Positions 1 through 64,000 of a stretch of DNA of 64,000 bases are shown in pieces; position 1 is the stretch's first letter, and every line of letters starts with the position of its first letter. Source of the stretch: Nitrospira sp. (GTDB lineage: Bacteria > Nitrospirota > Nitrospiria > Nitrospirales > Nitrospiraceae); the NCBI GenBank assembly GCA_030692565.1, contig JAUYAO010000054.1, positions 62,001-126,000 of the forward strand. Direction: 5' to 3'. The translations under genes and the position numbers were made by a program. Below the pieces are notes generated by a model, which made no database searches, had not been told where the DNA came from, and worked only from the letters and a program-made list of their open reading frames with translations.

Positions 1-1158
1 CGGATGAATCTCCTGACCGTCGGAGACTTCTACCGTCTTCGCTATAACCGCACGGTCGAAGTCTTGTGCACGCTGGCGGTCGTGGCGTCTTATCTTGGTT
101 GGGTGGCGGCGCAGTTCAAGGTGCTGGGCCTGGTGTTGAATGTGGTCACGGCAGGGGGGATCAGCCAGTCTCTGGGCATGATCGCCGGGGCCTTGATCGT
201 CCTGACCTACACGACCTTCGGCGGCATGTTCTCAGTCGCCATTCTGGACTTTGTGCAAATCACCGTCATCATGGGCGGCCTGCTGTATATCGGTTCGATC
301 GTCAGCGGACTGGCGGGAGGAGTCGGGACGGTTGTTGCGCATGCGGCCGCCGCCGGGAAGCTGGATTTCTTTCCGCCAGCCAGCCTCAATGCCTGGATTC
401 CGTTTCTTGGTGCGTGGGTGACGATGATGTTCGGGTCGATCCCGCAGCAGGATGTGTTTCAGCGGATCACGTCGGCGAAGGATGAAGCAACGGCGGTGCG
501 CGGGTCTCTTCTGGGCGGGACGTTGTACTTCGCGTTCTGCTTTATCCCGATGTTTCTGGCCTATGCCGCCACGCTTGTCGATCCGGCGCGCTTTCTGGCC
601 TTGCTGGAAACCGACTCACAGCTGGTTTTGCCGACGCTGATTCTGGAACATACGCCGATCGCGGCGCAGATCGTGTTCTTTGGAGCCGTCTTGTCGGCGG
701 TGATGAGCTGTTCCAGCGCGACGCTGCTGGCGCCGTCCGTGGCGCTCAGTGAAAACGTCTTCAAGCCGATGGTGGCCCGTCTGAACGATGCGGAGTTGTT
801 GCGGATGATGCGGACGGTGTTGATCGCCTTTGCCGCGGCAGTGTTGGCCATTGCGCTCTGGTCGGACGCCAGCATCTATAAACTGGTGGTGAGCACGTAC
901 AAGGTCACGCTCGTGGTCGCGTTCATCCCGTTGCTGGCCGGACTCTATTGGTCGAAGGCCACAACGCAGGGCGCGATTGTCGCCATTGCGGGCGGGCTTG
1001 TGAGCTGGTTGGGGTTCGAAGGGTTCAGTTCAGCCGATGCCGTGTGGCCGCCGCAGTTGGTCGGGCTGCTAGCGGCCGCAATCGGAATGGCCGTAGGATC
1101 GCTGGCGCCTCAAGTGCTGCCGGTTACGACAGAGCAACAAGCGGCAGGACCGTCCTAA
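1..1158 (+). CDS. Sodium:solute symporter family permease, 5' end outside the window
   Basis: The reading frame is open from base 1, so the N-terminus lies upstream; 385 codons remain of a family that is usually 450-550 residues. The visible part holds about nine or ten hydrophobic segments. The stretch GSIPQQDVFQRITSAKDE, and the long helices on either side of it, are typical of the SSS family (Na+ or H+ coupled uptake of small organic solutes at the inner membrane). The substrate cannot be told from this fragment. The stop codon overlaps, tail to tail, the stop of the convergent uup gene. A different cation-coupled carrier with the same fold is the main alternative. Confidence 0.85.
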   Translation, partial: RMNLLTVGDFYRLRYNRTVEVLCTLAVVASYLGWVAAQFKVLGLVLNVVTAGGISQSLGMIAGALIVLTYTTFGGMFSVAILDFVQITVIMGGLLYIGSIVSGLAGGVGTVVAHAAAAGKLDFFPPASLNAWIPFLGAWVTMMFGSIPQQDVFQRITSAKDEATAVRGSLLGGTLYFAFCFIPMFLAYAATLVDPARFLALLETDSQLVLPTLILEHTPIAAQIVFFGAVLSAVMSCSSATLLAPSVALSENVFKPMVARLNDAELLRMMRTVLIAFAAAVLAIALWSDASIYKLVVSTYKVTLVVAFIPLLAGLYWSKATTQGAIVAIAGGLVSWLGFEGFSSADAVWPPQLVGLLAAAIGMAVGSLAPQVLPVTTEQQAAGPS

Positions 1159-2990
1159 GACGGCTGCATTGCCTGCGTGCGCTTCTCTTCCAGTTCCGTC
1201 CAGCGGGCATAGAGGCGCTCGACGCTGGTCTGGGCTTCAGCCAACGCGGTGTACCGGGCTTGCAACATCGTGGCATCGGATGTGACAGCAGGATCTTCCG
1301 TGGCGGCTTGGCAAGCGGTCACGGCGGCTTCCGCTTTGACGATCAAGCCTTCGATCTTGTCCCATTCTTTTTGTTCCGCATGCGAGAGCCCTTTGCGGGT
1401 CTGTTTCGGCTTGGGGCCGTTGTTGCTCGCGGCGCGAGTGGGCACGGGGCCTGGAGAGCCGGAGGTCCCTCGCTCCTGGGCCGCTTCCCATTGGGCAAAG
1501 TCGGCGAACCATTCGGCGTTGCCTGTTCCATCCAGCGCCAGCATCATGGTGGAGACGCGATCGAGCAACCACCGGTCATGGGTCACGAGGATCAGCGCGC
1601 CAGGAAACTCCAGAAGATTTTCTTCCAACACATCGAGCGTCGGGATATCCAGATCATTCGTCGGTTCGTCCAGCATGAGCACATCGGCCGGCTGCAACAT
1701 GAGCCGCGCTATCAAGAGCCGGGCCTGTTCGCCGCCGGAGAGCCGTGACACGGGCAGATCGAGCTGTTCGGGCCGAAAGAGAAATCGCTTGGCCCAGGAG
1801 ACGAGATGGATCGAACGATCCTGATAGATGACGGAATCGCCGCCGGCGGGCGCGAGGGATCGGCGGAGGGATACTTGCTGGTCCAGGGACTCGCGATGCT
1901 GCTCGAAGGTGACGATCCGGAGCTTGTCGGCGCGGGTGACCGTGCCGGTATCGGGCTTCAACGTGCCCGCCAGCAGTTTCATCAGCGTGGATTTCCCGCT
2001 GCCGTTCGGGCCGAGCAAGCCGAGCCGTTGACCGGGCCCAAGGATGAGTTCGAGATCCTTGACGATCTGCCGGGATCCCAGTTTCTTGCCTAACTGCTGG
2101 GCGACGATCAATTGTTTGGATTTGCGCCCGGAGGCGGTGAAGTCGATTCCGGCCGGGGCCAGTTCACGGCGGCCGTCGCGGTCCGCTAGGTCGCTAATCA
2201 GGGCTCCGGCTGCGTCGATACGGGCTTTGGCTTTGGTCGTGCGCGCCTTCGGCCCTCGGCGAAGCCATTCGACTTCGCGCCGTACTTTATTGGCGAGGGT
2301 GGCATGTTCATTCGCCTGGGCGGCGAGATTGGCCTCGCGCGCTTCCAGAAAATCGCTGTAGTGTCCGGTGGCTTCGAAGACGCCCTGCGGATAAATTCGA
2401 TTGAGTTCGATCATCCGTTCCGCAACCGATTCAAGGAAGCGACGGTCGTGGCTGATCACCAGGTAGGCGCGGGTTTCGGATTTCAACAGGCGTTCGAGCC
2501 AGAGAATGCCCTCGACGTCCAGATGGTTCGTCGGTTCGTCCATCATCAGCACGTCCGGCTCCATCAAGAGGGAGCGGGCAATCGCCAGGCGTTTCTTCCA
2601 TCCGCCGGAGAGGGTTCGCACGTGCTGGTCGGAGTCAGGGAATTCTCCCAGGCTCAAGGCGCGGGCGATGCGGCCGCTCTCTTCGTGCGGGTCCAGTCCT
2701 TCCTCGCGCAGGGTTTGCGCTAAGACTTCTTCCACGGTGAGGTCGGGAGGAAAGGTGGATTCCTGCGGGACATAACTCAGGCGGACGTGGCGGCGCAGCG
2801 AGCGGGTGCCGTCGTCAGGGTCCTCGATGCCGGCGAGAATCTTCAGCAGGGTAGACTTCCCGGACCCGTTCGGGCCGATGAGCCCGACCCGATCCCCCTC
2901 GGCCAGGCCGATGGACAGGTCGGAAAAGAGGGGCTTCACGCCATAGCTCTTGCTGATGGACTCACAACTCAGGAGCATAATAGGTGGCAT
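1155..2990 (-). CDS. uup: ABC-F family ATPase, Uup type
   Basis: This is a 611-residue soluble protein with two ABC ATPase domains and no membrane segments. Each domain has a Walker A (GPNGSGKST near residues 40 and 325), an LSGG signature, and a Walker B followed by DEPTNHLD or DEPTNDLD. A linker of about 80 residues rich in charged residues joins them, and the last 75 residues form a predicted coiled coil, the DNA- or ribosome-binding tail of Uup. Family members act on ribosomes or branched DNA rather than in transport. The start could be ATG 2990 or the ATG four codons later. It is convergent with the symporter gene, sharing stop-codon bases. Confidence 0.9.
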   Translation of the reverse strand: MPPIMLLSCESISKSYGVKPLFSDLSIGLAEGDRVGLIGPNGSGKSTLLKILAGIEDPDDGTRSLRRHVRLSYVPQESTFPPDLTVEEVLAQTLREEGLDPHEESGRIARALSLGEFPDSDQHVRTLSGGWKKRLAIARSLLMEPDVLMMDEPTNHLDVEGILWLERLLKSETRAYLVISHDRRFLESVAERMIELNRIYPQGVFEATGHYSDFLEAREANLAAQANEHATLANKVRREVEWLRRGPKARTTKAKARIDAAGALISDLADRDGRRELAPAGIDFTASGRKSKQLIVAQQLGKKLGSRQIVKDLELILGPGQRLGLLGPNGSGKSTLMKLLAGTLKPDTGTVTRADKLRIVTFEQHRESLDQQVSLRRSLAPAGGDSVIYQDRSIHLVSWAKRFLFRPEQLDLPVSRLSGGEQARLLIARLMLQPADVLMLDEPTNDLDIPTLDVLEENLLEFPGALILVTHDRWLLDRVSTMMLALDGTGNAEWFADFAQWEAAQERGTSGSPGPVPTRAASNNGPKPKQTRKGLSHAEQKEWDKIEGLIVKAEAAVTACQAATEDPAVTSDATMLQARYTALAEAQTSVERLYARWTELEEKRTQAMQPS

Positions 2991-3139
2991 AGATCGTCGA
3001 TCTGTATCCGGATTTGGTAAAGATGTCAGGTGTCGTCGTCTGGAGAGGATTCTACCTGGCAGACAAGCTCATCAATCTCCAGTCTATCAAGGGACGGGTG
3101 TCTCTTACTAGGTGTAGAGCGAAGCGGGCAAAGATAAAG

Positions 3140-3502
3140 TTAGTGAGCCAGCGTGTAGTCCACCAGGCGGCGAATTTGATCGGCCCCAAAGGGCTTCTCC
3201 AGAATATGGCGGGCTCCGAAGAGCTTGGCGACGCTGAGGAAGTTTTGCTCCCCCGACGCGCCGGTCATGGCGATGACGCGGGCGTCGAGAAATTCCCTGG
3301 TGAGTTCCAGAATCACTTCCATCCCGTCCTGCTCCGGCATCAAAATATCGGTAATGACCAGATCGGCCGGCTGTGCCCGATAGAGGGCCAGCCCTTCACG
3401 TCCGTTGGCGGCTGCACGGACCGCGTGGCCGTCAGCCTCCAGCATCTCCCGCAGCAGGAGCCGCAATGCCTCATCGTCGTCGATGACTAGAATGGATGCC
3501 AC
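3140..3502 (-). CDS. Single-domain response regulator (CheY-like receiver)
   Basis: The 120-residue protein consists of one receiver domain. The acidic pocket is DDD at residues 8-10, the phospho-acceptor is Asp52 in the motif TDILMP, the switch Thr is residue 80 and the conserved Lys is 103 (EKPFG). No output domain follows, so it probably signals by protein contact or as a phosphorelay intermediate. A GAGGAG ribosome site lies ahead of ATG 3502. No kinase gene is adjacent, so its partner is unknown. Confidence 0.93.
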   Translation of the reverse strand: MASILVIDDDEALRLLLREMLEADGHAVRAAANGREGLALYRAQPADLVITDILMPEQDGMEVILELTREFLDARVIAMTGASGEQNFLSVAKLFGARHILEKPFGADQIRRLVDYTLAH

Positions 3503-3541
3503 GGCCGCTCCTCAAGTTTCTAGCTGGTGCCCCGTCTGAGA

Positions 3542-3799
3542 TCAGGCCGCTTGGGCCACGATCGATTCGATTCCCAGATGCACCTCGTCGTCGTGATAAT
3601 CGGCCTCGTCTCCGACTGCGACCAGCACCGGGGTTGGTCGCGAGGCTTGTATGCTACGACGATTCTGTTCCATGACTGGGTCATGGACATGCCCGCAGTT
3701 CATACAGCGCAGGGCACTCATCCACATATGACCGGACGTGCCGTCAAAATCCATCAAATTATCTTTCACCATCAGTCCGCAGCAACGTGAACAGCTCAT
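3542..3799 (-). CDS. Small zinc-ribbon protein of unknown function
   Basis: The 85-residue product begins MSCSRCCG and has a second knuckle, RCMNCGH, about 30 residues on, giving two Cys pairs able to bind one zinc. The C-terminal half is acidic and has no further motif. The start at 3799 is chosen because GAGGAG precedes it by about seven bases; the open frame extends further upstream but is low-complexity and lacks a ribosome site. The role is unknown; binding nucleic acid or a protein partner is possible. It lies between the receiver gene and the divergent PBP gene. Confidence 0.72.
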   Translation of the reverse strand: MSCSRCCGLMVKDNLMDFDGTSGHMWMSALRCMNCGHVHDPVMEQNRRSIQASRPTPVLVAVGDEADYHDDEVHLGIESIVAQAA

Positions 3800-4053
3800 G
3801 GTCGGTCTCCTCGGTTGGGGGTGAAGCACGTCTGTCTTGATTAAGAGGATACCGGGATTGCTGGAAAGCGTAAGACCAGGAAGGGTTACCTCGGAAGGGG
3901 GGGGGGCGCTACGGCGACAGATTCTACGATTGGCCGCTGGAGCGGGGATAGGTCGGTCTAGAACGCGCCCAGGGGGCATGAAGTCTATGCCGTGAGACCG
4001 TGATCGCTTCTCCAATGGGCCTCGGGTATGCTGGGTGTGGAAAGGGATGGGGC

Positions 4054-6345
4054 ATGCCGAGAGTCGGTCGCGTACTGAAATGGCTGATGGGTGGAATGGT
4101 GGCTTTGGTCTGTGCGGCGGGTATCGCCGTGGCGGGCTACGGAGCCCTGTTGGCTGCATCCATTGCCCTCCCCAAGAGCGATGAACATCCACCCCTCTTG
4201 ATCTTTGGTGCGCCGCATCTGCTGAAGCCGGGAGAGCCGGTGGTCGAGACCGGGGTGTTCGACCGGTTGCATCGGCTGGGTTATCGCGCTGTCTCGGATG
4301 TGCAGGGGCCCGGCGACTATCTGGCGTCGCAGGATGTCATCGATCTGTACCTGCATGCGCAGGAGGAGAGCCATCAGCCCCCCCGGCGTGTGCATGTGGA
4401 ACTGAAAGACGGCGTGATCACGAATGTGATGTCCATGCAGGAGCGGGAGTCGCTTCCGTTTGTGGCTTTGGAACCGCCCTTGCTGAGCGGCATGCGTGGC
4501 GGGTCGCGGCAGGTGCGGGAGTGGGTGCCCTACAATCAGATTCCTTCTTTGGTCATCAAGACGGTTTTGGCGGTGGAAGACCGGCGGTTCTTTTCCCACT
4601 ATGGTGTCGATCCCGTTGCCATTGGCCGGGCGCTGTGGGCGAATGTGACGCGCGGCGGTGTGGTGCAGGGCGGGAGCACGATTACCCAGCAGCTCGCCAA
4701 GAATTTGTTTTATTCGCCGCAACGGACCCTGGGACGAAAGTTGCGCGAAGTGGTGGCGGCGTTTGTGATGGAATGGAAGTACCGCAAGGAAGAGATCCTC
4801 GAAAGTTATCTCAATGAGATCTATCTCGGGCAAGCCGGCTCGGTGTCGATTTACGGGATCGGGGAAGCGGCGCATCGATATTTCGGGAAACCCCTGGATG
4901 CCCTCTCGATCGAGGAAGTGGCGCTGATCGGGGGGATGATCAAGGGGCCGAACACCTACTCTCCGACAAAAAATCTGGAGCATGCGACCCATCGCCGGAA
5001 TGTGGTGCTCCGCCGGTTGCGCGATGAGGGGGTGCTGACCGAAGACGCGTGGAAGGAGGCGGTGAATCGGCCGGTCCAGGTGTCATTGCCAGAGGATGTC
5101 GTGGCGGACGCCCCGTATTTTGTCGACTATCTGCTGCGGCAGGTGGAGGCGGGAACCGGGATGGGCATTCCCGAAGGCGCCCGGATCTATTCGACGCTCG
5201 ATCCGTACATGCAGCAACTCGCGACTGATGCTCTGCACAAAGGGCTGGCCAAGCTGGAGCAGCAGTACCCGGCGTTGCGCGAGGGCGAGACGCCGCTGCA
5301 GGGCGCTCTCGTGGTGCTCGAAGCGCGAACCGGCCATCTCCGCGCGATGGTCGGGGGGCGCGAGTATCGTACAAGTCAATTCAATCGGGCGGCGCAGGCG
5401 CACCGGCAGGCAGGGTCCTTGTTCAAACCCTTTGTGTATCTTGCGGCGTTTGAGGCGGCTCGCGCTGAGGGGAGTACAGGGATCACCCCGGCGACGATGT
5501 TGGCCGATGAGCCGGTGAGTTTCGAGTCCGGGACCGGACCCTGGTCGCCGCAGAACTACGACCGCCAGTTTCATGGACAGGTCACGGTGCGGGCGGCGCT
5601 CGAACAGTCGCTGAATGTGCCGGCGGTGCGCACGGCGCATCGATTGGGGATCGGATCGATCAACCGGCTGTTGCGGGGATTCGGCATTCAGGGAGCGTTG
5701 CCCGACAATCTCTCGGTCGCGCTCGGGAGCGCCTCGGTCTCGCTTCTCGAAATCACGGCGGCGTATGGCGGCCTGGCGAATGCGGGTGTGGTGGTGAAGC
5801 CCGTCGCCCTCACCAATCTGGTCCGTGACTCCGGAGAGACAGTCTGGAGCCCGATGGTGGACCGGCATCAGGCGGTGTCGGCGCAGGGGGCGTACCTGGC
5901 GACGTCACTGTTGAAAGGCGTGCTGGATCGGGGAACCGGATCGAAAGCGAGAGCCTGGGGATTGCGGGGTCCGGTTGCCGGGAAGACCGGCACCACGGAC
6001 GGGTATCGCGATGCGTGGTTTGTCGGCTATACGCCAGACTTGGTGATCGGCGTTTGGGTTGGATTTGACGACGAACGGGCGATTCGCCTGACCGGCTCAC
6101 AGGCCGCCTTGCCGATCTGGGTGGACGTGGCGCGCCGGCTCATTCCTGCCGACTCTCTCGATTTTCCCATCCCGAGCGGGATCATTTCACGAGCGATCGA
6201 CCCGCGCACGGGCCAGTTGGCGACGGCGCAGTGTCCTGAGCGGGTGACGGAGGTGTTTCTGGAAGGGACGGAACCGAGCGTGTATTGCGAGATTCATGGC
6301 GGAGGACTGTGGGAGCGAGTGAAGCACCGGCTCGGATTATCCTAG
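4054..6345 (+). CDS. mrcB: Bifunctional class A penicillin-binding protein, PBP1b type
   Basis: This peptidoglycan glycosyltransferase/transpeptidase (763 residues from ATG 4054) acts at the inner membrane. One N-terminal membrane helix is followed by a UB2H-like region (GDYLASQDVIDLYLH area), which is typical of PBP1b. The GT51 domain contains the catalytic Glu in AVEDRRFFSH, then GGSTITQQLAKN and the ESYLNEIYLG motif. The transpeptidase domain shows SLFK (active-site Ser), SLN and KTGTT. An in-frame ATG at 4000 is possible but would add a short Gly-rich leader; 4054 puts the basic residues and helix at the N-terminus as expected. No lipoprotein activator gene was seen nearby. Confidence 0.93.
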   Translation: MPRVGRVLKWLMGGMVALVCAAGIAVAGYGALLAASIALPKSDEHPPLLIFGAPHLLKPGEPVVETGVFDRLHRLGYRAVSDVQGPGDYLASQDVIDLYLHAQEESHQPPRRVHVELKDGVITNVMSMQERESLPFVALEPPLLSGMRGGSRQVREWVPYNQIPSLVIKTVLAVEDRRFFSHYGVDPVAIGRALWANVTRGGVVQGGSTITQQLAKNLFYSPQRTLGRKLREVVAAFVMEWKYRKEEILESYLNEIYLGQAGSVSIYGIGEAAHRYFGKPLDALSIEEVALIGGMIKGPNTYSPTKNLEHATHRRNVVLRRLRDEGVLTEDAWKEAVNRPVQVSLPEDVVADAPYFVDYLLRQVEAGTGMGIPEGARIYSTLDPYMQQLATDALHKGLAKLEQQYPALREGETPLQGALVVLEARTGHLRAMVGGREYRTSQFNRAAQAHRQAGSLFKPFVYLAAFEAARAEGSTGITPATMLADEPVSFESGTGPWSPQNYDRQFHGQVTVRAALEQSLNVPAVRTAHRLGIGSINRLLRGFGIQGALPDNLSVALGSASVSLLEITAAYGGLANAGVVVKPVALTNLVRDSGETVWSPMVDRHQAVSAQGAYLATSLLKGVLDRGTGSKARAWGLRGPVAGKTGTTDGYRDAWFVGYTPDLVIGVWVGFDDERAIRLTGSQAALPIWVDVARRLIPADSLDFPIPSGIISRAIDPRTGQLATAQCPERVTEVFLEGTEPSVYCEIHGGGLWERVKHRLGLS

Positions 6346-6464
6346 CGGCTCGCAAAGGGCCTGTCGCTGCTCGACTCTCCTGCGCCACGTTTTGACAAAC
6401 TGCTAGGCGCCTCTCCCCCCCTGGGGTATCCTGAGTGGCGAGTGTTCGCCAATAGGGAGCAACT

Positions 6465-6908
6465 ATGAAAAAGAGCGGGTATATGGATGACGGGAATATC
6501 ACGTTGTTGGCCAAAGGGGTGGAGCTCAAGGGCGAGATTCGTGTTGATGGCACGGTGCGTATTGATGGCCGTCTGGAAGGGGATATCTACACCAAGGGCC
6601 AAGTCATTGTCGGGGAAGATGGCGTGGTGAAGGGAACGATTACGGCCGGTATATTGATCAGCAGCGGGCGCATCAAGGCGACGATTACCGCGAGCGATCG
6701 GGTGCAATTGCTCAAGACCGGTATCATCATGGGTGAAGTGCATGCGCCGATCTTCTCGATGGAAGAAGGCGCGAAGTTTCAGGGTGTCAGTGACATGGGC
6801 GTCACGACCTGGCCGGAGGATGTCCCGCGGTTGCCGGGTGCTGTTCGGGACATGAATGGCAATCGCAATCGCCCGGTCGCGGTTCTGGGGAAAAAGCCGG
6901 ATCTCTGA
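6465..6908 (+). CDS. Bactofilin (polymer-forming cytoskeletal protein)
   Basis: The 147-residue protein matches the bactofilin/DUF583 pattern: a short disordered N-terminus, then a right-handed beta-helix built from repeated hydrophobic-glycine turns (IRVDGTVRIDGRLEGDIY, then VIVGEDGVVKGTI and ILISSGRIKATI), then a disordered tail. Bactofilins self-assemble without nucleotide and scaffold cell-wall or polar structures, which fits its place just after a PBP1b gene. GGGAG precedes ATG 6465. Its TGA stop forms the first bases of a 124 bp palindromic repeat. Confidence 0.92.
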   Translation: MKKSGYMDDGNITLLAKGVELKGEIRVDGTVRIDGRLEGDIYTKGQVIVGEDGVVKGTITAGILISSGRIKATITASDRVQLLKTGIIMGEVHAPIFSMEEGAKFQGVSDMGVTTWPEDVPRLPGAVRDMNGNRNRPVAVLGKKPDL

Positions 6909-7030
6909 CAGGCTGCTGAAAACGTCCGCCAGCGGCGTTCTCACATCGCTCAGAGGTTCAACGTACGGGAGTACGTCTCGCCTCTTCACTCGTTGCGGCC
7001 TTGCTGGACGGCCGTTTTGAGCAGCCTGTC
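6907..7030. repeat. 124 bp palindromic MITE/REP-like element
   Basis: The two ends are an inverted repeat: GACAGGCTGCTGAAAACG at the left and CGTTTTGAGCAGCCTGTC at the right, with one mismatch over 18 bases. Imperfect complementarity continues inward to a central palindrome ACGTAC-GGGA-GTACGT, so the whole unit can fold into one long hairpin. It has no coding capacity and no obvious target duplication. The left end overlaps the bactofilin stop codon. This looks like a non-autonomous mobile or REP-type repeat. I saw no second copy in this window. Confidence 0.75.
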
Positions 7031-7139
7031 AGTATTGCACTCTCTAGTCTCAAATGCTGTGGGTCTTCACCGCTCCCGTGACAACGCTTCATAAATCTGC
7101 TATCAACGTGACAGCGAAGCATCTCTCTCCCGGCCACGT

Positions 7140-8237
7140 ATGACTCGTCCACAACTTTTTACGGTCGTTTTCTTCGCTCTCCTGGCGCTGTTGCTCTATC
7201 AGATCGGACTGATCTTACAGCCCTTCCTCTTCCCGGTCCTGTGGGCGGCGTTGCTGGCCCATTGGGTGTTTCCATTGCATCGCCGATTGACGGCGCTGAT
7301 GAACGGGCGCGATACATTGTCTGCCGGTTGTTTGACCGTCGGCGTGCTGACGGTGGTGGTGGTTCCGGTGGTCTTGATGAGCGTGGTCTTGGTGCGGGAA
7401 GCGGTGGCGGTGGAGCAGATTATCCATGAGTGGATTGTCGCCGGGGGCGTTCAGCAGTTACCCGAGCGGCTGGCGGCGGTACCGGTGATCGGCAGCTGGC
7501 TGCGTTCGTTGGTGTCGGGCGGCAATGGGCAACTGGTGCCGATGGAGGACTCCGTGGTGTCGGGAGCCAAATGGCTGAGCCAGTTTTTGGTGAGTCAGAT
7601 GGGGGATCTCCTGAAGAATGCCGTGGTCCTCGTCAGCAACTTTTTCATCATGCTGATGGTGCTCTTTTTCCTGTTCAAAGACGGCGAACGCTGGATGGAC
7701 TCGCTGTACGAGCTCGTCCCCATGGACGAGTCGCATAAACAGAAAATTCTCACGCGGCTCGATCAAACGGTCCGGGCGGTCGTGAAGGGCATGCTGGTCA
7801 CCGCGCTGGTGCAGGGCGTGCTGGCCGGGTTGGCGTATCTCGTGTTGAGTGTGCCGTTCCCGATGGTGCTGACGGCGCTGACGATCGTGCTGGCGCCGAT
7901 TCCTTTCGGCGGCACGGCCTTGGTCTGGGGGCCGGTGGTGGTGTATTTCTTCGCCATCGGTGCCATGGGAAAAGCGCTGGGCATGTTGGCCTGGGGCGTC
8001 GGCGTGGTCTCGATGGTCGATCAGTTTCTCCGGCCGTGGCTCATTGGGCAGGATGTCCAGATTCCGGTGCTGCTGCTGGTGCTCTCCGTGCTCGGCGGTC
8101 TCGGACTATACGGATTGCTGGGATTGTTTGTCGGTCCGATCATCATTAGCCTCTTCATGACGGCGATCCAGATTTATCGAGAAGAGTATTTCGTTCCCGA
8201 TGCCGCTGTGGCACAGAGCGCTCCTCCATCCTCCTGA
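7140..8237 (+). CDS. AI-2E family transporter (PF01594-type permease)
   Basis: The 365-residue integral membrane protein has about eight hydrophobic segments arranged as in the AI-2E/TqsA/PerM family: paired helices at the start, a soluble stretch near residues 90-150, then a cluster of helices ending in GLFVGPIIISLFMTAIQIYREEY. Members export or exchange small solutes, including autoinducer-2 and Na+/H+ in characterised cases; the substrate here is unknown. The ribosome site ahead of ATG 7140 is weak. The gene follows the palindromic repeat and stands alone. Confidence 0.88.
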   Translation: MTRPQLFTVVFFALLALLLYQIGLILQPFLFPVLWAALLAHWVFPLHRRLTALMNGRDTLSAGCLTVGVLTVVVVPVVLMSVVLVREAVAVEQIIHEWIVAGGVQQLPERLAAVPVIGSWLRSLVSGGNGQLVPMEDSVVSGAKWLSQFLVSQMGDLLKNAVVLVSNFFIMLMVLFFLFKDGERWMDSLYELVPMDESHKQKILTRLDQTVRAVVKGMLVTALVQGVLAGLAYLVLSVPFPMVLTALTIVLAPIPFGGTALVWGPVVVYFFAIGAMGKALGMLAWGVGVVSMVDQFLRPWLIGQDVQIPVLLLVLSVLGGLGLYGLLGLFVGPIIISLFMTAIQIYREEYFVPDAAVAQSAPPSS

Positions 8238-8277
8238 CGTCCGCACCCTCGCGTCGGTTCATCTCCCGCTCCGGCAG

Positions 8278-8871
8278 TTAGTCCAACGGAATCGTGATGG
8301 CGATGGCTCCCATGACGTCGTTCGCTTTGAAGTCCCGCTTGGGGCTCAGCGGGTGGTTGTTGTGGCATGACACGCAGGCCGCGGAGACCGCGCGGTCCGG
8401 ATAGATGGCTTGAAAGAATGGTTTCTTTCCGCTCGACACAATGCCGGTGACGGGGCGATCCGGTTGTGCGGTCAACGCGACAAGGGCATTCCGTTCGAAA
8501 TCCGTCGCCGGGGCGTTCCGTTGATAAATCGGGGAAAGGCCGATGAGGCGATAACGGATGCCCCGTCCGCTTTCGGCAACCATCTTTCCGGAGTGTTGCA
8601 GGAACTGGGCGGGGAGCGGCAGGGCGTTGTCTTGTTCCCAATGTTCGGTGGCCTTGACGATGTGCTTTTCCTGCATCCGGGTCACTACGAGCGTGGTGTA
8701 AATAGTTCGGTCGGCCTGGATGATGGCATGCACATAGTCTGCGACCTTTTCCGGCGAGATGCCCGGCAGGATCGGCGGTTCTTTCGCCAGCGGCGGAATG
8801 GGCGCGAGCAAGAGCCCCGCGACTAGGAGCGTGACGGCTGTGGTTCCGAGCGTGGTGACGAAGCGATGCAT
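8278..8871 (-). CDS. Periplasmic c-haem sensor protein (DUF3365/Tll0287-like)
   Basis: The 197-residue protein has an N-terminal signal helix (TTAVTLLVAGLLLAPIPPLA) followed by a Tll0287-like domain. That domain has one haem c site, CVSCH, near residue 165, followed by the family hallmark NNHPLSPKRDF. Such domains bind haem in the periplasm and are often fused to, or encoded beside, histidine kinases as redox or gas sensors. It is the last gene of the signalling operon, and its start overlaps the 3' end of the upstream kinase gene by 49 bases, which suggests it works with that kinase. Confidence 0.88.
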   Translation of the reverse strand: MHRFVTTLGTTAVTLLVAGLLLAPIPPLAKEPPILPGISPEKVADYVHAIIQADRTIYTTLVVTRMQEKHIVKATEHWEQDNALPLPAQFLQHSGKMVAESGRGIRYRLIGLSPIYQRNAPATDFERNALVALTAQPDRPVTGIVSSGKKPFFQAIYPDRAVSAACVSCHNNHPLSPKRDFKANDVMGAIAITIPLD

Positions 8872-11345
8872 GTGCCCTCCTCAGGTGGCTGATTGCGGAT
8901 CCTCGGCAGTGTGATGAGACAGGTCGTGCCCTCTCCCACGCGGCTCTCGATCCGCAACTCTCCGCCGAATTTCCTGATGATGCGCCGGGCGACGGTCAGG
9001 CCCAATCCCGAACCTTCCCCTTGTCCTTTGGTCGTAAAGAACGGGTCGAAGATTCTTGCGAGGTATTGCGGGGCAATCCCAGGGCCGCTGTCCGTGATCC
9101 TGGCTGTGACTAGTTGATCTGTCTGCGTGGTGACGATGGTCAAGGCGCCGACCCCTTTCATCGCCTGAACGGCATTTATCAAGAGATTCATTATGGCTTG
9201 CTGGAGTTGGTCGGGGATGGCCATGACCATGGTCTCTCCGGCGAAGGTCTTTTGGATGGCTATCTGAGTCAGATCGGCGGCGGTCTGCATGGCGGCGAGC
9301 GCGTGCTCGATCGTGGATTCCACGCACACCGGAATGCGCTGGGCTGAGGTGTCCCGAGCGGTGATGCCGGTGAAGTCCCGGATGATGGCGGCCATCCGGC
9401 GCCCTTGGGCGACGATATCGCGGGCGTGCGATTGGGCGCGGGTGAGATCGGTTTCATCCTGAATGGCTTCTCCCAGGCCCAGGATCCCGAACAATGGATT
9501 ATTCAATTCATGTCCGATGCCGGCGGTCAGCACGCCGAGGCTGCCGGATTTCTCGGCTTGAATGAGTTGGTCCTGCATGCGGCTGTCATCGGTGATGTCG
9601 CGGAGCACAAGCCCGCTGTGCGGTTCTTCTCCCGGGCGGCTGGGCAGGCGAAACCACAGATAATGATACGTCCGTGAGCCAATCCGGAGCTCCGCCCGGT
9701 CACGACCCCCCTCGTTGCCGTCGGCTTGAGCCAGGGGATCCCGTGGGGCTTTGTTTAGAACCGGTGCGGCTGCGTCCGGTGCCCCGGCTGCGTCCCCGGA
9801 AAATTCTTGGCGGAGTTTGGTTTGGCTGGCGGCGTCGAGCGGAAGTACGGTGAACAGTGACAGCGGCGGCGTTGCGTCGGGCGCGAGGTGGAAGGTCTCA
9901 CGAGCGGCCTGATTCACGTAGTTGACGGATTCACCAGCATCGACCAGGACGATGGGCGTCGGGACCGCATCCAGGATCTGATCGGTGGACTGCCGGAGGT
10001 AATCCACTTCTTGCGTTTTCAAGGTCACTTGGTCGGTCAAGCCGGCAAATGCGGCTTCCAGTTGAGTATTCATGCGGGTGAATTCGTCGGCCAGATCCTC
10101 CAGTTCGTCGCCGGTGCGAATGTCGATGGCGGTTTGGAGTTCTCCTCGTCCGATCGCTTGGGCGGCCTGTTGCAGCGCGCGGACCGGCGTGACGATGCGG
10201 CTGGCGGCGACGTAGCCCAGCACCGCGAGGAGCACGACGGCGATGCCGCCAAAGACCGTCATCCAGGTAAAGAGATGTTGGATCGGCGCAAACAGTTCAT
10301 CGGACGATTGCCAGACAAAGGTATGCCAGGAGCCGCCGCTCAGCGATCCGTTCGTCGCGCGGCTGGTCTCCGGCAGGGGCGCGAAGCCGATGATCGACGT
10401 CGTCTTGCCTCCGTGTCCGTCGCTCGCTGCCTGGGTCCAGCCGGGCTGGAGCGGAGTGATGAGGGGAATCAGGCTCTGGTCGGATAGTGAGACGCCGGTT
10501 GGGAGGATCGGGCAGCTCATCACGATGCCCCGGCTATCGATCAGCATCACATGCCCGGTTTTCCCGAACCGGATGGGGTGGGTGGAAGGGGAGAAAAACT
10601 CTTTGGCATCGATCACGCGATGCAGCACGCCGATAACTTCGTAGTGGAGGCTGTCCATGACAGGGATGGAAATGGTGAACGCATACGTATCGGCCTGGGC
10701 ATGGAAGTGGACGTCCTCGATAAATAGTTTCCCCGCTCCGTTATTGAAGGCGCCCTTCCACCAGAGAGAGTCGCCATGGCGGTAGTCCGGTTTGGCCTTC
10801 ATGGAGGCGACGAGGGTGCCATGACTATCGGTCAGGAACAGCATCTTCGTGGCCGAGCGCATGACTTGCGGCAGGAGGTGATCAGGTTGGCTGTGGGCGC
10901 CGGAGTAATACTCACGCAAGAGCCCGGCCGTCAGATTCTCAGTGACGGCCTTGACCATGGCGGGGTCGCGTGCTGCCCAATGTGCGGTCTGTTCGGCGTC
11001 GGAGAGGTTTCCCAATCCTGGGGGCAATGCCGAGGCGCCGTCCCGGCGTCGTTCCAGCTCCTGAATGATTGCGGGATCGTTCGCGATGCGGGAGGTGCGG
11101 GCCACTTCTTCAGCGGTGACGAGGTCGAGTTTGCGGGCGGCCTCGGTTGCGAGCGCCTTGAAGCTTTCGCCGTTGACGTCGCGGATTTCTTGCGACCCCT
11201 GCCAGAAGGCCATGCCCAGTCCGATGACGAGCGGGACGATACCGACGAAGAGCATCGAGAGGATCAGTTTGGCTTTCAGTCCCCATCGGGTCTCGCGTGG
11301 TGCGTGTGGCGGGCGTGCCGGCCTTGGTGTCGTCATGGGGGTCAC
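8823..11345 (-). CDS. Membrane histidine kinase: double Cache, HAMP, PAS, HisKA, HATPase
   Basis: In this 840-residue sensor kinase, a first membrane helix (about residues 25-47) is followed by a periplasmic Cache-type domain of about 310 residues. A second helix near 362-390, a HAMP linker and a PAS-like region with QTLKTQEVDYLRQS come next. The H-box is GIGHELNNPLFGIL, the N-box NLLINAVQAM, with G1 DSGPGI and G2 GSGLGL. It has no receiver domain. Translation probably starts at GTG 11345, whose GTGA overlaps the TGA of the upstream kinase gene by four bases (coupling); ATG 11336 is an alternative. It may phosphorylate the receiver at 12484-12918. Confidence 0.92.
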   Translation of the reverse strand: MTPMTTPRPARPPHAPRETRWGLKAKLILSMLFVGIVPLVIGLGMAFWQGSQEIRDVNGESFKALATEAARKLDLVTAEEVARTSRIANDPAIIQELERRRDGASALPPGLGNLSDAEQTAHWAARDPAMVKAVTENLTAGLLREYYSGAHSQPDHLLPQVMRSATKMLFLTDSHGTLVASMKAKPDYRHGDSLWWKGAFNNGAGKLFIEDVHFHAQADTYAFTISIPVMDSLHYEVIGVLHRVIDAKEFFSPSTHPIRFGKTGHVMLIDSRGIVMSCPILPTGVSLSDQSLIPLITPLQPGWTQAASDGHGGKTTSIIGFAPLPETSRATNGSLSGGSWHTFVWQSSDELFAPIQHLFTWMTVFGGIAVVLLAVLGYVAASRIVTPVRALQQAAQAIGRGELQTAIDIRTGDELEDLADEFTRMNTQLEAAFAGLTDQVTLKTQEVDYLRQSTDQILDAVPTPIVLVDAGESVNYVNQAARETFHLAPDATPPLSLFTVLPLDAASQTKLRQEFSGDAAGAPDAAAPVLNKAPRDPLAQADGNEGGRDRAELRIGSRTYHYLWFRLPSRPGEEPHSGLVLRDITDDSRMQDQLIQAEKSGSLGVLTAGIGHELNNPLFGILGLGEAIQDETDLTRAQSHARDIVAQGRRMAAIIRDFTGITARDTSAQRIPVCVESTIEHALAAMQTAADLTQIAIQKTFAGETMVMAIPDQLQQAIMNLLINAVQAMKGVGALTIVTTQTDQLVTARITDSGPGIAPQYLARIFDPFFTTKGQGEGSGLGLTVARRIIRKFGGELRIESRVGEGTTCLITLPRIRNQPPEEGTCIASSPRSEPQPSRS

Positions 11346-12487
11346 GTCTGTGCTGTTCGTGGCAAGGTGATAGTAAAGGTGCTGCCGATGCCGACGTCGC
11401 TGGTCACGGCAATGGTGCCGTGCATCTGGTGAATCACATGCTTGATATTATACAGGCCCAGGCCGGTACCTTTCCCGGGAGGTTTGGTGGTGAAAAATGG
11501 TTCGAAGATCTCGTTGAAGAGCTCCGGGGGAATGCCGCAGCCTGTATCGGCGACCTGAATCGCCACGTGATCCTGCTCAATCGTCGTTCGAAGTGTTAAC
11601 GTGCCGCCGCGCTCCATGGCCTGAATGGCGTTGGTGATGAGGTTGACGAAGACATGGAGCAGTTCGTCGGGATGTCCAGTGGCTGCCGCTTCGGGGGTAT
11701 ACTGCTTGACGATATCGATATCATGGAACCCGACAGCATAGCGGGCGATCCTCAGCGCCTCATCGAGTTTGTTGTTGAGAGGGATCAGGCTATGGTTGTG
11801 AGAGGCGGAGCGTCGGCCGTAGGCCGTGAGGTCGCGGCAGATGGCTGTGGTACGCTTGACGGCCGCGATAATGTCCGCCGCCTGTGTGTGGATGATTTCG
11901 AGATCCGTTTCTTCGGCAAGGTTTTCCGCGAGCCCCAGAATCAATTGCAACGGGTTGTTGATATCGTGGGCGATGCCGGCGGCAAAGGAGCCGATGCCGG
12001 CCAGCTTTTCCGCATGCAGCAATTCCGCTTGCAAGGCCGATTCATGTTGAACGAGTTCCCAGAGAATGCGGGAGGCGGATCCACTCAGCACATCTGCATC
12101 AGGCCGGGCGTGACTGCGGAGCGTTGCTCCTAAGGCGGGGTCGCCGGTCACATCGAGAATCAGTTGCACGCCGTGGTTCTGGATGAGCTCGGTGATGTGG
12201 GGTACCACCGGCACGCGCAGTTCACGGGCCCGCTGCAGGCCGGGTGCTCCGGGGTTGCAATCGGTGATGCCGATGATCTCGATGGCCGGAATTTGGTGGA
12301 GCAGATCGAGGAGCGCGGTGCCGCCCCGGCCTGCTCCCAGAATGGCGACTTTGGTGGGCGTCACGTCTGTGGGGTGGGTGGTCGTCATAGGGTTGAGGGC
12401 ATCTTTGTCTCGTGAGGCCGGGGAGGACCGTACACCGGCCCTCCCCTCCGGATCCTGCGTAGATACCTGCGGCGCTGACGAGTTCAT
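11342..12487 (-). CDS. Soluble histidine kinase with an N-terminal Rossmann-like domain
   Basis: This 381-residue protein has no membrane segment. Residues about 35-150 look like a nucleotide-binding Rossmann fold ([17 protein letters not shown], then a DCNPG turn and LILDVTGDP), as in NAD-dependent dehydrogenases. Next come a HisKA domain with [17 protein letters not shown], the N-box [11 protein letters not shown] and the G-boxes DTGCGI and GTGLGL. The combination suggests a kinase that reads a dinucleotide or metabolite level in the cytoplasm; this is inference. The start (ATG 12487) overlaps the stop of the upstream response regulator gene by four bases. Confidence 0.9.
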
Positions 12488-12918
12488 AAGGGCGCCAGTT
12501 CACGCTGCTCCATCGCACGGGCGACGGAGGCTTTCAGCTTTTCTCCTTCAACGGGTTTCACCAGATAGTCGACCACGCCTTGCCTGAGTAACGACGTAGC
12601 CATGTCGGTGTCGGGGAATCCGGTCAGGACGATCAGGGGCACGCGGGGGTAATTTTGCCGGAAGTACGCAATCGCTTCGATCCCGTTGACCTTCGGCATA
12701 CGGATATCGCACACCATTACGTCGAGCAGCAGCCGGTTTTCTCCGCTATTGATGGTCTCAATGGCTTTCTCGCCGTTCTCGGCCTCCAGCACGTCATAGC
12801 CCGCTTTCTGCAACGTCATCTTTACGACTTTGCGGATGTCCGGCTCGTCGTCCACGACTAGGACTCGTCCGTTGCAGGCATCTCCTCCGACAAAGAACCC
12901 TGATTTGAATTCAGACAT
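12484..12918 (-). CDS. Response regulator, receiver domain only
   Basis: The 144-residue protein has a 17-residue N-terminal extension and then a receiver domain. The acidic pair is in VVDDEPDIR, the phospho-acceptor Asp lies in CDIRMP, Thr in VLTGFPD and Lys in VKPVEG. There is no DNA-binding output, so it probably passes phosphate between the two kinases encoded downstream or acts by contact. AGGAGG lies about five bases ahead of ATG 12918. Its stop overlaps the start of the Rossmann-kinase gene, so the two are translationally coupled. Confidence 0.93.
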   Translation of the reverse strand: MSEFKSGFFVGGDACNGRVLVVDDEPDIRKVVKMTLQKAGYDVLEAENGEKAIETINSGENRLLLDVMVCDIRMPKVNGIEAIAYFRQNYPRVPLIVLTGFPDTDMATSLLRQGVVDYLVKPVEGEKLKASVARAMEQRELAPL

Positions 12919-12970
12919 GGAAGCCTCCTTGATGGTGGGTGATGGAATGGGTTGGGGCCGTCTGGTTCAT
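12911..12970 (-). CDS. Possible 19-codon leader ORF ahead of the response regulator
   Basis: An ATG at 12970 follows an AGGAG site and opens a frame of 19 codons rich in His and Thr (MNQTAPTHSITHHQGGFHV). It ends 8 bases inside the response regulator gene. The ATG overlaps the stop of the preceding small membrane-protein frame in an ATGA arrangement. It may couple translation through the operon or be a chance frame; nothing else supports a product. Confidence 0.3.
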   Translation of the reverse strand: MNQTAPTHSITHHQGGFHV

Positions 12971-13236
12971 GGTCGTTCTCCTGCTGTGGTCAGTGAGCAA
13001 TCCCGATGCCGCGCATGAAGCGATGAAAACCCTCTGCAAATGAATGAATTGCGAGCGCTCAACCTATTGCCATGACTTTTGCTGGTGGATATCCACCACC
13101 ACCGTTGGTTCATAGGCACCAGGTGTAACGGTATTATTGTGGGGGCATTCATCGCCATGGGGCACCACATGCGCCGAAGGAAGGCGATCGCGGCGATGAG
13201 AGTGACCGTGGTCCAAAGGAACATCATGAGATACAT
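12967..13236 (-). CDS. Small single-helix membrane protein, hypothetical
   Basis: The 89-codon frame starts at ATG 13236 just after a strong GGAGG ribosome site. It begins with one membrane helix (MYLMMFLWTTVTLIAAIAFL) followed by a basic Arg-Arg boundary. The remainder is polar and low in recognisable structure, including WWW near residue 52. It lies immediately upstream of, and in line with, the response regulator-kinase operon. The helix and ribosome site argue for a real product; the tail could be non-functional. I do not recognise a family. Confidence 0.45.
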   Translation of the reverse strand: MYLMMFLWTTVTLIAAIAFLRRMWCPMAMNAPTIIPLHLVPMNQRWWWISTSKSHGNRLSARNSFICRGFSSLHARHRDCSLTTAGERP

Positions 13237-13554
13237 GTACCCTCCTGCGAATGTCATCGGCCTCGATCAGCTCTACCGCAAGGACTGTACCGGTGAAGAT
13301 TGTTGCTGCTTGTGGCGGGAAAACAGTCACGATCTCGGATGTTTCGCGGAGATCGAAGGTATCTGGTGAGTTGCAGGACTTCCGATTGGGAGACAGCCAA
13401 ACCAATCCACCCTGGATGCGATTTGATTCGCTGAGGTGGTCATTGGTATGTGCAGGGATCTGTGTCGTTCCGTGTGTGGATGAGCGCCCGGCTAAGCGAA
13501 TTGCGTTTCCTGTCGGGCCTCGGGTATCCTCACCTGAACAGACGGAGGCCGTGC
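13237..13554. other. 318 bp gap between the signalling operon and bolA
   Basis: These bases separate the minus-strand signalling operon from the plus-strand bolA gene, so promoters for both should lie here. I see no convincing -35/-10 pair, no RNA gene and no repeat. Open frames on both strands are short and unlike proteins. Confidence 0.5.
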
Positions 13555-13794
13555 ATGATTACACCGGAAGTGTTGACCGAGTTCGTTCGGAAGAGTATGC
13601 CGGATGCGGCGGTGACGGTCACCGATCGCACTGGGACGATGGACCATTTGAAGGTGATAGTAGTGTCGGAGGCGTTTCGGGAGAAGAATCTTCTGGATCG
13701 GCACCGGCTCATCTATCAGGCGCTGGATGTGCCGTTGAAGGATGGGCGTATTCACGCGCTGGAGTTGACGGCTCGCACTAAAGACGAAGCATAG
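13555..13794 (+). CDS. bolA: BolA family protein
   Basis: The 79-residue protein contains the BolA core: a beta-strand pair ending in DHLKVIVVSEAF, then EKNLLDRHRLIYQAL, in which the His is a usual metal or Fe-S ligand. BolA proteins pair with monothiol CGFS-type glutaredoxins to sense or deliver 2Fe-2S clusters, and just such a glutaredoxin gene begins nine bases downstream. GGAGG lies ahead of ATG 13555. An upstream extension of the frame lacks a ribosome site and was not used. Confidence 0.92.
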   Translation: MITPEVLTEFVRKSMPDAAVTVTDRTGTMDHLKVIVVSEAFREKNLLDRHRLIYQALDVPLKDGRIHALELTARTKDEA

Positions 13795-13803
13795 GAGGAT
13801 ACG

Positions 13804-14127
13804 ATGGCCGAACCGATAGAAGATGAGATCCAGAAGGAAGTGAAAGCGCATAAGATTCTGATCTACGGCAAGGGGACGAAGACCATGCCGATGTGCGGAT
13901 TCACACGGGAGACGATGCAGTTTTTTGAGAAGTATGGATACCCGTATGAACTGATCGATGTGCTCTCCCAGCCGACCAAGCGGGAAGCCCTCACGAAGAT
14001 GACCAATTGGCCGACGCTGCCCAAAGTGTTCATCGACGGGACGTTCTACGGGGACACCGACATTCTCGATCCGATGGAAAAGAAAGGCGAGATGGAGCCG
14101 CTGCTGAAGAAGGCGTTCGGGAGGTAG
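13804..14127 (+). CDS. grxD: Monothiol glutaredoxin, Grx4/GrxD type
   Basis: The 107-residue thioredoxin-fold protein has the GrxD layout: KGTKTMPMCGFT at the active site, WPTLPKVFI for the cis-Pro region, and a C-terminal helix. The usual CGFS active site reads CGFT here, and the usual GGCDI loop reads GDTDI. Both changes are at positions that hold glutathione and the bridging 2Fe-2S cluster in characterised members. An AGGAGG site precedes ATG 13804. It is co-transcribed with bolA, and a strong hairpin follows the gene. Confidence 0.92.
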   Translation: MAEPIEDEIQKEVKAHKILIYGKGTKTMPMCGFTRETMQFFEKYGYPYELIDVLSQPTKREALTKMTNWPTLPKVFIDGTFYGDTDILDPMEKKGEMEPLLKKAFGR

Positions 14128-14154
14128 GTGCATTGCCTTAGCGGGAGTCGGGAC

Positions 14155-14202
14155 CACACCAAGCCGGCGGGCGCTCGCATGAGTACCCGCCGGCTTGGTG
14201 TG
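14155..14202. terminator. Strong hairpin between convergent genes
   Basis: A perfect 17-base stem, CACACCAAGCCGGCGGG and its complement, encloses a 14-base loop. It lies between grxD (plus) and a minus-strand membrane-protein gene and probably ends transcription in both directions. There is no T-run on either side, so termination may need Rho, or the element may be a transcript stabiliser. Confidence 0.6.
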
Positions 14203-14233
14203 AGAGGATGTCTCTCGTACGCCGCGGTGTCGG

Positions 14234-15508
14234 CTACCTCCAGGCTTTCATTTCCTCCCTCAAGAGCACCACGCGGCCGAACATGCGGGTCGCATGTTTT
14301 TCCAGATACGACGCGCTCAACAGGACGAGGATTCCGGCTGCCGCGAGAAACGCCCATGGACTCTGGGCATACAGCTGCATGGCGAACTTCAAGTGGTAGC
14401 CCATGCTGAAGATCAAGCCGACGATCCCGGCAGAGAACACTACCCGTTCCTGGTACCGGAATCCCGCCACCACCATGAAGGTGGCGAGCGCGACGCACAG
14501 GAACGACGAGAGCAACGTCGCTTCTGTGCCGAGCTGGGAGAGTAACGCAATCAACGTCAACAGTGATGCGACTTTCCTGTACGAGTTCCCCCCGCCGAAC
14601 GACCGTAGCGAGAGTCCGGTCAGTATGACGCTCAAGGGCAACAGGGTGACCAGTGGCCCGGCTACGGTCATATTTAACGCGGTGGGGAAGTACTGAAACG
14701 CGATCACGCACCAGCCCAACACGATCGGGACTGTGCTGAATGCCTGAACGCGTGTTCGTTCCGTGTCTTCCTTCATCAATCGTGGCAGCATCTCGAAGAG
14801 CAGTGCTCCGACGAGCATGCTTGTCACTCCGAGAAACACATCGTCTTGCGGATAAAATGCAGTCCGCGCCGCCACAATGCCGGTTGGCAGGAGCAGCAGC
14901 AAGCGGCTGATGATGCCTTCACTGGTGCCGCCTACTGTCGTGCCGGCGATAAAGCGCGAATCGATCCACAGTGCCAACGTGGCGACGGCAATCAACACCA
15001 TCGTCACCGGCAACCCGTGACGGACCGGGATGAGGAGACTGCTACAGGCCAGCAGATAGGCTCCGGTGAGCAGGCGGGCTTGCGGCCGGTTCAAGGCCGA
15101 GAAGCCTAGGAACGCCACGGGGCCGAGGAGGAGGAGCGTGGCGGCCCCGTTCAGGGCAATCTGACTCCACCCGGCCGCTTCATAGAGGAGCGCGCCAGGC
15201 AGGGACCCGTTGTCGGCGGATACCATCGAGTGGATCATCGCGCCGAGCTGCGAGCATTGGGCGGCAATGCCGGCAACGGCCAGTCCTAGGAGCGTTCTGG
15301 CGCCCTTGTCCTCCTTGACGCGCGCGCCCAGGAGGAGGCCGAGTCCAGCCAGGCTCAACAGATATCCGAGAAATAGGAAGTACCGGAATTGCGAACCGAA
15401 GTCTTGCCAGCCCTCCAGCATGAAGCTCGCGCTGGCTCCCAGGAGCAAGAGCGAGCCGATCCAGCGCAGTAACTGCCCGAGTTTCTGAATGTCCATCCAG
15501 CGTTCCAT
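14234..15508 (-). CDS. Polytopic membrane protein of unknown function
   Basis: The 424-residue protein has about 13-14 hydrophobic helices and very short loops throughout, with a basic C-terminal tail (FGRVVLLREEMKAWR). No family motif is recognisable; the layout recalls DUF2339-like or O-antigen-ligase-like membrane proteins, but this is only an impression. A GGAAGGAGG site sits ahead of ATG 15508. It is followed in the same direction, after a small gap upstream, by the PspA-like pseudogene, so the two may share a transcript linked to membrane stress. Confidence 0.8.
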   Translation of the reverse strand: MERWMDIQKLGQLLRWIGSLLLLGASASFMLEGWQDFGSQFRYFLFLGYLLSLAGLGLLLGARVKEDKGARTLLGLAVAGIAAQCSQLGAMIHSMVSADNGSLPGALLYEAAGWSQIALNGAATLLLLGPVAFLGFSALNRPQARLLTGAYLLACSSLLIPVRHGLPVTMVLIAVATLALWIDSRFIAGTTVGGTSEGIISRLLLLLPTGIVAARTAFYPQDDVFLGVTSMLVGALLFEMLPRLMKEDTERTRVQAFSTVPIVLGWCVIAFQYFPTALNMTVAGPLVTLLPLSVILTGLSLRSFGGGNSYRKVASLLTLIALLSQLGTEATLLSSFLCVALATFMVVAGFRYQERVVFSAGIVGLIFSMGYHLKFAMQLYAQSPWAFLAAAGILVLLSASYLEKHATRMFGRVVLLREEMKAWR

Positions 15509-15538
15509 GATCGTCCTCCTTCCTGTGGCGATGTCCGG

Positions 15539-16190
15539 TTACTGTTTCTGTTCGGTCATTAATCCCAGCAAGGTGGCGCGGAGCTCTTCATGGTCCTCTT
15601 GCTGCCGGTAGGCGAGTTCGAAGTCGTCGGTGAGCAGGGCCGGTCCTGCGACGTAGCCTTCCGCTTCCGATACCCGCGTTTCCCAGCGGTTGAAGATGCC
15701 GGTGATCTCGTCCAGCGCGCTGGTCCCATCCGATTGAATGGCCTTCATCGCTTCGGCGCGGAACTGTCTCGTGGCGAGTGTGTGTTTCTTCCGCTGGAGT
15801 TCATCCAGCTTGGACTGGATTCCGCGGAGGTCGTCGACGAGTCTGGCGCGAAGCTCCCGTGCTTTGGTGAGCTGGGATTCGGTCGAGCCTGCTTCTTCCT
15901 TGGCTCGCGTCATCCGACGGACGCACTCGAGGGCGCGGCTTTCATCCTGGGTGCCGGCCTGGAGGGCCCGGTCTTTCCATTGCGCCGCAATCTTTGCGGA
16001 GTTCCGTCAATCTGGCCGCCAGTTTGTCCTCATCCTGCTGAAGGCGGGCGAGCCGCGCAGTGGCCTGGGCCGATGCAGCTTTCACCTCATGCATCGCTTC
16101 CGTGACCAGGGCTTCGTGATTCTCGATCTGGTCAAGGAACAAGTTGAAGTTGGACTGGATCGTGGCGTTGATGCGTTTGAAGATGCGCAT
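15539..16190 (-). pseudogene. pspA: PspA/IM30-like membrane-stress protein gene with a frameshift
   Basis: The first part (from ATG 16190, after GGAGG) begins MRIFKRINATIQSNFNLFLDQIENHE, a PspA-type amphipathic helix, and is helical throughout. It leaves frame near 16000. Translation in the next frame continues the family pattern without loss (KIAAQWKDRALQAG, then a helical stretch to the stop at 15539). The two halves join at CGCAAAG, where one extra A restores a single product of about 217 residues. This could be a real inactivating mutation, a sequencing error in an A-run, or frameshifting. PspA coats and protects damaged inner membrane. Confidence 0.75.
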
Positions 16191-16265
16191 GTGAACCTCC
16201 TGGTGAATGAGTGATCGTCTACGCTGAGTCTAGCGCTGGGAGACGTGTCCAGGGGGTACGATTGC

Positions 16266-16278
16266 ATGACAGTGTCAT
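16266..16278. promoter_or_regulatory. 13 bp palindromic operator candidate, site 1
   Basis: ATGACA-G-TGTCAT is a perfect palindrome. It lies in the 191 bp divergent region between the PspA-like gene and the gene starting at 16382. A near-identical site lies 86 bases downstream. The shape resembles dimeric repressor sites such as those of the GntR or TetR families. Confidence 0.6.
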
Positions 16279-16351
16279 TCATGCGCCCAGAATGTGGGCC
16301 AATCGGCAATATCAATCTTGTTATTCGCAAGCTTAGGAAGATGGTAATGTA

Positions 16352-16364
16352 GTGACACTGTCAT
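16352..16364. promoter_or_regulatory. 13 bp palindromic operator candidate, site 2
   Basis: GTGACACTGTCAT matches site 1 at 12 of 13 positions when read on the opposite strand. It lies 18-30 bases ahead of the start codon at 16382, where a bound repressor could block transcription of that gene. Confidence 0.6.
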
Positions 16365-16381
16365 TATCTGGAGTGAAAACG

Positions 16382-17185
16382 ATGAAGCAGGCCAAGAAGA
16401 CACATCTGGGACGGCATCGTGCGCTCTTTGATGCCGCCGCCATCGGGGCCCACGCCAGGTTTTCAGCTCAGGGATTTCGCCAGAAGGATCTGCGGTTTCT
16501 CATTGAGTTGTTTTCCAACTGGTTGGAGTCGGCGATGGAGGGCTCGAGCCTTGCCGTCGAGAATACGCAGATCGCGCGGTATCTCGCGGGTTCGGTCAAG
16601 GAGGGGTTTGCGAAGCAACTGGGAGGACAAGCCCAGCCACGCTATCGGCTGACCAGAGTCGGGCTTGTTGAAAATCTGACGCGCCTCGTCCATCGACGGC
16701 ATTGGTGGCCGGCCGAAGAGTTTTTCTTTATCTACTACTTCCTGGAGAGTTATCGGGCCAGAATCGAGGCGCTCATCGAAAAAGAGGGTAGTCTCTTTCC
16801 TGGCACCATGAAACTAGAGATCGGACATTTGCTCGATCTCAAGAGTTTCGTCGCGTGCCAGGAGGAGTTGCTTGATCGGGAGATTGCCAAACTGGATCTT
16901 CGTATCGGGGACTCTCGGAAGACGAGCGACTTGGCGATGCAGCTCAAAAGAAAGGGTGCGGCGCCCGATGCGATTCTGAAAGAAATCCAAGAGAAGGTGC
17001 CGTATCAGCTGAATAATCAAAAGCCGATGGTGGAGCTATTTCGGGAGACGCCCGATGAAAATTGGATCTGGGAGATGGAAGTCGGATCACAGAAACGCGC
17101 GGCAAGAATATTTGTGCCAATGAAGGAGCTGTTGCTCCATGTTCGGGGGCAGGTTGTGGCGCTCAAAGGAAAGGCGCAGGGTTGA
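16382..17185 (+). CDS. Hypothetical protein, possible winged-helix regulator
   Basis: The 267-residue soluble, helical, basic protein starts at ATG 16382 after GGAG; an upstream in-frame start would run through the operator palindrome. Residues about 35-110 (LRFLIELFSNWLESA, IARYLAGSVKEGFAKQL, PRYRLTRVGLVENLTRLV) read like a winged helix followed by a helical dimerisation region. I do not recognise a named family. The two matching palindromes upstream, shared with the divergent PspA-like gene, would fit an autoregulated transcription factor. This is inference only. Confidence 0.7.
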   Translation: MKQAKKTHLGRHRALFDAAAIGAHARFSAQGFRQKDLRFLIELFSNWLESAMEGSSLAVENTQIARYLAGSVKEGFAKQLGGQAQPRYRLTRVGLVENLTRLVHRRHWWPAEEFFFIYYFLESYRARIEALIEKEGSLFPGTMKLEIGHLLDLKSFVACQEELLDREIAKLDLRIGDSRKTSDLAMQLKRKGAAPDAILKEIQEKVPYQLNNQKPMVELFRETPDENWIWEMEVGSQKRAARIFVPMKELLLHVRGQVVALKGKAQG

Positions 17186-17209
17186 CGCCCACACTGCGAG
17201 AACTTGGAA

Positions 17210-17614
17210 CTACCCCTTTGCTTCCGGTGGCGGCCAGTTCATTTCAGTGTGGCGGCCGCAGAAAAAGCAGGCGAGGCGGTAACGGGCCTTGCGTCGTGGA
17301 TTGGGCATGGAGATAAACGTGATGGGAGTATCGTCGAAGGGGCAGGTGGGTTGGTCGTGGAGGAGATGGACTTCGGCCATCATTGTAATCGAGGCCACGT
17401 CCCACGCCGGCTGATGTTCTTCCTTGCCCGTAATCTTTTCGACCAAGTGGCAGCGCTCGCACGTGGCTTCATAGGTCTTGATACGAGCGTTGTGCGGAGT
17501 GAGGTCGACGATATCCATAGCTCCGCCACAACCTGGCTTGGAGCAGGTCAGATGCTCATGCTGGAGTGCTTGGACGAATCGATGATGGGATTCGCGTTCT
17601 TGATCAGTCTTCAT
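17210..17614 (-). CDS. Cys-rich zinc-ribbon protein, hypothetical
   Basis: The 134-residue protein has four Cys pairs or near pairs: CSKPGCGG, CERCH, a single Cys in CPFDD, and CFFCGRH. They are spaced like two treble-clef or ribbon zinc sites. It lacks a signal peptide, so it is cytoplasmic. The function is unknown; similar arrangements bind zinc in RNA- or DNA-associated proteins. GGGAG precedes ATG 17614. It is convergent with the gene ending at 17185. Confidence 0.75.
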   Translation of the reverse strand: MKTDQERESHHRFVQALQHEHLTCSKPGCGGAMDIVDLTPHNARIKTYEATCERCHLVEKITGKEEHQPAWDVASITMMAEVHLLHDQPTCPFDDTPITFISMPNPRRKARYRLACFFCGRHTEMNWPPPEAKG

Positions 17615-17645
17615 TTATTCTCCCTTCCCTCCCTTCCCTCAAGCG

Positions 17646-17760
17646 AGGTGATCGGGGTAGTTTCATCTTGCGCGCATTGACCGAACGCCGTCTCTAATTT
17701 GAAAGTATGATCTGATCTTGGGCGTGCGGGCAGCGAGCACGGAAACTACCCCGGTCACCT
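17646..17760 (-). repeat. Variable-arm hairpin repeat, copy A
   Basis: The outer arms of 19 bases (AGGTGATCGGGGTAGTTTC and its partner at 17742-17760) pair with one G-U. On the minus strand the inner core reads GTGCTCGC, a GC-rich spacer, GTTCGG and then AATGCGCGCA. This core is shared with copies at 31135, 31712 and 36619, while the arms are unrelated. It begins 7 bases after the stop of the SDR gene at 17768 and has the same orientation as that gene. Confidence 0.8.
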
Positions 17761-17767
17761 CAGCCCC

Positions 17768-18502
17768 TCATATCCCCCATGCCCCGCTGATCTGGATGTT
17801 CGCCCCGTTTACGTAGCGCGCTTCTTCACTCAGTAAGTATCGCACGGCTGCGACGGTGTCGTCGATGGTGCCGATATAGCCGGCAGGAATGCGCTTCGTC
17901 ATGCCGGCCAATTCTTCCGGTGGCGCGCTGCCGGAATCGATGAATCCGGGCGAGATAGCATTCACGGTGATACCGTGCGACGCGAGCAGCTTGGCCAGCG
18001 TTCGGGTGAGGATGAGCACGCCGGCCTTGGCGATGTAATGTGCGGTGACGTCAGGCTGCGAGATCATCTGATCGGCGTTGGCCATGCTGAAGTTGATGAT
18101 GTGGCCGGATTTGCGGGCTTTCATCCCTGGCGAAACCGCTTTGGCCAGATAGAAGATGGGATGGAGATTGCCATCGAACATCTCGTTCCACCCCTCGACC
18201 GTTTCTTCGAACAGATTCACGCGATGGTAGGGACCTGCGCCGTTAATGAGAACATCAATTTGGCCCCACTTCTGTTCGACCTGAGCCACGAGATTCTTCG
18301 CTGCAACCGGGTCTGACACGTCGCAGCGGATGGCCAGCGCCTGTCCGCCGCGCTCCGTAATGGCCAGTGCGGTCTTTTGCGCATCGGCTTCGCTCGTGCG
18401 GTAGCAGATGGCGATCTTCCAATGCTGTGCAGCCAGGTCGAGCGCGATCCCACGCCCGATGCCCTTGGCTCCGCCGGTGATGAGTGCCACGCGTGTATTC
18501 AT
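17768..18502 (-). CDS. Short-chain dehydrogenase/reductase
   Basis: The 244-residue classical SDR has the cofactor motif TGGAKGIG near residue 9 and NGAG near 87. A Ser precedes the catalytic pair, which appears as HYIAK: His replaces the residue before Tyr, and Tyr and Lys are kept. A PG motif follows (AISPGFIDSG). Family members reduce or oxidise carbonyls with NAD(P)H, and FabG- and FolM-like enzymes are the nearest by feel, but the substrate is undetermined. It leads a minus-strand block with the two glycosyltransferases upstream. A variable-arm hairpin follows the stop. Confidence 0.88.
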   Translation of the reverse strand: MNTRVALITGGAKGIGRGIALDLAAQHWKIAICYRTSEADAQKTALAITERGGQALAIRCDVSDPVAAKNLVAQVEQKWGQIDVLINGAGPYHRVNLFEETVEGWNEMFDGNLHPIFYLAKAVSPGMKARKSGHIINFSMANADQMISQPDVTAHYIAKAGVLILTRTLAKLLASHGITVNAISPGFIDSGSAPPEELAGMTKRIPAGYIGTIDDTVAAVRYLLSEEARYVNGANIQISGAWGI

Positions 18503-18529
18503 GGTCGATGTCCGTGGTGAGTGCGGTGG

Positions 18530-19294
18530 TTATGTCTTCGTCCGCAGGCCCTTGGCGAGATGCTGCAGCGCGCCGGCCGTGCGTGCTGAAAAGGCCTGTT
18601 CATTTTTCGGTTTCTTTGCGTCTGCAGCACTGGCTTCTATCAATGCCTGAAGATCGTCGACGGTGTCGACATCGCGCCACGAAGGCAGGAGCGCCACCTT
18701 CAAGCCGAGACCGGCGGCTTTCCCCTGCGTCGCAGCGAGCACACCATCTGTCGACCAGGCAATGTCGACGAAGAGTTCAGGCCTAGGTTGCTTGAGGCCG
18801 ATCAAATAATATCCGCCATCCAGTGCCGGTCCTAAGACGACGTCGTGGGCATCCAGCAGAGCCAGGGCCTGCTTATAATGATCGAGCGGCAGCGAGGGGA
18901 CGTCGGTGCCGACGATGAAGACGCGTTGATAGCTCTTCCCGAAGAGGGTTGCAAACGCCTGCTGCATGCGCGCGCCCAGATCGTGGCCGACTTGATCGAT
19001 CAGCTTTACGCTGTGCCGTTCTTCCATGATTTGAAAGAAGACCAGTGTGGATGAGGGCGCGCAAGCCAGATAACGATCGACGGGTAACTTCAATTTTGTC
19101 GTGGCGACTTTGGTGCGTTCGAGCATGTCGATGACAAAGCTGCCGTGCAGGGTGGCGGCTTCGTCAGCGGTCAACGGAGGACAGAGGCGCGTTTTGACCT
19201 GGCCCGGTACGGGTGCTTTCGCGAAGATGACCAGGGCGGCCGGTTGTGGCTTGGATGTCGGAGGCTGCGACGACTTGGGCGTTGGTTTGCTCAT
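18530..19294 (-). CDS. TIGR04282-type arsenosugar biosynthesis glycosyltransferase (DUF2064)
   Basis: The 254-residue GT-A fold protein has VIFAKAPVPGQVKTRL near the N-terminus and GTDVPSLP, with DGGYYLIGL further on, the marks of the DUF2064/TIGR04282 family. In other bacteria these genes sit beside TIGR04283 glycosyltransferases and are linked to arsenosugar synthesis. Here the TIGR04283-like gene starts four bases upstream. No arsM-type methyltransferase or radical SAM ArsS gene is in the window, so the pathway link rests on the pair itself. Confidence 0.9.
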   Translation of the reverse strand: MSKPTPKSSQPPTSKPQPAALVIFAKAPVPGQVKTRLCPPLTADEAATLHGSFVIDMLERTKVATTKLKLPVDRYLACAPSSTLVFFQIMEERHSVKLIDQVGHDLGARMQQAFATLFGKSYQRVFIVGTDVPSLPLDHYKQALALLDAHDVVLGPALDGGYYLIGLKQPRPELFVDIAWSTDGVLAATQGKAAGLGLKVALLPSWRDVDTVDDLQALIEASAADAKKPKNEQAFSARTAGALQHLAKGLRTKT

Positions 19295-19297
19295 AGC

Positions 19298-19990
19298 TTA
19301 TCGGACTACACGATACCAGTGGTTGAGACGAGTAGGGCTGACTCCCAGCCAATACAGGAAGCGCAGCGTCCACATCAAGAGAATTGTGCGCAGGGGCCCG
19401 TTTTTCTCCCAACGGCGAAACGAGGTCGTGACGCGATCCGTGAGCGCGGCGGTCGGCCCCAAGCGTTTCAAGCGCCGGCTGAACTCGATATCTTCCATCA
19501 GCGGGATATCCGGGAATCCACCCATCCGTTCAAACACCTGCCGGCGGACAAAGATGGCTTGGTCGCCGGTGGCGATGCCGCTGAGCCGTGAGCGTCGGTT
19601 CATGAACCAGCTGATGACGGCGCCCCAGCGGGACGGTTGATCGAAACGGACATCGAACCGGCCTCCGATACAGCGGGGATTGCCCAATGCCGACTCTATG
19701 ACGGTCTTGGCAGTCGGGGGTAGCTCCGTGTCGGCATGGAGAAACAGGATCACGTCGCTGCGGCAGGCCTTCACGCCTTCGTTCAATTGGCGGGCGCGGC
19801 CGGTCGGCGCGGTGACCAGCCGTACGGCGGGCACCCTAGCGCAACAGGCTTGGACCATGGGAATGGTGGGGTCGGTGCTGCCGCCGTCGCTGACGATGAT
19901 GTCGTCGAATCCCAAGGCGACAGTGCGGGTGAGCGTGCGAGCGATGGTTGAAGATTCGTTCAGGGTGGGGATGATGACGGAAATCATCAT
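19298..19990 (-). CDS. TIGR04283-type family 2 glycosyltransferase
   Basis: The 230-residue GT2 enzyme begins SVIIPTLNES. It has the diphosphate/metal motif DGGSTD, the acceptor region HADTELP and the late motif MEDIEFSRRLKR. The sequence GRARQLNEG is typical of the TIGR04283 subgroup. It is expected to transfer a sugar from a nucleotide donor, possibly to an arsenic-containing acceptor. It sits just upstream of the DUF2064 gene in the same operon. The start is ATG 19990 or the next codon. Confidence 0.9.
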   Translation of the reverse strand: MMISVIIPTLNESSTIARTLTRTVALGFDDIIVSDGGSTDPTIPMVQACCARVPAVRLVTAPTGRARQLNEGVKACRSDVILFLHADTELPPTAKTVIESALGNPRCIGGRFDVRFDQPSRWGAVISWFMNRRSRLSGIATGDQAIFVRRQVFERMGGFPDIPLMEDIEFSRRLKRLGPTAALTDRVTTSFRRWEKNGPLRTILLMWTLRFLYWLGVSPTRLNHWYRVVR

Positions 19991-19996
19991 CGGGGT

Positions 19997-20401
19997 TTAT
20001 CTGTCCGGTGTCTTCGGCTCTCGGAACATGAAGTACATGACGACGACGACGGTGGTCCAGAAGACGACCTGTTTGTGCCAGAAGAGCACTTCGCCGTAGT
20101 GAAAGAAGCCCAATCCGATCGCGATCGCGCAGATCATGACGCTATAGCGCCAGGTAGGGTTCTCAATCACCGCGTTGGCCCACACGGCGATTCCGCCGAA
20201 GTAGATCAGGAGGGGGACGGCATTGATTTCAAATCCGCCGCTGATCGACAAAAAGACATTCAGAAAGCCGATGAAGATCAGGGCGGTGCCGGTCATCATG
20301 CCGGCGACGCTGAGTTGCTTGTCCTCGCTCGTCTCGCCGTCCACGTGGCCCGGCGACGAAGCCGGAGCGGGATCTTTTGTCGGAAGGTCTGTTGGTGCCA
20401 T
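19997..20401 (-). CDS. Small membrane protein, hypothetical
   Basis: The 134-residue protein has a polar, Pro-rich N-terminus of about 30 residues, then four closely spaced hydrophobic helices and a short charged tail. No motif is recognisable. It is spaced by only a few bases from dcd upstream and the glycosyltransferase downstream, so it belongs to the same transcript, but nothing shows a shared function. Confidence 0.78.
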   Translation of the reverse strand: MAPTDLPTKDPAPASSPGHVDGETSEDKQLSVAGMMTGTALIFIGFLNVFLSISGGFEINAVPLLIYFGGIAVWANAVIENPTWRYSVMICAIAIGLGFFHYGEVLFWHKQVVFWTTVVVVMYFMFREPKTPDR

Positions 20402-20403
20402 AG

Positions 20404-21558
20404 TTACACTTTGAAATGTTTGCTGAGTGTGAGCGCCTGCCCTTGATACGAGGACCCCAATGTGGTGCCGTAGAGCTGAGAGGGTACGTCGAGCATGCGG
20501 TCATATACAACCTTAAAAAAGGTCTGCCCGTCGTGGATCAGGAACGGCACATCGTGGGGGCGGACTTCCAGCACCACCTGCGTTCCTTTGATTTCCCCTT
20601 TCGCTCCATAACCGAAGCCCGGGTCGAAGAATCCGGCATAGTGGGTGCGCAGTTCTCCGCAGGCCGCTTCATACGCGACCATCTCAGCGGCGTATCCGGC
20701 CGGCACACGGATGCGTTCCTTGGAGGCGAGGATGTAAAACTCTTCCGGCTCCAGGAGGAGGCTGTCATGTCGATGGCGGTAGAGCGGCTCCCAGAAATCC
20801 GCGGCGGTATAGTGCCCGACTTTAGCCAGATCGATAACGTGGCTATTCTTCTTGGCCCGATAGCCGATGATGCCTGAGTCTGTCCGGTCGTCGCCCTTCA
20901 GGTCGATGCGCAGGAAGAGTCCGCGCTCGGCGCGGAACTCGCGCTGCCCCAGCGCTTTCCTGGTCGGGCTATTGTGATAGAGCAGCGGGGATTTGCTGTG
21001 CAGCGTCTGCAACGCCGCGTCGCTGACGGTGGCTTCGCCGCGCACGAACCGGATCTGATTCAGCGACTGTCCGGTTCGGACTTTAATGGCGAAGGAGCGA
21101 GGCACGACTTCGAGAAACAATGGGCCATGGTAGCCGGCTCTGATTTCGTCGAAGCCCGCATTCAAATCCGTGACGACGCGGGTGAAGACGTCGAGCCGTC
21201 CGGTCGTGCTTTTCGGGTTCGCCCGGGCGCGCAGGGTTTTGGGGAGCTTCAGCTGTTCCAGCAGCGGCACCAGATAGACGTGCCCCTTTTCCAGGATGGC
21301 TCCCTCCGTCAAATCCATCTCGTACATGACGAGATCCGATTGATAGAAGTCGAGGACGTCGAGTCGGGAGGATATCGGGGAGAGTTCCGGCAGAAAGCTG
21401 CTGATGAGCCGATAGGCTTTGCGCCCCAGGCGCAAGTCGAGACTGGCCGGTTGAATCTGCCGGTCTTCGATCGCGGGGGATGCCGTGAGGGCACCGGTGG
21501 CAATCAGTTGCTTGATGTCCTGATAGGGCAGAATGCCCTGGGTCGGTGTCTTGCTCAC
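20404..21558 (-). CDS. dcd: 2'-deoxycytidine 5'-triphosphate deaminase, long form
   Basis: The 384-residue protein resembles the long DCD family (PF06559), in which two dUTPase-like beta barrels are fused. Visible features are IQPASLDLRLG at the start of the first barrel, ANPKSTTGRLDVFTRVV with the conserved Ser/Arg region, and HYAGFFDPGFGYG in the second barrel. The reaction converts dCTP to dUTP for thymidylate synthesis. I choose GTG 21558 because its GTGA overlaps the TGA of the upstream aminomutase gene by four bases; the frame continues 12 codons upstream inside that gene. Confidence 0.88.
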   Translation of the reverse strand: MSKTPTQGILPYQDIKQLIATGALTASPAIEDRQIQPASLDLRLGRKAYRLISSFLPELSPISSRLDVLDFYQSDLVMYEMDLTEGAILEKGHVYLVPLLEQLKLPKTLRARANPKSTTGRLDVFTRVVTDLNAGFDEIRAGYHGPLFLEVVPRSFAIKVRTGQSLNQIRFVRGEATVSDAALQTLHSKSPLLYHNSPTRKALGQREFRAERGLFLRIDLKGDDRTDSGIIGYRAKKNSHVIDLAKVGHYTAADFWEPLYRHRHDSLLLEPEEFYILASKERIRVPAGYAAEMVAYEAACGELRTHYAGFFDPGFGYGAKGEIKGTQVVLEVRPHDVPFLIHDGQTFFKVVYDRMLDVPSQLYGTTLGSSYQGQALTLSKHFKV

Positions 21559-22742
21559 AGCGCGTCCGTATCTCCCCCGCAACTGTTGCCCCACGGAGAG
21601 AACCCGTCGCGATCGGGGTAACTGTTTTCGCTTGCTTCGTAGTCGAAGCCGGTCCGCGCACCGACCATCGGCAACTCGCGTCCGTGGCCCTGTTTCGGTT
21701 GCGGATAGCGGAACGTCTTATGCTCGTAATTCTGCAGCACGGCGCCGTCTTCGTCCAGATGCACCAGGTAGTCGCCGGGGAGGAGCGGAATTTTTCCTCC
21801 GCCGCCGGGCGCATCGATCACGAAGTGCGGGACCGCCATTCCACTGGTGTGGCCTTGAAGGGCTTTGATGATGTTCAGGCCGGTCTCGACCGACGTGCGG
21901 AAATGGTTGGTGCCTTTGGTCAGATCCGCTTGATAGAGGTAGTACGGCTTGACGCGGGCCAGGAGCAGCTGATGGACGAGGCGCTTCATCACCTCGGGGT
22001 CATCGTTGACCCCTTTCAATAGAACGGTCTGCGCGCCGAGCGGCACCCCGGCATCCGCGAGCATGCCGCAGGCGGCTTTCACCGCCGGCGTGAGTTCGTC
22101 CGGGTGGTTGAAGTGCAGGTTCATATAGATCGGGTGGTATTTCTTTACCAATTCGCACAGCTTCGGAGTAATGCGTTCCGGCAAGGTCCCGGGGACCCGT
22201 GAGCCGATGCGAATCAATTCCAGATGCGGGATACTCCGCAACGCTTTAAAGATCCGTTCGAGGAGATAGTCGGGCAGCAGGAGGGGATCTCCGCCTGAAA
22301 GAATGACGTCCCGCACTTCGGTATGTTCGCGCAAATAGGCGATGGCGCGATCCAGTTCGCCCTTCTTCAGAAAGCCGGGCTTTCCCACCAGCCGTTTTCT
22401 GGTGCAGAAGCGGCAGTAGATCGGACACTGATTGGTGACCATCAGGAGCACGCGGTCGGGGTACCGGTGGACGAGGTGAGGGACCGGACTCATCAGGTCT
22501 TCCTCGAGCGGATCGTCCTCCGCGTCGATATCGTCCAGCTCCGCGATCTCGGGTACCACCTGTTTCCAGATGGCGTCGCCTTTTTCCTTCATCGTCCCGA
22601 GGACGGTCGGGGTGATCCGCATGGGATACGGACCGACGATGGCTTCTATTTCCTTCTCGTCGAGTCCGAATCGGTCAGCCAGATCTTTCGGCTTCACGAT
22701 GCTCTCAGCGAGTATGCGTCTCCATTCCTCCACGGGCGTCAT
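21555..22742 (-). CDS. kamA: Lysine 2,3-aminomutase family radical SAM enzyme
   Basis: The 395-residue protein has the radical SAM cluster CPIYCRFCTRK and the GGDPLLL motif. It also has the PLP-lysine region PGGGGKIPLLPGDY, which together define KamA-type aminomutases that make beta-lysine. Start ATG 22742 follows AGGAGG. In archaea and some bacteria, beta-lysine is acetylated by AblB to an osmolyte; no ablB is adjacent, although a GNAT-like DUF2156 protein is encoded about 2 kb away. The gene overlaps dcd by four bases. An EF-P-modifying EpmB role is less likely given the length and the full C-terminus. Confidence 0.9.
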   Translation of the reverse strand: MTPVEEWRRILAESIVKPKDLADRFGLDEKEIEAIVGPYPMRITPTVLGTMKEKGDAIWKQVVPEIAELDDIDAEDDPLEEDLMSPVPHLVHRYPDRVLLMVTNQCPIYCRFCTRKRLVGKPGFLKKGELDRAIAYLREHTEVRDVILSGGDPLLLPDYLLERIFKALRSIPHLELIRIGSRVPGTLPERITPKLCELVKKYHPIYMNLHFNHPDELTPAVKAACGMLADAGVPLGAQTVLLKGVNDDPEVMKRLVHQLLLARVKPYYLYQADLTKGTNHFRTSVETGLNIIKALQGHTSGMAVPHFVIDAPGGGGKIPLLPGDYLVHLDEDGAVLQNYEHKTFRYPQPKQGHGRELPMVGARTGFDYEASENSYPDRDGFSPWGNSCGGDTDAL

Positions 22743-22832
22743 GGCCTCCTGTGTAAGAGATGAAACCACTCCCGACAAGGGTGGGCACACCCTGTCGCCG
22801 ATCGTGCGGGAACGTAGGGATTCTTGATAGGC

Positions 22833-23078
22833 CTACGAGGATGTCTTGGCATAGTGAGTGTCGAGGTGGGCCAAGATGTCGTGTGTCTCGGTCAAGACGA
22901 TGTTCCCGTCGGTCAGGACGGGCACATAATACTGACCTGAGATCTCATGAACCACTTTTCGCATCGGACGGATATCCGGCACGACGATGTCGTTGTACGC
23001 GACGTCTAGTTCCGAGAGTTTGTCCCGCACGACTTCGCAGTCGGGACACCAGTCGACATGATAGAGCGTCAGCGCCAT
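22833..23078 (-). CDS. Glutaredoxin-like / GST N-terminal domain protein
   Basis: The 81-residue thioredoxin-fold protein has the active site CPDC near residue 11. The cis-Pro is in YVPVLTD, and the glutathione-recognition turn appears as ETHDILAHLD. These features fit a dithiol glutaredoxin or a stand-alone GST N-terminal domain. It lies between the aminomutase gene and the ATP-grasp-like gene, all on the minus strand. Confidence 0.88.
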   Translation of the reverse strand: MALTLYHVDWCPDCEVVRDKLSELDVAYNDIVVPDIRPMRKVVHEISGQYYVPVLTDGNIVLTETHDILAHLDTHYAKTSS

Positions 23079-23150
23079 GATGGTCTAAGGCTACCATGGA
23101 AATCAGTGAAAGTGGAATGAGGCTTTTGGGGAAAAAGAGGTGATGTCGAG

Positions 23151-24599
23151 TTACGACTCTTGCAGGGCGCAGGGGACCATGATGGCATCTTTCATCCCGT
23201 GGATGATTTTCTTTTCCGCCGAACAGATCGTGGCCAGGATTCCGGCCAATTCGGCTTTGCCGTCCGCCACAAAATAATAGGGTGACAGGCGCGCTCGGCC
23301 GTTCATCCGCATCAGCTGATTGGCCGTTGGATCCCAGTAGTCGAGTTCGTAGATGCGGCCTTTGTGGAATTCCTGAAGAATGTAGGGCGTCGTCGGAAAC
23401 GACGCGAGTGCGTGGTCGATGGCGGCGGCCCATTCGGCCTGCGGGAGATCGTGTCCGACCGACACGCCCCGGCTGCCCCAGGCCAGTTCGGAAAACCCCG
23501 ACGGCTTGATCACATAATGCCGTTCCTTCTGCGTGGCGGCGGCGAGATCACGCCAATTGGTGACGGCGCGGTCGCCCATGCGCAATCCGGGAATCGTGGC
23601 GGACGGCGGAATCGGCGCCGGGTCGAGCAGCCAGGTGCGAGGCATAATGGCTGTGAGGTCCAGCAGGGTGGCTTCGCCGAGTTCCTTTTCCCAGAATGGG
23701 CGGAGCACCGGATGGTGCAGGAGGGCAAAGGCCGACTTCTCTTCCAAAGCCGGTTTATAAGGCGGGGTGACCGCCACCAACTCTTTTTTGGCGGCGTATT
23801 GAATCAACTCGGCTTTCGGGATGTTCAAGAGATCGAAGAGCTCGTAAAAGCGATAGAGCACGGCGATGGGGTTTTCCCCCGTTTCCGTCCGAAGTCGCAA
23901 TCCGTCTTCCGTGAATCGCACATCCCGCGGCTCCACGCAGTAGGCGTGCACACCCTGCTCGCGCAGTCGGGCAGCCAGCCAGGTCATTTCCGGCCGATAT
24001 TCTTTGGCCTCTTCCGATGCGACGATGGCGATACAGCCGAGCCGTTCTCGCTGGATCGCTTTCAACATCGTGGCGAATCCCCGCACCATGCCGTCGCGCC
24101 CGCCGATGAGCGGCAGAGGCCTGTCGTCGAGTCCGCTATAGATGGACGACAGGCAGGCGGTCAGACCGATCCCGCCGGGGACTGAGTCCAGCTCGGTGAT
24201 GACCATGCCGTCCTGGGTCGGAATCACATCCGGTCGAATCACTGCCGGCAGCTCATCCCGAAAGCGCTTCATCCGGCTATAGGTAATCAAGGCTTCGGGT
24301 TTGCCTTGGTCGAGATACTGCGCGACCCATTTCGGCTGGGTCCCCTTCGCGCTTTCGAGATAGAGGCGGTTTTGAGCCCGGTAGAAAGTCAGGAGCTGGG
24401 GGCCTAGTTTGGTGACGAAGGCGATCTGCTCTGATGAGAGAAAGAGCGGGCAAGGGCTGACACGCCAGGAATTCGTCGCCTGCGGTGCGGTCGCCGAGGC
24501 AAAGAGGCCGGCGGTTTCCAGCTGAGTGCGTATGTCGGCACAGCGGCGGATGGCGAGGTCCGGCGCCAGGGACGAACAGGGTGACGGTGTATGAGCCAA
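23151..24599 (-). CDS. ATP-grasp-like protein of unknown function
   Basis: About 482 residues from TTG 24599, which follows AAGGA by about nine bases; the longer frame upstream would run into the divergent gene at 24825 and reads as non-protein sequence. The segments PDVIPTQDGMVITELDSVPGG, VLYRFYELF, HYVIKPSGFSELAWGSRGVSVG and ILQEFHKGRIY resemble a circularly permuted ATP-grasp fold, as in glutathionylspermidine synthase-like proteins. The substrate is unknown. No membrane or signal segment is seen. Confidence 0.75.
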   Translation of the reverse strand: MAHTPSPCSSLAPDLAIRRCADIRTQLETAGLFASATAPQATNSWRVSPCPLFLSSEQIAFVTKLGPQLLTFYRAQNRLYLESAKGTQPKWVAQYLDQGKPEALITYSRMKRFRDELPAVIRPDVIPTQDGMVITELDSVPGGIGLTACLSSIYSGLDDRPLPLIGGRDGMVRGFATMLKAIQRERLGCIAIVASEEAKEYRPEMTWLAARLREQGVHAYCVEPRDVRFTEDGLRLRTETGENPIAVLYRFYELFDLLNIPKAELIQYAAKKELVAVTPPYKPALEEKSAFALLHHPVLRPFWEKELGEATLLDLTAIMPRTWLLDPAPIPPSATIPGLRMGDRAVTNWRDLAAATQKERHYVIKPSGFSELAWGSRGVSVGHDLPQAEWAAAIDHALASFPTTPYILQEFHKGRIYELDYWDPTANQLMRMNGRARLSPYYFVADGKAELAGILATICSAEKKIIHGMKDAIMVPCALQES

Positions 24600-24824
24600 A
24601 GGGCTGTTCCTTAGTGGGGTGTTGTGCGAGCTTCGGATGTCGAGGACGTGTGCTGGCGATGCTACCACGGGGGGCAGGGGCGGACAAGGGGGCGTTCGTG
24701 TTGGTAGGCCGTTCGTTGCCTGTGCGATAGATCGCTGCAGAGGGGGATTCTGAGGGGCTATGGAATGTGCGGTCGAGTGGTCGTTCCTTGCTCGATGGGC
24801 GAGCCCATCGTATGATGGGCCGTC

Positions 24825-26324
24825 ATGGCGTTTATTCAGATGGAGTCCAATTCGCGAGTGACCCTGTCCGATCCACTGCCACAATTCGTTCCCGGTTCCG
24901 TGTGTGTGCAATGCGATGTCTGTTGCCGGTTTCCTGAGTCGGACAGTTTTCTTCGCCCCTACTTTACACGGGATGAAATCGGGGCTGCGGTGGCGCAGGG
25001 ACTGTCGCCCGCGTTGTTTGCGGATCCCGTCGGATCTCAAATTGCGCTCGTCAAAGACGCCGAGAGCGAAGGGTATCTGTGTCCTGCCTTCGATCCCGCA
25101 ACCTCACGCTGTGGCATCTATGACCACCGGCCGCTCGATTGCCGGCTCTATCCGTTGGCGTTGATGTGGAACGAAGCTGGTACCGAGGTCGAGCTCGGGT
25201 GGGATACCAAGTGCCCCTTCATGCGGGAGGCGGTTCCCGGAGAGATTCGCCAGCATGCCGGGCTGGTTCAGGCGCTCCTTCGGCAGGAGACCACGCTCCG
25301 GCTTCTTGCGAGCAATCCTCGTTTAATCGGTCGCTTTCAAGAGGATGTGGTCGTGCTCGCCTCATTGCCGGAGGTGACGGCCCGCGTGCGTCTCCATCGG
25401 CCGGACCGGCGTCTCCGCCCGCTTCTACTGGAGGATGCGCTCCGGATGACGCAGGCGTTGGAGCGGTCCGAATGCCTGGGCCATGAGGCACTAGCGGCCT
25501 ACGCGTTTGTGTATCACTATATATGGGCCACGACACTGCCCTATTGGTGGATGGAGCGGGACGGTGTTTTCTTCCTGTTCGCCCATTCTCCCGATGGATG
25601 GTTTATGCCGCTGCCCCCGCTTGGGCCGAAACCGCTTGAAGCATCGGTGGGGGAGGGGTTAGCCGATTTGCATCGATGGAACAATGGTTCTCCAGTCAGC
25701 CGGATCGAGAACGTCACGGATCATCAGAAGGCGCGTCTCGCCGGCAGTACGTTGCAATGGTCGGAGAAGTCTCCGGACTATCTGTACCGGACCGACCCGC
25801 TGGTGCAGCTCGCCGGAGATTCCTATAAGTCGCAACGGGCGCTTTGCAATCGGGTTGAACGAACAGCGTCGGTGACACTTCGTCCGTATACGGTGGCCGA
25901 TCAGCCCGCGTGCCGTAACCTGTTCCGTCGATGGGTTTCGCAGAAGCAAGAGGGAACGCTGGATACAATGGGACGCTATCTCTTGGAGGATGCCGAAGCG
26001 GCCCATGCACTGATCTGGGCGCTGGGTGATCGGCTGGGGCTTGCCGGCACCGTGGCCTGTGCGGAGGATCAGGTGGTGGGTTATACGTTTGGCTACCGGC
26101 TTGCGCCCGAGACGTTCGCGGTGCTGGTCGAAGTCGCCGACCGATCCGTGCCCGGTCTGGCGCAGTATCTGTTTCGCGAGACCTGTCGCGCCGCGCACCA
26201 CGGCGGCGCCGAGTATATCAATGCCATGGACGATGCCGGTCTTCCCGGTCTCAGAGCCGCCAAGCAGGCGTATCATCCCGTGGCCATGATCAAGAGTTGG
26301 ATTGCGAGTCCGCTGCAGCCATGA
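24825..26324 (+). CDS. Fusion of a YkgJ-type Cys-cluster domain and a DUF2156/GNAT-like domain
   Basis: In this 499-residue protein, residues about 20-140 carry the YkgJ-type zinc/iron-chelating cluster: CVQCDVCCRF, CPAFDPATSRCGIYDHRPLDCRLYPLAL and a later CPF. The C-terminal half (PLPPLGPKPLEASV onward) resembles DUF2156, an acyl- or aminoacyl-transferase fold related to GNAT, with VVGYTFGYRL and EYINAMDDAGLPGLRAAK. The combined protein may modify a metal-linked or lipid target; no function is established. ATG 24840 is an alternative start. Its stop overlaps the start of the hybrid kinase by four bases. Confidence 0.82.
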   Translation: MAFIQMESNSRVTLSDPLPQFVPGSVCVQCDVCCRFPESDSFLRPYFTRDEIGAAVAQGLSPALFADPVGSQIALVKDAESEGYLCPAFDPATSRCGIYDHRPLDCRLYPLALMWNEAGTEVELGWDTKCPFMREAVPGEIRQHAGLVQALLRQETTLRLLASNPRLIGRFQEDVVVLASLPEVTARVRLHRPDRRLRPLLLEDALRMTQALERSECLGHEALAAYAFVYHYIWATTLPYWWMERDGVFFLFAHSPDGWFMPLPPLGPKPLEASVGEGLADLHRWNNGSPVSRIENVTDHQKARLAGSTLQWSEKSPDYLYRTDPLVQLAGDSYKSQRALCNRVERTASVTLRPYTVADQPACRNLFRRWVSQKQEGTLDTMGRYLLEDAEAAHALIWALGDRLGLAGTVACAEDQVVGYTFGYRLAPETFAVLVEVADRSVPGLAQYLFRETCRAAHHGGAEYINAMDDAGLPGLRAAKQAYHPVAMIKSWIASPLQP

Positions 26325-29300
26325 GCTTTCCTGTCGCCTCACCACTTGCGCGTTCCTCACGCCGTTACGGGTGGCTTCCGTTTCTGATCGTCTTGGTCAC
26401 GATCCTCGCGGTCGGCATCGGGGCGGTGCTGCTCCGGTATGTCGAACGGCGACTGGTCTGGGCCTCGGGAGAACAGTTGACGCTCGCGGCGGCGGAAGTG
26501 TCGGACAAGTTGGACCGGTTGTTGTTTGAGCGCTATGGCGATGTGCACATGCTGGCCCGTGCCTTCGCGCTTCGATCATCGGATCGACAGTATCTGGTCA
26601 GCTACCTCATGTGGGTAAAGACAGCCTATGCGCCGATGTATCACTGGCTTGGGGTCACGAATCAGCAAGGAGTGATGATCGCGGCCACCGAGTCGTCTCT
26701 CATCGGGCAGGATTACAGCCAGAGCGCATGGTTTCGGACCGCCCATGAGACCAGGCAGGCGGTCGTCGGAGATGTTGGGAGCCATGAGGCCGATCAGGGA
26801 ATGGAAACGGTGGCCTTCACGGTTCCCATTCTGGATGCTGAGGGGATGTTTCTGGGGGTGGTCACGACGCGGGTGGCGGTGCCGGTGTTGGAAGATGTGA
26901 CGACACGGACGATCCGGTCGCTGCAACGCCGCGAAGGGTTTGGTGGGGCGATTGAGTATCAGATGCTCGCGAAGTCCGGCGAGGTCTTCGTCGACTCGAA
27001 GGTTCCGCTACAAGAGAAGGTCAATCTGCTTGAACTGGGGCTGCCCTCAGTAAAACTGAGTCAGGCGGGGGAGCCGGGCTATGTGATCGAGGAGCATCTC
27101 CGTCGGCATGTGCAAGTGGTGACGGGCTACGCGGTGACGAAGGGCTATGGAGAATTTCCCGGTCTGGGCTGGACGGTGCTGGTGCGGATCGATCGTGACG
27201 CGATTCTGGCGCCGATACGCTCCGTCGTGCTCTGGAAGGTCGGCGGTGCGGCGCTGGTCATCTGGTTCCCGCTGCTGGCGTTGCTGTTGTGGTCGACCGT
27301 GCGGCTGCGGGCGGAGTATCGCCAAGCCCAACAGGAGAGCGCCTGGGCGCGTGCGGCTGAAGCCGCGCTGCTTCAGAGCCAGGAGCGCAATCGTGCCATT
27401 GTCGATACCGCGCTCGACGGGGTGATCACCATCGATGCGGCGGGCGTCATCACCGATTGGAATGCCCAGGCGACGGCGATTTTCGGCTGGTCTCGCGACG
27501 AAGTGCTGGGGCGGATCTTGTCGGAGACGGTCATTCCCGAACGCGACCGCGAGGCGCATAACCATGGGCTGCGGGAGTTTCTCCGGACCGGCGTCGGGCC
27601 GGTGCTCAATCGCCGGATCGAGATCACGGCACGGCATCATGATGGCCGGGAGTTCCCGGTGGAATTGTCCGTATCTCCGGCCCGGATCGGCGAAGCCTAT
27701 ATCTTCAGCGCATTTGTTCGCGATATCACCGATCGGCGGAAGGCCGAGCGGCGGTTGGCGTCGCAATATGCGGTGACTCGGGTCTTGTCCGAGTCCTCGA
27801 CACTGGAAGAAGCCGTTCCGAAAATCGTTCAAGCCGTCGGCGAAAGCCTGGAGTGGGATCTTGGCGTTTTTTGGCGGTTTGATCGGCAGACCGGTGTGCT
27901 TCGCTGCCTGGATCAATGGCAGGCTCCGACATTCCAGGGCGACGCGTTCGCCTTGGCGGCGTGGCATCAGTCGTTTGCGTCAGGGGAAGGGTTGCCGGGG
28001 CGGATCTGGGCGAGCGGTCAGCCTTGTTGGATTGCGGATGTGGCACTCGACCCTCAGTTTCTTCGGACCGATGTGGCGGCGCAGGTCGGGTTGCACGGAG
28101 GGTTCGGGTTCCCGATTCGCATCGCCGGCGAGATCGAGGGCGTGATTGAGTTCTTCAGCCGGTATGTGCGGGAACCGGATGACGAGCTGCTGAAAATGGT
28201 GACGGACATCGGACTTAAAATCGGCCAGTTTGGAGAGCGCACCAAGGCGGAAGACGCGCTGCAACAGACCGAGGCGCAACTCAGGCAATCGCAGAAGATG
28301 GAGGCGGTGGGGCGACTCGCCGGTGGCGTCGCGCATGACTTCAACAATCTGCTGACGGTGATTCGAGGGTACAGCGAACTGATTTTGGGTCGCTTGGCAG
28401 CCAGCGATCCGGCCAAGCGTGAAATGGAAGAGGTCAAAAAAGCTGCGGATCGTGCGGCCGGTCTGACGAGTCAACTCCTGGCGTTCAGCCGCCGCCAGTT
28501 TGTTGCGACGAAAGTCGTCGATCTGAACGCGATCGTCACGAATATGGACGGGATGCTGCGGCGTCTGCTGGGCGAGGATATCATTGAACTCTGTTCCGAG
28601 CTTGATCAGGGTTTAGGAGCCATCAAGGCTGATCCGGGGCAGATCGAACAGATTGTGATGAATCTGGCGGTGAATGCCCGCGATGCGATGCCGACCGGAG
28701 GCCGTTTGACCGTCGAAACGCGAAACGTGTCGATCGGGAAGGGCCCACGCCGGGAGACGATGCCGCTGGAACCCGGCGACTATGTGCTCTTGGCCGTAAA
28801 AGATACCGGGCAGGGGATGAGCGAGGAGACGCAGTCGCACCTCTTCGAACCATTTTTCACCACCAAGGCCAAGGGGAAAGGCACGGGACTGGGGCTGTCG
28901 ACGGTCTATGGGATTGTGAAGCAAAGCGGGGGCACGATCGGGGTCGAGAGCAAGATCGACAAAGGGACGACGTTCAAGATTTTCTTCCCGCGAGTGGATG
29001 GGACAACGCAGACCGGCCAAACCGCGCCCGTGAATGCCGACCGCGTGCATGGACGCGAGACCATTCTCCTTGTCGAGGATGAGCCGGCGGTAAGGGGGTT
29101 GGTTCATGAGACGTTGCGACTGCATGGCTATACGGTGCTCGAGGCCCGCCACGGCATCGAAGCCCTGCTGACCGGCACCCGGCATCTTGGCCCGATTCAT
29201 CTCTTGCTGACCGATGTCGTGATGCCGCAGATGAGCGGGCCGGAAGTGGCTGAAAAACTCACGTCGGTCCGGCCGGAAATCAAAGTGCTGTATATGTCGG

Positions 29301-29431
29301 GCTATCCCGATCATCCCGTATTCGCGCAAGGCGGAATCAAGCGGGACACCGCGTTTCTTCAGAAGCCGTTTACGCCGAACGTGTTGGTTCAGAAGGTCCG
29401 CGAAGTGTTAGACGGCGTCAAAGTCGCCTAG
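26321..29431 (+). CDS. Hybrid histidine kinase: Cache, PAS, GAF, HisKA, HATPase, receiver
   Basis: The 1036-residue protein starts at ATG 26321 (ATGA overlap with the previous stop). A membrane helix (FLIVLVTILAVGIGAVLL) and a periplasmic Cache-type domain are followed by a second helix near residues 310-330. Then come a PAS domain (IVDTALDGVITIDAAGVITDWN), a GAF domain, the H-box GGVAHDFNNLLTVIRGYSEL, the N-box NLAVNARDAMP, a GTGLGL box and a C-terminal receiver with LTDVVMPQMSG. It is expected to autophosphorylate in response to an external ligand and relay within the molecule. No output regulator is adjacent. Confidence 0.93.
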   Translation: MSFPVASPLARSSRRYGWLPFLIVLVTILAVGIGAVLLRYVERRLVWASGEQLTLAAAEVSDKLDRLLFERYGDVHMLARAFALRSSDRQYLVSYLMWVKTAYAPMYHWLGVTNQQGVMIAATESSLIGQDYSQSAWFRTAHETRQAVVGDVGSHEADQGMETVAFTVPILDAEGMFLGVVTTRVAVPVLEDVTTRTIRSLQRREGFGGAIEYQMLAKSGEVFVDSKVPLQEKVNLLELGLPSVKLSQAGEPGYVIEEHLRRHVQVVTGYAVTKGYGEFPGLGWTVLVRIDRDAILAPIRSVVLWKVGGAALVIWFPLLALLLWSTVRLRAEYRQAQQESAWARAAEAALLQSQERNRAIVDTALDGVITIDAAGVITDWNAQATAIFGWSRDEVLGRILSETVIPERDREAHNHGLREFLRTGVGPVLNRRIEITARHHDGREFPVELSVSPARIGEAYIFSAFVRDITDRRKAERRLASQYAVTRVLSESSTLEEAVPKIVQAVGESLEWDLGVFWRFDRQTGVLRCLDQWQAPTFQGDAFALAAWHQSFASGEGLPGRIWASGQPCWIADVALDPQFLRTDVAAQVGLHGGFGFPIRIAGEIEGVIEFFSRYVREPDDELLKMVTDIGLKIGQFGERTKAEDALQQTEAQLRQSQKMEAVGRLAGGVAHDFNNLLTVIRGYSELILGRLAASDPAKREMEEVKKAADRAAGLTSQLLAFSRRQFVATKVVDLNAIVTNMDGMLRRLLGEDIIELCSELDQGLGAIKADPGQIEQIVMNLAVNARDAMPTGGRLTVETRNVSIGKGPRRETMPLEPGDYVLLAVKDTGQGMSEETQSHLFEPFFTTKAKGKGTGLGLSTVYGIVKQSGGTIGVESKIDKGTTFKIFFPRVDGTTQTGQTAPVNADRVHGRETILLVEDEPAVRGLVHETLRLHGYTVLEARHGIEALLTGTRHLGPIHLLLTDVVMPQMSGPEVAEKLTSVRPEIKVLYMSGYPDHPVFAQGGIKRDTAFLQKPFTPNVLVQKVREVLDGVKVA

Positions 29432-29464
29432 CCGGACATGCTGTTCGCACGGTGGGTGGCTGGC

Positions 29465-29494
29465 TTGATCTTCCCCCTCGGTTCCGTTTATCGT
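29465..29494 (+). promoter_or_regulatory. Possible sigma-70 promoter for the cbbQ operon
   Basis: TTGATC (29465) and TATCGT (29489) are separated by 18 bases, and the CDS starts 34 bases after the -10 box. It falls in the only non-coding gap between the kinase and cbbQ. The match is moderate. Confidence 0.4.
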
Positions 29495-29528
29495 GCCCCA
29501 AAATACTTCACAGTAGGATGGATCAGCT

Positions 29529-30347
29529 ATGAGTCAGCCAGGACGCGAACTCGATATTCAGGCTTTTCGCATTGACCGGGAACCGTTCTATGCGGAAGTG
29601 CGTGGCGAAGTCGGGTTGTTCACGATTGCCGCCAAGAGCAAAATGCCGGTGATGCTGAAGGGGCCGACCGGATGCGGGAAGACCCGGTTTGTGCAGCACA
29701 TGGCGCATAAGTTGGGCCGACCGTTGATTACGGTCGCTTGCCACGAAGACCTTACGGCATCCGATCTGGTCGGGCGCTATTTGTTGAAGGGCCAGGAAAC
29801 GGTGTGGGTGGATGGCCCGTTGACGGTCGGCGTGAAGCATGGCGCGATTGTGTATCTCGATGAAGTGGTTGAAGCGCGGAAAGACACCACCGTGATCATC
29901 CATCCGCTCAGCGATGATAGACGAGTGTTGCCGATCGAGAAAAAGGGCCAGATCATTGAGGCGGCCGATGATTTCATGCTCGTGATTTCCTACAACCCCG
30001 GCTACCAGAGCGTGCTGAAGGATTTGAAGCAAAGTACCAAGCAGCGGTTCATGGCGATCGAGTTCGACTATCCCTCCGCGGCCATTGAGACCACCGTGGT
30101 CGAGCGAGAATCAGGGATCAGCCGCGAGATTGCCGAGAAGCTGGTGAAGCTCGGCGGCAAAGTCCGCAACCTCAAGAACCATGGATTGGAAGAGGGCGTG
30201 AGCACTCGGTTGCTGATTTATGCCGGAACGTTGATCAAGCAGGGCGTCACACCCGAGCAGGCTTGCGATGTCGCCATTGCCCGCCCTATCACTGACGACG
30301 GGGATATGCAGCGCAGCATTCACGAACTGGTCAAAGCCATTTTCTAG
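29529..30347 (+). CDS. cbbQ: CbbQ/NirQ/NorQ-type AAA+ ATPase (MoxR class)
   Basis: The 272-residue ATPase has Walker A GPTGCGKT at residues 45-52 and Walker B IVYLDEV at 108-113. It carries the CbbQ-type [13 protein letters not shown] insert, an SYNPGYQ sensor region and a C-terminal CbbQ_C domain. CbbQ/NorQ proteins form hexameric rings that, with a VWA partner (CbbO/NorD), remodel or insert cofactors into enzymes such as Rubisco or nitric oxide reductase. The likely partner is encoded at 33172. The client in this organism is unknown. The gene is followed by a DUF167 gene and two lipoprotein genes on the same strand. Confidence 0.92.
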
Positions 30348-30374
30348 TCCACGCCGTCACGATTTCATACGCGC

Positions 30375-30695
30375 ATGACTCATCCGATCGTGCAGGATAC
30401 CAAGGGCGGCGCGATCATCACGATTCAGGTCCAATCTAAGGCGTCGAAGTCCGAGTGTGTCGGTCTGCACGGTGATGCCCTCAAGATTCGTGTCGCGGCA
30501 CCCCCGATTGATGGCAGGGCAAACGAGGCCTTGCTTGCGTTCCTCGCAAAGCAGCTCAATGTGCCGCCGTCCGCGTTGGTGATTCATGCCGGGGCCGGAG
30601 GGCGGCACAAACGGGTGCTGTGCACAACGCTGAACGCGGCGGATGTGCTGGCGCGATTGGGCCTGATTGCAGGGAAAGGATCCGTGGCCTCATGA
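30375..30695 (+). CDS. DUF167/YggU family protein (UPF0235)
   Basis: The 106-residue protein matches the YggU family: an IQVQSKASKSE strand, LKIRVAAPPIDGRANEALLAFLAK and a final VLCTTL strand. The family is widespread and small, with no established function. The start at 30375 keeps the full domain. Its stop overlaps the start of the downstream lipoprotein gene (ATGA), so they are translationally coupled. Confidence 0.9.
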   Translation: MTHPIVQDTKGGAIITIQVQSKASKSECVGLHGDALKIRVAAPPIDGRANEALLAFLAKQLNVPPSALVIHAGAGGRHKRVLCTTLNAADVLARLGLIAGKGSVAS

Positions 30696-31126
30696 ACAGA
30701 TGGGCGGTGTCTTTCGTTGGTGCGCTCTGTGTGGCGACGTCGGCTTGTTCGAGCGTGAAGCCGGTCTTGTATCCCAATCCGCATTTCCAATCTGTCGGGA
30801 AAGATATTGCAGAACAGGATATCGAAGCCTGCAAGCGATTGGCCGAGTCTGCCGGTGCGGAAGAGGGTAGCGGAAAAGCCGGACGTGTAGCCGGCAGTAC
30901 GGCAGCCGGCGCGGGCATCGGTGCAGCTGCCGGTGCGGTCGGTGGAGCCATCTCCGGTGCCGCCGGGCATGGTTCTGCGATCGGAGCTGCAAGCGGGGCT
31001 GTGTGGGGATTGCTCACGGGAATCTTCAGCGCCACATTCGGACCATCTCATCCGCCGGAGGCCTATACGAATTTTGTGAATCGTTGCTTGCATGAGAAGG
31101 GGTATGAGGTGACGGGGTGGCAGTGA
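30692..31126 (+). CDS. Glycine-zipper lipoprotein, paralogue 1
   Basis: The 144-residue protein has a lipoprotein signal (MNRWAVSFVGALCVATSAC), with Cys19 the predicted lipidated residue. After a polar segment comes a glycine-zipper region (AAGAGIGAAAGAVGGAISGAAG and GSAIGAASGAVWGLL) that could pack in or against the outer membrane. It ends in CLHEKGYEVTGWQ. A paralogue of exactly the same length is encoded at 31271. The function is unknown; similar proteins occur as outer-membrane stress lipoproteins. A variable-arm hairpin begins 8 bases after the stop. Confidence 0.85.
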   Translation: MNRWAVSFVGALCVATSACSSVKPVLYPNPHFQSVGKDIAEQDIEACKRLAESAGAEEGSGKAGRVAGSTAAGAGIGAAAGAVGGAISGAAGHGSAIGAASGAVWGLLTGIFSATFGPSHPPEAYTNFVNRCLHEKGYEVTGWQ

Positions 31127-31134
31127 TGGAGAAG

Positions 31135-31231
31135 GCCGGGTGAATCGGTGGGGTTCCTTGCTCGCTGTCCGCGCACGATCAGAATGTGCTCGGACAATGC
31201 GCGCAGTCGGAACCTCACCGATTCATCCGGC
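31135..31231 (+). repeat. Variable-arm hairpin repeat, copy B
   Basis: The arms GCCGGGTGAATCGGTGGGG and their partner at the right end pair over about 23 bases with two mismatches or G-U pairs. The core reads TTGCTCGCTGTCCGCGCA, then GTGCTCGGACAATGCGCGC. It lies between the two paralogous lipoprotein genes, directly after the first stop codon. Confidence 0.8.
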
Positions 31232-31270
31232 GAAGGGAGAAGAGAAGAAAGAAATCGGAGGGTGCTAGCT

Positions 31271-31705
31271 GTGTCGAATCGATTGTGGCGGACATGTGTT
31301 GCAGTGATACTGCTGCTGAGTTTTGGGGCCTGTGTGGCACCGGGGCCGGTGTTGCGCTCAAACAAGCATCTGCAATTGAGCGGGAAGGAAGGGGCGGAAC
31401 AGGATATTTCAGCCTGTCAGGACAAAGCGGAACGGGCCGGGTTGAAATCCGGAGTGAACCGCTCTGGGAGTATCGCCAGCGGCGGGGTGTTGGGATTGAT
31501 CATCGGGGCGGTCGGCGGGGCTTCAGCCGGCTTGATCGGAGGCGGTGTGGGTGTTGCGATCGGCGCGGCCGCCGGCGGCGGATTGGGTTTCATCACCGGA
31601 CTGGCCGCTGGCGCATACAAACCGGCGAATCCTGATCCGGCCTATGCCGACTCTGTCGTGCACTGTCTTATTGAGAAAGGCTACGATGTCAGCGGATGGG
31701 AGTGA
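31271..31705 (+). CDS. Glycine-zipper lipoprotein, paralogue 2
   Basis: The 144-residue product from GTG 31271 (GGAGG eight bases upstream) is a paralogue of the gene at 30692: lipoprotein signal ending SFGAC, a short KHLQLSGKEGAEQDISAC segment, a long glycine zipper (GLIIGAVGGASAGLIGGGVG and onward) and a C-terminus ending CLIEKGYDVSGWE. Shared positions such as the KE/KD-AEQDI-AC motif and the GW ending show a tandem duplication. The frame can be extended upstream, but that part overlaps the hairpin and lacks a ribosome site. Confidence 0.82.
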   Translation: MSNRLWRTCVAVILLLSFGACVAPGPVLRSNKHLQLSGKEGAEQDISACQDKAERAGLKSGVNRSGSIASGGVLGLIIGAVGGASAGLIGGGVGVAIGAAAGGGLGFITGLAAGAYKPANPDPAYADSVVHCLIEKGYDVSGWE

Positions 31706-31711
31706 GGGGGG

Positions 31712-31811
31712 AGGCCTAGGCATCGGGGTTGTTTCGTGCTCGCCCAACGCGCGGTCTCAGAAGACCCTCGTTGGATGCGCGCAATAGAAACAACTCCCCC
31801 TGCCTAGGCCT
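31712..31811 (+). repeat. Variable-arm hairpin repeat, copy C
   Basis: The arms begin AGGCCTAGGCATCGGGGTTG and pair with the right end (GAAACAACTCCCCCTGCCTA and onward), with a small bulge. The core reads GTGCTCGCCCAACGCGCGG, an inner GGTCT/AGACC stem, then CTCGTTGGATGCGCGCA. It starts 6 bases after the stop of the second lipoprotein gene. The arms do not resemble those of copy B. Confidence 0.8.
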
Positions 31812-31819
31812 ATAGTGAG

Positions 31820-31860
31820 TGATTGGGGTGTTCGGACAATGCGCGCAGTGAAACCAATCG
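31820..31860 (+). repeat. Short form of the hairpin repeat, copy D
   Basis: Only the right half of the core is present (TTCGGACAATGCGCGCAG), flanked by short arms GATTGG and CCAATC. It is probably a deletion derivative lying just behind copy C, about 80 bases from the end of the convergent gene. Confidence 0.5.
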
Positions 31861-31938
31861 CCAACGGAATCTAGAGAGTGAAAAGAGCGAAGAAATATCT
31901 GCAAACGCAGGATCGTGGATAGCGCGGGGGAATCTTTC

Positions 31939-32559
31939 CTAGCACAGGCTGGATTTACAGTCGGTGACGACGAGATTGGTCGCTTTTTCTCCAGCCTCAA
32001 GATCTATATTCAGCCATGCGATTCCTGCCGGTCCGTCTTCTTTTTGTGAACTTCCCTCGATCACACTGACGATGTAATAGCGGCCGGCTGGAATTTTGGT
32101 GAACCAGAAGTGGCCGGTTGGATTGGCTCTGGTGGTGCGGAGATAGGGAAGGATGCGTTTGTCCTGCTCCAGTTGCCGGAGGGCGGCCTGGACACAGGTT
32201 AAGGGCTGATGCGTTGCCGGTACGGCATCGGATGTTGTCGGCGGATCACTCGGTGACGAACAGGTGGTAGCTCTTACGCTGTGGTCGAACCAATAGCGTG
32301 TGTATCTCGTAACAGGAATTAGATGAACCGGTACACCGGCCTGTGTGACGGCTTTCCCTGACGAGGCCCCGAGGAAAGCCTGGCCTGCCAATGTGCCATG
32401 GCCTTTTTGTTTATAGGCGGCAAATTCCTTTTCATTGAATGCCGGAGGAGCTGTGGGATTCGATTCCACGGCAGCCCCGTGACTCAGCCAGATGCCGCTG
32501 GCCAGAAACAGCACCGCTACTCCGAGCGAGAGACGCTGGGCTGGTCGTACGGTGGTCAT
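31939..32559 (-). CDS. Secreted hypothetical protein with a carboxypeptidase-regulatory-like region
   Basis: The 206-residue protein has a signal peptide (LSLGVAVLFLASGIWLSHGAA). The middle and end (AGQAFLGASSGKAVTQAGVPVHLIPVT, then GHFWFTKIPAGRYYIVSVIEGS) resemble a beta-sandwich of the CarboxypepD_reg or SpaA-like type found in periplasmic and outer-membrane proteins. It contains four Cys. The function is unknown. ATG 32559 overlaps the stop of the ferredoxin:thioredoxin reductase gene by four bases, so it is coupled to that gene. Confidence 0.78.
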   Translation of the reverse strand: MTTVRPAQRLSLGVAVLFLASGIWLSHGAAVESNPTAPPAFNEKEFAAYKQKGHGTLAGQAFLGASSGKAVTQAGVPVHLIPVTRYTRYWFDHSVRATTCSSPSDPPTTSDAVPATHQPLTCVQAALRQLEQDKRILPYLRTTRANPTGHFWFTKIPAGRYYIVSVIEGSSQKEDGPAGIAWLNIDLEAGEKATNLVVTDCKSSLC

Positions 32560-32987
32560 TTTGCTGAAGGCGCCGGTTCGTCGGGAGGAGCGGTTGTCGT
32601 GGCGGCCTTGTGTTTTAGCGCGCGGCCTTTGCCGGGGGTCGGATCGGTGATGAGCCCGTAGATGTCCCGTCCCTCATGGCCTTCTGGGAGATATTCGGTA
32701 ATCGGCATGCCGTCTTCCCGCACAAACAGGAGGCAGTGGCAGTATTTATAGATCTGCATTTCATCGCAGGCGCACATCCATCGGCGGAGTTTGGCTTCGG
32801 CCTGCTTGTCCTTGTAAAAATTACAGGGGCAGAGGGGCTTCCCCAGCTCATCGATATGCATCGCCAGCCCTTTCACGACGGCTTCGGTGACGGCAGGAGT
32901 GGGATGCATCGCGGTGCCGCTCTTTTCGGCAAACCCCTTGACGTATTTCCACATCTTCTCGAGGCTCTCTTGCTTGGGCTCGGCCAT
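32556..32987 (-). CDS. Ferredoxin:thioredoxin reductase catalytic (beta) subunit
   Basis: The 143-residue protein carries the FTR beta signature: CPC, 16 residues, CAC (usually CPC), 8 residues, CHC. These hold a 4Fe-4S cluster beside a redox-active disulfide and pass electrons from ferredoxin to thioredoxin. The Pro-to-Ala change in the second motif is unusual but leaves all Cys in place. The C-terminal 25 residues are an Ala/Pro/Lys-rich tail. AAGGA precedes ATG 32987. No variable subunit (FtrA) gene is seen nearby, as is common in non-photosynthetic bacteria. Confidence 0.92.
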   Translation of the reverse strand: MAEPKQESLEKMWKYVKGFAEKSGTAMHPTPAVTEAVVKGLAMHIDELGKPLCPCNFYKDKQAEAKLRRWMCACDEMQIYKYCHCLLFVREDGMPITEYLPEGHEGRDIYGLITDPTPGKGRALKHKAATTTAPPDEPAPSAK

Positions 32988-33006
32988 TCCGAAATCCTTT
33001 CGATAG

Positions 33007-33082
33007 GCGAGGGGCCAGAGGCTAGTGGCGAGAGGAAAAGCGAGGACTTCTTCCCTCTAGCCCCGTGCCTCTAGCCTTGCGC
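33007..33082. repeat. Imperfect inverted repeat upstream of the VWA gene
   Basis: GGCGAGGGGCCAGAGGCTAG and a complementary right half (CTAGCCCCGTGCCTCTAGCC) form an imperfect stem with internal direct repeats of the type GAGGCTAG. It lies in the 184 bp divergent gap between the FTR gene and the VWA gene. It does not carry the core of the variable-arm family. Confidence 0.5.
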
Positions 33083-33171
33083 CAGCGCGTGAGCGCACAG
33101 TTTACAAGCGCCAGGGCGTCCTTTACAATCCACCACTTCGCAAAATTGGCAGCAATCCGGATAAACGGGCG

Positions 33172-36100
33172 ATGGCGGATTCTCACGCGACCACAGAGTT
33201 GATCAATCGGTTGAGCGGCGACCTGGGGCAGGCCTCGGCTGAGCAGCTGGTCGCTCAATTGAGCGCACTCGGCGGCAAGCCGGAGCCGGTGGCGGCGGTC
33301 CTGTCACTCTTGGAGGAACTGACCGATGTGTCTGAAAAGGTCGGATGCGCTGCGGTCGAGGCGCTGCCCGAATTAGCGCGCCGTGCCGGTCTTGCGCCGG
33401 TTCTGCCCTGGCTCAATCTTGGGATTGTCCTGGTCGAATCCTCCGGTGCGTCTGCCTTGAAGTATTTTAAGGAAAGCCCGCGCATTCTGGGGGTGGTGGA
33501 CCAGCCGGCGGCCCGCAGCGTGATTCTCGCGGTCGGGGCCGAACTGGCCGAACAAGATGCCAATGTGACTTTGGAATATCTCCGGACGGCGCCGCTGCTT
33601 CTCGACGTGATTCCCGCGGAGCAGTTACCGCCGTGGCTTGAAATCGGGGTGGAGTTGACGCAGGTCGATGTGGTGGTGGGGCTGGAGTATATCCGGCAGC
33701 TCGCCGCCATCGCGCCGGTCCTGCCGTTGAGTGAGGTGCGACAGTGGGTCGCGTTCGGGATGAAGCTGATTCAGCCGAATGCGATCGGGAACCCCGACTA
33801 TCTGGGGACGTTGGAGTTTCTCCGGACCAGCCCTGCGATCCTCGGTGATTTGGAGCAGCCGGCGCTGCGCCCGAAAGTCTTGTCGCTCGGCGCGTTGATC
33901 GCGGAACAGTCGCCGGAGTCGGCGATTGCCTGGCTTGCGGAAGCGCCGGCATTACTGCGGACCTTGTCCTCGGTCGAGTGGCAACTCAAAGTGGTGCAGT
34001 ACGGGGGATTGATTGCTGAACGGGATGCGGCGACGACGCTGGCGTATCTGCGGCGCGCTCCGGAGATCGTGTGCATGATCGGAGCTTCAGCCGAAGCGGT
34101 TACGCGATTTGAGAACTGGTTCAAAGCCGGCATGGAAGTGCTCGCCTATAGTATCGATGGCGCTCGGGCGTATTTCGGGTTGGAGTCGCAGCGGGCGCTG
34201 GCGTCGGTAGAGCAGGCCTTAAGCGGTGTGCCATTGCGGCAAGTCGCCAGGACGGTCAAATTATTTGTGCAAGGGCTCTGCGGGTCGGACGTACAGATTC
34301 AGGCCCTGCCGGAGACGGTGACGGATATTCCGGCTCGCGCCACGGTCAGTGCCGATGGGAGGATCATCGCGCTTCCGGCGCTGCTCAGGAAATATCAGTC
34401 CTACGATGAGAATGTACGGCTCTATCTGGTGATGGCGGCGCATGAGGCGGGGCATATCGAGTTCGGGACCTATCGTCTCACCCTGGACTTGCTTCAGGAT
34501 GTCGTGACGGCCGTCTGTGACCGGTATGGGCGCGGCCCGCAGTACCCGGCGTCGCTGGCTGCGTTGTTTCGGCTCTATCCGCACCCGCGTTTGATTCAAG
34601 ATCTGTGGACTGTCCTAGAGGATGCGCGGGTCGAGGCCCATTTGCAGCGGGAATATCCCGGCCTTCAACGGGATCTCCAGCGTGTCGCGGGCGAGGCGGT
34701 GACCCCGCGCGATCCGGCGCACGGACTGACGGTGAAGGAACTGCTCGTCGATTGTCTCCTGCGGCTCTCGACTGGCGAATCAGTTGAATCGGCGGTGCCT
34801 CGGGCGGTCCAGGGAGAAGTGGCGTCGCTCTGGCCGATGTGCGCTCCGGTGTTGGCGCCGGGGTCGTCCGCGGGGGATACCGTGCGTCTGGTCCATGCGG
34901 TGTATGTCCGTATGGAGGAGCTGTTAGCGCCCAAGGCTGAAATGATTCAGGGTGATCCGGTTCAGGAAGTTGCGGAAGAAATGGGCGTGGGGCCGACGGG
35001 GTCCGAAGAAACCGGCGATCCCTATCGTCCGATGACCAATTGGGTGTACCGGGGAGAGATGAATCCCGAGTTCATTTCGCGGGATCAGGCGCCGGGGCAA
35101 AAGGATACAGATGCCGAGGGGCAGGCTCCCGGCGAACGTGTGGCCAGCGGCGGCGGTGGGTCCAAGGAGCAAGGCGGCCAGCAGCGTTCAGGCGGTGAAC
35201 GGCATGAGACAATGAGCGACGTGATGGGCGGCGGACGTGCGCTACCCGCGGTTGTGGATGAGCTGCTCGCGTTGCCGGTAGAGGAACGGCCATTGGAAGA
35301 GGCCGGCGGTCATGGGGCGAAACGGATCCGGTATCCGGAATGGGATGTGACGATCCAGGACTATCGTGTGCAGTGGTGTCAGGTGGTGGAGCAGCCGGCT
35401 GAATCCGGGTCGGATGAGGCCGTCGAGGCGGCGCTCTCGACGCATCGAAGCGCGGTTAAGTCGCTCCGCCGGTTTTTTGAAGGTCTCCGTCCCCCGGCAT
35501 TCCGGCGTACGGCGGCGCAGGCCGACGGCGAGGATTTGGATATCGATGCGCTGGTCCGTCGGGTTGCGGAGCAGCAGGCCGGCATGGAAGGCAGCGATCG
35601 TATCTACGTCCGGCATGAGAAGAAAGAGCGCGATGTAGCCGTGGCATTTCTTGTGGATGTCAGCGGGTCGACCAGCCGGCAACTCGACAGCGGGCGGCGG
35701 GTGATCGACATCGAGAAGGAAAGTCTGGTACTTCTGTGCGAAGCGCTGGAGGCGGTCGGGGACCAGTACGGGGTATATGCCTATTCCGGACAGGGGCGGG
35801 CGCAGGTCGAGTTCTCGATTGTGAAAGAGTTCGACGAGCCCTTAGGGCGGGCAACAGCACATCGGCTGGGCGGTTTGGTGCCGAGACAGCAGAACCGTGA
35901 CGGCGCGGCTATCCGCCATGCGACAGCCAAGCTGCGGGCCTGTGAGGCCAGGACGAAATTACTGGTCCTGGTCAGTGACGGCCGTCCTCTGGACGGGGAC
36001 TACAAAGACGACTATTCGCTCGAGGATACCAAGGCCGCCCTCCGTGAGGCGCGTCAGGCCGGGATCGATCCCTTCTGTGTCACGATCGACCGGGAGGCCG

Positions 36101-36207
36101 ATGCGTATGTTCGGCGTATGTATGGCGATGTGCGGTTTGCCGTGATCGACCGGGTGGAGTCTTTGCCGGCCCGGTTACCACGAATTTATCAACGATTGAC
36201 GACGTAG
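33172..36207 (+). CDS. NorD/CbbO-type VWA protein with alpha-helical repeats and an HEAGH motif
   Basis: In this 1011-residue cytoplasmic protein, residues about 30-340 are helical repeats of roughly 35 residues (LEYLRTAPLLL, LEYIRQLAAIAPVL, LEFLRTSPAIL, IAWLAEAPALL, LAYLRRAPEIV). Near residue 425 lies AAHEAGHIEFG, a metalloprotease-like or metal-binding HExxH. A low-complexity linker (about 630-680) precedes the C-terminal VWA domain with MIDAS DVSGST (about 826) and VSDGRPLDGDYKDDY. This is the NorD/CbbO layout, and CbbO recruits the CbbQ ring to its client. A cbbQ gene lies 2.8 kb upstream. A hypothetical gene follows after four bases. Confidence 0.9.
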   Translation: MADSHATTELINRLSGDLGQASAEQLVAQLSALGGKPEPVAAVLSLLEELTDVSEKVGCAAVEALPELARRAGLAPVLPWLNLGIVLVESSGASALKYFKESPRILGVVDQPAARSVILAVGAELAEQDANVTLEYLRTAPLLLDVIPAEQLPPWLEIGVELTQVDVVVGLEYIRQLAAIAPVLPLSEVRQWVAFGMKLIQPNAIGNPDYLGTLEFLRTSPAILGDLEQPALRPKVLSLGALIAEQSPESAIAWLAEAPALLRTLSSVEWQLKVVQYGGLIAERDAATTLAYLRRAPEIVCMIGASAEAVTRFENWFKAGMEVLAYSIDGARAYFGLESQRALASVEQALSGVPLRQVARTVKLFVQGLCGSDVQIQALPETVTDIPARATVSADGRIIALPALLRKYQSYDENVRLYLVMAAHEAGHIEFGTYRLTLDLLQDVVTAVCDRYGRGPQYPASLAALFRLYPHPRLIQDLWTVLEDARVEAHLQREYPGLQRDLQRVAGEAVTPRDPAHGLTVKELLVDCLLRLSTGESVESAVPRAVQGEVASLWPMCAPVLAPGSSAGDTVRLVHAVYVRMEELLAPKAEMIQGDPVQEVAEEMGVGPTGSEETGDPYRPMTNWVYRGEMNPEFISRDQAPGQKDTDAEGQAPGERVASGGGGSKEQGGQQRSGGERHETMSDVMGGGRALPAVVDELLALPVEERPLEEAGGHGAKRIRYPEWDVTIQDYRVQWCQVVEQPAESGSDEAVEAALSTHRSAVKSLRRFFEGLRPPAFRRTAAQADGEDLDIDALVRRVAEQQAGMEGSDRIYVRHEKKERDVAVAFLVDVSGSTSRQLDSGRRVIDIEKESLVLLCEALEAVGDQYGVYAYSGQGRAQVEFSIVKEFDEPLGRATAHRLGGLVPRQQNRDGAAIRHATAKLRACEARTKLLVLVSDGRPLDGDYKDDYSLEDTKAALREARQAGIDPFCVTIDREADAYVRRMYGDVRFAVIDRVESLPARLPRIYQRLTT

Positions 36208-36211
36208 GCCT

Positions 36212-36622
36212 ATGTCCGATACATCTGCGCGACCCGCGGTTCCGCCGTGGCTCTATAAATTGTTTACGGGGCATCAATATCCCTATGTCCGTCGGCTGGC
36301 GAAGTTCGGCCAGTCGGTGGTTCCTGGCGAGGATCGTCCGGAGCCCACCAAGGACATGATCGACGCCAAATTCTGGGAGGTCTATCCGCGCTGTTGGGTC
36401 AAGATCCGTCAAGAGGTCAAGGTCGGGATGATCGTGGTCTTTCACGACCTGGGCGAGTATCCGGCAGGCGGGTATCAGGCCCTGGTGGACGATCCTGAAG
36501 CGTTCCTGTCGGCGACCTACGGCAAGAAGAAGATCAAGGTCAATTTCTATGACGGGGATAATTTTGTGTGCACGATCAATTTCAAGGTGGCGGGTTGGAC
36601 AGAGCACGAGGGAGAGCATTGA
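36212..36622 (+). CDS. Hypothetical protein following the VWA gene
   Basis: The 136-residue soluble protein has no signal or membrane segment. Readable features are KLFTGHQYPYVRRLAKFGQS, DAKFWEVYPRCWVKIRQEVKVGMIVVFHD and YGKKKIKVNFYDGDNF, suggesting a compact alpha-beta fold. I do not recognise the family. It is four bases behind the VWA gene and so probably belongs to the same complex or client pathway. The stop codon lies inside the left end of hairpin copy E. Confidence 0.75.
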   Translation: MSDTSARPAVPPWLYKLFTGHQYPYVRRLAKFGQSVVPGEDRPEPTKDMIDAKFWEVYPRCWVKIRQEVKVGMIVVFHDLGEYPAGGYQALVDDPEAFLSATYGKKKIKVNFYDGDNFVCTINFKVAGWTEHEGEH

Positions 36623-36737
36623 CGGGTTCAGCGCATCCGTCGTGCTCGCGCCCCGCGCGCGGGATTGATGGATGGAAGAGCTGTTGCGGGCGGCGCTCGG
36701 TGCATGCGCGCAGTGAAGGATGCATTGAACCCGTCAA
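36619..36737 (+). repeat. Variable-arm hairpin repeat, copy E
   Basis: The arms TTGACGGGTTCAGCGCATCC and the partner at 36718-36737 pair over 20 bases with two mismatches. The core reads CGTGCTCGCGCCCCGCGCGC, a spacer, then GCGCTCGGTGCATGCGCGCA. The element begins at the stop codon (TGA 36620-36622) of the hypothetical gene and has the same orientation. Confidence 0.8.
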
Positions 36738-36786
36738 GAAGCATGGGGAGTGGAGAGAGAAGGGGCCAAGACTTAGGAGCTGAGGT

Positions 36787-37731
<945 letters not shown>

Positions 37732-37828
37732 TGTCAGTGTGCCGGTATTGTGCCGGTGGCGTGACAACTGTGAAGGGGCTGCAGCATCACGTGCAGTCGA
37801 ATAATAAACCGTGTGAGGAGAGGGAACT

Positions 37829-38416
37829 ATGAAATTTCTTGAAGATCCGATGCAGACGATCGGTGCGGGATTCGCGCTGGCCGTCGTTTTGATAGGGGTG
37901 TTTCTCGGCATGTCCGGGGTCGGCGCAGGTGAAGTCGATTGGATCGGGATGATTATGCGCTGGGTGCACTTCCTCGCGGGCATCACCTGGATCGGGATCT
38001 TGTATTTCTTTAACCTGATCAACGCCGGGTTCCTCAAGAGCCTCGATGGCCCCACGAAAAATATCGTGATTCCGAAGCTCATGCCGGCGGCGCTCAACTG
38101 GTTCCGCCACGGGGCCTCGGTCACCGTGCTGGCGGGCATCGGGCTGTACGGGTACATGTACGCCAAAGGCGGCACCGGAGCCATTGCGCTGGGAATCGGC
38201 GGACTGCTGGGTCTCATTATGATGGCCAATGTCCATGCGATCATCTGGCCGAATCAGAAAAAAATCATCGCAGCGGTGACGGCGGCGGCGCAGGGGACCC
38301 CGGCGCCGGCTGAAATGGCGCAATGGGGGAGGACGGCCCTCCTCGCATCCCGGGTGAACTTCATGTTGTCGATTCCCATGCTGTTTTTCATGGGGGCCGG
38401 CAGCCATCTCAAGTAG
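37829..38416 (+). CDS. PuuD-like membrane protein (urate oxidase N-terminal domain family)
   Basis: The 195-residue integral membrane protein has about five helices. It includes WVHFLAGITWIGILYFFNLINAGF and LMPAALNWFRHGASVTVLAGIGLYGY, with spaced His residues typical of the PF06181 domain. In urate hydroxylase PuuD this domain is fused to a cytochrome c; that part is absent here. The His residues may bind haem, so it could be a membrane cytochrome of unknown partner. GGAGAGGGAAC precedes ATG 37829. No purine-degradation genes are near. Confidence 0.82.
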   Translation: MKFLEDPMQTIGAGFALAVVLIGVFLGMSGVGAGEVDWIGMIMRWVHFLAGITWIGILYFFNLINAGFLKSLDGPTKNIVIPKLMPAALNWFRHGASVTVLAGIGLYGYMYAKGGTGAIALGIGGLLGLIMMANVHAIIWPNQKKIIAAVTAAAQGTPAPAEMAQWGRTALLASRVNFMLSIPMLFFMGAGSHLK

Positions 38417-38433
38417 TTTGGTTTTCGCCAAGT

Positions 38434-38460
38434 CGCCGGTCCGGGAAAGCCCGGCCGGCG
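38434..38460. terminator. GC-rich hairpin after the PuuD-like gene
   Basis: CGCCGGTCCGGG and CCCGGCCGGCG form a stem with one bulge around an AAAG loop, 17 bases after the stop. There is no T-run, so Rho-independent termination is uncertain. Confidence 0.4.
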
Positions 38461-38640
38461 AAATGGATCTCTCCTGTCGGTACCCTCCCCCGATTGCCCT
38501 ACATGCCTACCAAGACCATAGGGCCCTTGCCCTAACTGCTTGAGATTCAGGCCTATTCCCCATGAGTTGCCTTGACGGAGACGCGTAGTCAGCCGTATAG
38601 TACGGCTTCTAAACTCGCGGATTTTTTCGAAGGAATGTCT

Positions 38641-39933
38641 ATGTCCATTGCGACTGAACCCCGTCTAGTCCAGAAGCTTGAGGGCGCACCCTGGGAGATC
38701 GAAGGATATCTCAAGGTGGGAGGCTATGAGGCGTGGAAGCGGTGTGTCGACGGCTTCAAGGCCGACGATGTCGTGGCCGAATTGAAGAAGGCCGGGCTGC
38801 GAGGCCGGGGCGGCGCCGGATTCCCGACCGGGGTCAAATGGGACAAGGTTCTCAATCATCGAGTGAAGGAACACTATTTTGTCTGTAATGCCGGCGAGCA
38901 TGAGCCGGGAACGTTCAAGGATCGATACTTACTCAAGGCGCTTCCCCACCAATTGATCGAAGGATGCCTGATTGCCGCCCATACCGTTCAAGCCAAAGCC
39001 GCCTTCATCTATGTGAACCACGAATACGAAGAAGAGCGGGAGAATCTGAAAAAGGCGTTGGCTGAGGCCAAGGCGCGAGGGCTGGTAGGGAAGAATGTGC
39101 TGGGGAAGGGGTACGACGTCGAACTGCAGGTATTCGAAGGCCACGGAAGCTATGTGGCCGGTGAAGAAACCGCGATGTTGGAGTCGATGCAAGGCCGTCC
39201 GGCCATGCCCCGTCAGAAACCACCGTTTTATCCCACGGATTTCGGCCTCTACGGGAAGCCGACATTGGTGAACAATGTGGAGACGCTCTGTAACATCCCG
39301 CGGATTCTGTATAAGGGCGCATCCTGGTTTACGCAGGTTGGAACGGAGAAATGTCCCGGTACGATGATGTTCTCGCTGAGCGGATCGGTGAATCGCCCGG
39401 GGGTCTATGAAATGCCGATGGGCGTGACCATCCGTGAACTGATCGAGAAGTGCGGTGGCGGCGTCAAGGGCGGTCGTCAGATCAAGGCCGTATTCCCCGG
39501 TGGCCCGGCCTTCTCGATGGTCACGGCCGATCAGCTTGATTTGCAGATGGACTTCGATTCGCTCAAGAAAGCTGGAACAGGATTGGGCAGTGCGGGAACG
39601 ATTGTGATCGACGATGCGACCTGCATGGTGGCGGCGACGCTGAAATACTCGAATTTTTTCAAGGGTGAGAGCTGCGGGCAATGTCCGCCTTGCCGGATGG
39701 GGACGAACAATCTGGCCACATTGATGGCGAAGATCGAAGAGGGCCAGGGTACGCAAAAAGATATGGATAGCCTGTTGCAGCTCTGCGGGTTTGTGAAGGG
39801 CACGGGCTACTGCACTCTGGTGACCGGTGCCGCGGTCCTGGTGCAGAGCAGCGTGAAGTTGTTCCAGAAAGAGTACGAAGAGCATCTCCGGTTGGGGCGT
39901 TGTCCGTTCAAGCCGGCGCCGGTGGGGGTATAA
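38641..39933 (+). CDS. nuoF: NADH-quinone oxidoreductase subunit F (NuoF-like)
   Basis: The 430-residue protein has the FMN/NADH region GRGGAGFPTGVKW and CNAGEHEPGTFKDR. The N3 4Fe-4S motif SCGQCPPCRMGT is followed by a fourth Cys further on. It is full length for NuoF (E. coli has 445 residues). NuoE and NuoG genes are not adjacent; instead a 2Fe-2S ferredoxin gene follows nine bases later. That suggests a free NADH:ferredoxin-type module or an alternative diaphorase rather than a standard complex I operon. ATG 38641 is chosen (AGGA upstream); ATG 38635 is also possible. Confidence 0.9.
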   Translation: MSIATEPRLVQKLEGAPWEIEGYLKVGGYEAWKRCVDGFKADDVVAELKKAGLRGRGGAGFPTGVKWDKVLNHRVKEHYFVCNAGEHEPGTFKDRYLLKALPHQLIEGCLIAAHTVQAKAAFIYVNHEYEEERENLKKALAEAKARGLVGKNVLGKGYDVELQVFEGHGSYVAGEETAMLESMQGRPAMPRQKPPFYPTDFGLYGKPTLVNNVETLCNIPRILYKGASWFTQVGTEKCPGTMMFSLSGSVNRPGVYEMPMGVTIRELIEKCGGGVKGGRQIKAVFPGGPAFSMVTADQLDLQMDFDSLKKAGTGLGSAGTIVIDDATCMVAATLKYSNFFKGESCGQCPPCRMGTNNLATLMAKIEEGQGTQKDMDSLLQLCGFVKGTGYCTLVTGAAVLVQSSVKLFQKEYEEHLRLGRCPFKPAPVGV

Positions 39934-39942
39934 GGATCGATC

Positions 39943-40305
39943 ATGCCGCGCGTGACTTTCATCCATCCCCAAGGGAAAAGCGGCACGGTGACCAGAAACC
40001 TGACCTTGCTGGATGCCGCCAAGGAGTTGGGGTTCTTGCTGAATCACGATTGCGGGGGCAATGCGTCCTGCACGACCTGCCGGGTTGAGGTGCAGTCCGG
40101 CCGTGATCAGCTGTCCGAGATCGACTTCGACGAGCAGGATTTGTTGGATCGGGAAAACTTGAGTGAACCATGGCATCGACTGGGCTGTCAGGCGAGAGTA
40201 TTGGGCGATGTCGTCGTGCGGGTTCCGGAGTCCAAGTTTGCGGATCCTAAATTTGTGGAGCCTTCAGCCATACAATCGGAGGCGCAGGGAGTTGATATTC
40301 GGTAG
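39943..40305 (+). CDS. 2Fe-2S ferredoxin
   Basis: The 120-residue ferredoxin has the ligand pattern C-x5-C-x2-C (DCGGNASCTTCRVEV) with the fourth Cys in RLGCQARV. The core resembles adrenodoxin or plant-type ferredoxins (VTFIHPQGKSGTV at the N-terminus). It is nine bases after nuoF, so electron exchange with that flavoprotein is likely. A role in Fe-S assembly is also possible given the ErpA-type gene downstream. Confidence 0.9.
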   Translation: MPRVTFIHPQGKSGTVTRNLTLLDAAKELGFLLNHDCGGNASCTTCRVEVQSGRDQLSEIDFDEQDLLDRENLSEPWHRLGCQARVLGDVVVRVPESKFADPKFVEPSAIQSEAQGVDIR

Positions 40306-40369
40306 AGAGGTGTTACACTAAGCCAACCCGGATCGCAGGTTGCGGATCTGGAGATACAGGAGGAAGACA

Positions 40370-40690
40370 ATGGTTACCATTTCAGCAGTTGCAGAACAGA
40401 AGATCCGAGAGCTCATGGCGGAAGAGAAGGACGTGGTCGGCCTTCGCGTCTATGTCCGCGGCGGCGGGTGCCATGGCTACCAATATGGGATGGCGTTTGA
40501 GTCCAAGATGGGCGAAGACGACACCGTCATTGAAAAGGGTGACGTGAAGGTCATCATGGATTCTCAGAGCGCTCCTCTCTTGCAGGGTGCCGAAGTCGAT
40601 TACGTCGACAGCGTCCAGGGTTCAGGATTCTCGATCAAGAATCCGCAAGCCAAGACGACCTGCGGCTGCGGCAGCTCCTTCAGCGCCTAA
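40370..40690 (+). CDS. erpA: A-type Fe-S cluster carrier (ErpA/IscA family)
   Basis: The 106-residue protein has the three A-type Cys: one in RGGGCHGYQY and two in CGCGSSF at the C-terminus. These proteins receive and insert 4Fe-4S or 2Fe-2S clusters into client enzymes. An AGGAGG site precedes ATG 40370. It follows nuoF and ferredoxin, both Fe-S proteins, and ends before a good intrinsic terminator. The ErpA and IscA subgroups cannot be separated by eye. Confidence 0.9.
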   Translation: MVTISAVAEQKIRELMAEEKDVVGLRVYVRGGGCHGYQYGMAFESKMGEDDTVIEKGDVKVIMDSQSAPLLQGAEVDYVDSVQGSGFSIKNPQAKTTCGCGSSFSA

Positions 40691-40744
40691 GCGGATTGAC
40701 CGGAAGGAAGAGGACGCGCACTCTGCCTACAGTTTTTAGATAGT

Positions 40745-40790
40745 ACGAAGCCAGGGTTGCCCGTGAGGGGAATCCTGGCTTCGTCTTTTT
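40745..40790 (+). terminator. Intrinsic terminator after the Fe-S carrier gene
   Basis: A perfect 11-base stem, ACGAAGCCAGG and CCTGGCTTCGT, encloses an 18-base loop and is followed by CTTTTTC. It closes the nuoF-fdx-erpA transcript before queD. Confidence 0.8.
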
Positions 40791-40803
40791 CACCGATTTC
40801 AGT

Positions 40804-41244
40804 GTGGATGACATGGGACAGGGCAGCATCACCAGGCGGTATCGATTCTGCGCCGCACATCGGTTGCACACCGACCATTTATCGGTTGAAGAAAACCGGG
40901 TGGTCTTCGGCAAGTGCAACAATCCCAACGGGCACGGGCATAACTATGTGGTGCTTGTGACGATCGGGAGTCCCGGTGCCGCGCAGAACGGGCGATCGAT
41001 GGACATCGATGCGCTTGATCGGGTCGTCGCCGACCGGATTGTGAGCCGATTCGATCATCGGGATCTGAACCAGGACCCCGGATTTGCTACGCAGACAACG
41101 ACAGGGGAAAACCTGGTGCTCCTGATCTGGGATTTGCTCGTCGCGGAAATTCCGGAAGGGCAACTGAAGAAAGTCGCCGTCATCGAGACGAGGGACAATT
41201 ATTTCGAATACACGGGGTCGGCTTCGGTTGCGGCGAGATCCTAG
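40804..41244 (+). CDS. queD: 6-carboxy-5,6,7,8-tetrahydropterin synthase / PTPS family
   Basis: The 146-residue enzyme has zinc-ligand His in AAHRL and HGHNY, the catalytic Cys in GKCNNPNGHGHNY and a C-terminal Glu in VIETRDNY. QueD converts dihydroneopterin triphosphate to carboxytetrahydropterin, the first committed step of queuosine synthesis; the related PTPS makes tetrahydrobiopterin precursor. The GTP cyclohydrolase that supplies its substrate is encoded nine bases downstream. GTG 40804 and ATG 40813 are both possible starts. Confidence 0.9.
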   Translation: MDDMGQGSITRRYRFCAAHRLHTDHLSVEENRVVFGKCNNPNGHGHNYVVLVTIGSPGAAQNGRSMDIDALDRVVADRIVSRFDHRDLNQDPGFATQTTTGENLVLLIWDLLVAEIPEGQLKKVAVIETRDNYFEYTGSASVAARS

Positions 41245-41253
41245 GGAGACATT

Positions 41254-41898
41254 ATGGCCAAGCGAGCAGCGAGCCAACGGCGGAAGCCGGTTGAGCATGA
41301 GGGTGGGGCGGAACGACCGGCAGATCTAGGCGTGCTGCAGGCACTCGTCACCGAGACCTTGTTGGCGCTTGGGGAGAACCCGGGCCGTAACGGATTGCTC
41401 AAGACTCCCGAGCGCGTGGCCAAGGCGCTCGCGTTCATGACGCAGGGGTATCACCGTGACATCGACCACCTCTTGAACGGGGCGCTCTTTCCGATTGAGT
41501 ACGATGAAATGGTCATCGTGAAAGACATCGATTTCTACAGCATGTGCGAACATCACCTGTTGCCCTTTTATGGCAAGGTGCATGTGGGGTATTTGCCCAA
41601 CAAGAAAGTGGTTGGCCTCAGCAAGATTCCCCGTATTGTCGATACCTTCGCGCGCCGGCTTCAAGTGCAAGAACGGCTTACCGTGCAGATTGCGGAGACC
41701 CTCAAGACCAAGCTCAACGCGCATGGCGTGGGCGTGGTTGTCGAAGCCCGTCACTTGTGCATGATGATGCGTGGGGTGGAAAAACAGAACACGGTCGCCG
41801 TCAGCAGTTCTATGCTCGGCGCGTTCCGGACCCAGCAGCAGACCAGGCTGGAGTTTTTGAAGCTCATACGCCGCAGCGGTGGCGGCGCCTCAGACTAG
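41254..41898 (+). CDS. folE: GTP cyclohydrolase I
   Basis: The 214-residue enzyme has FolE signatures: [13 protein letters not shown], the zinc-binding CEHHLLPF and [23 protein letters not shown]. The second zinc Cys is in [13 protein letters not shown]. It forms dihydroneopterin triphosphate from GTP for folate and for the QueD product encoded just upstream. The first 25 residues are a polar, Lys/Arg-rich extension. AGGGAG precedes ATG 41254. It is convergent with a hydrolase gene. Confidence 0.95.
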
Positions 41899-41920
41899 AT
41901 CTTGGGAGAGTAACCGTCAG

Positions 41921-42715
41921 CTACTTCTTCAGTTCTGAGCCAAATTCTTCAATAAGACGGGTAAACTTTCCCGGCTGTTCGATGTTTGCCAGGTGCGCGG
42001 CTCCTGGGATGATGGCCAGCCTGGCATGGGGAATTTGCTCGGCCATGAGATTCGCATCGGCCGGCGGGGTCGCCTGATCCAGTTCGCCAACGATGATCTG
42101 GGTGGGGCAGGTGATCTGCTTCAAAAACGGCACTGAGTCCGGTCGCTCGGCCATCGCCATCAAATCTCCCGCAATTCCGCTGATCTGGTTCCCTTCGATC
42201 ATCGTTCGGATTCGCTGAACAATCTCAGGTTTCGACTGAATCGTTGCGGGACTCAATAACTTTGGGATCATGATATCGGCGATAGCAGAAGGCCCCTGTT
42301 TGTAGGCGATTTGTGCCATCTGGAATCGCCCCGCTTTGCCTTTTGGCGTGTCTGCCTGCGCTCGCGTATCGGCCAGTACCATTCCTTTTACCCGGTCCGC
42401 ATACTTTCGGTAGAACGCCAAGAGGACATAGCCGCCCATCGACAGTCCCACGAACAGGCCTTGCGTGATGAATAGATGGTCCAGCAATGCACGGACGTCA
42501 TCTGCAGCCTGATCGAGGCTGTAGTGCCACAGCGGCGCATCGGATTCGCCGTGTCCACGCAGATCGATTGTGATCACACGAAACTGCGAAGACAGGGCGG
42601 CTTCCTGCTCAGCCCACATGGTGCGGTTCAGCGGAAAGGCATGCAGGAGGACAATTGGAACGCCGGCGCCTGAGTCACTATAAGCCAAAGTGATGCCGTT
42701 CACTGTTGTGTGCAC
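41921..42715 (-). CDS. Alpha/beta hydrolase
   Basis: The 264-residue hydrolase has the oxyanion HAFPL loop, the nucleophile elbow GLSMGG, Asp in VGELDQATPP and His in GAAHLANIEQP. It resembles 3-oxoadipate enol-lactonase or haloperoxidase-like esterases; the substrate is unknown. GTG 42715 is chosen because GGAGAG lies about six bases upstream and the domain starts there; longer forms would overlap the promoter of rarA. It is divergent from rarA. Confidence 0.85.
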   Translation of the reverse strand: MHTTVNGITLAYSDSGAGVPIVLLHAFPLNRTMWAEQEAALSSQFRVITIDLRGHGESDAPLWHYSLDQAADDVRALLDHLFITQGLFVGLSMGGYVLLAFYRKYADRVKGMVLADTRAQADTPKGKAGRFQMAQIAYKQGPSAIADIMIPKLLSPATIQSKPEIVQRIRTMIEGNQISGIAGDLMAMAERPDSVPFLKQITCPTQIIVGELDQATPPADANLMAEQIPHARLAIIPGAAHLANIEQPGKFTRLIEEFGSELKK

Positions 42716-42826
42716 AAGTCTCTCCGAGGTTGGGCTCTTCGTAGCATCGGCGGTGTTGCTGGTCAAGGGGCCGTTTGCGATCAAGGCATATGGCGTATAC
42801 AATCCGCTCATTTTCAGGAGCCATCG

Positions 42827-44122
42827 ATGCCGACCCCGCGTGATCCAGAGCCTGATTTGTTCGCTGCTCCCCAGTCTGGCAGGAAGGCGGAAGCCCCGCT
42901 GGCGGAACGGATGCGCCCGCGGGAGTTTGCCGACTTTGCCGGGCAGGATGAGATCGTCGGACAGGATCGGCCGCTGCGCAAGGCCATCGAGTCCGATCGT
43001 CTGTCATCGGTGATCTTCTGGGGCCCGCCGGGATCCGGCAAGACCACGCTGGCTCATCTCATCGCCCGCCACACGAAAGCGCATTTCGTGGCATTCTCAG
43101 CAGTGACGGGCGGCATTCCTGAACTGCGCGAGATCATCAAGGCTGCCGAACACCGGCTCGCGTTGCAGCAGCTGAAGACGGTTCTCTTCGTCGACGAAAT
43201 CCATCGCTTCAACAAAGCCCAACAGGATGCCTTTCTTCCCCACGTCGAACGGGGTACGGTGATTTTGGTTGGGGCGACGACGGAGAATCCCTCATTTGAA
43301 GTGATCAGCCCGCTGATGTCGCGCTCGATCCTGGTTGTGCTCAAGTCGCTGTCCGACGAAGCGTTGGGCCAGATTCTTGACCGGGCGCTCAGCGATTCAG
43401 AAATTGGCCTGGGGCAGTTGAAGGCCCGTCTGTCGCCTGGAGCGCGGCAGCGCCTGGTCGCATTCGGCAACGGCGATGCGCGCGCGTTATTGACGGCTGC
43501 CGAGTTTGTGGTGACGCAGGCGCCTGTCGGCGCGGACGGAACGAGATGCATTGACGAGGCGTTGCTGACCGTCGCGCTGAATAAACAGGCGCTCCGGTAC
43601 GACAAGGCGGGAGAGGAGCATTACAACGTCATTTCCGCCTACATCAAAAGCCTGCGCGATTCCGATCCGAACGGTGCGCTCTATTGGCTTGCGCGAATGT
43701 TGGAGGCTGGAGAGGATCCGAAATTCATCGCACGCCGCATGGTCATTTTTGCTTCGGAGGACGTCGGAAATGCCGATCCCATGGGACTTTTGGTGGCCAA
43801 TGCCGTGGCTCAGGCCGTGCAATTTATCGGGCTTCCAGAGGCCCAAATCAATCTCGCTCATGGGACGACCTACCTGGCGTCTGCACCGAAGGACAATGCG
43901 TCCTATATCGGCTTTTTGGAGGCCAAGGAGGATGCTCAAGCCCATGGAAATCTTGGGGTCCCGTTGCATTTGCGGAATGCCGTGAATTCGCTCATGAAGG
44001 GGATTGGATATGGGAAAGGGTATCGATACGTCCATGATGATCCCCAGGCCAAGGTCGATCAGGCGCATCTCCCTGACGTCTTGAAAGAACGGCAGTACTA
44101 TCGGCCGAAGCCTCGCCCATAA
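42827..44122 (+). CDS. rarA: Replication-associated recombination protein A (RarA/MgsA)
   Basis: The 431-residue AAA+ ATPase of the clamp-loader class has Walker A GPPGSGKTT, Walker B LFVDEIHRFNKAQQDAFLP and a sensor-1 ATTENPSFE. The RarA C-terminal domain includes DSDPNGALYWLARMLEAGEDP and LVANAVAQA. RarA acts at stalled forks and single-strand gaps. ATG 42827 follows CAGGAG; the longer frame upstream runs into the divergent hydrolase gene. A PilZ gene follows. Confidence 0.94.
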   Translation: MPTPRDPEPDLFAAPQSGRKAEAPLAERMRPREFADFAGQDEIVGQDRPLRKAIESDRLSSVIFWGPPGSGKTTLAHLIARHTKAHFVAFSAVTGGIPELREIIKAAEHRLALQQLKTVLFVDEIHRFNKAQQDAFLPHVERGTVILVGATTENPSFEVISPLMSRSILVVLKSLSDEALGQILDRALSDSEIGLGQLKARLSPGARQRLVAFGNGDARALLTAAEFVVTQAPVGADGTRCIDEALLTVALNKQALRYDKAGEEHYNVISAYIKSLRDSDPNGALYWLARMLEAGEDPKFIARRMVIFASEDVGNADPMGLLVANAVAQAVQFIGLPEAQINLAHGTTYLASAPKDNASYIGFLEAKEDAQAHGNLGVPLHLRNAVNSLMKGIGYGKGYRYVHDDPQAKVDQAHLPDVLKERQYYRPKPRP

Positions 44123-44172
44123 GGTTTTTTAGGTGGTTTACAAAGTTTTCTAATCGGTTATACTTAGGACCT

Positions 44173-44562
44173 ATGAAGCGCGGAGAGTCGAAGCAATCAG
44201 TTGCAGCCGCGGTCGCCAGCGAGCGACGCAAGTTCGTCCGTGCGACCTTGGTGGGTTCTGCTCTCATTGCCCCCAAAAGCGGTGGCCGCGCCAGTACGGC
44301 TGTGCTCGACAATGTGAATAAAATCGGCGCCGGCCTGCACACCAAGGATCGTTTCCCCATCAATGAGCGAGTGACCGTGTCTCTCGCATTCTTAGACTCA
44401 GACGGCGCCGACCAGCAGGAAAAGTTGGAGGGAACGGTCGCCTGGGTAAAGGATTGGGAAAAAGGATTTTTGACAGGGGTGGTGTGGGATGATCTGGTGA
44501 CCAAAGACAAGAACCGCTGGCTTTTTTACTACCTCGAAGAAACGATCAGATCCTCCGTGTAG
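44173..44562 (+). CDS. PilZ domain protein
   Basis: The 129-residue single-domain protein has the c-di-GMP RxxxR-type motif in ERRKFVR. The second motif is degenerate (DNVNKIGAGL instead of D/NxSxxG), so c-di-GMP binding is uncertain. The remaining strands (ERVTVSLAFL, EGTVAWVKDWEKGFLTGVVW) fit the PilZ barrel. It could link second-messenger signalling to the type IV pilus genes pilT and pilU elsewhere in the window, but nothing shows a direct connection. Confidence 0.8.
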   Translation: MKRGESKQSVAAAVASERRKFVRATLVGSALIAPKSGGRASTAVLDNVNKIGAGLHTKDRFPINERVTVSLAFLDSDGADQQEKLEGTVAWVKDWEKGFLTGVVWDDLVTKDKNRWLFYYLEETIRSSV

Positions 44563-44632
44563 CTGAAGATGCAGGCCCTTCCGTTTTAGCCTCCCATCGT
44601 TCAAATCTCTGCATGGTGTTTTCTGGATTTCG

Positions 44633-46477
44633 CTAGGCGAAGGCCGTGAGCTTCTGCTTCACGTCTTCCAGTTCAGCGGACAGTGTTTCCCATCGGGCGG
44701 TGAGTCGAACAAGGTCCTTCTTCCACCCATCATACTCGATCTGCAGATCGCTCCATGCGGTGGACTTCTCTTTGTAGAGAGAGGGATCAGCCAGCTCAAG
44801 GTCTCGTGCTTTAATCTTCGACTCACACTCGGCGATCTCGGCTTCAGCGCGTGTGACCTGCTTTTCCAGTCTAGCCTGGGTCTTGTTCAAATCTCGACGA
44901 TCTCCGGCTGAGGACTTAGTTGGGGCTTGCGACGCCATGGCCCTGGTTGGTCCGGTGTTTTTCCCGCGCTCCGCTCCCTTTAAGTCGTCGCTTGATTCCT
45001 TAATAGAGTCGATTTCCTGCGCTTTCTTCCACAAGTAATACTCGTAGTCGCCGGTAAAGCTGCGGGCCTTGCCTTCTTCGATCTCAATGACGCGTGTGCA
45101 GACTCTCGTCAGAAACGTAGGGTCGTGCGAAATAAAGATGATCGTGCCGGGGAAATCCGAGAGGGCATCGGTGAGCATGTCGACCGACGCCGGGTCGAGA
45201 TGGTTGGTCGGCTCATCGAGTAACAGCGTGTTGGCCGGCTCGACCAGCATGCGTGCAAGCGCAACGCGGTTGCGTTCCCCTCCGCTCAGCGCCTTGATCG
45301 GTTTTTTTTGATCGTCACCGGTAAAGAGAAAGGCGCCGGCGATCCCGCGGAGGAAGTTCATCTCCGCTTGATGGGACACTTCCGAGAGGGATTGGAGAAT
45401 CGAATGTTCTGGATTCAAGGTCTCGGCCTGGTGCTGGGCGAAGTAATGCAGCGTCACGCCATGGCCGACCGTTCTCTTGCCTTTATCCGGCTCCAGCGCT
45501 CCTGCCAGCATCTTGAGCAACGTGCTTTTCCCGGCTCCGTTTTCTCCCACCAGCGCAACGCGTTGCCCGCGTTCGATCGAGCAATCAACCCGCTCATAGA
45601 CTACTTTTTCGCCATAGCGCTTGGCCGCGCCCTCCAGCTCGAGGACCTGCCGGCCGCTCGCCGCGGGAAGGGGGAACTTGAACTTCACTCGCTTCGGATC
45701 GCGCTTGATCTCGATCATCTTGACCTTCTCAAGCTGCTTGATGCGCGATTGAACCTGGCTGGCTTTGTTGGCCTGGTAGCGGAAACGATCCACGAAGGTT
45801 TGAACCCGTGCGACTTCTTTCGCCTGGCGTCCCGCAGCGGCCTCACGCTGGGCATCCCGCTCCGCGCGGAGTCGTTGGAAGGCCGTATAGTTGCCGCGAT
45901 ATTCTTCGATCTTGTGGTGTCGAAGATCCCAGATATGGGTCACGACGCGATCGAGAAACGCCGTGTCGTGGCTGATGAGCAGCAGCGTCATTTCCGAGTC
46001 CAGGAGAAATTGCTCGAACCAGCGTTGGGTCGGTTTGTCCAGGTGGTTGGTCGGCTCGTCGAGCATGAGGACGTCAGGGTTGGTCAGCAGTAGATGGGCT
46101 AACGCCACCCGCATCCGATAACCACCGGACAGTTTTTCGACCTGACGGGTGAAATCGATTTCCGAAAATCCCAATCCCATGAGGATCCGCTCGGCCTCAT
46201 GTTCTGGGTAGAGATCGCGATGGGTGGCATCCAGCACATTTTTGCCGATGATCGTTTCGAGTTCCTGCGGCAGGTACCCGATGCGGAGCCGCGGGCGTTT
46301 GCGGATGGTGCCTTTGTCCGGAGATTCTTCCCCGAGGATCATCCGAAAGAGTGTGGTTTTGCCGGCCCCATTCGGTCCGACTAATCCCACTCGGGAACCA
46401 GGGCGAAGGTGTGCCGATGCGCCCTCAAGCAGAATTCTCGTGGAGTATTGTTTATGGACTGATTCGATTTGTAGCAT
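44633..46477 (-). CDS. ABC-F family ATPase, second paralogue
   Basis: The 614-residue soluble protein with two ABC domains has Walker A GPNGAGKTT and GENGAGKST, signatures KLSGGYRMRVALA and ALSGGERNRVALA, and DEPTNHLD twice. A charged linker between the domains has AKEVARVQTFVDRFRYQANKASQVQSR, as in the YheS/EttA group. The last 80 residues form a coiled coil. It is a translation-factor-type ABC protein, distinct from the Uup at 1155. A tRNA-Ala gene lies upstream on the same strand. Confidence 0.92.
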   Translation of the reverse strand: MLQIESVHKQYSTRILLEGASAHLRPGSRVGLVGPNGAGKTTLFRMILGEESPDKGTIRKRPRLRIGYLPQELETIIGKNVLDATHRDLYPEHEAERILMGLGFSEIDFTRQVEKLSGGYRMRVALAHLLLTNPDVLMLDEPTNHLDKPTQRWFEQFLLDSEMTLLLISHDTAFLDRVVTHIWDLRHHKIEEYRGNYTAFQRLRAERDAQREAAAGRQAKEVARVQTFVDRFRYQANKASQVQSRIKQLEKVKMIEIKRDPKRVKFKFPLPAASGRQVLELEGAAKRYGEKVVYERVDCSIERGQRVALVGENGAGKSTLLKMLAGALEPDKGKRTVGHGVTLHYFAQHQAETLNPEHSILQSLSEVSHQAEMNFLRGIAGAFLFTGDDQKKPIKALSGGERNRVALARMLVEPANTLLLDEPTNHLDPASVDMLTDALSDFPGTIIFISHDPTFLTRVCTRVIEIEEGKARSFTGDYEYYLWKKAQEIDSIKESSDDLKGAERGKNTGPTRAMASQAPTKSSAGDRRDLNKTQARLEKQVTRAEAEIAECESKIKARDLELADPSLYKEKSTAWSDLQIEYDGWKKDLVRLTARWETLSAELEDVKQKLTAFA

Positions 46478-46576
46478 GGCTATTGTTCAATCAGATAGAG
46501 AGATGAATGAGAAGTAGTGACCCGCGCGCAAATGCATTCAACGATCTAGAGGGCGCGGTTCAACCGAAGGTTGGTT

Positions 46577-46652
46577 TGGTGGAGCTGGCCGGGATTGAAC
46601 CGGCGACCTCGTGAATGCCATTCACGCGCGCTCCCAACTGCGCTACAGCCCC
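46577..46652 (-). tRNA. tRNA-Ala (anticodon GGC)
   Basis: A 76-nt cloverleaf on the minus strand: acceptor GGGGCTG pairing with CAGCTCC (one G-U), D-arm GCGC, anticodon stem CGTGA/TCACG with loop ATGGCAT, T-arm GCCGG-TTCAATC-CCGGC, and encoded CCA at the 3' end. Anticodon GGC reads GCC and GCU codons. Confidence 0.96.
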
Positions 46653-46843
46653 ACACCGTTGGTCTAGAGATACGTACTCCGCGAGAAGTTCCGGCATGCT
46701 AACACGCAGGTCCCACCCAGTCAAGAAAGCGAAACATGGGAGACGGCTGGAACCGACGCCCACCGGGGTGGGAACGGTGTTGATGCAGGAGTGGCTGGAG
46801 TGGGGGTAGGGTGTTTTTCTGGGTGTTTTAGGCGGGGATCGGC

Positions 46844-46872
46844 TTGACAAACGGATGGGCGGTACCTACGAT
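46844..46872 (+). promoter_or_regulatory. purA: Sigma-70 promoter for purA
   Basis: TTGACA at 46844-46849 and TACGAT at 46867-46872 are separated by exactly 17 bases. Transcription would start near 46879, just ahead of a terminator-like hairpin and 72 bases ahead of the purA start codon. Confidence 0.75.
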
Positions 46873-46882
46873 GGGCCCCCGC

Positions 46883-46918
46883 GGCTCTGATCTCCCCATC
46901 GGGTCAGAGCCATTTTTT
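46883..46918 (+). terminator. Terminator-like hairpin in the purA leader
   Basis: GGCTCTGA and TCAGAGCC form a perfect 8-base stem around a 13-base loop, followed by ATTTTTT. It lies downstream of the promoter and upstream of purA, so it could act as an attenuator of purA, or serve as a 5' stabilising hairpin. No known purine riboswitch fold is apparent. Confidence 0.7.
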
Positions 46919-46950
46919 CGTGATTGAACGGGCTGAGAGGAAGTGGTGGT

Positions 46951-48264
46951 ATGGGAAATCTCGTCATAATTGGCGCCCAATGGGGCGATGAAGGTAAGGG
47001 CAAGATCGTCGATATTTTGGCGAAAGATGCCAATATTGTCGTGCGCTATCAGGGCGGCTCGAATGCGGGACATACGGTCATCAACGAGCGCGGGACCTAT
47101 ATTTTCCATCTGATTCCATCGGGGATTCTCTATCGCGGGACGACGTGTGTCATTGGAAACGGCGTGGTCGTCGATCCAGGTGCGTTGATCGAAGAGATGG
47201 ATCGGCTTCAACCATTGGGTATTGCCTTTGGGAAGAATTTTGCCGTCAGCCAACGGGCGCATATGATTCTGCCTTACCATAAGGCCATTGATCGGGCATC
47301 CGAGCAGTCAAAGGGCTCGCGCAAGATCGGCACAACCGGTCGCGGGATCGGGCCCTCCTATGCTGATAAAATGGCCCGCGTCGGGATTCGCATGGGCGAT
47401 TTGTTGAATCCGGCGTTGTTCAGAAAAAAGCTGGAAGAAAATCTCGTCGAAATGAATTGGTTTTTGGAGCGGCTCTATAAAGTCGAGACGTTTCAGGTCG
47501 ACAAGGTCTTCGATCAATACATGGGCTATGCGGAACGCCTGAAGAGCTATATCGTCGATACGACGACGCTGTTGAATCGGGCGATCAACAAGGATAAGAC
47601 GGTCTTGTTTGAAGGGGCGCAGGGTACCCATTTGGATGTCGATTTTGGAACCTATCCCTTTGTCACGTCGTCCAGTTCTGCCGCGGGCGGGGCCTGCACC
47701 GGGACTGGTGTGGGGCCGACGATGATCGATGCGGTGATGGGAATCGCCAAAGCCTATACGACTCGGGTCGGAAGCGGACCGTTTCCGACGGAGTTGACCG
47801 ACGCCGTGGGTCAAGGCCTTCAGGAGCGCGGGCGTGAGTTTGGTTCGACCACCGGGCGCGCGCGGCGATGCGGTTGGTACGACGCGGTTGTGGTGCGTCA
47901 TGCCGCCCAGGTAAACGGCTTGACGTCGCTCGCAGTGACGAAATTGGATGTGCTGGACGGTTGTAAGGAATTAAAATTATGCGTGGGGTATAGACACGGG
48001 GGCATTCTCTACAAGGAAATGCCCTCAGACCTGGACGTGCTCATGCAGTGCGAGCCGGTCTATCAACGCATGAAAGGCTGGACGTCCTCGACGACCGGGG
48101 CGACCACGTATAAGCAGCTTCCTGCTGAAGCCAAGCGTTATCTGGCACGCATTGAAGAACTGGCAGATTGCCGTATCGATATGATCTCGACCGGATCCAA
48201 GCGCACCGAAACCGTCACCCTGCGCAATCCGCTGAAGTGTTCCCGCCGTCGACCACGTTCCTAG
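46951..48264 (+). CDS. purA: Adenylosuccinate synthetase
   Basis: The 437-residue GTP-dependent enzyme converts IMP and aspartate to adenylosuccinate, the first step to AMP. Visible motifs are GAQWGDEGKGKIVD (P-loop), GNGVVVDPGAL, TTGRGIGPSYADK and GSTTGRARRCGWYD. The start is ATG 46951; a longer frame would run into the leader hairpin. It has a clear promoter and a possible attenuator upstream. tRNA-Lys follows 74 bases after the stop. Confidence 0.96.
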   Translation: MGNLVIIGAQWGDEGKGKIVDILAKDANIVVRYQGGSNAGHTVINERGTYIFHLIPSGILYRGTTCVIGNGVVVDPGALIEEMDRLQPLGIAFGKNFAVSQRAHMILPYHKAIDRASEQSKGSRKIGTTGRGIGPSYADKMARVGIRMGDLLNPALFRKKLEENLVEMNWFLERLYKVETFQVDKVFDQYMGYAERLKSYIVDTTTLLNRAINKDKTVLFEGAQGTHLDVDFGTYPFVTSSSSAAGGACTGTGVGPTMIDAVMGIAKAYTTRVGSGPFPTELTDAVGQGLQERGREFGSTTGRARRCGWYDAVVVRHAAQVNGLTSLAVTKLDVLDGCKELKLCVGYRHGGILYKEMPSDLDVLMQCEPVYQRMKGWTSSTTGATTYKQLPAEAKRYLARIEELADCRIDMISTGSKRTETVTLRNPLKCSRRRPRS

Positions 48265-48337
48265 CCAGCCGGCATGGCGACTTCTGGTCTCTATGGGGTT
48301 GACAATCGCCTGGCTGGATGACAGCATTTCGCATCGT

Positions 48338-48413
48338 GAGCCGGTAGCTCAGTTGGTAGAGCATCGCCCTTTTAAGGCGAGGGCCCTGGGTTCGAGTCCC
48401 AGCCGGCTCACCA
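48338..48413 (+). tRNA. tRNA-Lys (anticodon TTT), integration site of the island
   Basis: A 76-nt cloverleaf: acceptor GAGCCGG with CCGGCTC, D-arm GCTC/GAGC, anticodon stem TCGCC/GGCGA with loop CTTTTAA, T-arm CTGGG-TTCGAGT-CCCAG and encoded CCA. The 3' 48 bases are repeated exactly at 53973-54020, so this end marks a recombination site and the intact gene was kept. Confidence 0.97.
48366..48413 (+). repeat. Attachment repeat, left copy (in tRNA-Lys 3' half)
   Basis: The 48 bases from GCCCTTTTAAGGCGAGGG to the CCA end are identical to 53973-54020. This is the usual att structure left by tyrosine-recombinase integration into a tRNA 3' end. Confidence 0.9.
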
Positions 48414-48730
48414 TTTTCAAGCACTTAGGAGTTTTGTCACTTCCACAGAACCGCTATTGGCAGAAAAACCCCCTACTTTTATTGGGCTAATTCGACTTTT
48501 TCGAGGCGAGGGCCCCTCTTTTCGTATCGGCTCAGTATGTTCCCTGGTGTGCGGCGGTGTGACCAGGTAGCAAAGCTGGCCCGAATTCTTTACCGCGATC
48601 ACGGTTGCAGGCCTCTTGGAAGTGAACAACAGCATCCAGCACACCCACGCACGCGACCGTAACCTCACTTCCATGACAAGGCTCTTTGGGGCGGTCCCCC
48701 CCCAACAGGCTTGGCAGGACTTGCGCGAAA
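48414..48730. other. 317 bp non-coding stretch at the left end of the island
   Basis: No convincing gene is seen. At 48504-48534 there is a degraded match to the tRNA-Lys 3' half (AGGCGAGGGCCC, then TTCG, then CGGCTCA), which may be a remnant of an older attachment site. The rest holds nothing I recognise. Confidence 0.4.
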
Positions 48731-48748
48731 ACTACTAATATTAGTAGT
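48731..48748. promoter_or_regulatory. 18 bp perfect palindrome, toxin-antitoxin operator candidate
   Basis: ACTACTAATATTAGTAGT reads the same on both strands. It ends 12 bases before the first codon of the RelE-like frame, the normal place for the autoregulatory operator of a HigBA/RelBE-type operon. The XRE antitoxin downstream is the likely binder. Confidence 0.7.
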
Positions 48749-48760
48749 GTCCGTGCTAAG

Positions 48761-49123
48761 ATGCAAATCGAGATGGATACGTCTCAATTTGCGCCTGCGT
48801 ACAAGGTCATCTTTTATCGGACGCCCCAGGGGGCTGAGCCGGTCAGAGAATGGGTGCAGTCTTTGAATTGAAGTGAGCGGCTTCAGCTTGGGCAGGCGAT
48901 TCAAGTGCTGCAAATGAATGGCCCCGCGCTGCCCATGCCGTATGCGTGCCCACTGGGCTAGGGGCTGTTTGAACTGCGGGAGAGGGTGGGCAAGGTTCGG
49001 TAGCGGGTGTTCTATACGTTCGACGGTGGCAGGGTCGTGGTCCTTCTCCATGCAGCGGTGAAGGATCAGCGAGTACTTGAAGCCAATATTGCGCTTGTTC
49101 GGCGAAGGTTGAAGGACTATTGA
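48761..49123 (+). pseudogene. RelE/HigB-like (Gp49-type) toxin with three in-frame stops
   Basis: A single frame of 121 codons with no frameshift gives a recognisable toxin: YKVIFYRTPQGAEPVREWVQSLN, GPALPMPYACPLG, GLFELRERVGKVR, RVFYTFDGGRVVLLHA and VRRRLKDY. It is interrupted by TGA at 48869, TAG at 48959 and TAG at 49001. Toxins of this fold cleave mRNA on the ribosome. Loss of the toxin with the antitoxin kept is a common end-state of TA modules. The start could be ATG 48761 or 48773. Confidence 0.85.
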
Positions 49124-49140
49124 AAGAGGAGATAGGCAAT

Positions 49141-49467
49141 ATGAAAACCAGGAAAGCATCCGGAGCGGGTGGAAGTTCATTCGATGGTTGGTTGAATGAA
49201 CAAGATGATGCGTTCAAGGCAGAGGTGATTGCCGTGGCGATGAAACGTCAATTCGTGATGAAGCTTCGGGCGATGATGAAGGCGCAAGGCATCGGCGTGA
49301 ACGCGCTGCAGAAGATGTTGGGCACAGGACCGTCTCAGGTGCAACGATTGTTAGATCCTGAGGATATCGGCATTTCGTTGAAGTCGATTGCCAAGCTGCT
49401 CGCCGTTCTTGGTATGGCAGGACAAATTGCCGTTGAGCCCAAACTGCCGAAGAAGCAGGTGGCCTGA
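49141..49467 (+). CDS. XRE-family antitoxin (HigA-like)
   Basis: The 108-residue protein has a helix-turn-helix of the XRE class in residues about 35-95 (MKLRAMMKAQGIGVNALQKMLGTGPSQVQRLL then ISLKSIAKLLAVLGM). It would neutralise the upstream RelE-like toxin and bind the 18 bp palindrome. GAGGAG precedes ATG 49141. Its stop is two bases from the start of the TOTE-type gene, so the antitoxin and the primase-helicase share a transcript, and it may now serve as their regulator. Confidence 0.88.
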   Translation: MKTRKASGAGGSSFDGWLNEQDDAFKAEVIAVAMKRQFVMKLRAMMKAQGIGVNALQKMLGTGPSQVQRLLDPEDIGISLKSIAKLLAVLGMAGQIAVEPKLPKKQVA

Positions 49468-49469
49468 GT

Positions 49470-52007
49470 GTGACTGCTCCAGGGGCTTCTCAATTCTCAG
49501 AGCCGCAGTTCCGGGCTCTCGAGCTTCGACTCAAGCAGCTGGATGTCGAAAGGGCTGAGGTTCTTCAGGCTATCAAGGAGCTCAAGAGTGTTGCTGATCG
49601 GGAAACTGCGCTGACGCAGGTTATCGACAGTGCCCTATTGGGTCGGCCGCTTCGAGATTCACCCCCGATCACTCCAGACGAACAGATAGCCGTGTTCTTG
49701 CAGCTGTTTCGTTGCCGTGAAAGCGTCTATCCAAAGCGGTGGGAAAACGCCAAGTCGGGAAAGAGCGGCTACGCTCCGGCCTGCCGCAACGAATGGGTGC
49801 AGCCTCTTTGTCAGAAACCAACGATCAGATGCACCGATTGCGGCAATCAGGCGTTTCTCCCTCTTAATGAAGATGCGGCTCAAGCACATCTTCAGGGCCA
49901 GTTGACGATTGGAACGTATGCGATTGATGCGGATGATTCGTGTGCGTTTCTCGCGTGCGATTTTGACGGCTCAGGATGGCAGGAGGATGTCAGTGTCTAC
50001 AGAGAGAGTGCACAGGGGCTTGGAATCGAAGTGGCGGTGGAGCGATCCCGTTCTGGACAAGGGGCTCATGCGTGGATTTTCTTTGACGGAAAAGTTCCAG
50101 CTCGACTCGCTCGCAATGTGGGCACGCTGATTCTCTCCCGTTGTCTTGAGGCTCGGCACCAGCTCAGCATGAAGTCATTTGACCGCTTGTTCCCCAGCCA
50201 GGATTATGTGCCCAAAGGTGGGTTCGGCAACCTGATTGCGCTGCCTTTACAGAAAACACCCCGAGAGTCGGGCAACAGTTGTTTCTTGGATGAGCGGCTT
50301 TCCGTCATTCAAGACCAGTGGGAATACCTGGCGCACGTGAAACGGCCGCACTGTCAAGAGGTGCAACGGCTGCTCGACCGATTCCTTCCAAGCTTCCCGA
50401 AAGCCTCGACGCGGCACGATGCCTTTGACGATGTGGCATGGATAACGGATCGATCGCTCATGGATGCCGAAAGCGGGAGCAGAGATCACGCGGAGCCCAC
50501 GATCGAAGGAACCGTCGAACTCACCGTTGGCTCCATGATTCGCGTGCCTCTCACAGGGTTGCCAGGAAAGCTTCTTGGGAGACTCAGGAAAACGGCGAGC
50601 TTTCCCAATCCAACGTTCTACAAGTTGCAAAGAATGCGGATGCAGACCTATCCGCATCCGCGGTTCATCTTTTCTGGAGAGCTTCGTCCGGATGAACTGC
50701 TGTTGCCTCGGGGCCTGCTTGACCGGGTGACCCACATCTTATCGGGAGCGGGCGCGCAAGTCGTCATGCGCGATGAGCGGCTGGCCAAGAGACGAATCAA
50801 AGTAGAATTCGCTGGAGAACTGACACAATCTCAGAAGGAAGCGGTCAGGGCCCTCAAAAAAAGCGAGATCGGCGTACTCGTTGCTCCTCCAGGGTTTGGC
50901 AAAACGGTGGTGGGCTGCGCGCTGATCGTCGAACGACACGTGTCCACGCTCGTCTTGGTGCACAGCCAACCGCTTCTCGACCAGTGGAAGGAGAGCCTGA
51001 TTAAGTTCCTTGGGCTCAATCCGAAGGAGGTCGGGATTCTTGGAGGCACAATAAAGAAGACAACCGGGAAGCTTGATCTGATGATGCTTCAGACACTGAC
51101 TCGAATGGGGGACCTTCACGAGATTGCACTGCGCTACTCGCATGTCATCATTGATGAGTGTCATCATATTCCGGCCGTGTCATTTGAAGGAGTTCTTAAG
51201 CAGCTCCCTGCACGGTACGTGCTTGGTCTGACCGCCACGCCGTATCGAAAGGATGGCCTTGAGGCAATTCTCTTTCAGCAGTGTGGTCCGGTGAGACATG
51301 AAATTGTGTCTGCCGATGAAGGCAAGCTCGAAAAAACCGTCACGATCTTTGAGACCGGGTATCGTCCACCCAGCGAAGTGGGAGAGAAACCGGCCTATCA
51401 TGTCTTGATGCATAGTCTTGTCAATGATACCGGAAGAAATAGTCGGATTGCGGCGGACGTAGTGAAGGCGCTTTCAGCGAAGCAATTTCCGCTCTTGATT
51501 TCTGACCGGAAGGACCATCTTGATACGCTGACGAAGGGAATTGAAAATCTGGCGACAGCAGAGGCATCTTTGGCGCAGCTCGTGGTGATTCGACTCGATG
51601 GCGATATGTCCATCAAAGAGCGACGTCTCGCGTTTGAAAGAATCCGTGAGATCAGGACCCAAGGCGTGCCTCTGCTCGTGGTAGCCACGGCACCATTGGT
51701 TGGTGAAGGGGTTGATCTGCCTGAATTGGATACGCTTGTCTTGGCAACGCCGCTGTCATTCGAAGGACGGATGGTCCAATATGCAGGTCGACTCCATCGC
51801 CTGGTTGAGGGTAAAACCCATGTTCGAATCGTCGATTATGTCGATTCGAGCAACGCCATGCTTCTGAGCATGTATCGGAATCGAATCAAGGCGTACCGCA
51901 AGATGGGATATGAGATTCGAGAACCCCATGACATGCTGGGCGGAAGCCCATCGCGAGCGCGTGGGAAGGGTGCTGCCGCAGAGCAACAAGGGCTTGAGCT
52001 AGGATAA
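49470..52007 (+). CDS. TOTE-type archaeo-eukaryotic primase fused to a DEAD/DEAH-like helicase
   Basis: In this 845-residue protein, residues 15-45 form a short coiled coil, followed by a zinc knuckle (Cys105, 114, 121, 124). An AEP primase domain has the catalytic DFD at 164-166 and SRSGQGAH at 193-200, then a GGFGNLIALPLQ segment. A superfamily 2 helicase follows: Walker A APPGFGKT (472-479), DECHH (562-566), TATP (588-591) and motif VI QYAGRLHRL. The N-terminal module matches the primase of TOTE conflict systems. It probably acts on invading or transposing DNA or RNA. GTG 49470 is two bases after the antitoxin stop. Confidence 0.88.
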   Translation: MTAPGASQFSEPQFRALELRLKQLDVERAEVLQAIKELKSVADRETALTQVIDSALLGRPLRDSPPITPDEQIAVFLQLFRCRESVYPKRWENAKSGKSGYAPACRNEWVQPLCQKPTIRCTDCGNQAFLPLNEDAAQAHLQGQLTIGTYAIDADDSCAFLACDFDGSGWQEDVSVYRESAQGLGIEVAVERSRSGQGAHAWIFFDGKVPARLARNVGTLILSRCLEARHQLSMKSFDRLFPSQDYVPKGGFGNLIALPLQKTPRESGNSCFLDERLSVIQDQWEYLAHVKRPHCQEVQRLLDRFLPSFPKASTRHDAFDDVAWITDRSLMDAESGSRDHAEPTIEGTVELTVGSMIRVPLTGLPGKLLGRLRKTASFPNPTFYKLQRMRMQTYPHPRFIFSGELRPDELLLPRGLLDRVTHILSGAGAQVVMRDERLAKRRIKVEFAGELTQSQKEAVRALKKSEIGVLVAPPGFGKTVVGCALIVERHVSTLVLVHSQPLLDQWKESLIKFLGLNPKEVGILGGTIKKTTGKLDLMMLQTLTRMGDLHEIALRYSHVIIDECHHIPAVSFEGVLKQLPARYVLGLTATPYRKDGLEAILFQQCGPVRHEIVSADEGKLEKTVTIFETGYRPPSEVGEKPAYHVLMHSLVNDTGRNSRIAADVVKALSAKQFPLLISDRKDHLDTLTKGIENLATAEASLAQLVVIRLDGDMSIKERRLAFERIREIRTQGVPLLVVATAPLVGEGVDLPELDTLVLATPLSFEGRMVQYAGRLHRLVEGKTHVRIVDYVDSSNAMLLSMYRNRIKAYRKMGYEIREPHDMLGGSPSRARGKGAAAEQQGLELG

Positions 52008-52270
52008 GCGTGAATGACAGAGATCGAGGAACAAGAGGACCGGTTGATCAAAGAGGCCGTTCCAATGAAGAGTTGGCTTGTGGCGAGATCTCTTGGCGCG
52101 GGGGGGGCTCTGCCCCATTGATCATCGATGATGCACATGCATGGTAGGCACGGAGTACTCGGATGTATCAGCGGCGTAAACGTTGACCAAGGATGCTGGC
52201 CGGCATAGGTCGGTTGGTGGATAAAAACGTTTGCATTTAGCTGTAAGTGCATGCATATGTATCCATTCAT
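52008..52270. other. Promoter region of the AbiE pair
   Basis: This 263 bp stretch has no gene. It contains ATGCACATGCATG near 52128 and GTGCATGCATATG at 52247, related palindromic words that could be antitoxin-binding sites, since AbiEi proteins repress their own promoters. No clear -35/-10 pair was found. Confidence 0.4.
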
Positions 52271-52879
52271 ATGAAGCGCGTTGAGCTGGAACGCCGAGCT
52301 GAAGCTGCTTTCCGCCGCCATCGGGGCGTGCTGCGGACCTCTCATGCGCTGAAGCTGGGGATCCATCCACGCATTCTCTACCGCCTTCGTGACGCCGGGC
52401 GGCTTGTCTCTGTGACCCGGGGAGTGTACCGGCTGGCCGAACTGCCGGAGCCGAGCCATCCGGATCTTCTTGTCGTGGCGCGTCGAGTCCCTCAGGCAGT
52501 GATCTGTCTCATCTCGGCGCTCTCCTTCCATGGTCTCACCACCCAAATCCCGCACGAGGTCCACATTGCGTTGCCTCGTCGGACCCGGTATCCACGGCTC
52601 GACCATCCTCCGCTTCGCGTGTTTCTGATGACGGGTGCCGCGTACTCCGAAGGGATCGAAACGCATTCAATCGAGGGTATACCGATTCGCGTATATGGAC
52701 CAGAAAAGACGGTGGTGGACTGCTTCAAGTTTCGGAACAAAATCGGCATCGATGTGGCCGTTGAGGCGCTGCGACTGGCCCGTGAGCGGAAGCGCGTGAC
52801 GCCCCGTGCGCTGCTTCAGTATGCTCGACTCTGCCGAGTTGAACGTGTCATGCGTCCGTATCTGGAGGCGCTGACATAA
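52271..52879 (+). CDS. abiEi: AbiEi-family type IV antitoxin
   Basis: The 202-residue protein has an N-terminal winged helix (FRRHRGVLRTSHALKLGIHPRILYRLRDAGRLVSVTRGVYRLAEL) followed by the AbiEi_3/4-type domain with VCLISALSFHGL, HIALPRRTRYP and RVYGPEKTVVDCFKFR. AbiEi represses the operon and blocks the AbiEii nucleotidyltransferase. ATG 52271 is taken; GTG 52247 would add eight residues over the palindromic word. The stop overlaps the toxin start (TAATG). Confidence 0.88.
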   Translation: MKRVELERRAEAAFRRHRGVLRTSHALKLGIHPRILYRLRDAGRLVSVTRGVYRLAELPEPSHPDLLVVARRVPQAVICLISALSFHGLTTQIPHEVHIALPRRTRYPRLDHPPLRVFLMTGAAYSEGIETHSIEGIPIRVYGPEKTVVDCFKFRNKIGIDVAVEALRLARERKRVTPRALLQYARLCRVERVMRPYLEALT

Positions 52880-53793
52880 TGGCCGGTCATCCGTCCAATC
52901 TGCCGGCATCGATTCATCAGCGGCTGCTCAATCAAGCCAAGGCGCAGGACCGGCCTCTTCAAGAGTTGCTCCAGTATTTTGCCATTGAACGATTCCTGTT
53001 CCGTCTCAGTCAATCGCCGCATGCCACAAGGTTTTATCTCAAGGGGGCCCTCATGCTTCGGCTCTGGGATGCGCCCCTTTCGCGCCCGACGATCGATGTG
53101 GATCTGATGGGGCGGCAGGTGCTGTCCCAGGAGGAGCTGGAGCAGGTCATCAAAGATGTCTGCGGACAAAAGGTGTCGGATGACGGATGTCTCTTCGACG
53201 CAGCAACCGTGCGAGTCCAGCCCATTCGCCTTGAGGATCAGTACGGAGGTATCCGTGTCGCGTTCATTTCCCACATTGGAAAGATGCGGCTCAACATGCA
53301 GGTGGATGTCGGATTTGGTGACGTCATCGTTCCAGGGCCGATTCCGATTGATTTCCCGGCGCTCCTTGATTTTCCGTCCCCCCATCTTCTGGCGTACTCT
53401 CCTGAGAGCGCGATCGCGGAGAAATTTCAGGCGATGGTGATGCTGGATGCAGCGAATAGCCGAATGAAGGATTTTTATGACATTTGGCTTCTCGCCAGAG
53501 CTCATCCATTTGATGGCTCGGTCTTGAGCCAAGCGATCCAGGCCACGTTTACGCGGCGACAGACCGCATTCCCGGTAGACATCCCCACCGCGCTGACGGA
53601 TCGCTTTGTGAAGGATCGCATCAAGCAGACGCAGTGGAAGGCCTTTGTCCGGAAAGGCCATCTTGCGGCTGAGCAGGTGTCACTCAGTGAGGTCGTGGAA
53701 TTACTTCAAGGCTTCCTCATGCCTCCAATGCGAGCCGCTGCCAAAAGAGAGATGTTTCAACGTCATTGGCCAGCCGGCGGGCCTTGGACGTGA
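52879..53793 (+). CDS. abiEii: AbiEii/AbiGii-family nucleotidyltransferase toxin
   Basis: The 304-residue protein has the nucleotidyltransferase core: KGALMLRLW, then RPTIDVDLMG with the catalytic Asp pair, a later conserved PESAIAEKFQAMV and KDFYDIWLLA. Known members transfer nucleotides, in characterised cases to tRNA acceptor ends, and abort phage infection. ATG 52879 shares a base with the AbiEi stop. It is the last gene of the island; the right attachment repeat lies 180 bases further on. Confidence 0.9.
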   Translation: MAGHPSNLPASIHQRLLNQAKAQDRPLQELLQYFAIERFLFRLSQSPHATRFYLKGALMLRLWDAPLSRPTIDVDLMGRQVLSQEELEQVIKDVCGQKVSDDGCLFDAATVRVQPIRLEDQYGGIRVAFISHIGKMRLNMQVDVGFGDVIVPGPIPIDFPALLDFPSPHLLAYSPESAIAEKFQAMVMLDAANSRMKDFYDIWLLARAHPFDGSVLSQAIQATFTRRQTAFPVDIPTALTDRFVKDRIKQTQWKAFVRKGHLAAEQVSLSEVVELLQGFLMPPMRAAAKREMFQRHWPAGGPWT

Positions 53794-53972
53794 CTTCGTG
53801 GCTCAGAGTTCCGACCACAATTCAGAGCAGATAATTGAGACGGTGCCGGTCGAGAACGGACATTAATAAATCGTGCAAGTGATTGAAATGCCGTTGCCGG
53901 AGTTGACTTCCACAGATTTTGCAAAAATATGATAAGGTGCTGACAAATAAAGTGTTTATGGGTGGCAGAATT

Positions 53973-54020
53973 GCCCTTTTAAGGCGAGGGCCCTGGGTTC
54001 GAGTCCCAGCCGGCTCACCA
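53973..54020 (+). repeat. Attachment repeat, right copy (tRNA-Lys 3' fragment)
   Basis: Identical over 48 bases to the 3' part of tRNA-Lys, but the 5' acceptor and D-arm are missing, so it is not a gene. The 420 bp gap it sits in (53794-54213) otherwise holds only an AT-rich stretch with TTGACT and TATGAT 19 bases apart near 53903-53933, a weak promoter candidate pointing at the repeat. Confidence 0.9.
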
Positions 54021-54213
54021 CGTTGTGAATAGCATCCGTCATGTGGGATGGTTCTCACGTCGATTCTGCGCCAGTGCGCACTAACACACCCTAATGAGAC
54101 TGCTGTGGTCCCTTCGTCAGGAAAAAAGAGGGGGTGGCTTGACGCCCCAGTAATGCAACCAATACACTGGCCACCATACGTAGGTTTCCCACACATTGAG
54201 CGAGGGACATGAC

Positions 54214-54873
54214 ATGCCATTGATTAAGATTGATCGAGACGAGCTACCGGGGCGATTGGTGACGGGTCTATCGAAGATTGGCCTGGCGATGAAGAGCCGG
54301 CCATGGCGTCGGCAGGGACGGCAGGGGGTTGGGCCATTGCAGGTGCAGGTCTTGTCCTTCTTGCGAACACAGCCCAATCGTTGCGCCATGGTGTCGGTCA
54401 TTGCGAGAGAGCTTTCCGTCAAGCTTCCGACGGCATCGGAGGTCATTCGTACGCTGGAGTTGAAGCAGTTGGTGCGGCGCCGCCGGTCTGATGAGGATAA
54501 TCGGGTGGTGACGGTGCATTTGACGGCGAAGGGAATGAAGGCCAGTCAGGTGGGAACGGGATGGCCGGAAGCGTTAGCGGCCGCGACGCAGCAGTTGTCG
54601 GGGCAGGAGCAGGCCAATCTTCTTGCCATTCTGGTCAAGATGATTCGAGCGCTACAATTACAGGGAGAGATTCCTGTGGCGCGGATGTGCGTATCGTGTG
54701 AGCATTTTAGCCCCAACGCGCATCCAAACAGCGCAGCTTCTCACCATTGCCAGTTCATTGATACCTCGCTGGCGGATCAATCATTGCGCCTGGATTGTTC
54801 GGATTACGTTGAGGCTGCTCCCTTGGTAGCGAAGCAGGCCTGGGAAAAGTTTGTCCAAGCAAAATCTGCGTAG
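54214..54873 (+). CDS. MarR-like regulator with a C-terminal Cys cluster
   Basis: The 219-residue protein has a winged helix (VGPLQVQVLSFLRTQPNRCAMVSVIARELSVKLPTASEVIRTLELKQLVRRRRSDEDNRVVTVHLT) of the MarR type. The C-terminal 65 residues contain CVSCEHF, a His-Cys pair and a later DC, a ligand set able to hold a metal or Fe-S cluster. That would make it a redox or metal sensor. ATG 54214 follows AGGG. It is the first gene to the right of the island, so the island does not seem to disrupt it. Confidence 0.82.
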   Translation: MPLIKIDRDELPGRLVTGLSKIGLAMKSRPWRRQGRQGVGPLQVQVLSFLRTQPNRCAMVSVIARELSVKLPTASEVIRTLELKQLVRRRRSDEDNRVVTVHLTAKGMKASQVGTGWPEALAAATQQLSGQEQANLLAILVKMIRALQLQGEIPVARMCVSCEHFSPNAHPNSAASHHCQFIDTSLADQSLRLDCSDYVEAAPLVAKQAWEKFVQAKSA

Positions 54874-54915
54874 TGGTAAGTGCGAGAAAATCTGTGTTGT
54901 CGTGGAGACGACAGG

Positions 54916-55509
54916 CTAAGGCTTACTGCCTCTGACCGGTTCTTTGACCAGATACAACGAACGATCCGATTCGATATTCGTGAGGAGGTCTTCCAGTGCT
55001 AGCTGGAGGGCCGCCTCAATGGGATCGCGATCGGATGCCGTGACCCACCGCGCAGAGGATCCAGTCGCGGATCGTTCCACATCATAGGACTTGATCGGGT
55101 CTGTCGCTGTTCCCATATCTGCCTGGAGGCGGACGTGGTAGACGTAGGGCCCCCGTGCGATCATTGAGAGTCTGGCGGTCACTTTCATGGCCAGATCTGC
55201 AGGCCCTTCGGACACCGACGCGAAGGTGCCTCGGTTGCGGATGTATTCCATTGTGGCGCGGGAGAGATCCGGAGTGCGCCACTCCAGCAGCGTGATGCCC
55301 GGCATGTGATCGGCGCCTTGAATCGTCAAGCTGCTGATCCCCACTTGCAGTGAGCGGGGAATAGAGTTGCTTGCTGGATGGCTCGGGACCGGATGGACTT
55401 CAATCCGATGTACGCATCCCGGCAGGGTAGTGAGGATGAGCAGCAAGGTGCCCATCCATCCGTCTATCAAGAATCGAGTGCGAGGGGGACATCTATAGAT
55501 CCAGCGCAT
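54916..55509 (-). CDS. Lipoprotein of unknown function
   Basis: The 197-residue protein has a lipoprotein signal with lipobox LPGC near residue 32 and a soluble domain of about 160 residues with strands such as LQVGISSLTI, MKVTARLSMIARGPYVYHVRLQADMG and a helix-rich end (IEAALQLALEDLLTNI). The fold could be that of LptE- or GNA1162-like outer-membrane lipoproteins, but no family is recognised. It follows the 55534 gene on the same strand at short spacing. Confidence 0.78.
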   Translation of the reverse strand: MRWIYRCPPRTRFLIDGWMGTLLLILTTLPGCVHRIEVHPVPSHPASNSIPRSLQVGISSLTIQGADHMPGITLLEWRTPDLSRATMEYIRNRGTFASVSEGPADLAMKVTARLSMIARGPYVYHVRLQADMGTATDPIKSYDVERSATGSSARWVTASDRDPIEAALQLALEDLLTNIESDRSLYLVKEPVRGSKP

Positions 55510-55533
55510 AGTCGCGATATCGGGCCGGCAAGG

Positions 55534-56016
55534 CTAGGGAAGCGCGTGGGTTGTGGGCGGGGACAAGATCTCGAGGTCTTTCAGCGCCCGCTGAGCCTGC
55601 TCGCGGTATGAACGGTCGGTAGGGTTGGTATAGGTATCGACGATTCTCTGATAGGTGGCGCGTGCTTGCGTGGGTTGCTTCTTTATCGAAAAATATTGGC
55701 CCAGTGCGAGCCAGTTTTGCGCCGCCGCCTCATTGGCGGTTTTCATCAAGGCAAACTCCCGTTCCACTTGCGTGGTGCCTTGCAGCTGTGCCCGCTTCCG
55801 AACAGTCTCCCCCATCTGACCCGCCATGGCTTCAATCTGCTCGTTCTCGCGCACGGCCGCCTCGACGTGGTTAGTCTTCAGGTGCGAGTAGAACGCTTCG
55901 ACATGGTCTTTCACGATGTCGGCCCGCTGTTGATAGGTATCGTGGGTACACCCGAAGCTGAGTGCCAGCAGGGCTCCAAGGCCAGCGGTAGCGAAATGTA
56001 AGGTTGATCTAACCAT
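55534..56016 (-). CDS. TPR-like lipoprotein, hypothetical
   Basis: The 160-residue protein has a lipoprotein-type signal (LGALLALSFGC) and a helical body with one clear TPR-like pair (NWLALGQYFSIKKQPTQARATYQRIVDTY) near the end. ATG 56016 is chosen because AAGGA precedes it by eight bases. It probably acts at the outer membrane. The partner downstream is another lipoprotein, and the two may form a unit. Confidence 0.78.
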   Translation of the reverse strand: MVRSTLHFATAGLGALLALSFGCTHDTYQQRADIVKDHVEAFYSHLKTNHVEAAVRENEQIEAMAGQMGETVRKRAQLQGTTQVEREFALMKTANEAAAQNWLALGQYFSIKKQPTQARATYQRIVDTYTNPTDRSYREQAQRALKDLEILSPPTTHALP

Positions 56017-56219
56017 GAGCAGCATCCTTTCTCGGAACGGTCAAATCTGGAGATTGGCCGTTGGACGAGAGAGTCTACCACATTCAATCCTGAGATCGGT
56101 ATCGGACGGTGTCGGCGGTTTGGATCGGCCTTGTGCCGGTGGTGCAGAAAGGCGTAGTGACAGGGCGTTCGCGAGTGTGATACAACTCCCGCGTTCCTTG
56201 CCACTGTCGTCGTTCATAT

Positions 56220-56297
56220 GTCCCCATCGTCTAGCCTGGCCTAGGACATTGCCCTTTCAAGGCAGTAACACGGGTTCAAATCCCGTTGGGGACACCA
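56220..56297 (+). tRNA. tRNA-Glu (anticodon TTC)
   Basis: A 78-nt cloverleaf: acceptor GTCCCCA with TGGGGAC, D-arm with an enlarged loop, anticodon stem TTGCC/GGCAG with loop CTTTCAA, T-arm ACGGG-TTCAAAT-CCCGT and encoded CCA. The anticodon reads GAA and GAG. Confidence 0.95.
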
Positions 56298-56441
56298 ACC
56301 ATCCTTCAGCTCGATGCCTGTTTCAGCATCCCTCCGCATCCCCATGGGGTTCCCGTTGTGTTTGCGGATCCTGCCGGGTACACTTTCTTCGTCAGCCGCG
56401 TGTGCGTAGTGGTGGTGGTGCGTGCAACAGGGAGACGGACT

Positions 56442-57296
56442 ATGCAATGGGGAGTTTGCTGCAGCCTGGTAGTTGGAATGGTGGCGGCGCTGTCATTCGC
56501 TGAGGCGGCAGATCTGCCTTCTTCGAAAGGCGCTCCGCCAAAATCCGTAGAAGCCGTCAAAGGCAAAGATGGTGCTCCGATGTTCCTGGTTCCCGCCGGG
56601 CCTTTTCTCATGGGCGCCAATGAAGGATTGCCGAATGAACGGCCCGAGCACACAGTGACCATCAAGGCGTTTTACATTGATCAATATGAGGTCACGTCCG
56701 GGCGGTATCAGCAATTTCTTGAGCTGGGCAAGCGCGGGGATCCGGTACCCACCGATGAGGATTCGGGGCGTTCTCTCGAGGATCGCCCTGTCGTGGGGGT
56801 GACCTGGACGGAAGCCGCCGCTTATTGTGCATGGGCAGGGAAACGATTGCCCTCTGAAGCTGAATGGGAAAAGGCGGCGCGGGGGACGGATGGCCGGCGA
56901 TATCCTTGGGGGGCGATGCAGCCATTTGTCGATATTGCGAACTACAATCGCGGTCTTTGGGTGAGTGAGGCCATTACCTTGGTGCCGGTCGGCAGCGGAC
57001 TGGAGGGAATGAGTGTTCGCCATGGATTGAAGGAAGGGGGCAAGAGCCCGTACGGCCTTGCGCACATGGCCGGAAATGCGGCTGAATGGGTGAACGATTG
57101 GTACGATCGTGAGTATTATCAGAAGAGCCCTGACGCTGATCCCCTGGGTCCGAAAAGCGGGGAGAAACGGGTCATTCGTGGTGGGTCGTGGGCGGATCTA
57201 CCAACGGCATTGCGCGTGACGGCTCGATTTTCAGCGGAGCCGGAGTTTGAAGATCGGACGGTCGGGTTTCGATGTGCCCTGGATGCTGCGAAGTAG
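56442..57296 (+). CDS. Secreted SUMF1/formylglycine-generating-enzyme-like domain protein
   Basis: The 284-residue protein has a signal peptide (MQWGVCCSLVVGMVAALSFAEA) and a SUMF1 domain: FLVPAGPFLMGANEG, YIDQYEVTSGRYQQFL, PVVGVTWTEAAAYCAWAGKRLPSEAEWEKAARG, NAAEWVNDWYD and the end GGSWADLP to GFRCALD. It does not show the paired active-site Cys of true sulfatase-activating enzymes, so it is probably a binding or other-function member. ATG 56442 follows GGGAGA. A membrane cytochrome c gene follows. Confidence 0.88.
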   Translation: MQWGVCCSLVVGMVAALSFAEAADLPSSKGAPPKSVEAVKGKDGAPMFLVPAGPFLMGANEGLPNERPEHTVTIKAFYIDQYEVTSGRYQQFLELGKRGDPVPTDEDSGRSLEDRPVVGVTWTEAAAYCAWAGKRLPSEAEWEKAARGTDGRRYPWGAMQPFVDIANYNRGLWVSEAITLVPVGSGLEGMSVRHGLKEGGKSPYGLAHMAGNAAEWVNDWYDREYYQKSPDADPLGPKSGEKRVIRGGSWADLPTALRVTARFSAEPEFEDRTVGFRCALDAAK

Positions 57297-57357
57297 TCCG
57301 GATCGCCCGTCCCATTCTGATGGAGAGCATTGGTCCCAACATCGTCTTTGAATCTGC

Positions 57358-57897
57358 ATGCAGGTTGATCCCTTAGAACCATCCGTTTCATCCCCACACA
57401 CGCCTCGACCACCGGAGCGGTCGGCGATCATAATTGTCATGGTGTTGGTGCTGCTCTATGCGTTGTGGACGTTGCGCACTCCGCCAGCTCCATCGGCCGG
57501 ATCCGTGGCTCCGAAAAATGTTGGGCCGACTTCGCTGACGGCAGAGATGATCCCGCTCGTGTCCGGGGACGAACCGATTGTTGAGATGTTCACCAAAGCT
57601 GGTTGTCCTGTGTGTCACGCGATTCCTGGAATTCCAGGCGCGGTCGGGCAGGTTGGCCCGCGCCTCACTCTTGGCGTGACAGGGGCTCAACGGCTGGCCG
57701 ACCCCTCTTATCACGGGAAGGCCAGCACCGTGCACGAGTATGTTGTGGAGTCTGTGGTGGATCCGTCAGTGTTTGTTGTTCCGGGGTATCCGGAGCGGAC
57801 GATGCCGGTATGGTATGGCGCAAAGCTGAGCGCGCTGGCATTGGAGAAGATTGCGGAGTATTTGGAGCATCAGACGGGGAATGCCCCGGAACGGTAA
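57358..57897 (+). CDS. Membrane-anchored monohaem cytochrome c
   Basis: The 179-residue protein has a short cytoplasmic end, one membrane anchor (AIIIVMVLVLLYALW) and then a periplasmic c-type domain. The haem site is CPVCH near residue 83, and the sixth ligand is probably the Met in RTMPVWYG near 155. Such cytochromes carry electrons between respiratory complexes. It follows a secreted SUMF1 gene and is convergent with pilU. No ribosome site is obvious at ATG 57358. Confidence 0.85.
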   Translation: MQVDPLEPSVSSPHTPRPPERSAIIIVMVLVLLYALWTLRTPPAPSAGSVAPKNVGPTSLTAEMIPLVSGDEPIVEMFTKAGCPVCHAIPGIPGAVGQVGPRLTLGVTGAQRLADPSYHGKASTVHEYVVESVVDPSVFVVPGYPERTMPVWYGAKLSALALEKIAEYLEHQTGNAPER

Positions 57898-57934
57898 CCG
57901 GCCGACGGTCAATGCTTCGCTTCCCGCACGTGTG

Positions 57935-59104
57935 TCAGCGCTTCTTGAGAGGCACTACGTTTCCGCTCCCCTGAATCTTAAAGGCATCGCTCTGCTGGTG
58001 CGAGGGGTGCTTATCCAGCAGGGCATTCACCGCGTCATCGCCTTTGAGCCCTTCCAGCTTGATCTTGAGACGGAGATTGTTGGCGCTGTCCGCATTGATC
58101 AAGGCCTGTTCAAGGCTGATCTTATTAGCTTTGTAGAGCTGGAAGAGGACGTGGTCGAAGGTTTGGCAGCCTTCATCGACTCCCTGCTCCATCGCTTCTT
58201 TGAGCGTGTCGATTTCTGCCTTCTTGACGAGGTCTTTCACGCGCGGTGTATCCAGCATGATTTCGAGCGCCGGCACACGCCGCCCATCGAGGGAGGGAAT
58301 GAGGCGTTGTGAAATAATGGCGCGCAGGTTCAGCGAGAGCTGAAGATAGATTTGCGGATGCCGTTCGACCGGGAAGAAGTTCATGATGCGCTCAATGGCC
58401 TGGTTGGCATTATTCGAGTGCAACGTCGCGATGCAGAGGTGCCCGGTTTCTGCGAACGTAATGGCGGCTTCCATGGTTTCGGTATCCCGGACTTCGCCGA
58501 TGAGAATCACGTCGGGGGCCTGCCGGAGGGTATTTTTCAGGGCATTCTGAAAGCTCAGGGTGTCGAAGCCGATCTCTCGCTGGGTGATCAGCGATTTCTT
58601 GTGGCTGTGGACGAATTCGATCGGGTCTTCGACCGTGATGATGTGCCCTTGGTGAATGGAGTTCCGATGGTCGATCATGGCCGCGAGCGAGGTTGATTTT
58701 CCGGAGCCGGTGGCGCCGACGACCAACACAAGCCCGCGCTTGGTCATGGCGATGTCTTTGATGATGGGCGGGAGTTGCAGCTGATCGACGGATTGAATCT
58801 CTGCTTTAATCAGACGGAAGACGAGACCGACATTGCCTCTCTGTCGGAAAATATTCACGCGGAACCGGCCCAGCTCTTTGTAGTAGAGCGCCAGGTTCAT
58901 CTCCATCTTCTCTTCGAATTCTCCCCGTTGCTGCCCGCGCATGAGCGCCAGGGCCAAGGCCTCCAGTTGTTCGTTGCTGAACGGGGGCGCGTCCGTCTGT
59001 TGCGTCGAACCGTGGATCCGATAGATCGGGGGCGCGTCGACCGTGAGGTAGAGGTCGGAGGCTTCTTGGTCGACCATTACTTTTAAGAGGCTGCGGATAT
59101 CCAT
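57935..59104 (-). CDS. pilU: Type IV pilus retraction ATPase, PilU type
   Basis: The 389-residue PilT/PilU family ATPase has Walker A GATGSGKST, an Asp box VEDPIEF, Walker B LIGEVRD and a His box with AETGHLCIATLHSNN. The C-terminal tail of about 45 residues is longer than PilT and fits PilU, the accessory retraction motor. It is encoded 25 bases behind pilT. Retraction ATPases work in the cytoplasm at the pilus base. Confidence 0.92.
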   Translation of the reverse strand: MDIRSLLKVMVDQEASDLYLTVDAPPIYRIHGSTQQTDAPPFSNEQLEALALALMRGQQRGEFEEKMEMNLALYYKELGRFRVNIFRQRGNVGLVFRLIKAEIQSVDQLQLPPIIKDIAMTKRGLVLVVGATGSGKSTSLAAMIDHRNSIHQGHIITVEDPIEFVHSHKKSLITQREIGFDTLSFQNALKNTLRQAPDVILIGEVRDTETMEAAITFAETGHLCIATLHSNNANQAIERIMNFFPVERHPQIYLQLSLNLRAIISQRLIPSLDGRRVPALEIMLDTPRVKDLVKKAEIDTLKEAMEQGVDEGCQTFDHVLFQLYKANKISLEQALINADSANNLRLKIKLEGLKGDDAVNALLDKHPSHQQSDAFKIQGSGNVVPLKKR

Positions 59105-59129
59105 GTCCGTCTCCGTGGTCCTGCGGTGG

Positions 59130-60194
59130 TTACGCGGCGCCGCTGAGTGAGGCGGCTGATCCGAAGAGGTTCGGATTCATGCTGCGCGATTGCGCTTCGG
59201 CTTTCGTGACGACGCCACGCGTTGCCAGTTCGAGTAACGCCATGTCCATCGTCTGCATGCCGTCTTTCTGGCTGGCCTGCATGATGCCGGGGATTTGATG
59301 GAGCTTGGCCTCACGGATCAGGTTGCGGACGGCGGTGGTTGCGACCATGATTTCCAGCGCCGCGACTCGTCCTCCCGACTTTTTCTTGAGCAGCGTCTGG
59401 GTAATAACGGCTTCCAGGGCTTCTGACAGCTGCGTCCGGATCTGTGCCTGTTGTGCCGGTGGGAAGGCGTCGATGATACGGTCGATGGTTTTGGGTGCGC
59501 TCGATGTGTGCAGCGTGCCGAAGACCAAGTGCCCGGTTTCTGCCGCAGTCAGTGCGAGCTGAATGGTATCCAGATCGCGCATTTCTCCCACCAGCACGAT
59601 ATCGGGGTCTTCGCGAAGTGCGGATTTGAGGGCATTGGCAAAGGACAGCGTGTGCACGCCCAGCTCCCGTTGGTTCACGAGACATTTCTTTGACTTGTGT
59701 ACGAACTCAATGGGGTCTTCGATTGTGATGATGTGGCCTTCGAAGGTATTGTTCAGATAGTCGACCATGGCGGCGAGCGTCGTCGACTTACCGGACCCGG
59801 TGGGGCCGGTGACGAGGATGAGCCCTTTTTCCTTGTCGCATAGCTGACGCAAGGTGGGCGGCATGCCGAGCTTTTCAAGCGGAAGAATTTCCGTGGGGAT
59901 GTTTCGGAAGACCGCCCCGAGTCCGCGCTGCTGGACAAAGACGTTCACGCGGAAGCGAGCGATATCGCCAAGCTCGAACGAGAAGTCGCATTCCCGATGT
60001 TCTTCGAAGTTTTTTCGCTGGGTATCCGTCATCATGTCGTAGATCAGCGCATGCGTCTCATCCGGTGTAAGGGCCGGGTGATCCAACTTCTTTAGGTCGC
60101 CATGAATGCGAATCATCGGGGGTTCGCCCGAGCTGATATGGCAGTCGGACGCGCCTTCTTTGACTGAAAAGGTCAGGAGTTTGGAAATATCCAT
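59130..60194 (-). CDS. pilT: Type IV pilus retraction ATPase PilT
   Basis: The 354-residue secretion-type ATPase has Walker A GPTGSGKST, IEDPIEFVH, the Walker B LVGEMRD, AETGHLVFGTLHTSSAPKTIDRIIDAFP, and the AIRNLIRE-like motif (VRNLIREAKLHQ) of PilT. It disassembles pilin for twitching or DNA uptake. It is the first gene of the pilT-pilU operon. Other pilus genes are not in the window. Confidence 0.95.
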   Translation of the reverse strand: MDISKLLTFSVKEGASDCHISSGEPPMIRIHGDLKKLDHPALTPDETHALIYDMMTDTQRKNFEEHRECDFSFELGDIARFRVNVFVQQRGLGAVFRNIPTEILPLEKLGMPPTLRQLCDKEKGLILVTGPTGSGKSTTLAAMVDYLNNTFEGHIITIEDPIEFVHKSKKCLVNQRELGVHTLSFANALKSALREDPDIVLVGEMRDLDTIQLALTAAETGHLVFGTLHTSSAPKTIDRIIDAFPPAQQAQIRTQLSEALEAVITQTLLKKKSGGRVAALEIMVATTAVRNLIREAKLHQIPGIMQASQKDGMQTMDMALLELATRGVVTKAEAQSRSMNPNLFGSAASLSGAA

Positions 60195-60345
60195 GGGTAT
60201 GACTCCGTAGTAAGACTGGTCGTCGGTCGTGTGTCGCCACTGTGATCAGCGTGGCGGTTTCCCTGATGAATGACTTGTGAGCATCATGCCATAGCAAGAC
60301 GGGAAAGCAAGAAATTCGCGGGATGATGCGGAGCCGGTTGATCGG

Positions 60346-61506
60346 CTAGATCAGCTGTGTGGATTGTCCGGCGCGTTCAAAGGCGGAAAGCGCGAATTCA
60401 ATCTGTTCAGGGGAGTGTGCCGCAGTGATGGTCAAGCGAATACGGCTGGATCCATCAGGGACGGTCGGTGGGCGGATCGCCGGCGCGTAGACCCCTTGAG
60501 CCAGCAGTTGTTCGGCAAAAGCGAGCGCCTTCTCGGCGTGACCGATCAGGATGGGGAGGATGGGGCTGGCGGATTCGGTGAGGTGAAATCCGAGACGAGT
60601 CAGGCCAGCGAACAGATGGTCGCGATTGCGCCACAGCCGCGCGCGGCGTGACGGATCTTTTTGGAGTACGGTCAGCGCGGCGCAGGCCGCTGCCGCCGAA
60701 GCAGGCGGCGGGGCGGTTGTAAACATGAAGGGGCGGCTGGTGTTCACCAGGTATTGGATCATGTCCGTAGGGCCGGCGAGATAGGCGCCGCTACTACCAA
60801 GTGCCTTGCCGAGGGTGCCCATGTGAAACGGAATCCGGCCCTCAACTTCGAAATGCTCGAGTGTGCCGCGGCCGGATTGTCCCATCACTCCGGTGCCGTG
60901 GGCATCATCGACATAGAGCGTCGCACCGAATCGTTCGGCCAGAGTTGCCAGTTCAGGAAGCGGGGCCAGATCGCCGTCCATGCTGAACAGCCCGTCTGTC
61001 ACGATGAGCACTGGTCGCCCAGGGGTTGTCCGTTTGAGGAGGGACTCAAGGTGATTCAGATCTCGGTGCCTGTAGACCCGCAGGTCAGCGCGACTGAGGC
61101 GCGCGCCATCGATGAGGCTGGCGTGACAGAGTCGATCAGCGAAGATCTGCCCGCCTCGTGTGATGAGCGATGGGATGATGCCCAAATTCGCAAGGTACCC
61201 CGATCCATAGACTAATGCAGAGGGGGTCTGCTTAAAGGCGGCAAGAGCCTGTTCCAGCTCTGTATGAGGAGGGAGTGTGCCGCAGACTAATCGCGCTGCT
61301 CCGGCACCTGTTCCGTACTGCGTGGTTGCCTGGATGGCGGCGTGAATGACGTCAGGATGGGTGGCGAGACCCAAGTAGTCGTTGGAGGCCAGCAGGATGA
61401 CCGTGCGCCCCGCGAACTGGATGGTTGGCCCGGTCGCAGAGCCGAGTGTATGGAGACGCCGGGTTAGCGATTGGTTATCCAGCTGTTGGAGGCGGCTCTG
61501 AAACAT
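60346..61506 (-). CDS. bioF: 8-amino-7-oxononanoate synthase
   Basis: The 386-residue PLP enzyme of the alpha-oxoamine synthase family has SNDYLGLATHP, GSGYLANLG, DDAHGTGVMGQSGRG and the PLP Lys in TLGKALGSSGAYL. BioF joins pimeloyl-ACP or -CoA and alanine to form KAPA in biotin synthesis. Related enzymes make glycine-derived products; biotin is the most likely role. ATG 61506 is used. No other bio gene is adjacent. Confidence 0.92.
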   Translation of the reverse strand: MFQSRLQQLDNQSLTRRLHTLGSATGPTIQFAGRTVILLASNDYLGLATHPDVIHAAIQATTQYGTGAGAARLVCGTLPPHTELEQALAAFKQTPSALVYGSGYLANLGIIPSLITRGGQIFADRLCHASLIDGARLSRADLRVYRHRDLNHLESLLKRTTPGRPVLIVTDGLFSMDGDLAPLPELATLAERFGATLYVDDAHGTGVMGQSGRGTLEHFEVEGRIPFHMGTLGKALGSSGAYLAGPTDMIQYLVNTSRPFMFTTAPPPASAAAACAALTVLQKDPSRRARLWRNRDHLFAGLTRLGFHLTESASPILPILIGHAEKALAFAEQLLAQGVYAPAIRPPTVPDGSSRIRLTITAAHSPEQIEFALSAFERAGQSTQLI

Positions 61507-61567
61507 GGAGGATTCTCTCTGACCATGCGGCGCTCGGGGCCTGTGGGTCGTACCAGGATGAGTTACG

Positions 61568-61597
61568 TTGACAAGGTAAATCAATCCCTAGTATAAG
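61568..61597 (+). promoter_or_regulatory. Sigma-70 promoter for the TPR gene
   Basis: TTGACA at 61568 and TATAAG at 61592 are separated by 18 bases. Transcription would start near 61604, 39 bases ahead of ATG 61643. It is the only good promoter in the divergent region with bioF. Confidence 0.65.
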
Positions 61598-61642
61598 GCC
61601 CAGGCTCATTCGAAGTGAAATCGCAGTTCGCCAGGATATCTT

Positions 61643-62419
61643 ATGACCTATCGTATTAAAGTTCCACCACGGACTTTGCCGGTCGACGAGGCGCATCTGG
61701 TCAGCAATCTTGAGCATTGGCTGGAGAGTGTGCGCGTCTATCGTGGTCCGTTGCTGGTGGGGGCAGCGATTCTACTGCTCGCAGCGGGAATTGTCGGTGG
61801 TGTGTTGTGGTACGACAGCCAGACGGCTCATAAAGCCCAAGATCTTGAACGGGAAGCCACGCTTCATTATTTCACACGGCCTGCAGACGACCCCAAAAAG
61901 GCGGATACGAATCTCAAGGAAGCGGTGGCGCTCTATAAGAGAATTGTGGAGGAGTATCCCCGGACATCAACGGCTCCGCTTGCGGCGTTCCATCTCGGGA
62001 ATGCGTTGGTTCAGGCCAATGAGTTGGATGCGGCTATTGAAGCGTATAAGCGATTTGTTCTGATGTACGGATCGAATGCGTCGCTGCTTGGTTTGGTTCA
62101 GCAGCGTTTGGGCTATGCGTATCTCTTGAAGGGGGATCGTGATCAGGCAGCCAAGGCTTATTCGGCGGTGCTGGATATTCCCGGTGCGTTGAATCGGGAT
62201 CATGCACTGTTTGAGCTGGCCCGGCTGGAAGAGAGTCTGTCGCGGCCTGAGGGTGCGCTGGCACATTATCAGGACTTGATGAAAAACTACCCGAATTCCC
62301 CGCTGGCCAACGAAGCCGCTGTGCGGCTCAAGGTGCTTGAAGTGAAGAAGTCGCCAGATCCCGCCCCTGCTTCTCCTGCGCCGGCTGCTACAGCACCGGC
62401 CACACCTAAGAAACCATAA
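61643..62419 (+). CDS. YfgM-like membrane-anchored TPR protein
   Basis: The 258-residue protein has one N-terminal membrane helix (GPLLVGAAILLLAAGIVGGVLW near residues 35-55), after which a periplasmic domain has four or so TPR units (LAAFHLGNALVQANELDAAIEAYKRFVL, LGYAYLLKGDRDQAAKAYSAVL, ALFELARLEESLSRPEGALAHYQDL). The tail is Pro/Ala-rich. YfgM-type proteins work with periplasmic folding at SecYEG. A hairpin follows the gene. Confidence 0.85.
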   Translation: MTYRIKVPPRTLPVDEAHLVSNLEHWLESVRVYRGPLLVGAAILLLAAGIVGGVLWYDSQTAHKAQDLEREATLHYFTRPADDPKKADTNLKEAVALYKRIVEEYPRTSTAPLAAFHLGNALVQANELDAAIEAYKRFVLMYGSNASLLGLVQQRLGYAYLLKGDRDQAAKAYSAVLDIPGALNRDHALFELARLEESLSRPEGALAHYQDLMKNYPNSPLANEAAVRLKVLEVKKSPDPAPASPAPAATAPATPKKP

Positions 62420-62443
62420 CTCGCCCGCTTTTGCGGTACTGTT

Positions 62444-62464
62444 GCTTCAGGCTAAGCCTGAAGC
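62444..62464. terminator. Palindromic hairpin between convergent genes
   Basis: GCTTCAGGCT-A-AGCCTGAAGC is a perfect inverted repeat lying 25 bases after the TPR gene and 14 bases before the stop of the minus-strand lytic transglycosylase gene. It may end transcription from both sides. Confidence 0.5.
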
Positions 62465-62477
62465 GGGGGTATGGGCA

Positions 62478-63776
62478 TTAACGTGCGATGATCAAGAACT
62501 CCCCGGCCTTGATGACGGGGCTGGTCAGGTTGTTTTTCGCCTTCAGCGTTTTCATGGGGACGCGGAAACGCTTGGAAACTTTCTCGAGTGTGTCCCCTCC
62601 GCGTACGCGATACCATCGCCCGCTATCGGCTTTGACGCGTTGTACTTTGACTGCCGGGAGCGGAGGAAATTTATATGAAGGAACACGATCCAGAAGCTGG
62701 ACCACTTTCGCGCTGGTTCCCACCGGGACTTTGAGGTGGTACGCCGATTCCCCAGGCGGCGTGGCGTCGCGTCGAAGTTCCGGGTTCAGAAGACGGAGTT
62801 CTTCGTACGGGATGCCGGTGGTGTTGGCGATCGCATGGAAATGGAGCGGCCGATTCACCACCACTTCTTCAAACTGATGGGGCGCAACAGGATTCTGCGG
62901 GAATCCGTATTGATCTGGATTCCGTGCGATAACGGTGGCGGCCATGATGCGGGGTACGTATTGCTTCGTTTCGGTGCGGATCAATTTAGTTTTCGAGATG
63001 TCAGAGAAGGTTTCCCCTTGAACCTTATGGAGCGCCCGCATGACCTTGCCTTCACCGGCATTGTAGGCCGCCATGGCGAGAGGCCAGGCTCCGAAGAGGT
63101 CGTAGAGGTCGCGGAGGTAGCGAGCAGCTGCGACGGTTGACTTGATCGGGTCGCGGCGTTCATCCACATAATTGTCGATGCGGAGGCCATAGACCTTTCC
63201 CGTGCCTTTCATGAATTGCCACGGCCCGGTCGCTTTCGCGCGCGAGAAAGCGTAGGGATTGAAGCCGCTTTCGACTAGGGACAGATAGACCAGATCGCTG
63301 GGAATATTGAATTCTGAGAAAATCTTTTCAACCAGCGGTTGATAGCGGCTGAGTCGTATGAGCCATTGTTCAAAGCGAGATCGGATCGACGTATTGAAGA
63401 AGCGAATGTGACTCTGCACGGTGGGGTCCATCACGATGGGAATATTGTAGACGGTCCCGCCATTGGCGGATTGGATGGGGCTTGGGAATGGCACCATCGA
63501 GTTTGACGGATCTTGCGATGCAGCTCCGATGGCCGTTCCTGAATCCTGCGCGGGTTCGGTCAGCTCTGGAGGGAGAGTGGTTAATTCAGGTTCGAGAGGA
63601 ACCAGGTTGGCATCCGGTTCGTCGTCTTCTTCCGGGGTATTCACATCGGCCGCCACGTCCGGCGATGGAGCTTCGGCGAAACTGTCCTCGACGGGGACCA
63701 AGAAGGTTCCGATCGTAAGAATGCAGAGTGCGAAAAATGGCATAGAGAGATATCGCAGATTCAAAATGGACCTCAA
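62478..63776 (-). CDS. mltD: MltD-like lytic transglycosylase with LysM
   Basis: The 432-residue periplasmic protein has a signal sequence, an acidic Pro/Glu-rich linker and an SLT family 1 domain (catalytic Glu in SLVESGFNPYAFSRAKATGPWQFM, then ASR-type AAYNAGEGKVMRALHK). A C-terminal LysM domain follows (YRVRGGDTLEKVSKRFRVPMKTLKAKNNL). It cleaves peptidoglycan glycan strands to 1,6-anhydro products. Start ATG 63776 (or 63743). A good promoter lies 30 bases upstream. Confidence 0.92.
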   Translation of the reverse strand: MRSILNLRYLSMPFFALCILTIGTFLVPVEDSFAEAPSPDVAADVNTPEEDDEPDANLVPLEPELTTLPPELTEPAQDSGTAIGAASQDPSNSMVPFPSPIQSANGGTVYNIPIVMDPTVQSHIRFFNTSIRSRFEQWLIRLSRYQPLVEKIFSEFNIPSDLVYLSLVESGFNPYAFSRAKATGPWQFMKGTGKVYGLRIDNYVDERRDPIKSTVAAARYLRDLYDLFGAWPLAMAAYNAGEGKVMRALHKVQGETFSDISKTKLIRTETKQYVPRIMAATVIARNPDQYGFPQNPVAPHQFEEVVVNRPLHFHAIANTTGIPYEELRLLNPELRRDATPPGESAYHLKVPVGTSAKVVQLLDRVPSYKFPPLPAVKVQRVKADSGRWYRVRGGDTLEKVSKRFRVPMKTLKAKNNLTSPVIKAGEFLIIAR

Positions 63777-63805
63777 GTTCTGGTGAAATACTCTTTTCTT
63801 TGATT

Positions 63806-63834
63806 AGACTATCGATCAGTCTGTGTGTTGTCAA
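63806..63834 (-). promoter_or_regulatory. Sigma-70 promoter for mltD
   Basis: On the minus strand TTGACA (63834-63829) and TAGTCT (63811-63806) are separated by 17 bases, with a start near 63799, about 23 bases ahead of ATG 63776. The remaining bases to 64000 contain no gene I can support. Confidence 0.65.
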
Positions 63835-64000
63835 GAAATTGAATGGGTTAGAGCGCCCTTCTTTTGAGGAGGACTCTTTGTCCATAGCCGCGTTGGCGGC
63901 ACGAGTCTGTACTTCTGTATTGTTGGGATGTGATGAGATATGAGGCAAAACATCCAGCGATTTTGAGCTCTTGTGGCCTCCATTTCTTGACAGTCTTGTG

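Follow-up and report, generated by a model that had tools for sequence, protein, structure and literature searches.

A 64,000-nt stretch of a Nitrospira genome (hereafter the window) carries two lipoprotein paralogues, each followed directly behind its stop codon by a long hairpin; two further full copies of this hairpin and one remnant lie elsewhere in the same window, which is located on contig 54 of a 4.17 Mb genome (G000). What are such hairpins doing at gene ends, and which of their two strands carries the structure that matters? Palindromic repeats past genes are already known, but one can rarely tell which of the two strands their structure serves. A preliminary description of the window considered either a function at the 3' end of the transcript, termination or protection, or an insertion targeted to gene ends.

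Table 1. Hairpin copies in the window and the genes next to them (positions in the window; covariance-model matches in coordinates of contig 54).
Feature	Position	Strand	Description	Model match (contig 54)	Core start past stop (nt)
Hairpin copy A	31133..31233	+	Core 31159-31205, type TGTCCG; 3' of lipoprotein paralogue 1	93133-93233, E 1.3e-23, 96.3 bits	32
Hairpin copy B	31711..31812	+	Core 31737-31783, type CCAACG; 3' of lipoprotein paralogue 2	93711-93812, E 8e-17	31
Hairpin copy C	17641..17765	-	Long-core variant, core 17669-17739; 3' of SDR gene	79641-79765 minus, E 1.5e-14	28
Remnant copy D	31816..31861	+	Right core half (TTCGGACAATGCGCGCAGTG) between short arms GATTGG/CCAATC; read from sequence		
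Hairpin copy E	36616..36740	+	Long-core variant, core 36643-36712	98616-98740, E 8e-13	20
Glycine-zipper lipoprotein, paralogue 1	30692..31126	+	Gly-zipper_OmpA PF13436, E 2.4e-8; start predicted		
Glycine-rich lipoprotein, paralogue 2	31262..31705	+	Clusters with paralogue 1 (all-against-all BLASTP); no Pfam match for the longer frame tested; start predicted		
SDR family oxidoreductase, precedes copy C	17768..18502	-	PF13561, E 3e-50		
136-aa gene, precedes copy E	36212..36622	+	No Pfam match		
Malate dehydrogenase-like gene, 3' of copy E	36787-37731	+			

The left outer arm occupies the gap between stop and core (Table 1), and the hairpins A, B, C and E therefore start 0-8 nt past the stop codon. 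This confirms the placement first described for them, within about 8 nt of the stop and oriented like the preceding gene, including copy C on the minus strand. In copy E, the left arm, TTGACGGG, contains the TGA of the preceding gene. Copy D has lost its left core half, is not preceded by a stop codon and was not detected by the covariance model. The suggestion that the lipoprotein gene and its hairpin had been duplicated together finds no support, because the core subtypes of copies A and B differ and their arms are unrelated; moreover, each paralogue retains its own core subtype at several orthologous loci.

The hairpin consists of a core, TGCTCGC-N6-C-(17 nt)-T-N6'-ATGCGCGCA, flanked by outer arms of 20-27 bp; a variant of the core with a longer loop (70-71 nt) is present in copies C and E. 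Written as a structure, the invariant core reads 5'-TGC-T-CGC-N6-C-stem/loop-T-N6'-AT-GCG-C-GCA-3'. The sequence of the arms drifts while their pairing is kept, to the point that in old copies the arms are wholly dissimilar and yet paired. Thus, 76.4% of the alignment cells are paired, compared with 64.4% after shuffling, and 23 of the 32 pairs of the tested structure are altered on both sides (16/16 in the outer arms, 7/16 in the core). The covariation score of 0.341 (0.153 in shuffles) was reached by none of 500 shuffles and was lower at every slid register. Copies that spread recently resemble one another in their arms as well (GGGAGCGGCCAGGTGCCCTTCT ... GTAAAGGGCAGCCTTGGCCACTCCC), which indicates that the arms are part of the element. 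No hairpin matched Rfam 15 above the gathering score (best chance match, E 0.86), and we found no paper describing such a repeat family in Nitrospira. These structured repeats of about 100-125 nt apparently form a Nitrospira-specific family that had not been described before.

In the host genome, the exact pattern matches 13 copies and a covariance model trained on 53 diverse copies finds 33, including A, B, C and E. The same model finds 1 to 26 copies in seven related genomes and none in an eighth, the lowest counts (0 and 1) falling in a clade without exact cores. When the 18-base core pattern was compared with a collection of species genomes, the records listed were from Nitrospira or Nitrospiraceae/Nitrospirae with two exceptions, a chance match in Amycolatopsis and a record bearing the label Nitrosospira; among the records listed, the family is all but restricted to Nitrospira. 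An exact core match is also present in a contig of a viral collection (L163, IMGVR_UViG_3300048854_000095), possibly a Nitrospira prophage or host contamination.

The genus sample was capped in number and consists partly of metagenome assemblies, and the copies are related, so that the counts given below are not independent events; clustering was applied where it mattered. Among the 142 copies sampled across the genus, 70 have their core at most 50 nt (14-46 nt) past a stop codon of the same strand, and none occupies the mirror position, at most 50 nt before a stop of the opposite strand. A co-directional upstream gene was recorded 101 times, against 31 times for an opposed downstream gene (p about 8e-10). 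In the host genome, for which the tally was based on covariance-model matches and their flanks, 17 of the 28 typed copies lie within 50 nt past a same-strand stop and none in the mirror position. Genes at these loci were called with a home-made, simple codon-likelihood caller. Genome-wide placement is thus non-random, as the first description of the window had led one to expect, and the orientation of the hairpin to the preceding stop is locked. The distance from stop to core peaks at 20-34 nt, which equals the arm length, and the hairpin therefore begins at the stop codon; copies found 78-113 nt past a stop are mostly nested inside an outer hairpin which itself starts there. About half of all copies do not lie directly 3' of a stop, some of them being nested, and the initial statement that the hairpins always follow a stop codon holds for the four full copies of the window and not for the family. 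Next downstream of the post-stop copies is a co-directional gene in 56 of 66 cases, and conserved operons harbour copies at atpD-atpC, ribBA-ribH, folD-metF and infA...rpsM (gene names assigned by reading the protein sequences).

Two explanations of this placement were rejected. The element does not appear to supply the stop codon itself, since stop usage is like that of other genes (p 0.15) and stop triplets at the left end of copies not at stops are not enriched (24 vs 25). Targeting of a replication strand was suggested by 44 co-directional copies against 21, but the ratio is 12 to 13 in G022 (25 copies), and gene orientation is probably enough to account for the skew.

The two strands of the hairpin are not equivalent. 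Isolated mismatches in the arms, scored when single and flanked by at least three Watson-Crick pairs, are A.C in 68 cases and G.U in 15. Such in-stem mismatches were preferred to a count at equal alignment cost, which reflects the purine bias of ragged, unpaired ends. With one count per mismatch per cluster (60-80% identity), A.C still prevails by 50-64 to 13-14 (p below 1e-5); if the clustering is so coarse that almost all sequences fall into two groups, the significance drops to p about 0.01-0.07. An A.C on the mRNA-sense strand corresponds to a wobble pair, G.T or G.U, on the opposite strand, and the fixed core mismatches, T.C and C.T, read G.A on the complementary strand. The antisense arms are also the more stable ones, in 46 comparisons against 14 (DNA parameters, 60% deduplication); the preference is found with RNA parameters too, and is the same in post-stop and other copies, which makes it a property of the element and not of its context. 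Unrelated (non-core) post-stop palindromes at the same loci, taken as a control, prefer the sense strand (18 vs 3). This opposite sign speaks against a mutational asymmetry common to gene ends in general; in addition, hardly any strand skew is seen at fourfold-degenerate sites. We read these mismatch counts and calculated stabilities as suggesting that selection acts on the strand complementary to the mRNA, either as single-stranded DNA or as antisense RNA.

The spacer between atpD and atpC allows the fate of the hairpin to be followed at one locus. In 74 genomes, a core hairpin directly past atpD is present in 52 and degenerate in 2, an unrelated GTGA-type palindrome is found in 7 and there is none in 13. 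Their distribution over the atpD tree is patchy and requires at least 15 changes. L225 and L231 are 97.6% identical at the end of atpD and 94% at the start of atpC, and their spacers are unrelated; L208 and L231 are only 85% identical in atpD and 88% in atpC, yet their spacers are 92% similar. Judging from these alignments, the spacer appears to have been exchanged whole, with its limits at the two genes, which recombination in the flanks or movement of the element could each bring about, and the hairpins seem to be swapped between species.

Such replacement bears on the proposal, in line with the 3'-end function considered in the preliminary description, that the hairpin works in the sense-strand mRNA as an intercistronic or 3'-terminal structure, selected in cis, which stabilizes the upstream transcript or slows the ribosome. 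The tight and oriented placement past stops speaks in favour of it; at least two unrelated hairpin families fill the atpD-atpC gap across species, as if a hairpin were useful there, and in Escherichia coli translation is lowered by REP hairpins that lie no more than 15 nt from a stop (PMC12306157). However, pairing and stability favour the antisense strand, a T-tract is almost absent, and most of the 13 genomes that are hairpin-free at atpD-atpC (eight of them a single clade) have spacers of 47-51 nt. We regard this explanation as rather unlikely. Transcript protection in particular is weakened, not eliminated, by the better preservation of pairing on the mRNA-complementary strand. A host function of the hairpin at gene ends is possible, as is, by the precedents of REP and ERIC, some cis effect on mRNA or translation.

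Copies of the hairpin also lie within one another. Sixteen have the left half of another core element on one side and its right half on the other; all of them share the orientation of the outer copy and none is reversed. Several copies nested in one core type have the 8-bp repeat TCAGAAGG at both junctions, resembling a duplication. A general search for target-site duplication found no excess of 8-mers around the copies (456 vs 461 in swapped flanks), and this composite may therefore simply have spread. No enzyme that could move the repeats was found. The idea of an insertion targeted to gene ends gains from dispersal, same-orientation nesting and spacer exchange at atpD-atpC, and loses from the fact that neither such an enzyme nor a general target duplication was found. 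An autonomous form, with a gene between the core halves, was rejected: distant half-pairs merely joined separate or nested copies, and no copy bore an ORF.

One could alternatively see here a passive palindromic repeat, the survivors of random insertion between genes, whose arm pairing is renewed by template switching of DNA and not by selection. Perfect stems can both arise and be restored through template switching (PMC8794818), and the arms diverge freely between loci; but random insertion would yield neither the 70 to 0 orientation at stops nor the 16 to 0 orientation of nesting, and we find this account improbable. We consider it very improbable that the hairpin is an antisense RNA element, active in transcripts heading for the 3' end of the gene upstream and, for instance, blocking antisense transcription. 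Folding is better on the antisense strand, RNA parameters included, but no promoter-like site was found in the window region and copies that are not post-stop show the same polarity. Termination, whether by ordinary or by unusually shaped intrinsic terminators, is scarcely credible despite the long G+C-rich stems 3' of stops, given that a T-rich tail follows 2 of 69 post-stop copies, that so many of them precede a co-directional gene, as at atpD-atpC, ribBA-ribH and infA-rpsM, and that ordinary terminators with a hairpin and a T-tract occur separately in these genomes (L095).

The explanation that we favour, with moderate confidence, is that of a structured mobile repeat, REP- or MITE-like, whose bottom strand is recognized in its folded form and which is placed at gene ends or retained there; in appearance, the hairpins are closer to mobile gene-end modules than to ordinary terminators. 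The element would spread, or be exchanged, as a folded single (bottom) strand; the one-sided AT bulge, together with the two fixed mismatches that read G.A on this strand, would be what a putative nuclease or recombinase recognizes. It would go to gene ends, or survive there, because at such a location it would break nothing and would not end transcription. Effects on the mRNA, such as partial 3' protection or a reduced output of the following cistron, would be of secondary importance. A point against this mobile-repeat reading is that spacers may have been exchanged through conventional homologous recombination involving atpD and atpC; moreover, many of the genomes are metagenome assemblies.

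In kind, the Nitrospira hairpins come closest to REP and MITE-like repeats. As in the REP/RAYT system, they are palindromic, dispersed and intergenic, carry stem mismatches and lie near the 3' end of the ORF that precedes them; REP families of several species lie less than 20 bp past it (PMC3733652). REPs, however, measure 20-40 nt, whereas the Nitrospira hairpin has about 100 nt, with variable arms around a fixed core. The terminal REP tags are absent: of the 123 arm-bearing copies, 6 have GTAG and 1 has CGTC at the left end, and G before TAG stops is not enriched (p 0.67). The Y1 transposase (PF01797, TnpA-REP) had no match in two copy-rich genomes, G052 (a single contig, 11 copies) and G057 (two contigs, 14 copies). 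Membership of the GTAG/CGTC REP-RAYT group was rejected on these grounds. ERIC/IRU, Correia/NEMIS, RUP and other bacterial MITEs are likewise stable long stem-loops, of about 100-200 bp, that are transcribed between genes, and the effect of ERIC on mRNA in Yersinia depends on its orientation (PMC2229807). The Nitrospira hairpins differ from MITEs in that a general target duplication was not found around them, their arms diverge with compensation, and they are nested one way in each other's loops.

Integron attC sites offer another parallel: they too lie directly 3' of a gene and are oriented with it, have variable paired arms and one-sided bulged bases, and fold as the bottom strand (PMC3053210), the strand also preferred by the Nitrospira hairpins. 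In contrast to attC, the Nitrospira hairpin is conserved in the middle, and no array of gene cassettes was seen. The R boxes that enclose attC (RYYYAAC/GTTRRRY) occur in none of 141 copies, and the hairpins were rejected as attC sites. A full integron integrase above the TIGR02249 cut-off is encoded in only 8 of 79 genus genomes, the host included, with fragments in many others. The full integrase of the host (464 bits) is located at positions 1591-2526 of contig 9 (L277), near an IS200-like Y1 transposase at 463-825. By analogy, we tentatively suggest, as a more specific and rather doubtful possibility, that the hairpins are bottom-strand recognition sites of a putative Nitrospira single-strand recombination system that writes, nests and swaps gene-end hairpin cassettes. 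Such a system would share the logic of attC, but with its conserved signal in mid-hairpin and without gene cassettes. Horizontal regulatory transfer (intergenic-region switching) is similar in that non-homologous intergenic alleles are reportedly exchanged between strains while the flanking genes are kept; in Nitrospira, what is exchanged is not a promoter but a hairpin at a gene end, with an operon gene on either side.

The orientation lock, the antisense preference with a control of opposite sign, one-way nesting and the turnover of spacers make the question of DNA versus RNA directly testable. The same four observations point to an unrecognized mobile system in Nitrospira, a globally important genus of nitrifiers. 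If the placement at gene ends is regulatory, the ratios of ATP synthase subunits in Nitrospira would be among the traits touched.

Several other palindromes were noted at these loci. A small insert, composed of a hairpin with the loop TCTYGG followed by GGGTGGGTGGGTGAGAA, is found in the core element, at its AT bulge, in L064, L131, L173 and L210; the same TCTYGG-loop insert lies inside a second palindrome family (L070, L044) and is possibly another nested mobile module. This second family, of about 125 nt (CAGGATGCTGAAAAAG...CTTTTTGAGCATCCTG), has variable arms and a fixed G.G mismatch and also starts at stops. Its members include positions 6905-7032 (+) of the window as well as L090, L148, L133, L152, L072 and L081, and its loop can hold the core element. 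Low-complexity palindromes made of quasi-repeats of roughly 8 nt (GGTTTGTCT, CGTGAAAGGT, AGTTCTGAG, GGTTCGAG) lie directly past stops with the G-rich arm first, in L138, L150, L158, L126, L083, L118 and L116 and at atpD-atpC of L178, L184, L195, L203, L204, L218 and L233; one type of these stands in for the core hairpin at atpD-atpC in some genomes. Finally, a perfect 17-bp stem with a 14-nt loop, unrelated to the core family and without a T-tract, is situated between convergent genes at positions 14155-14202 of the window.
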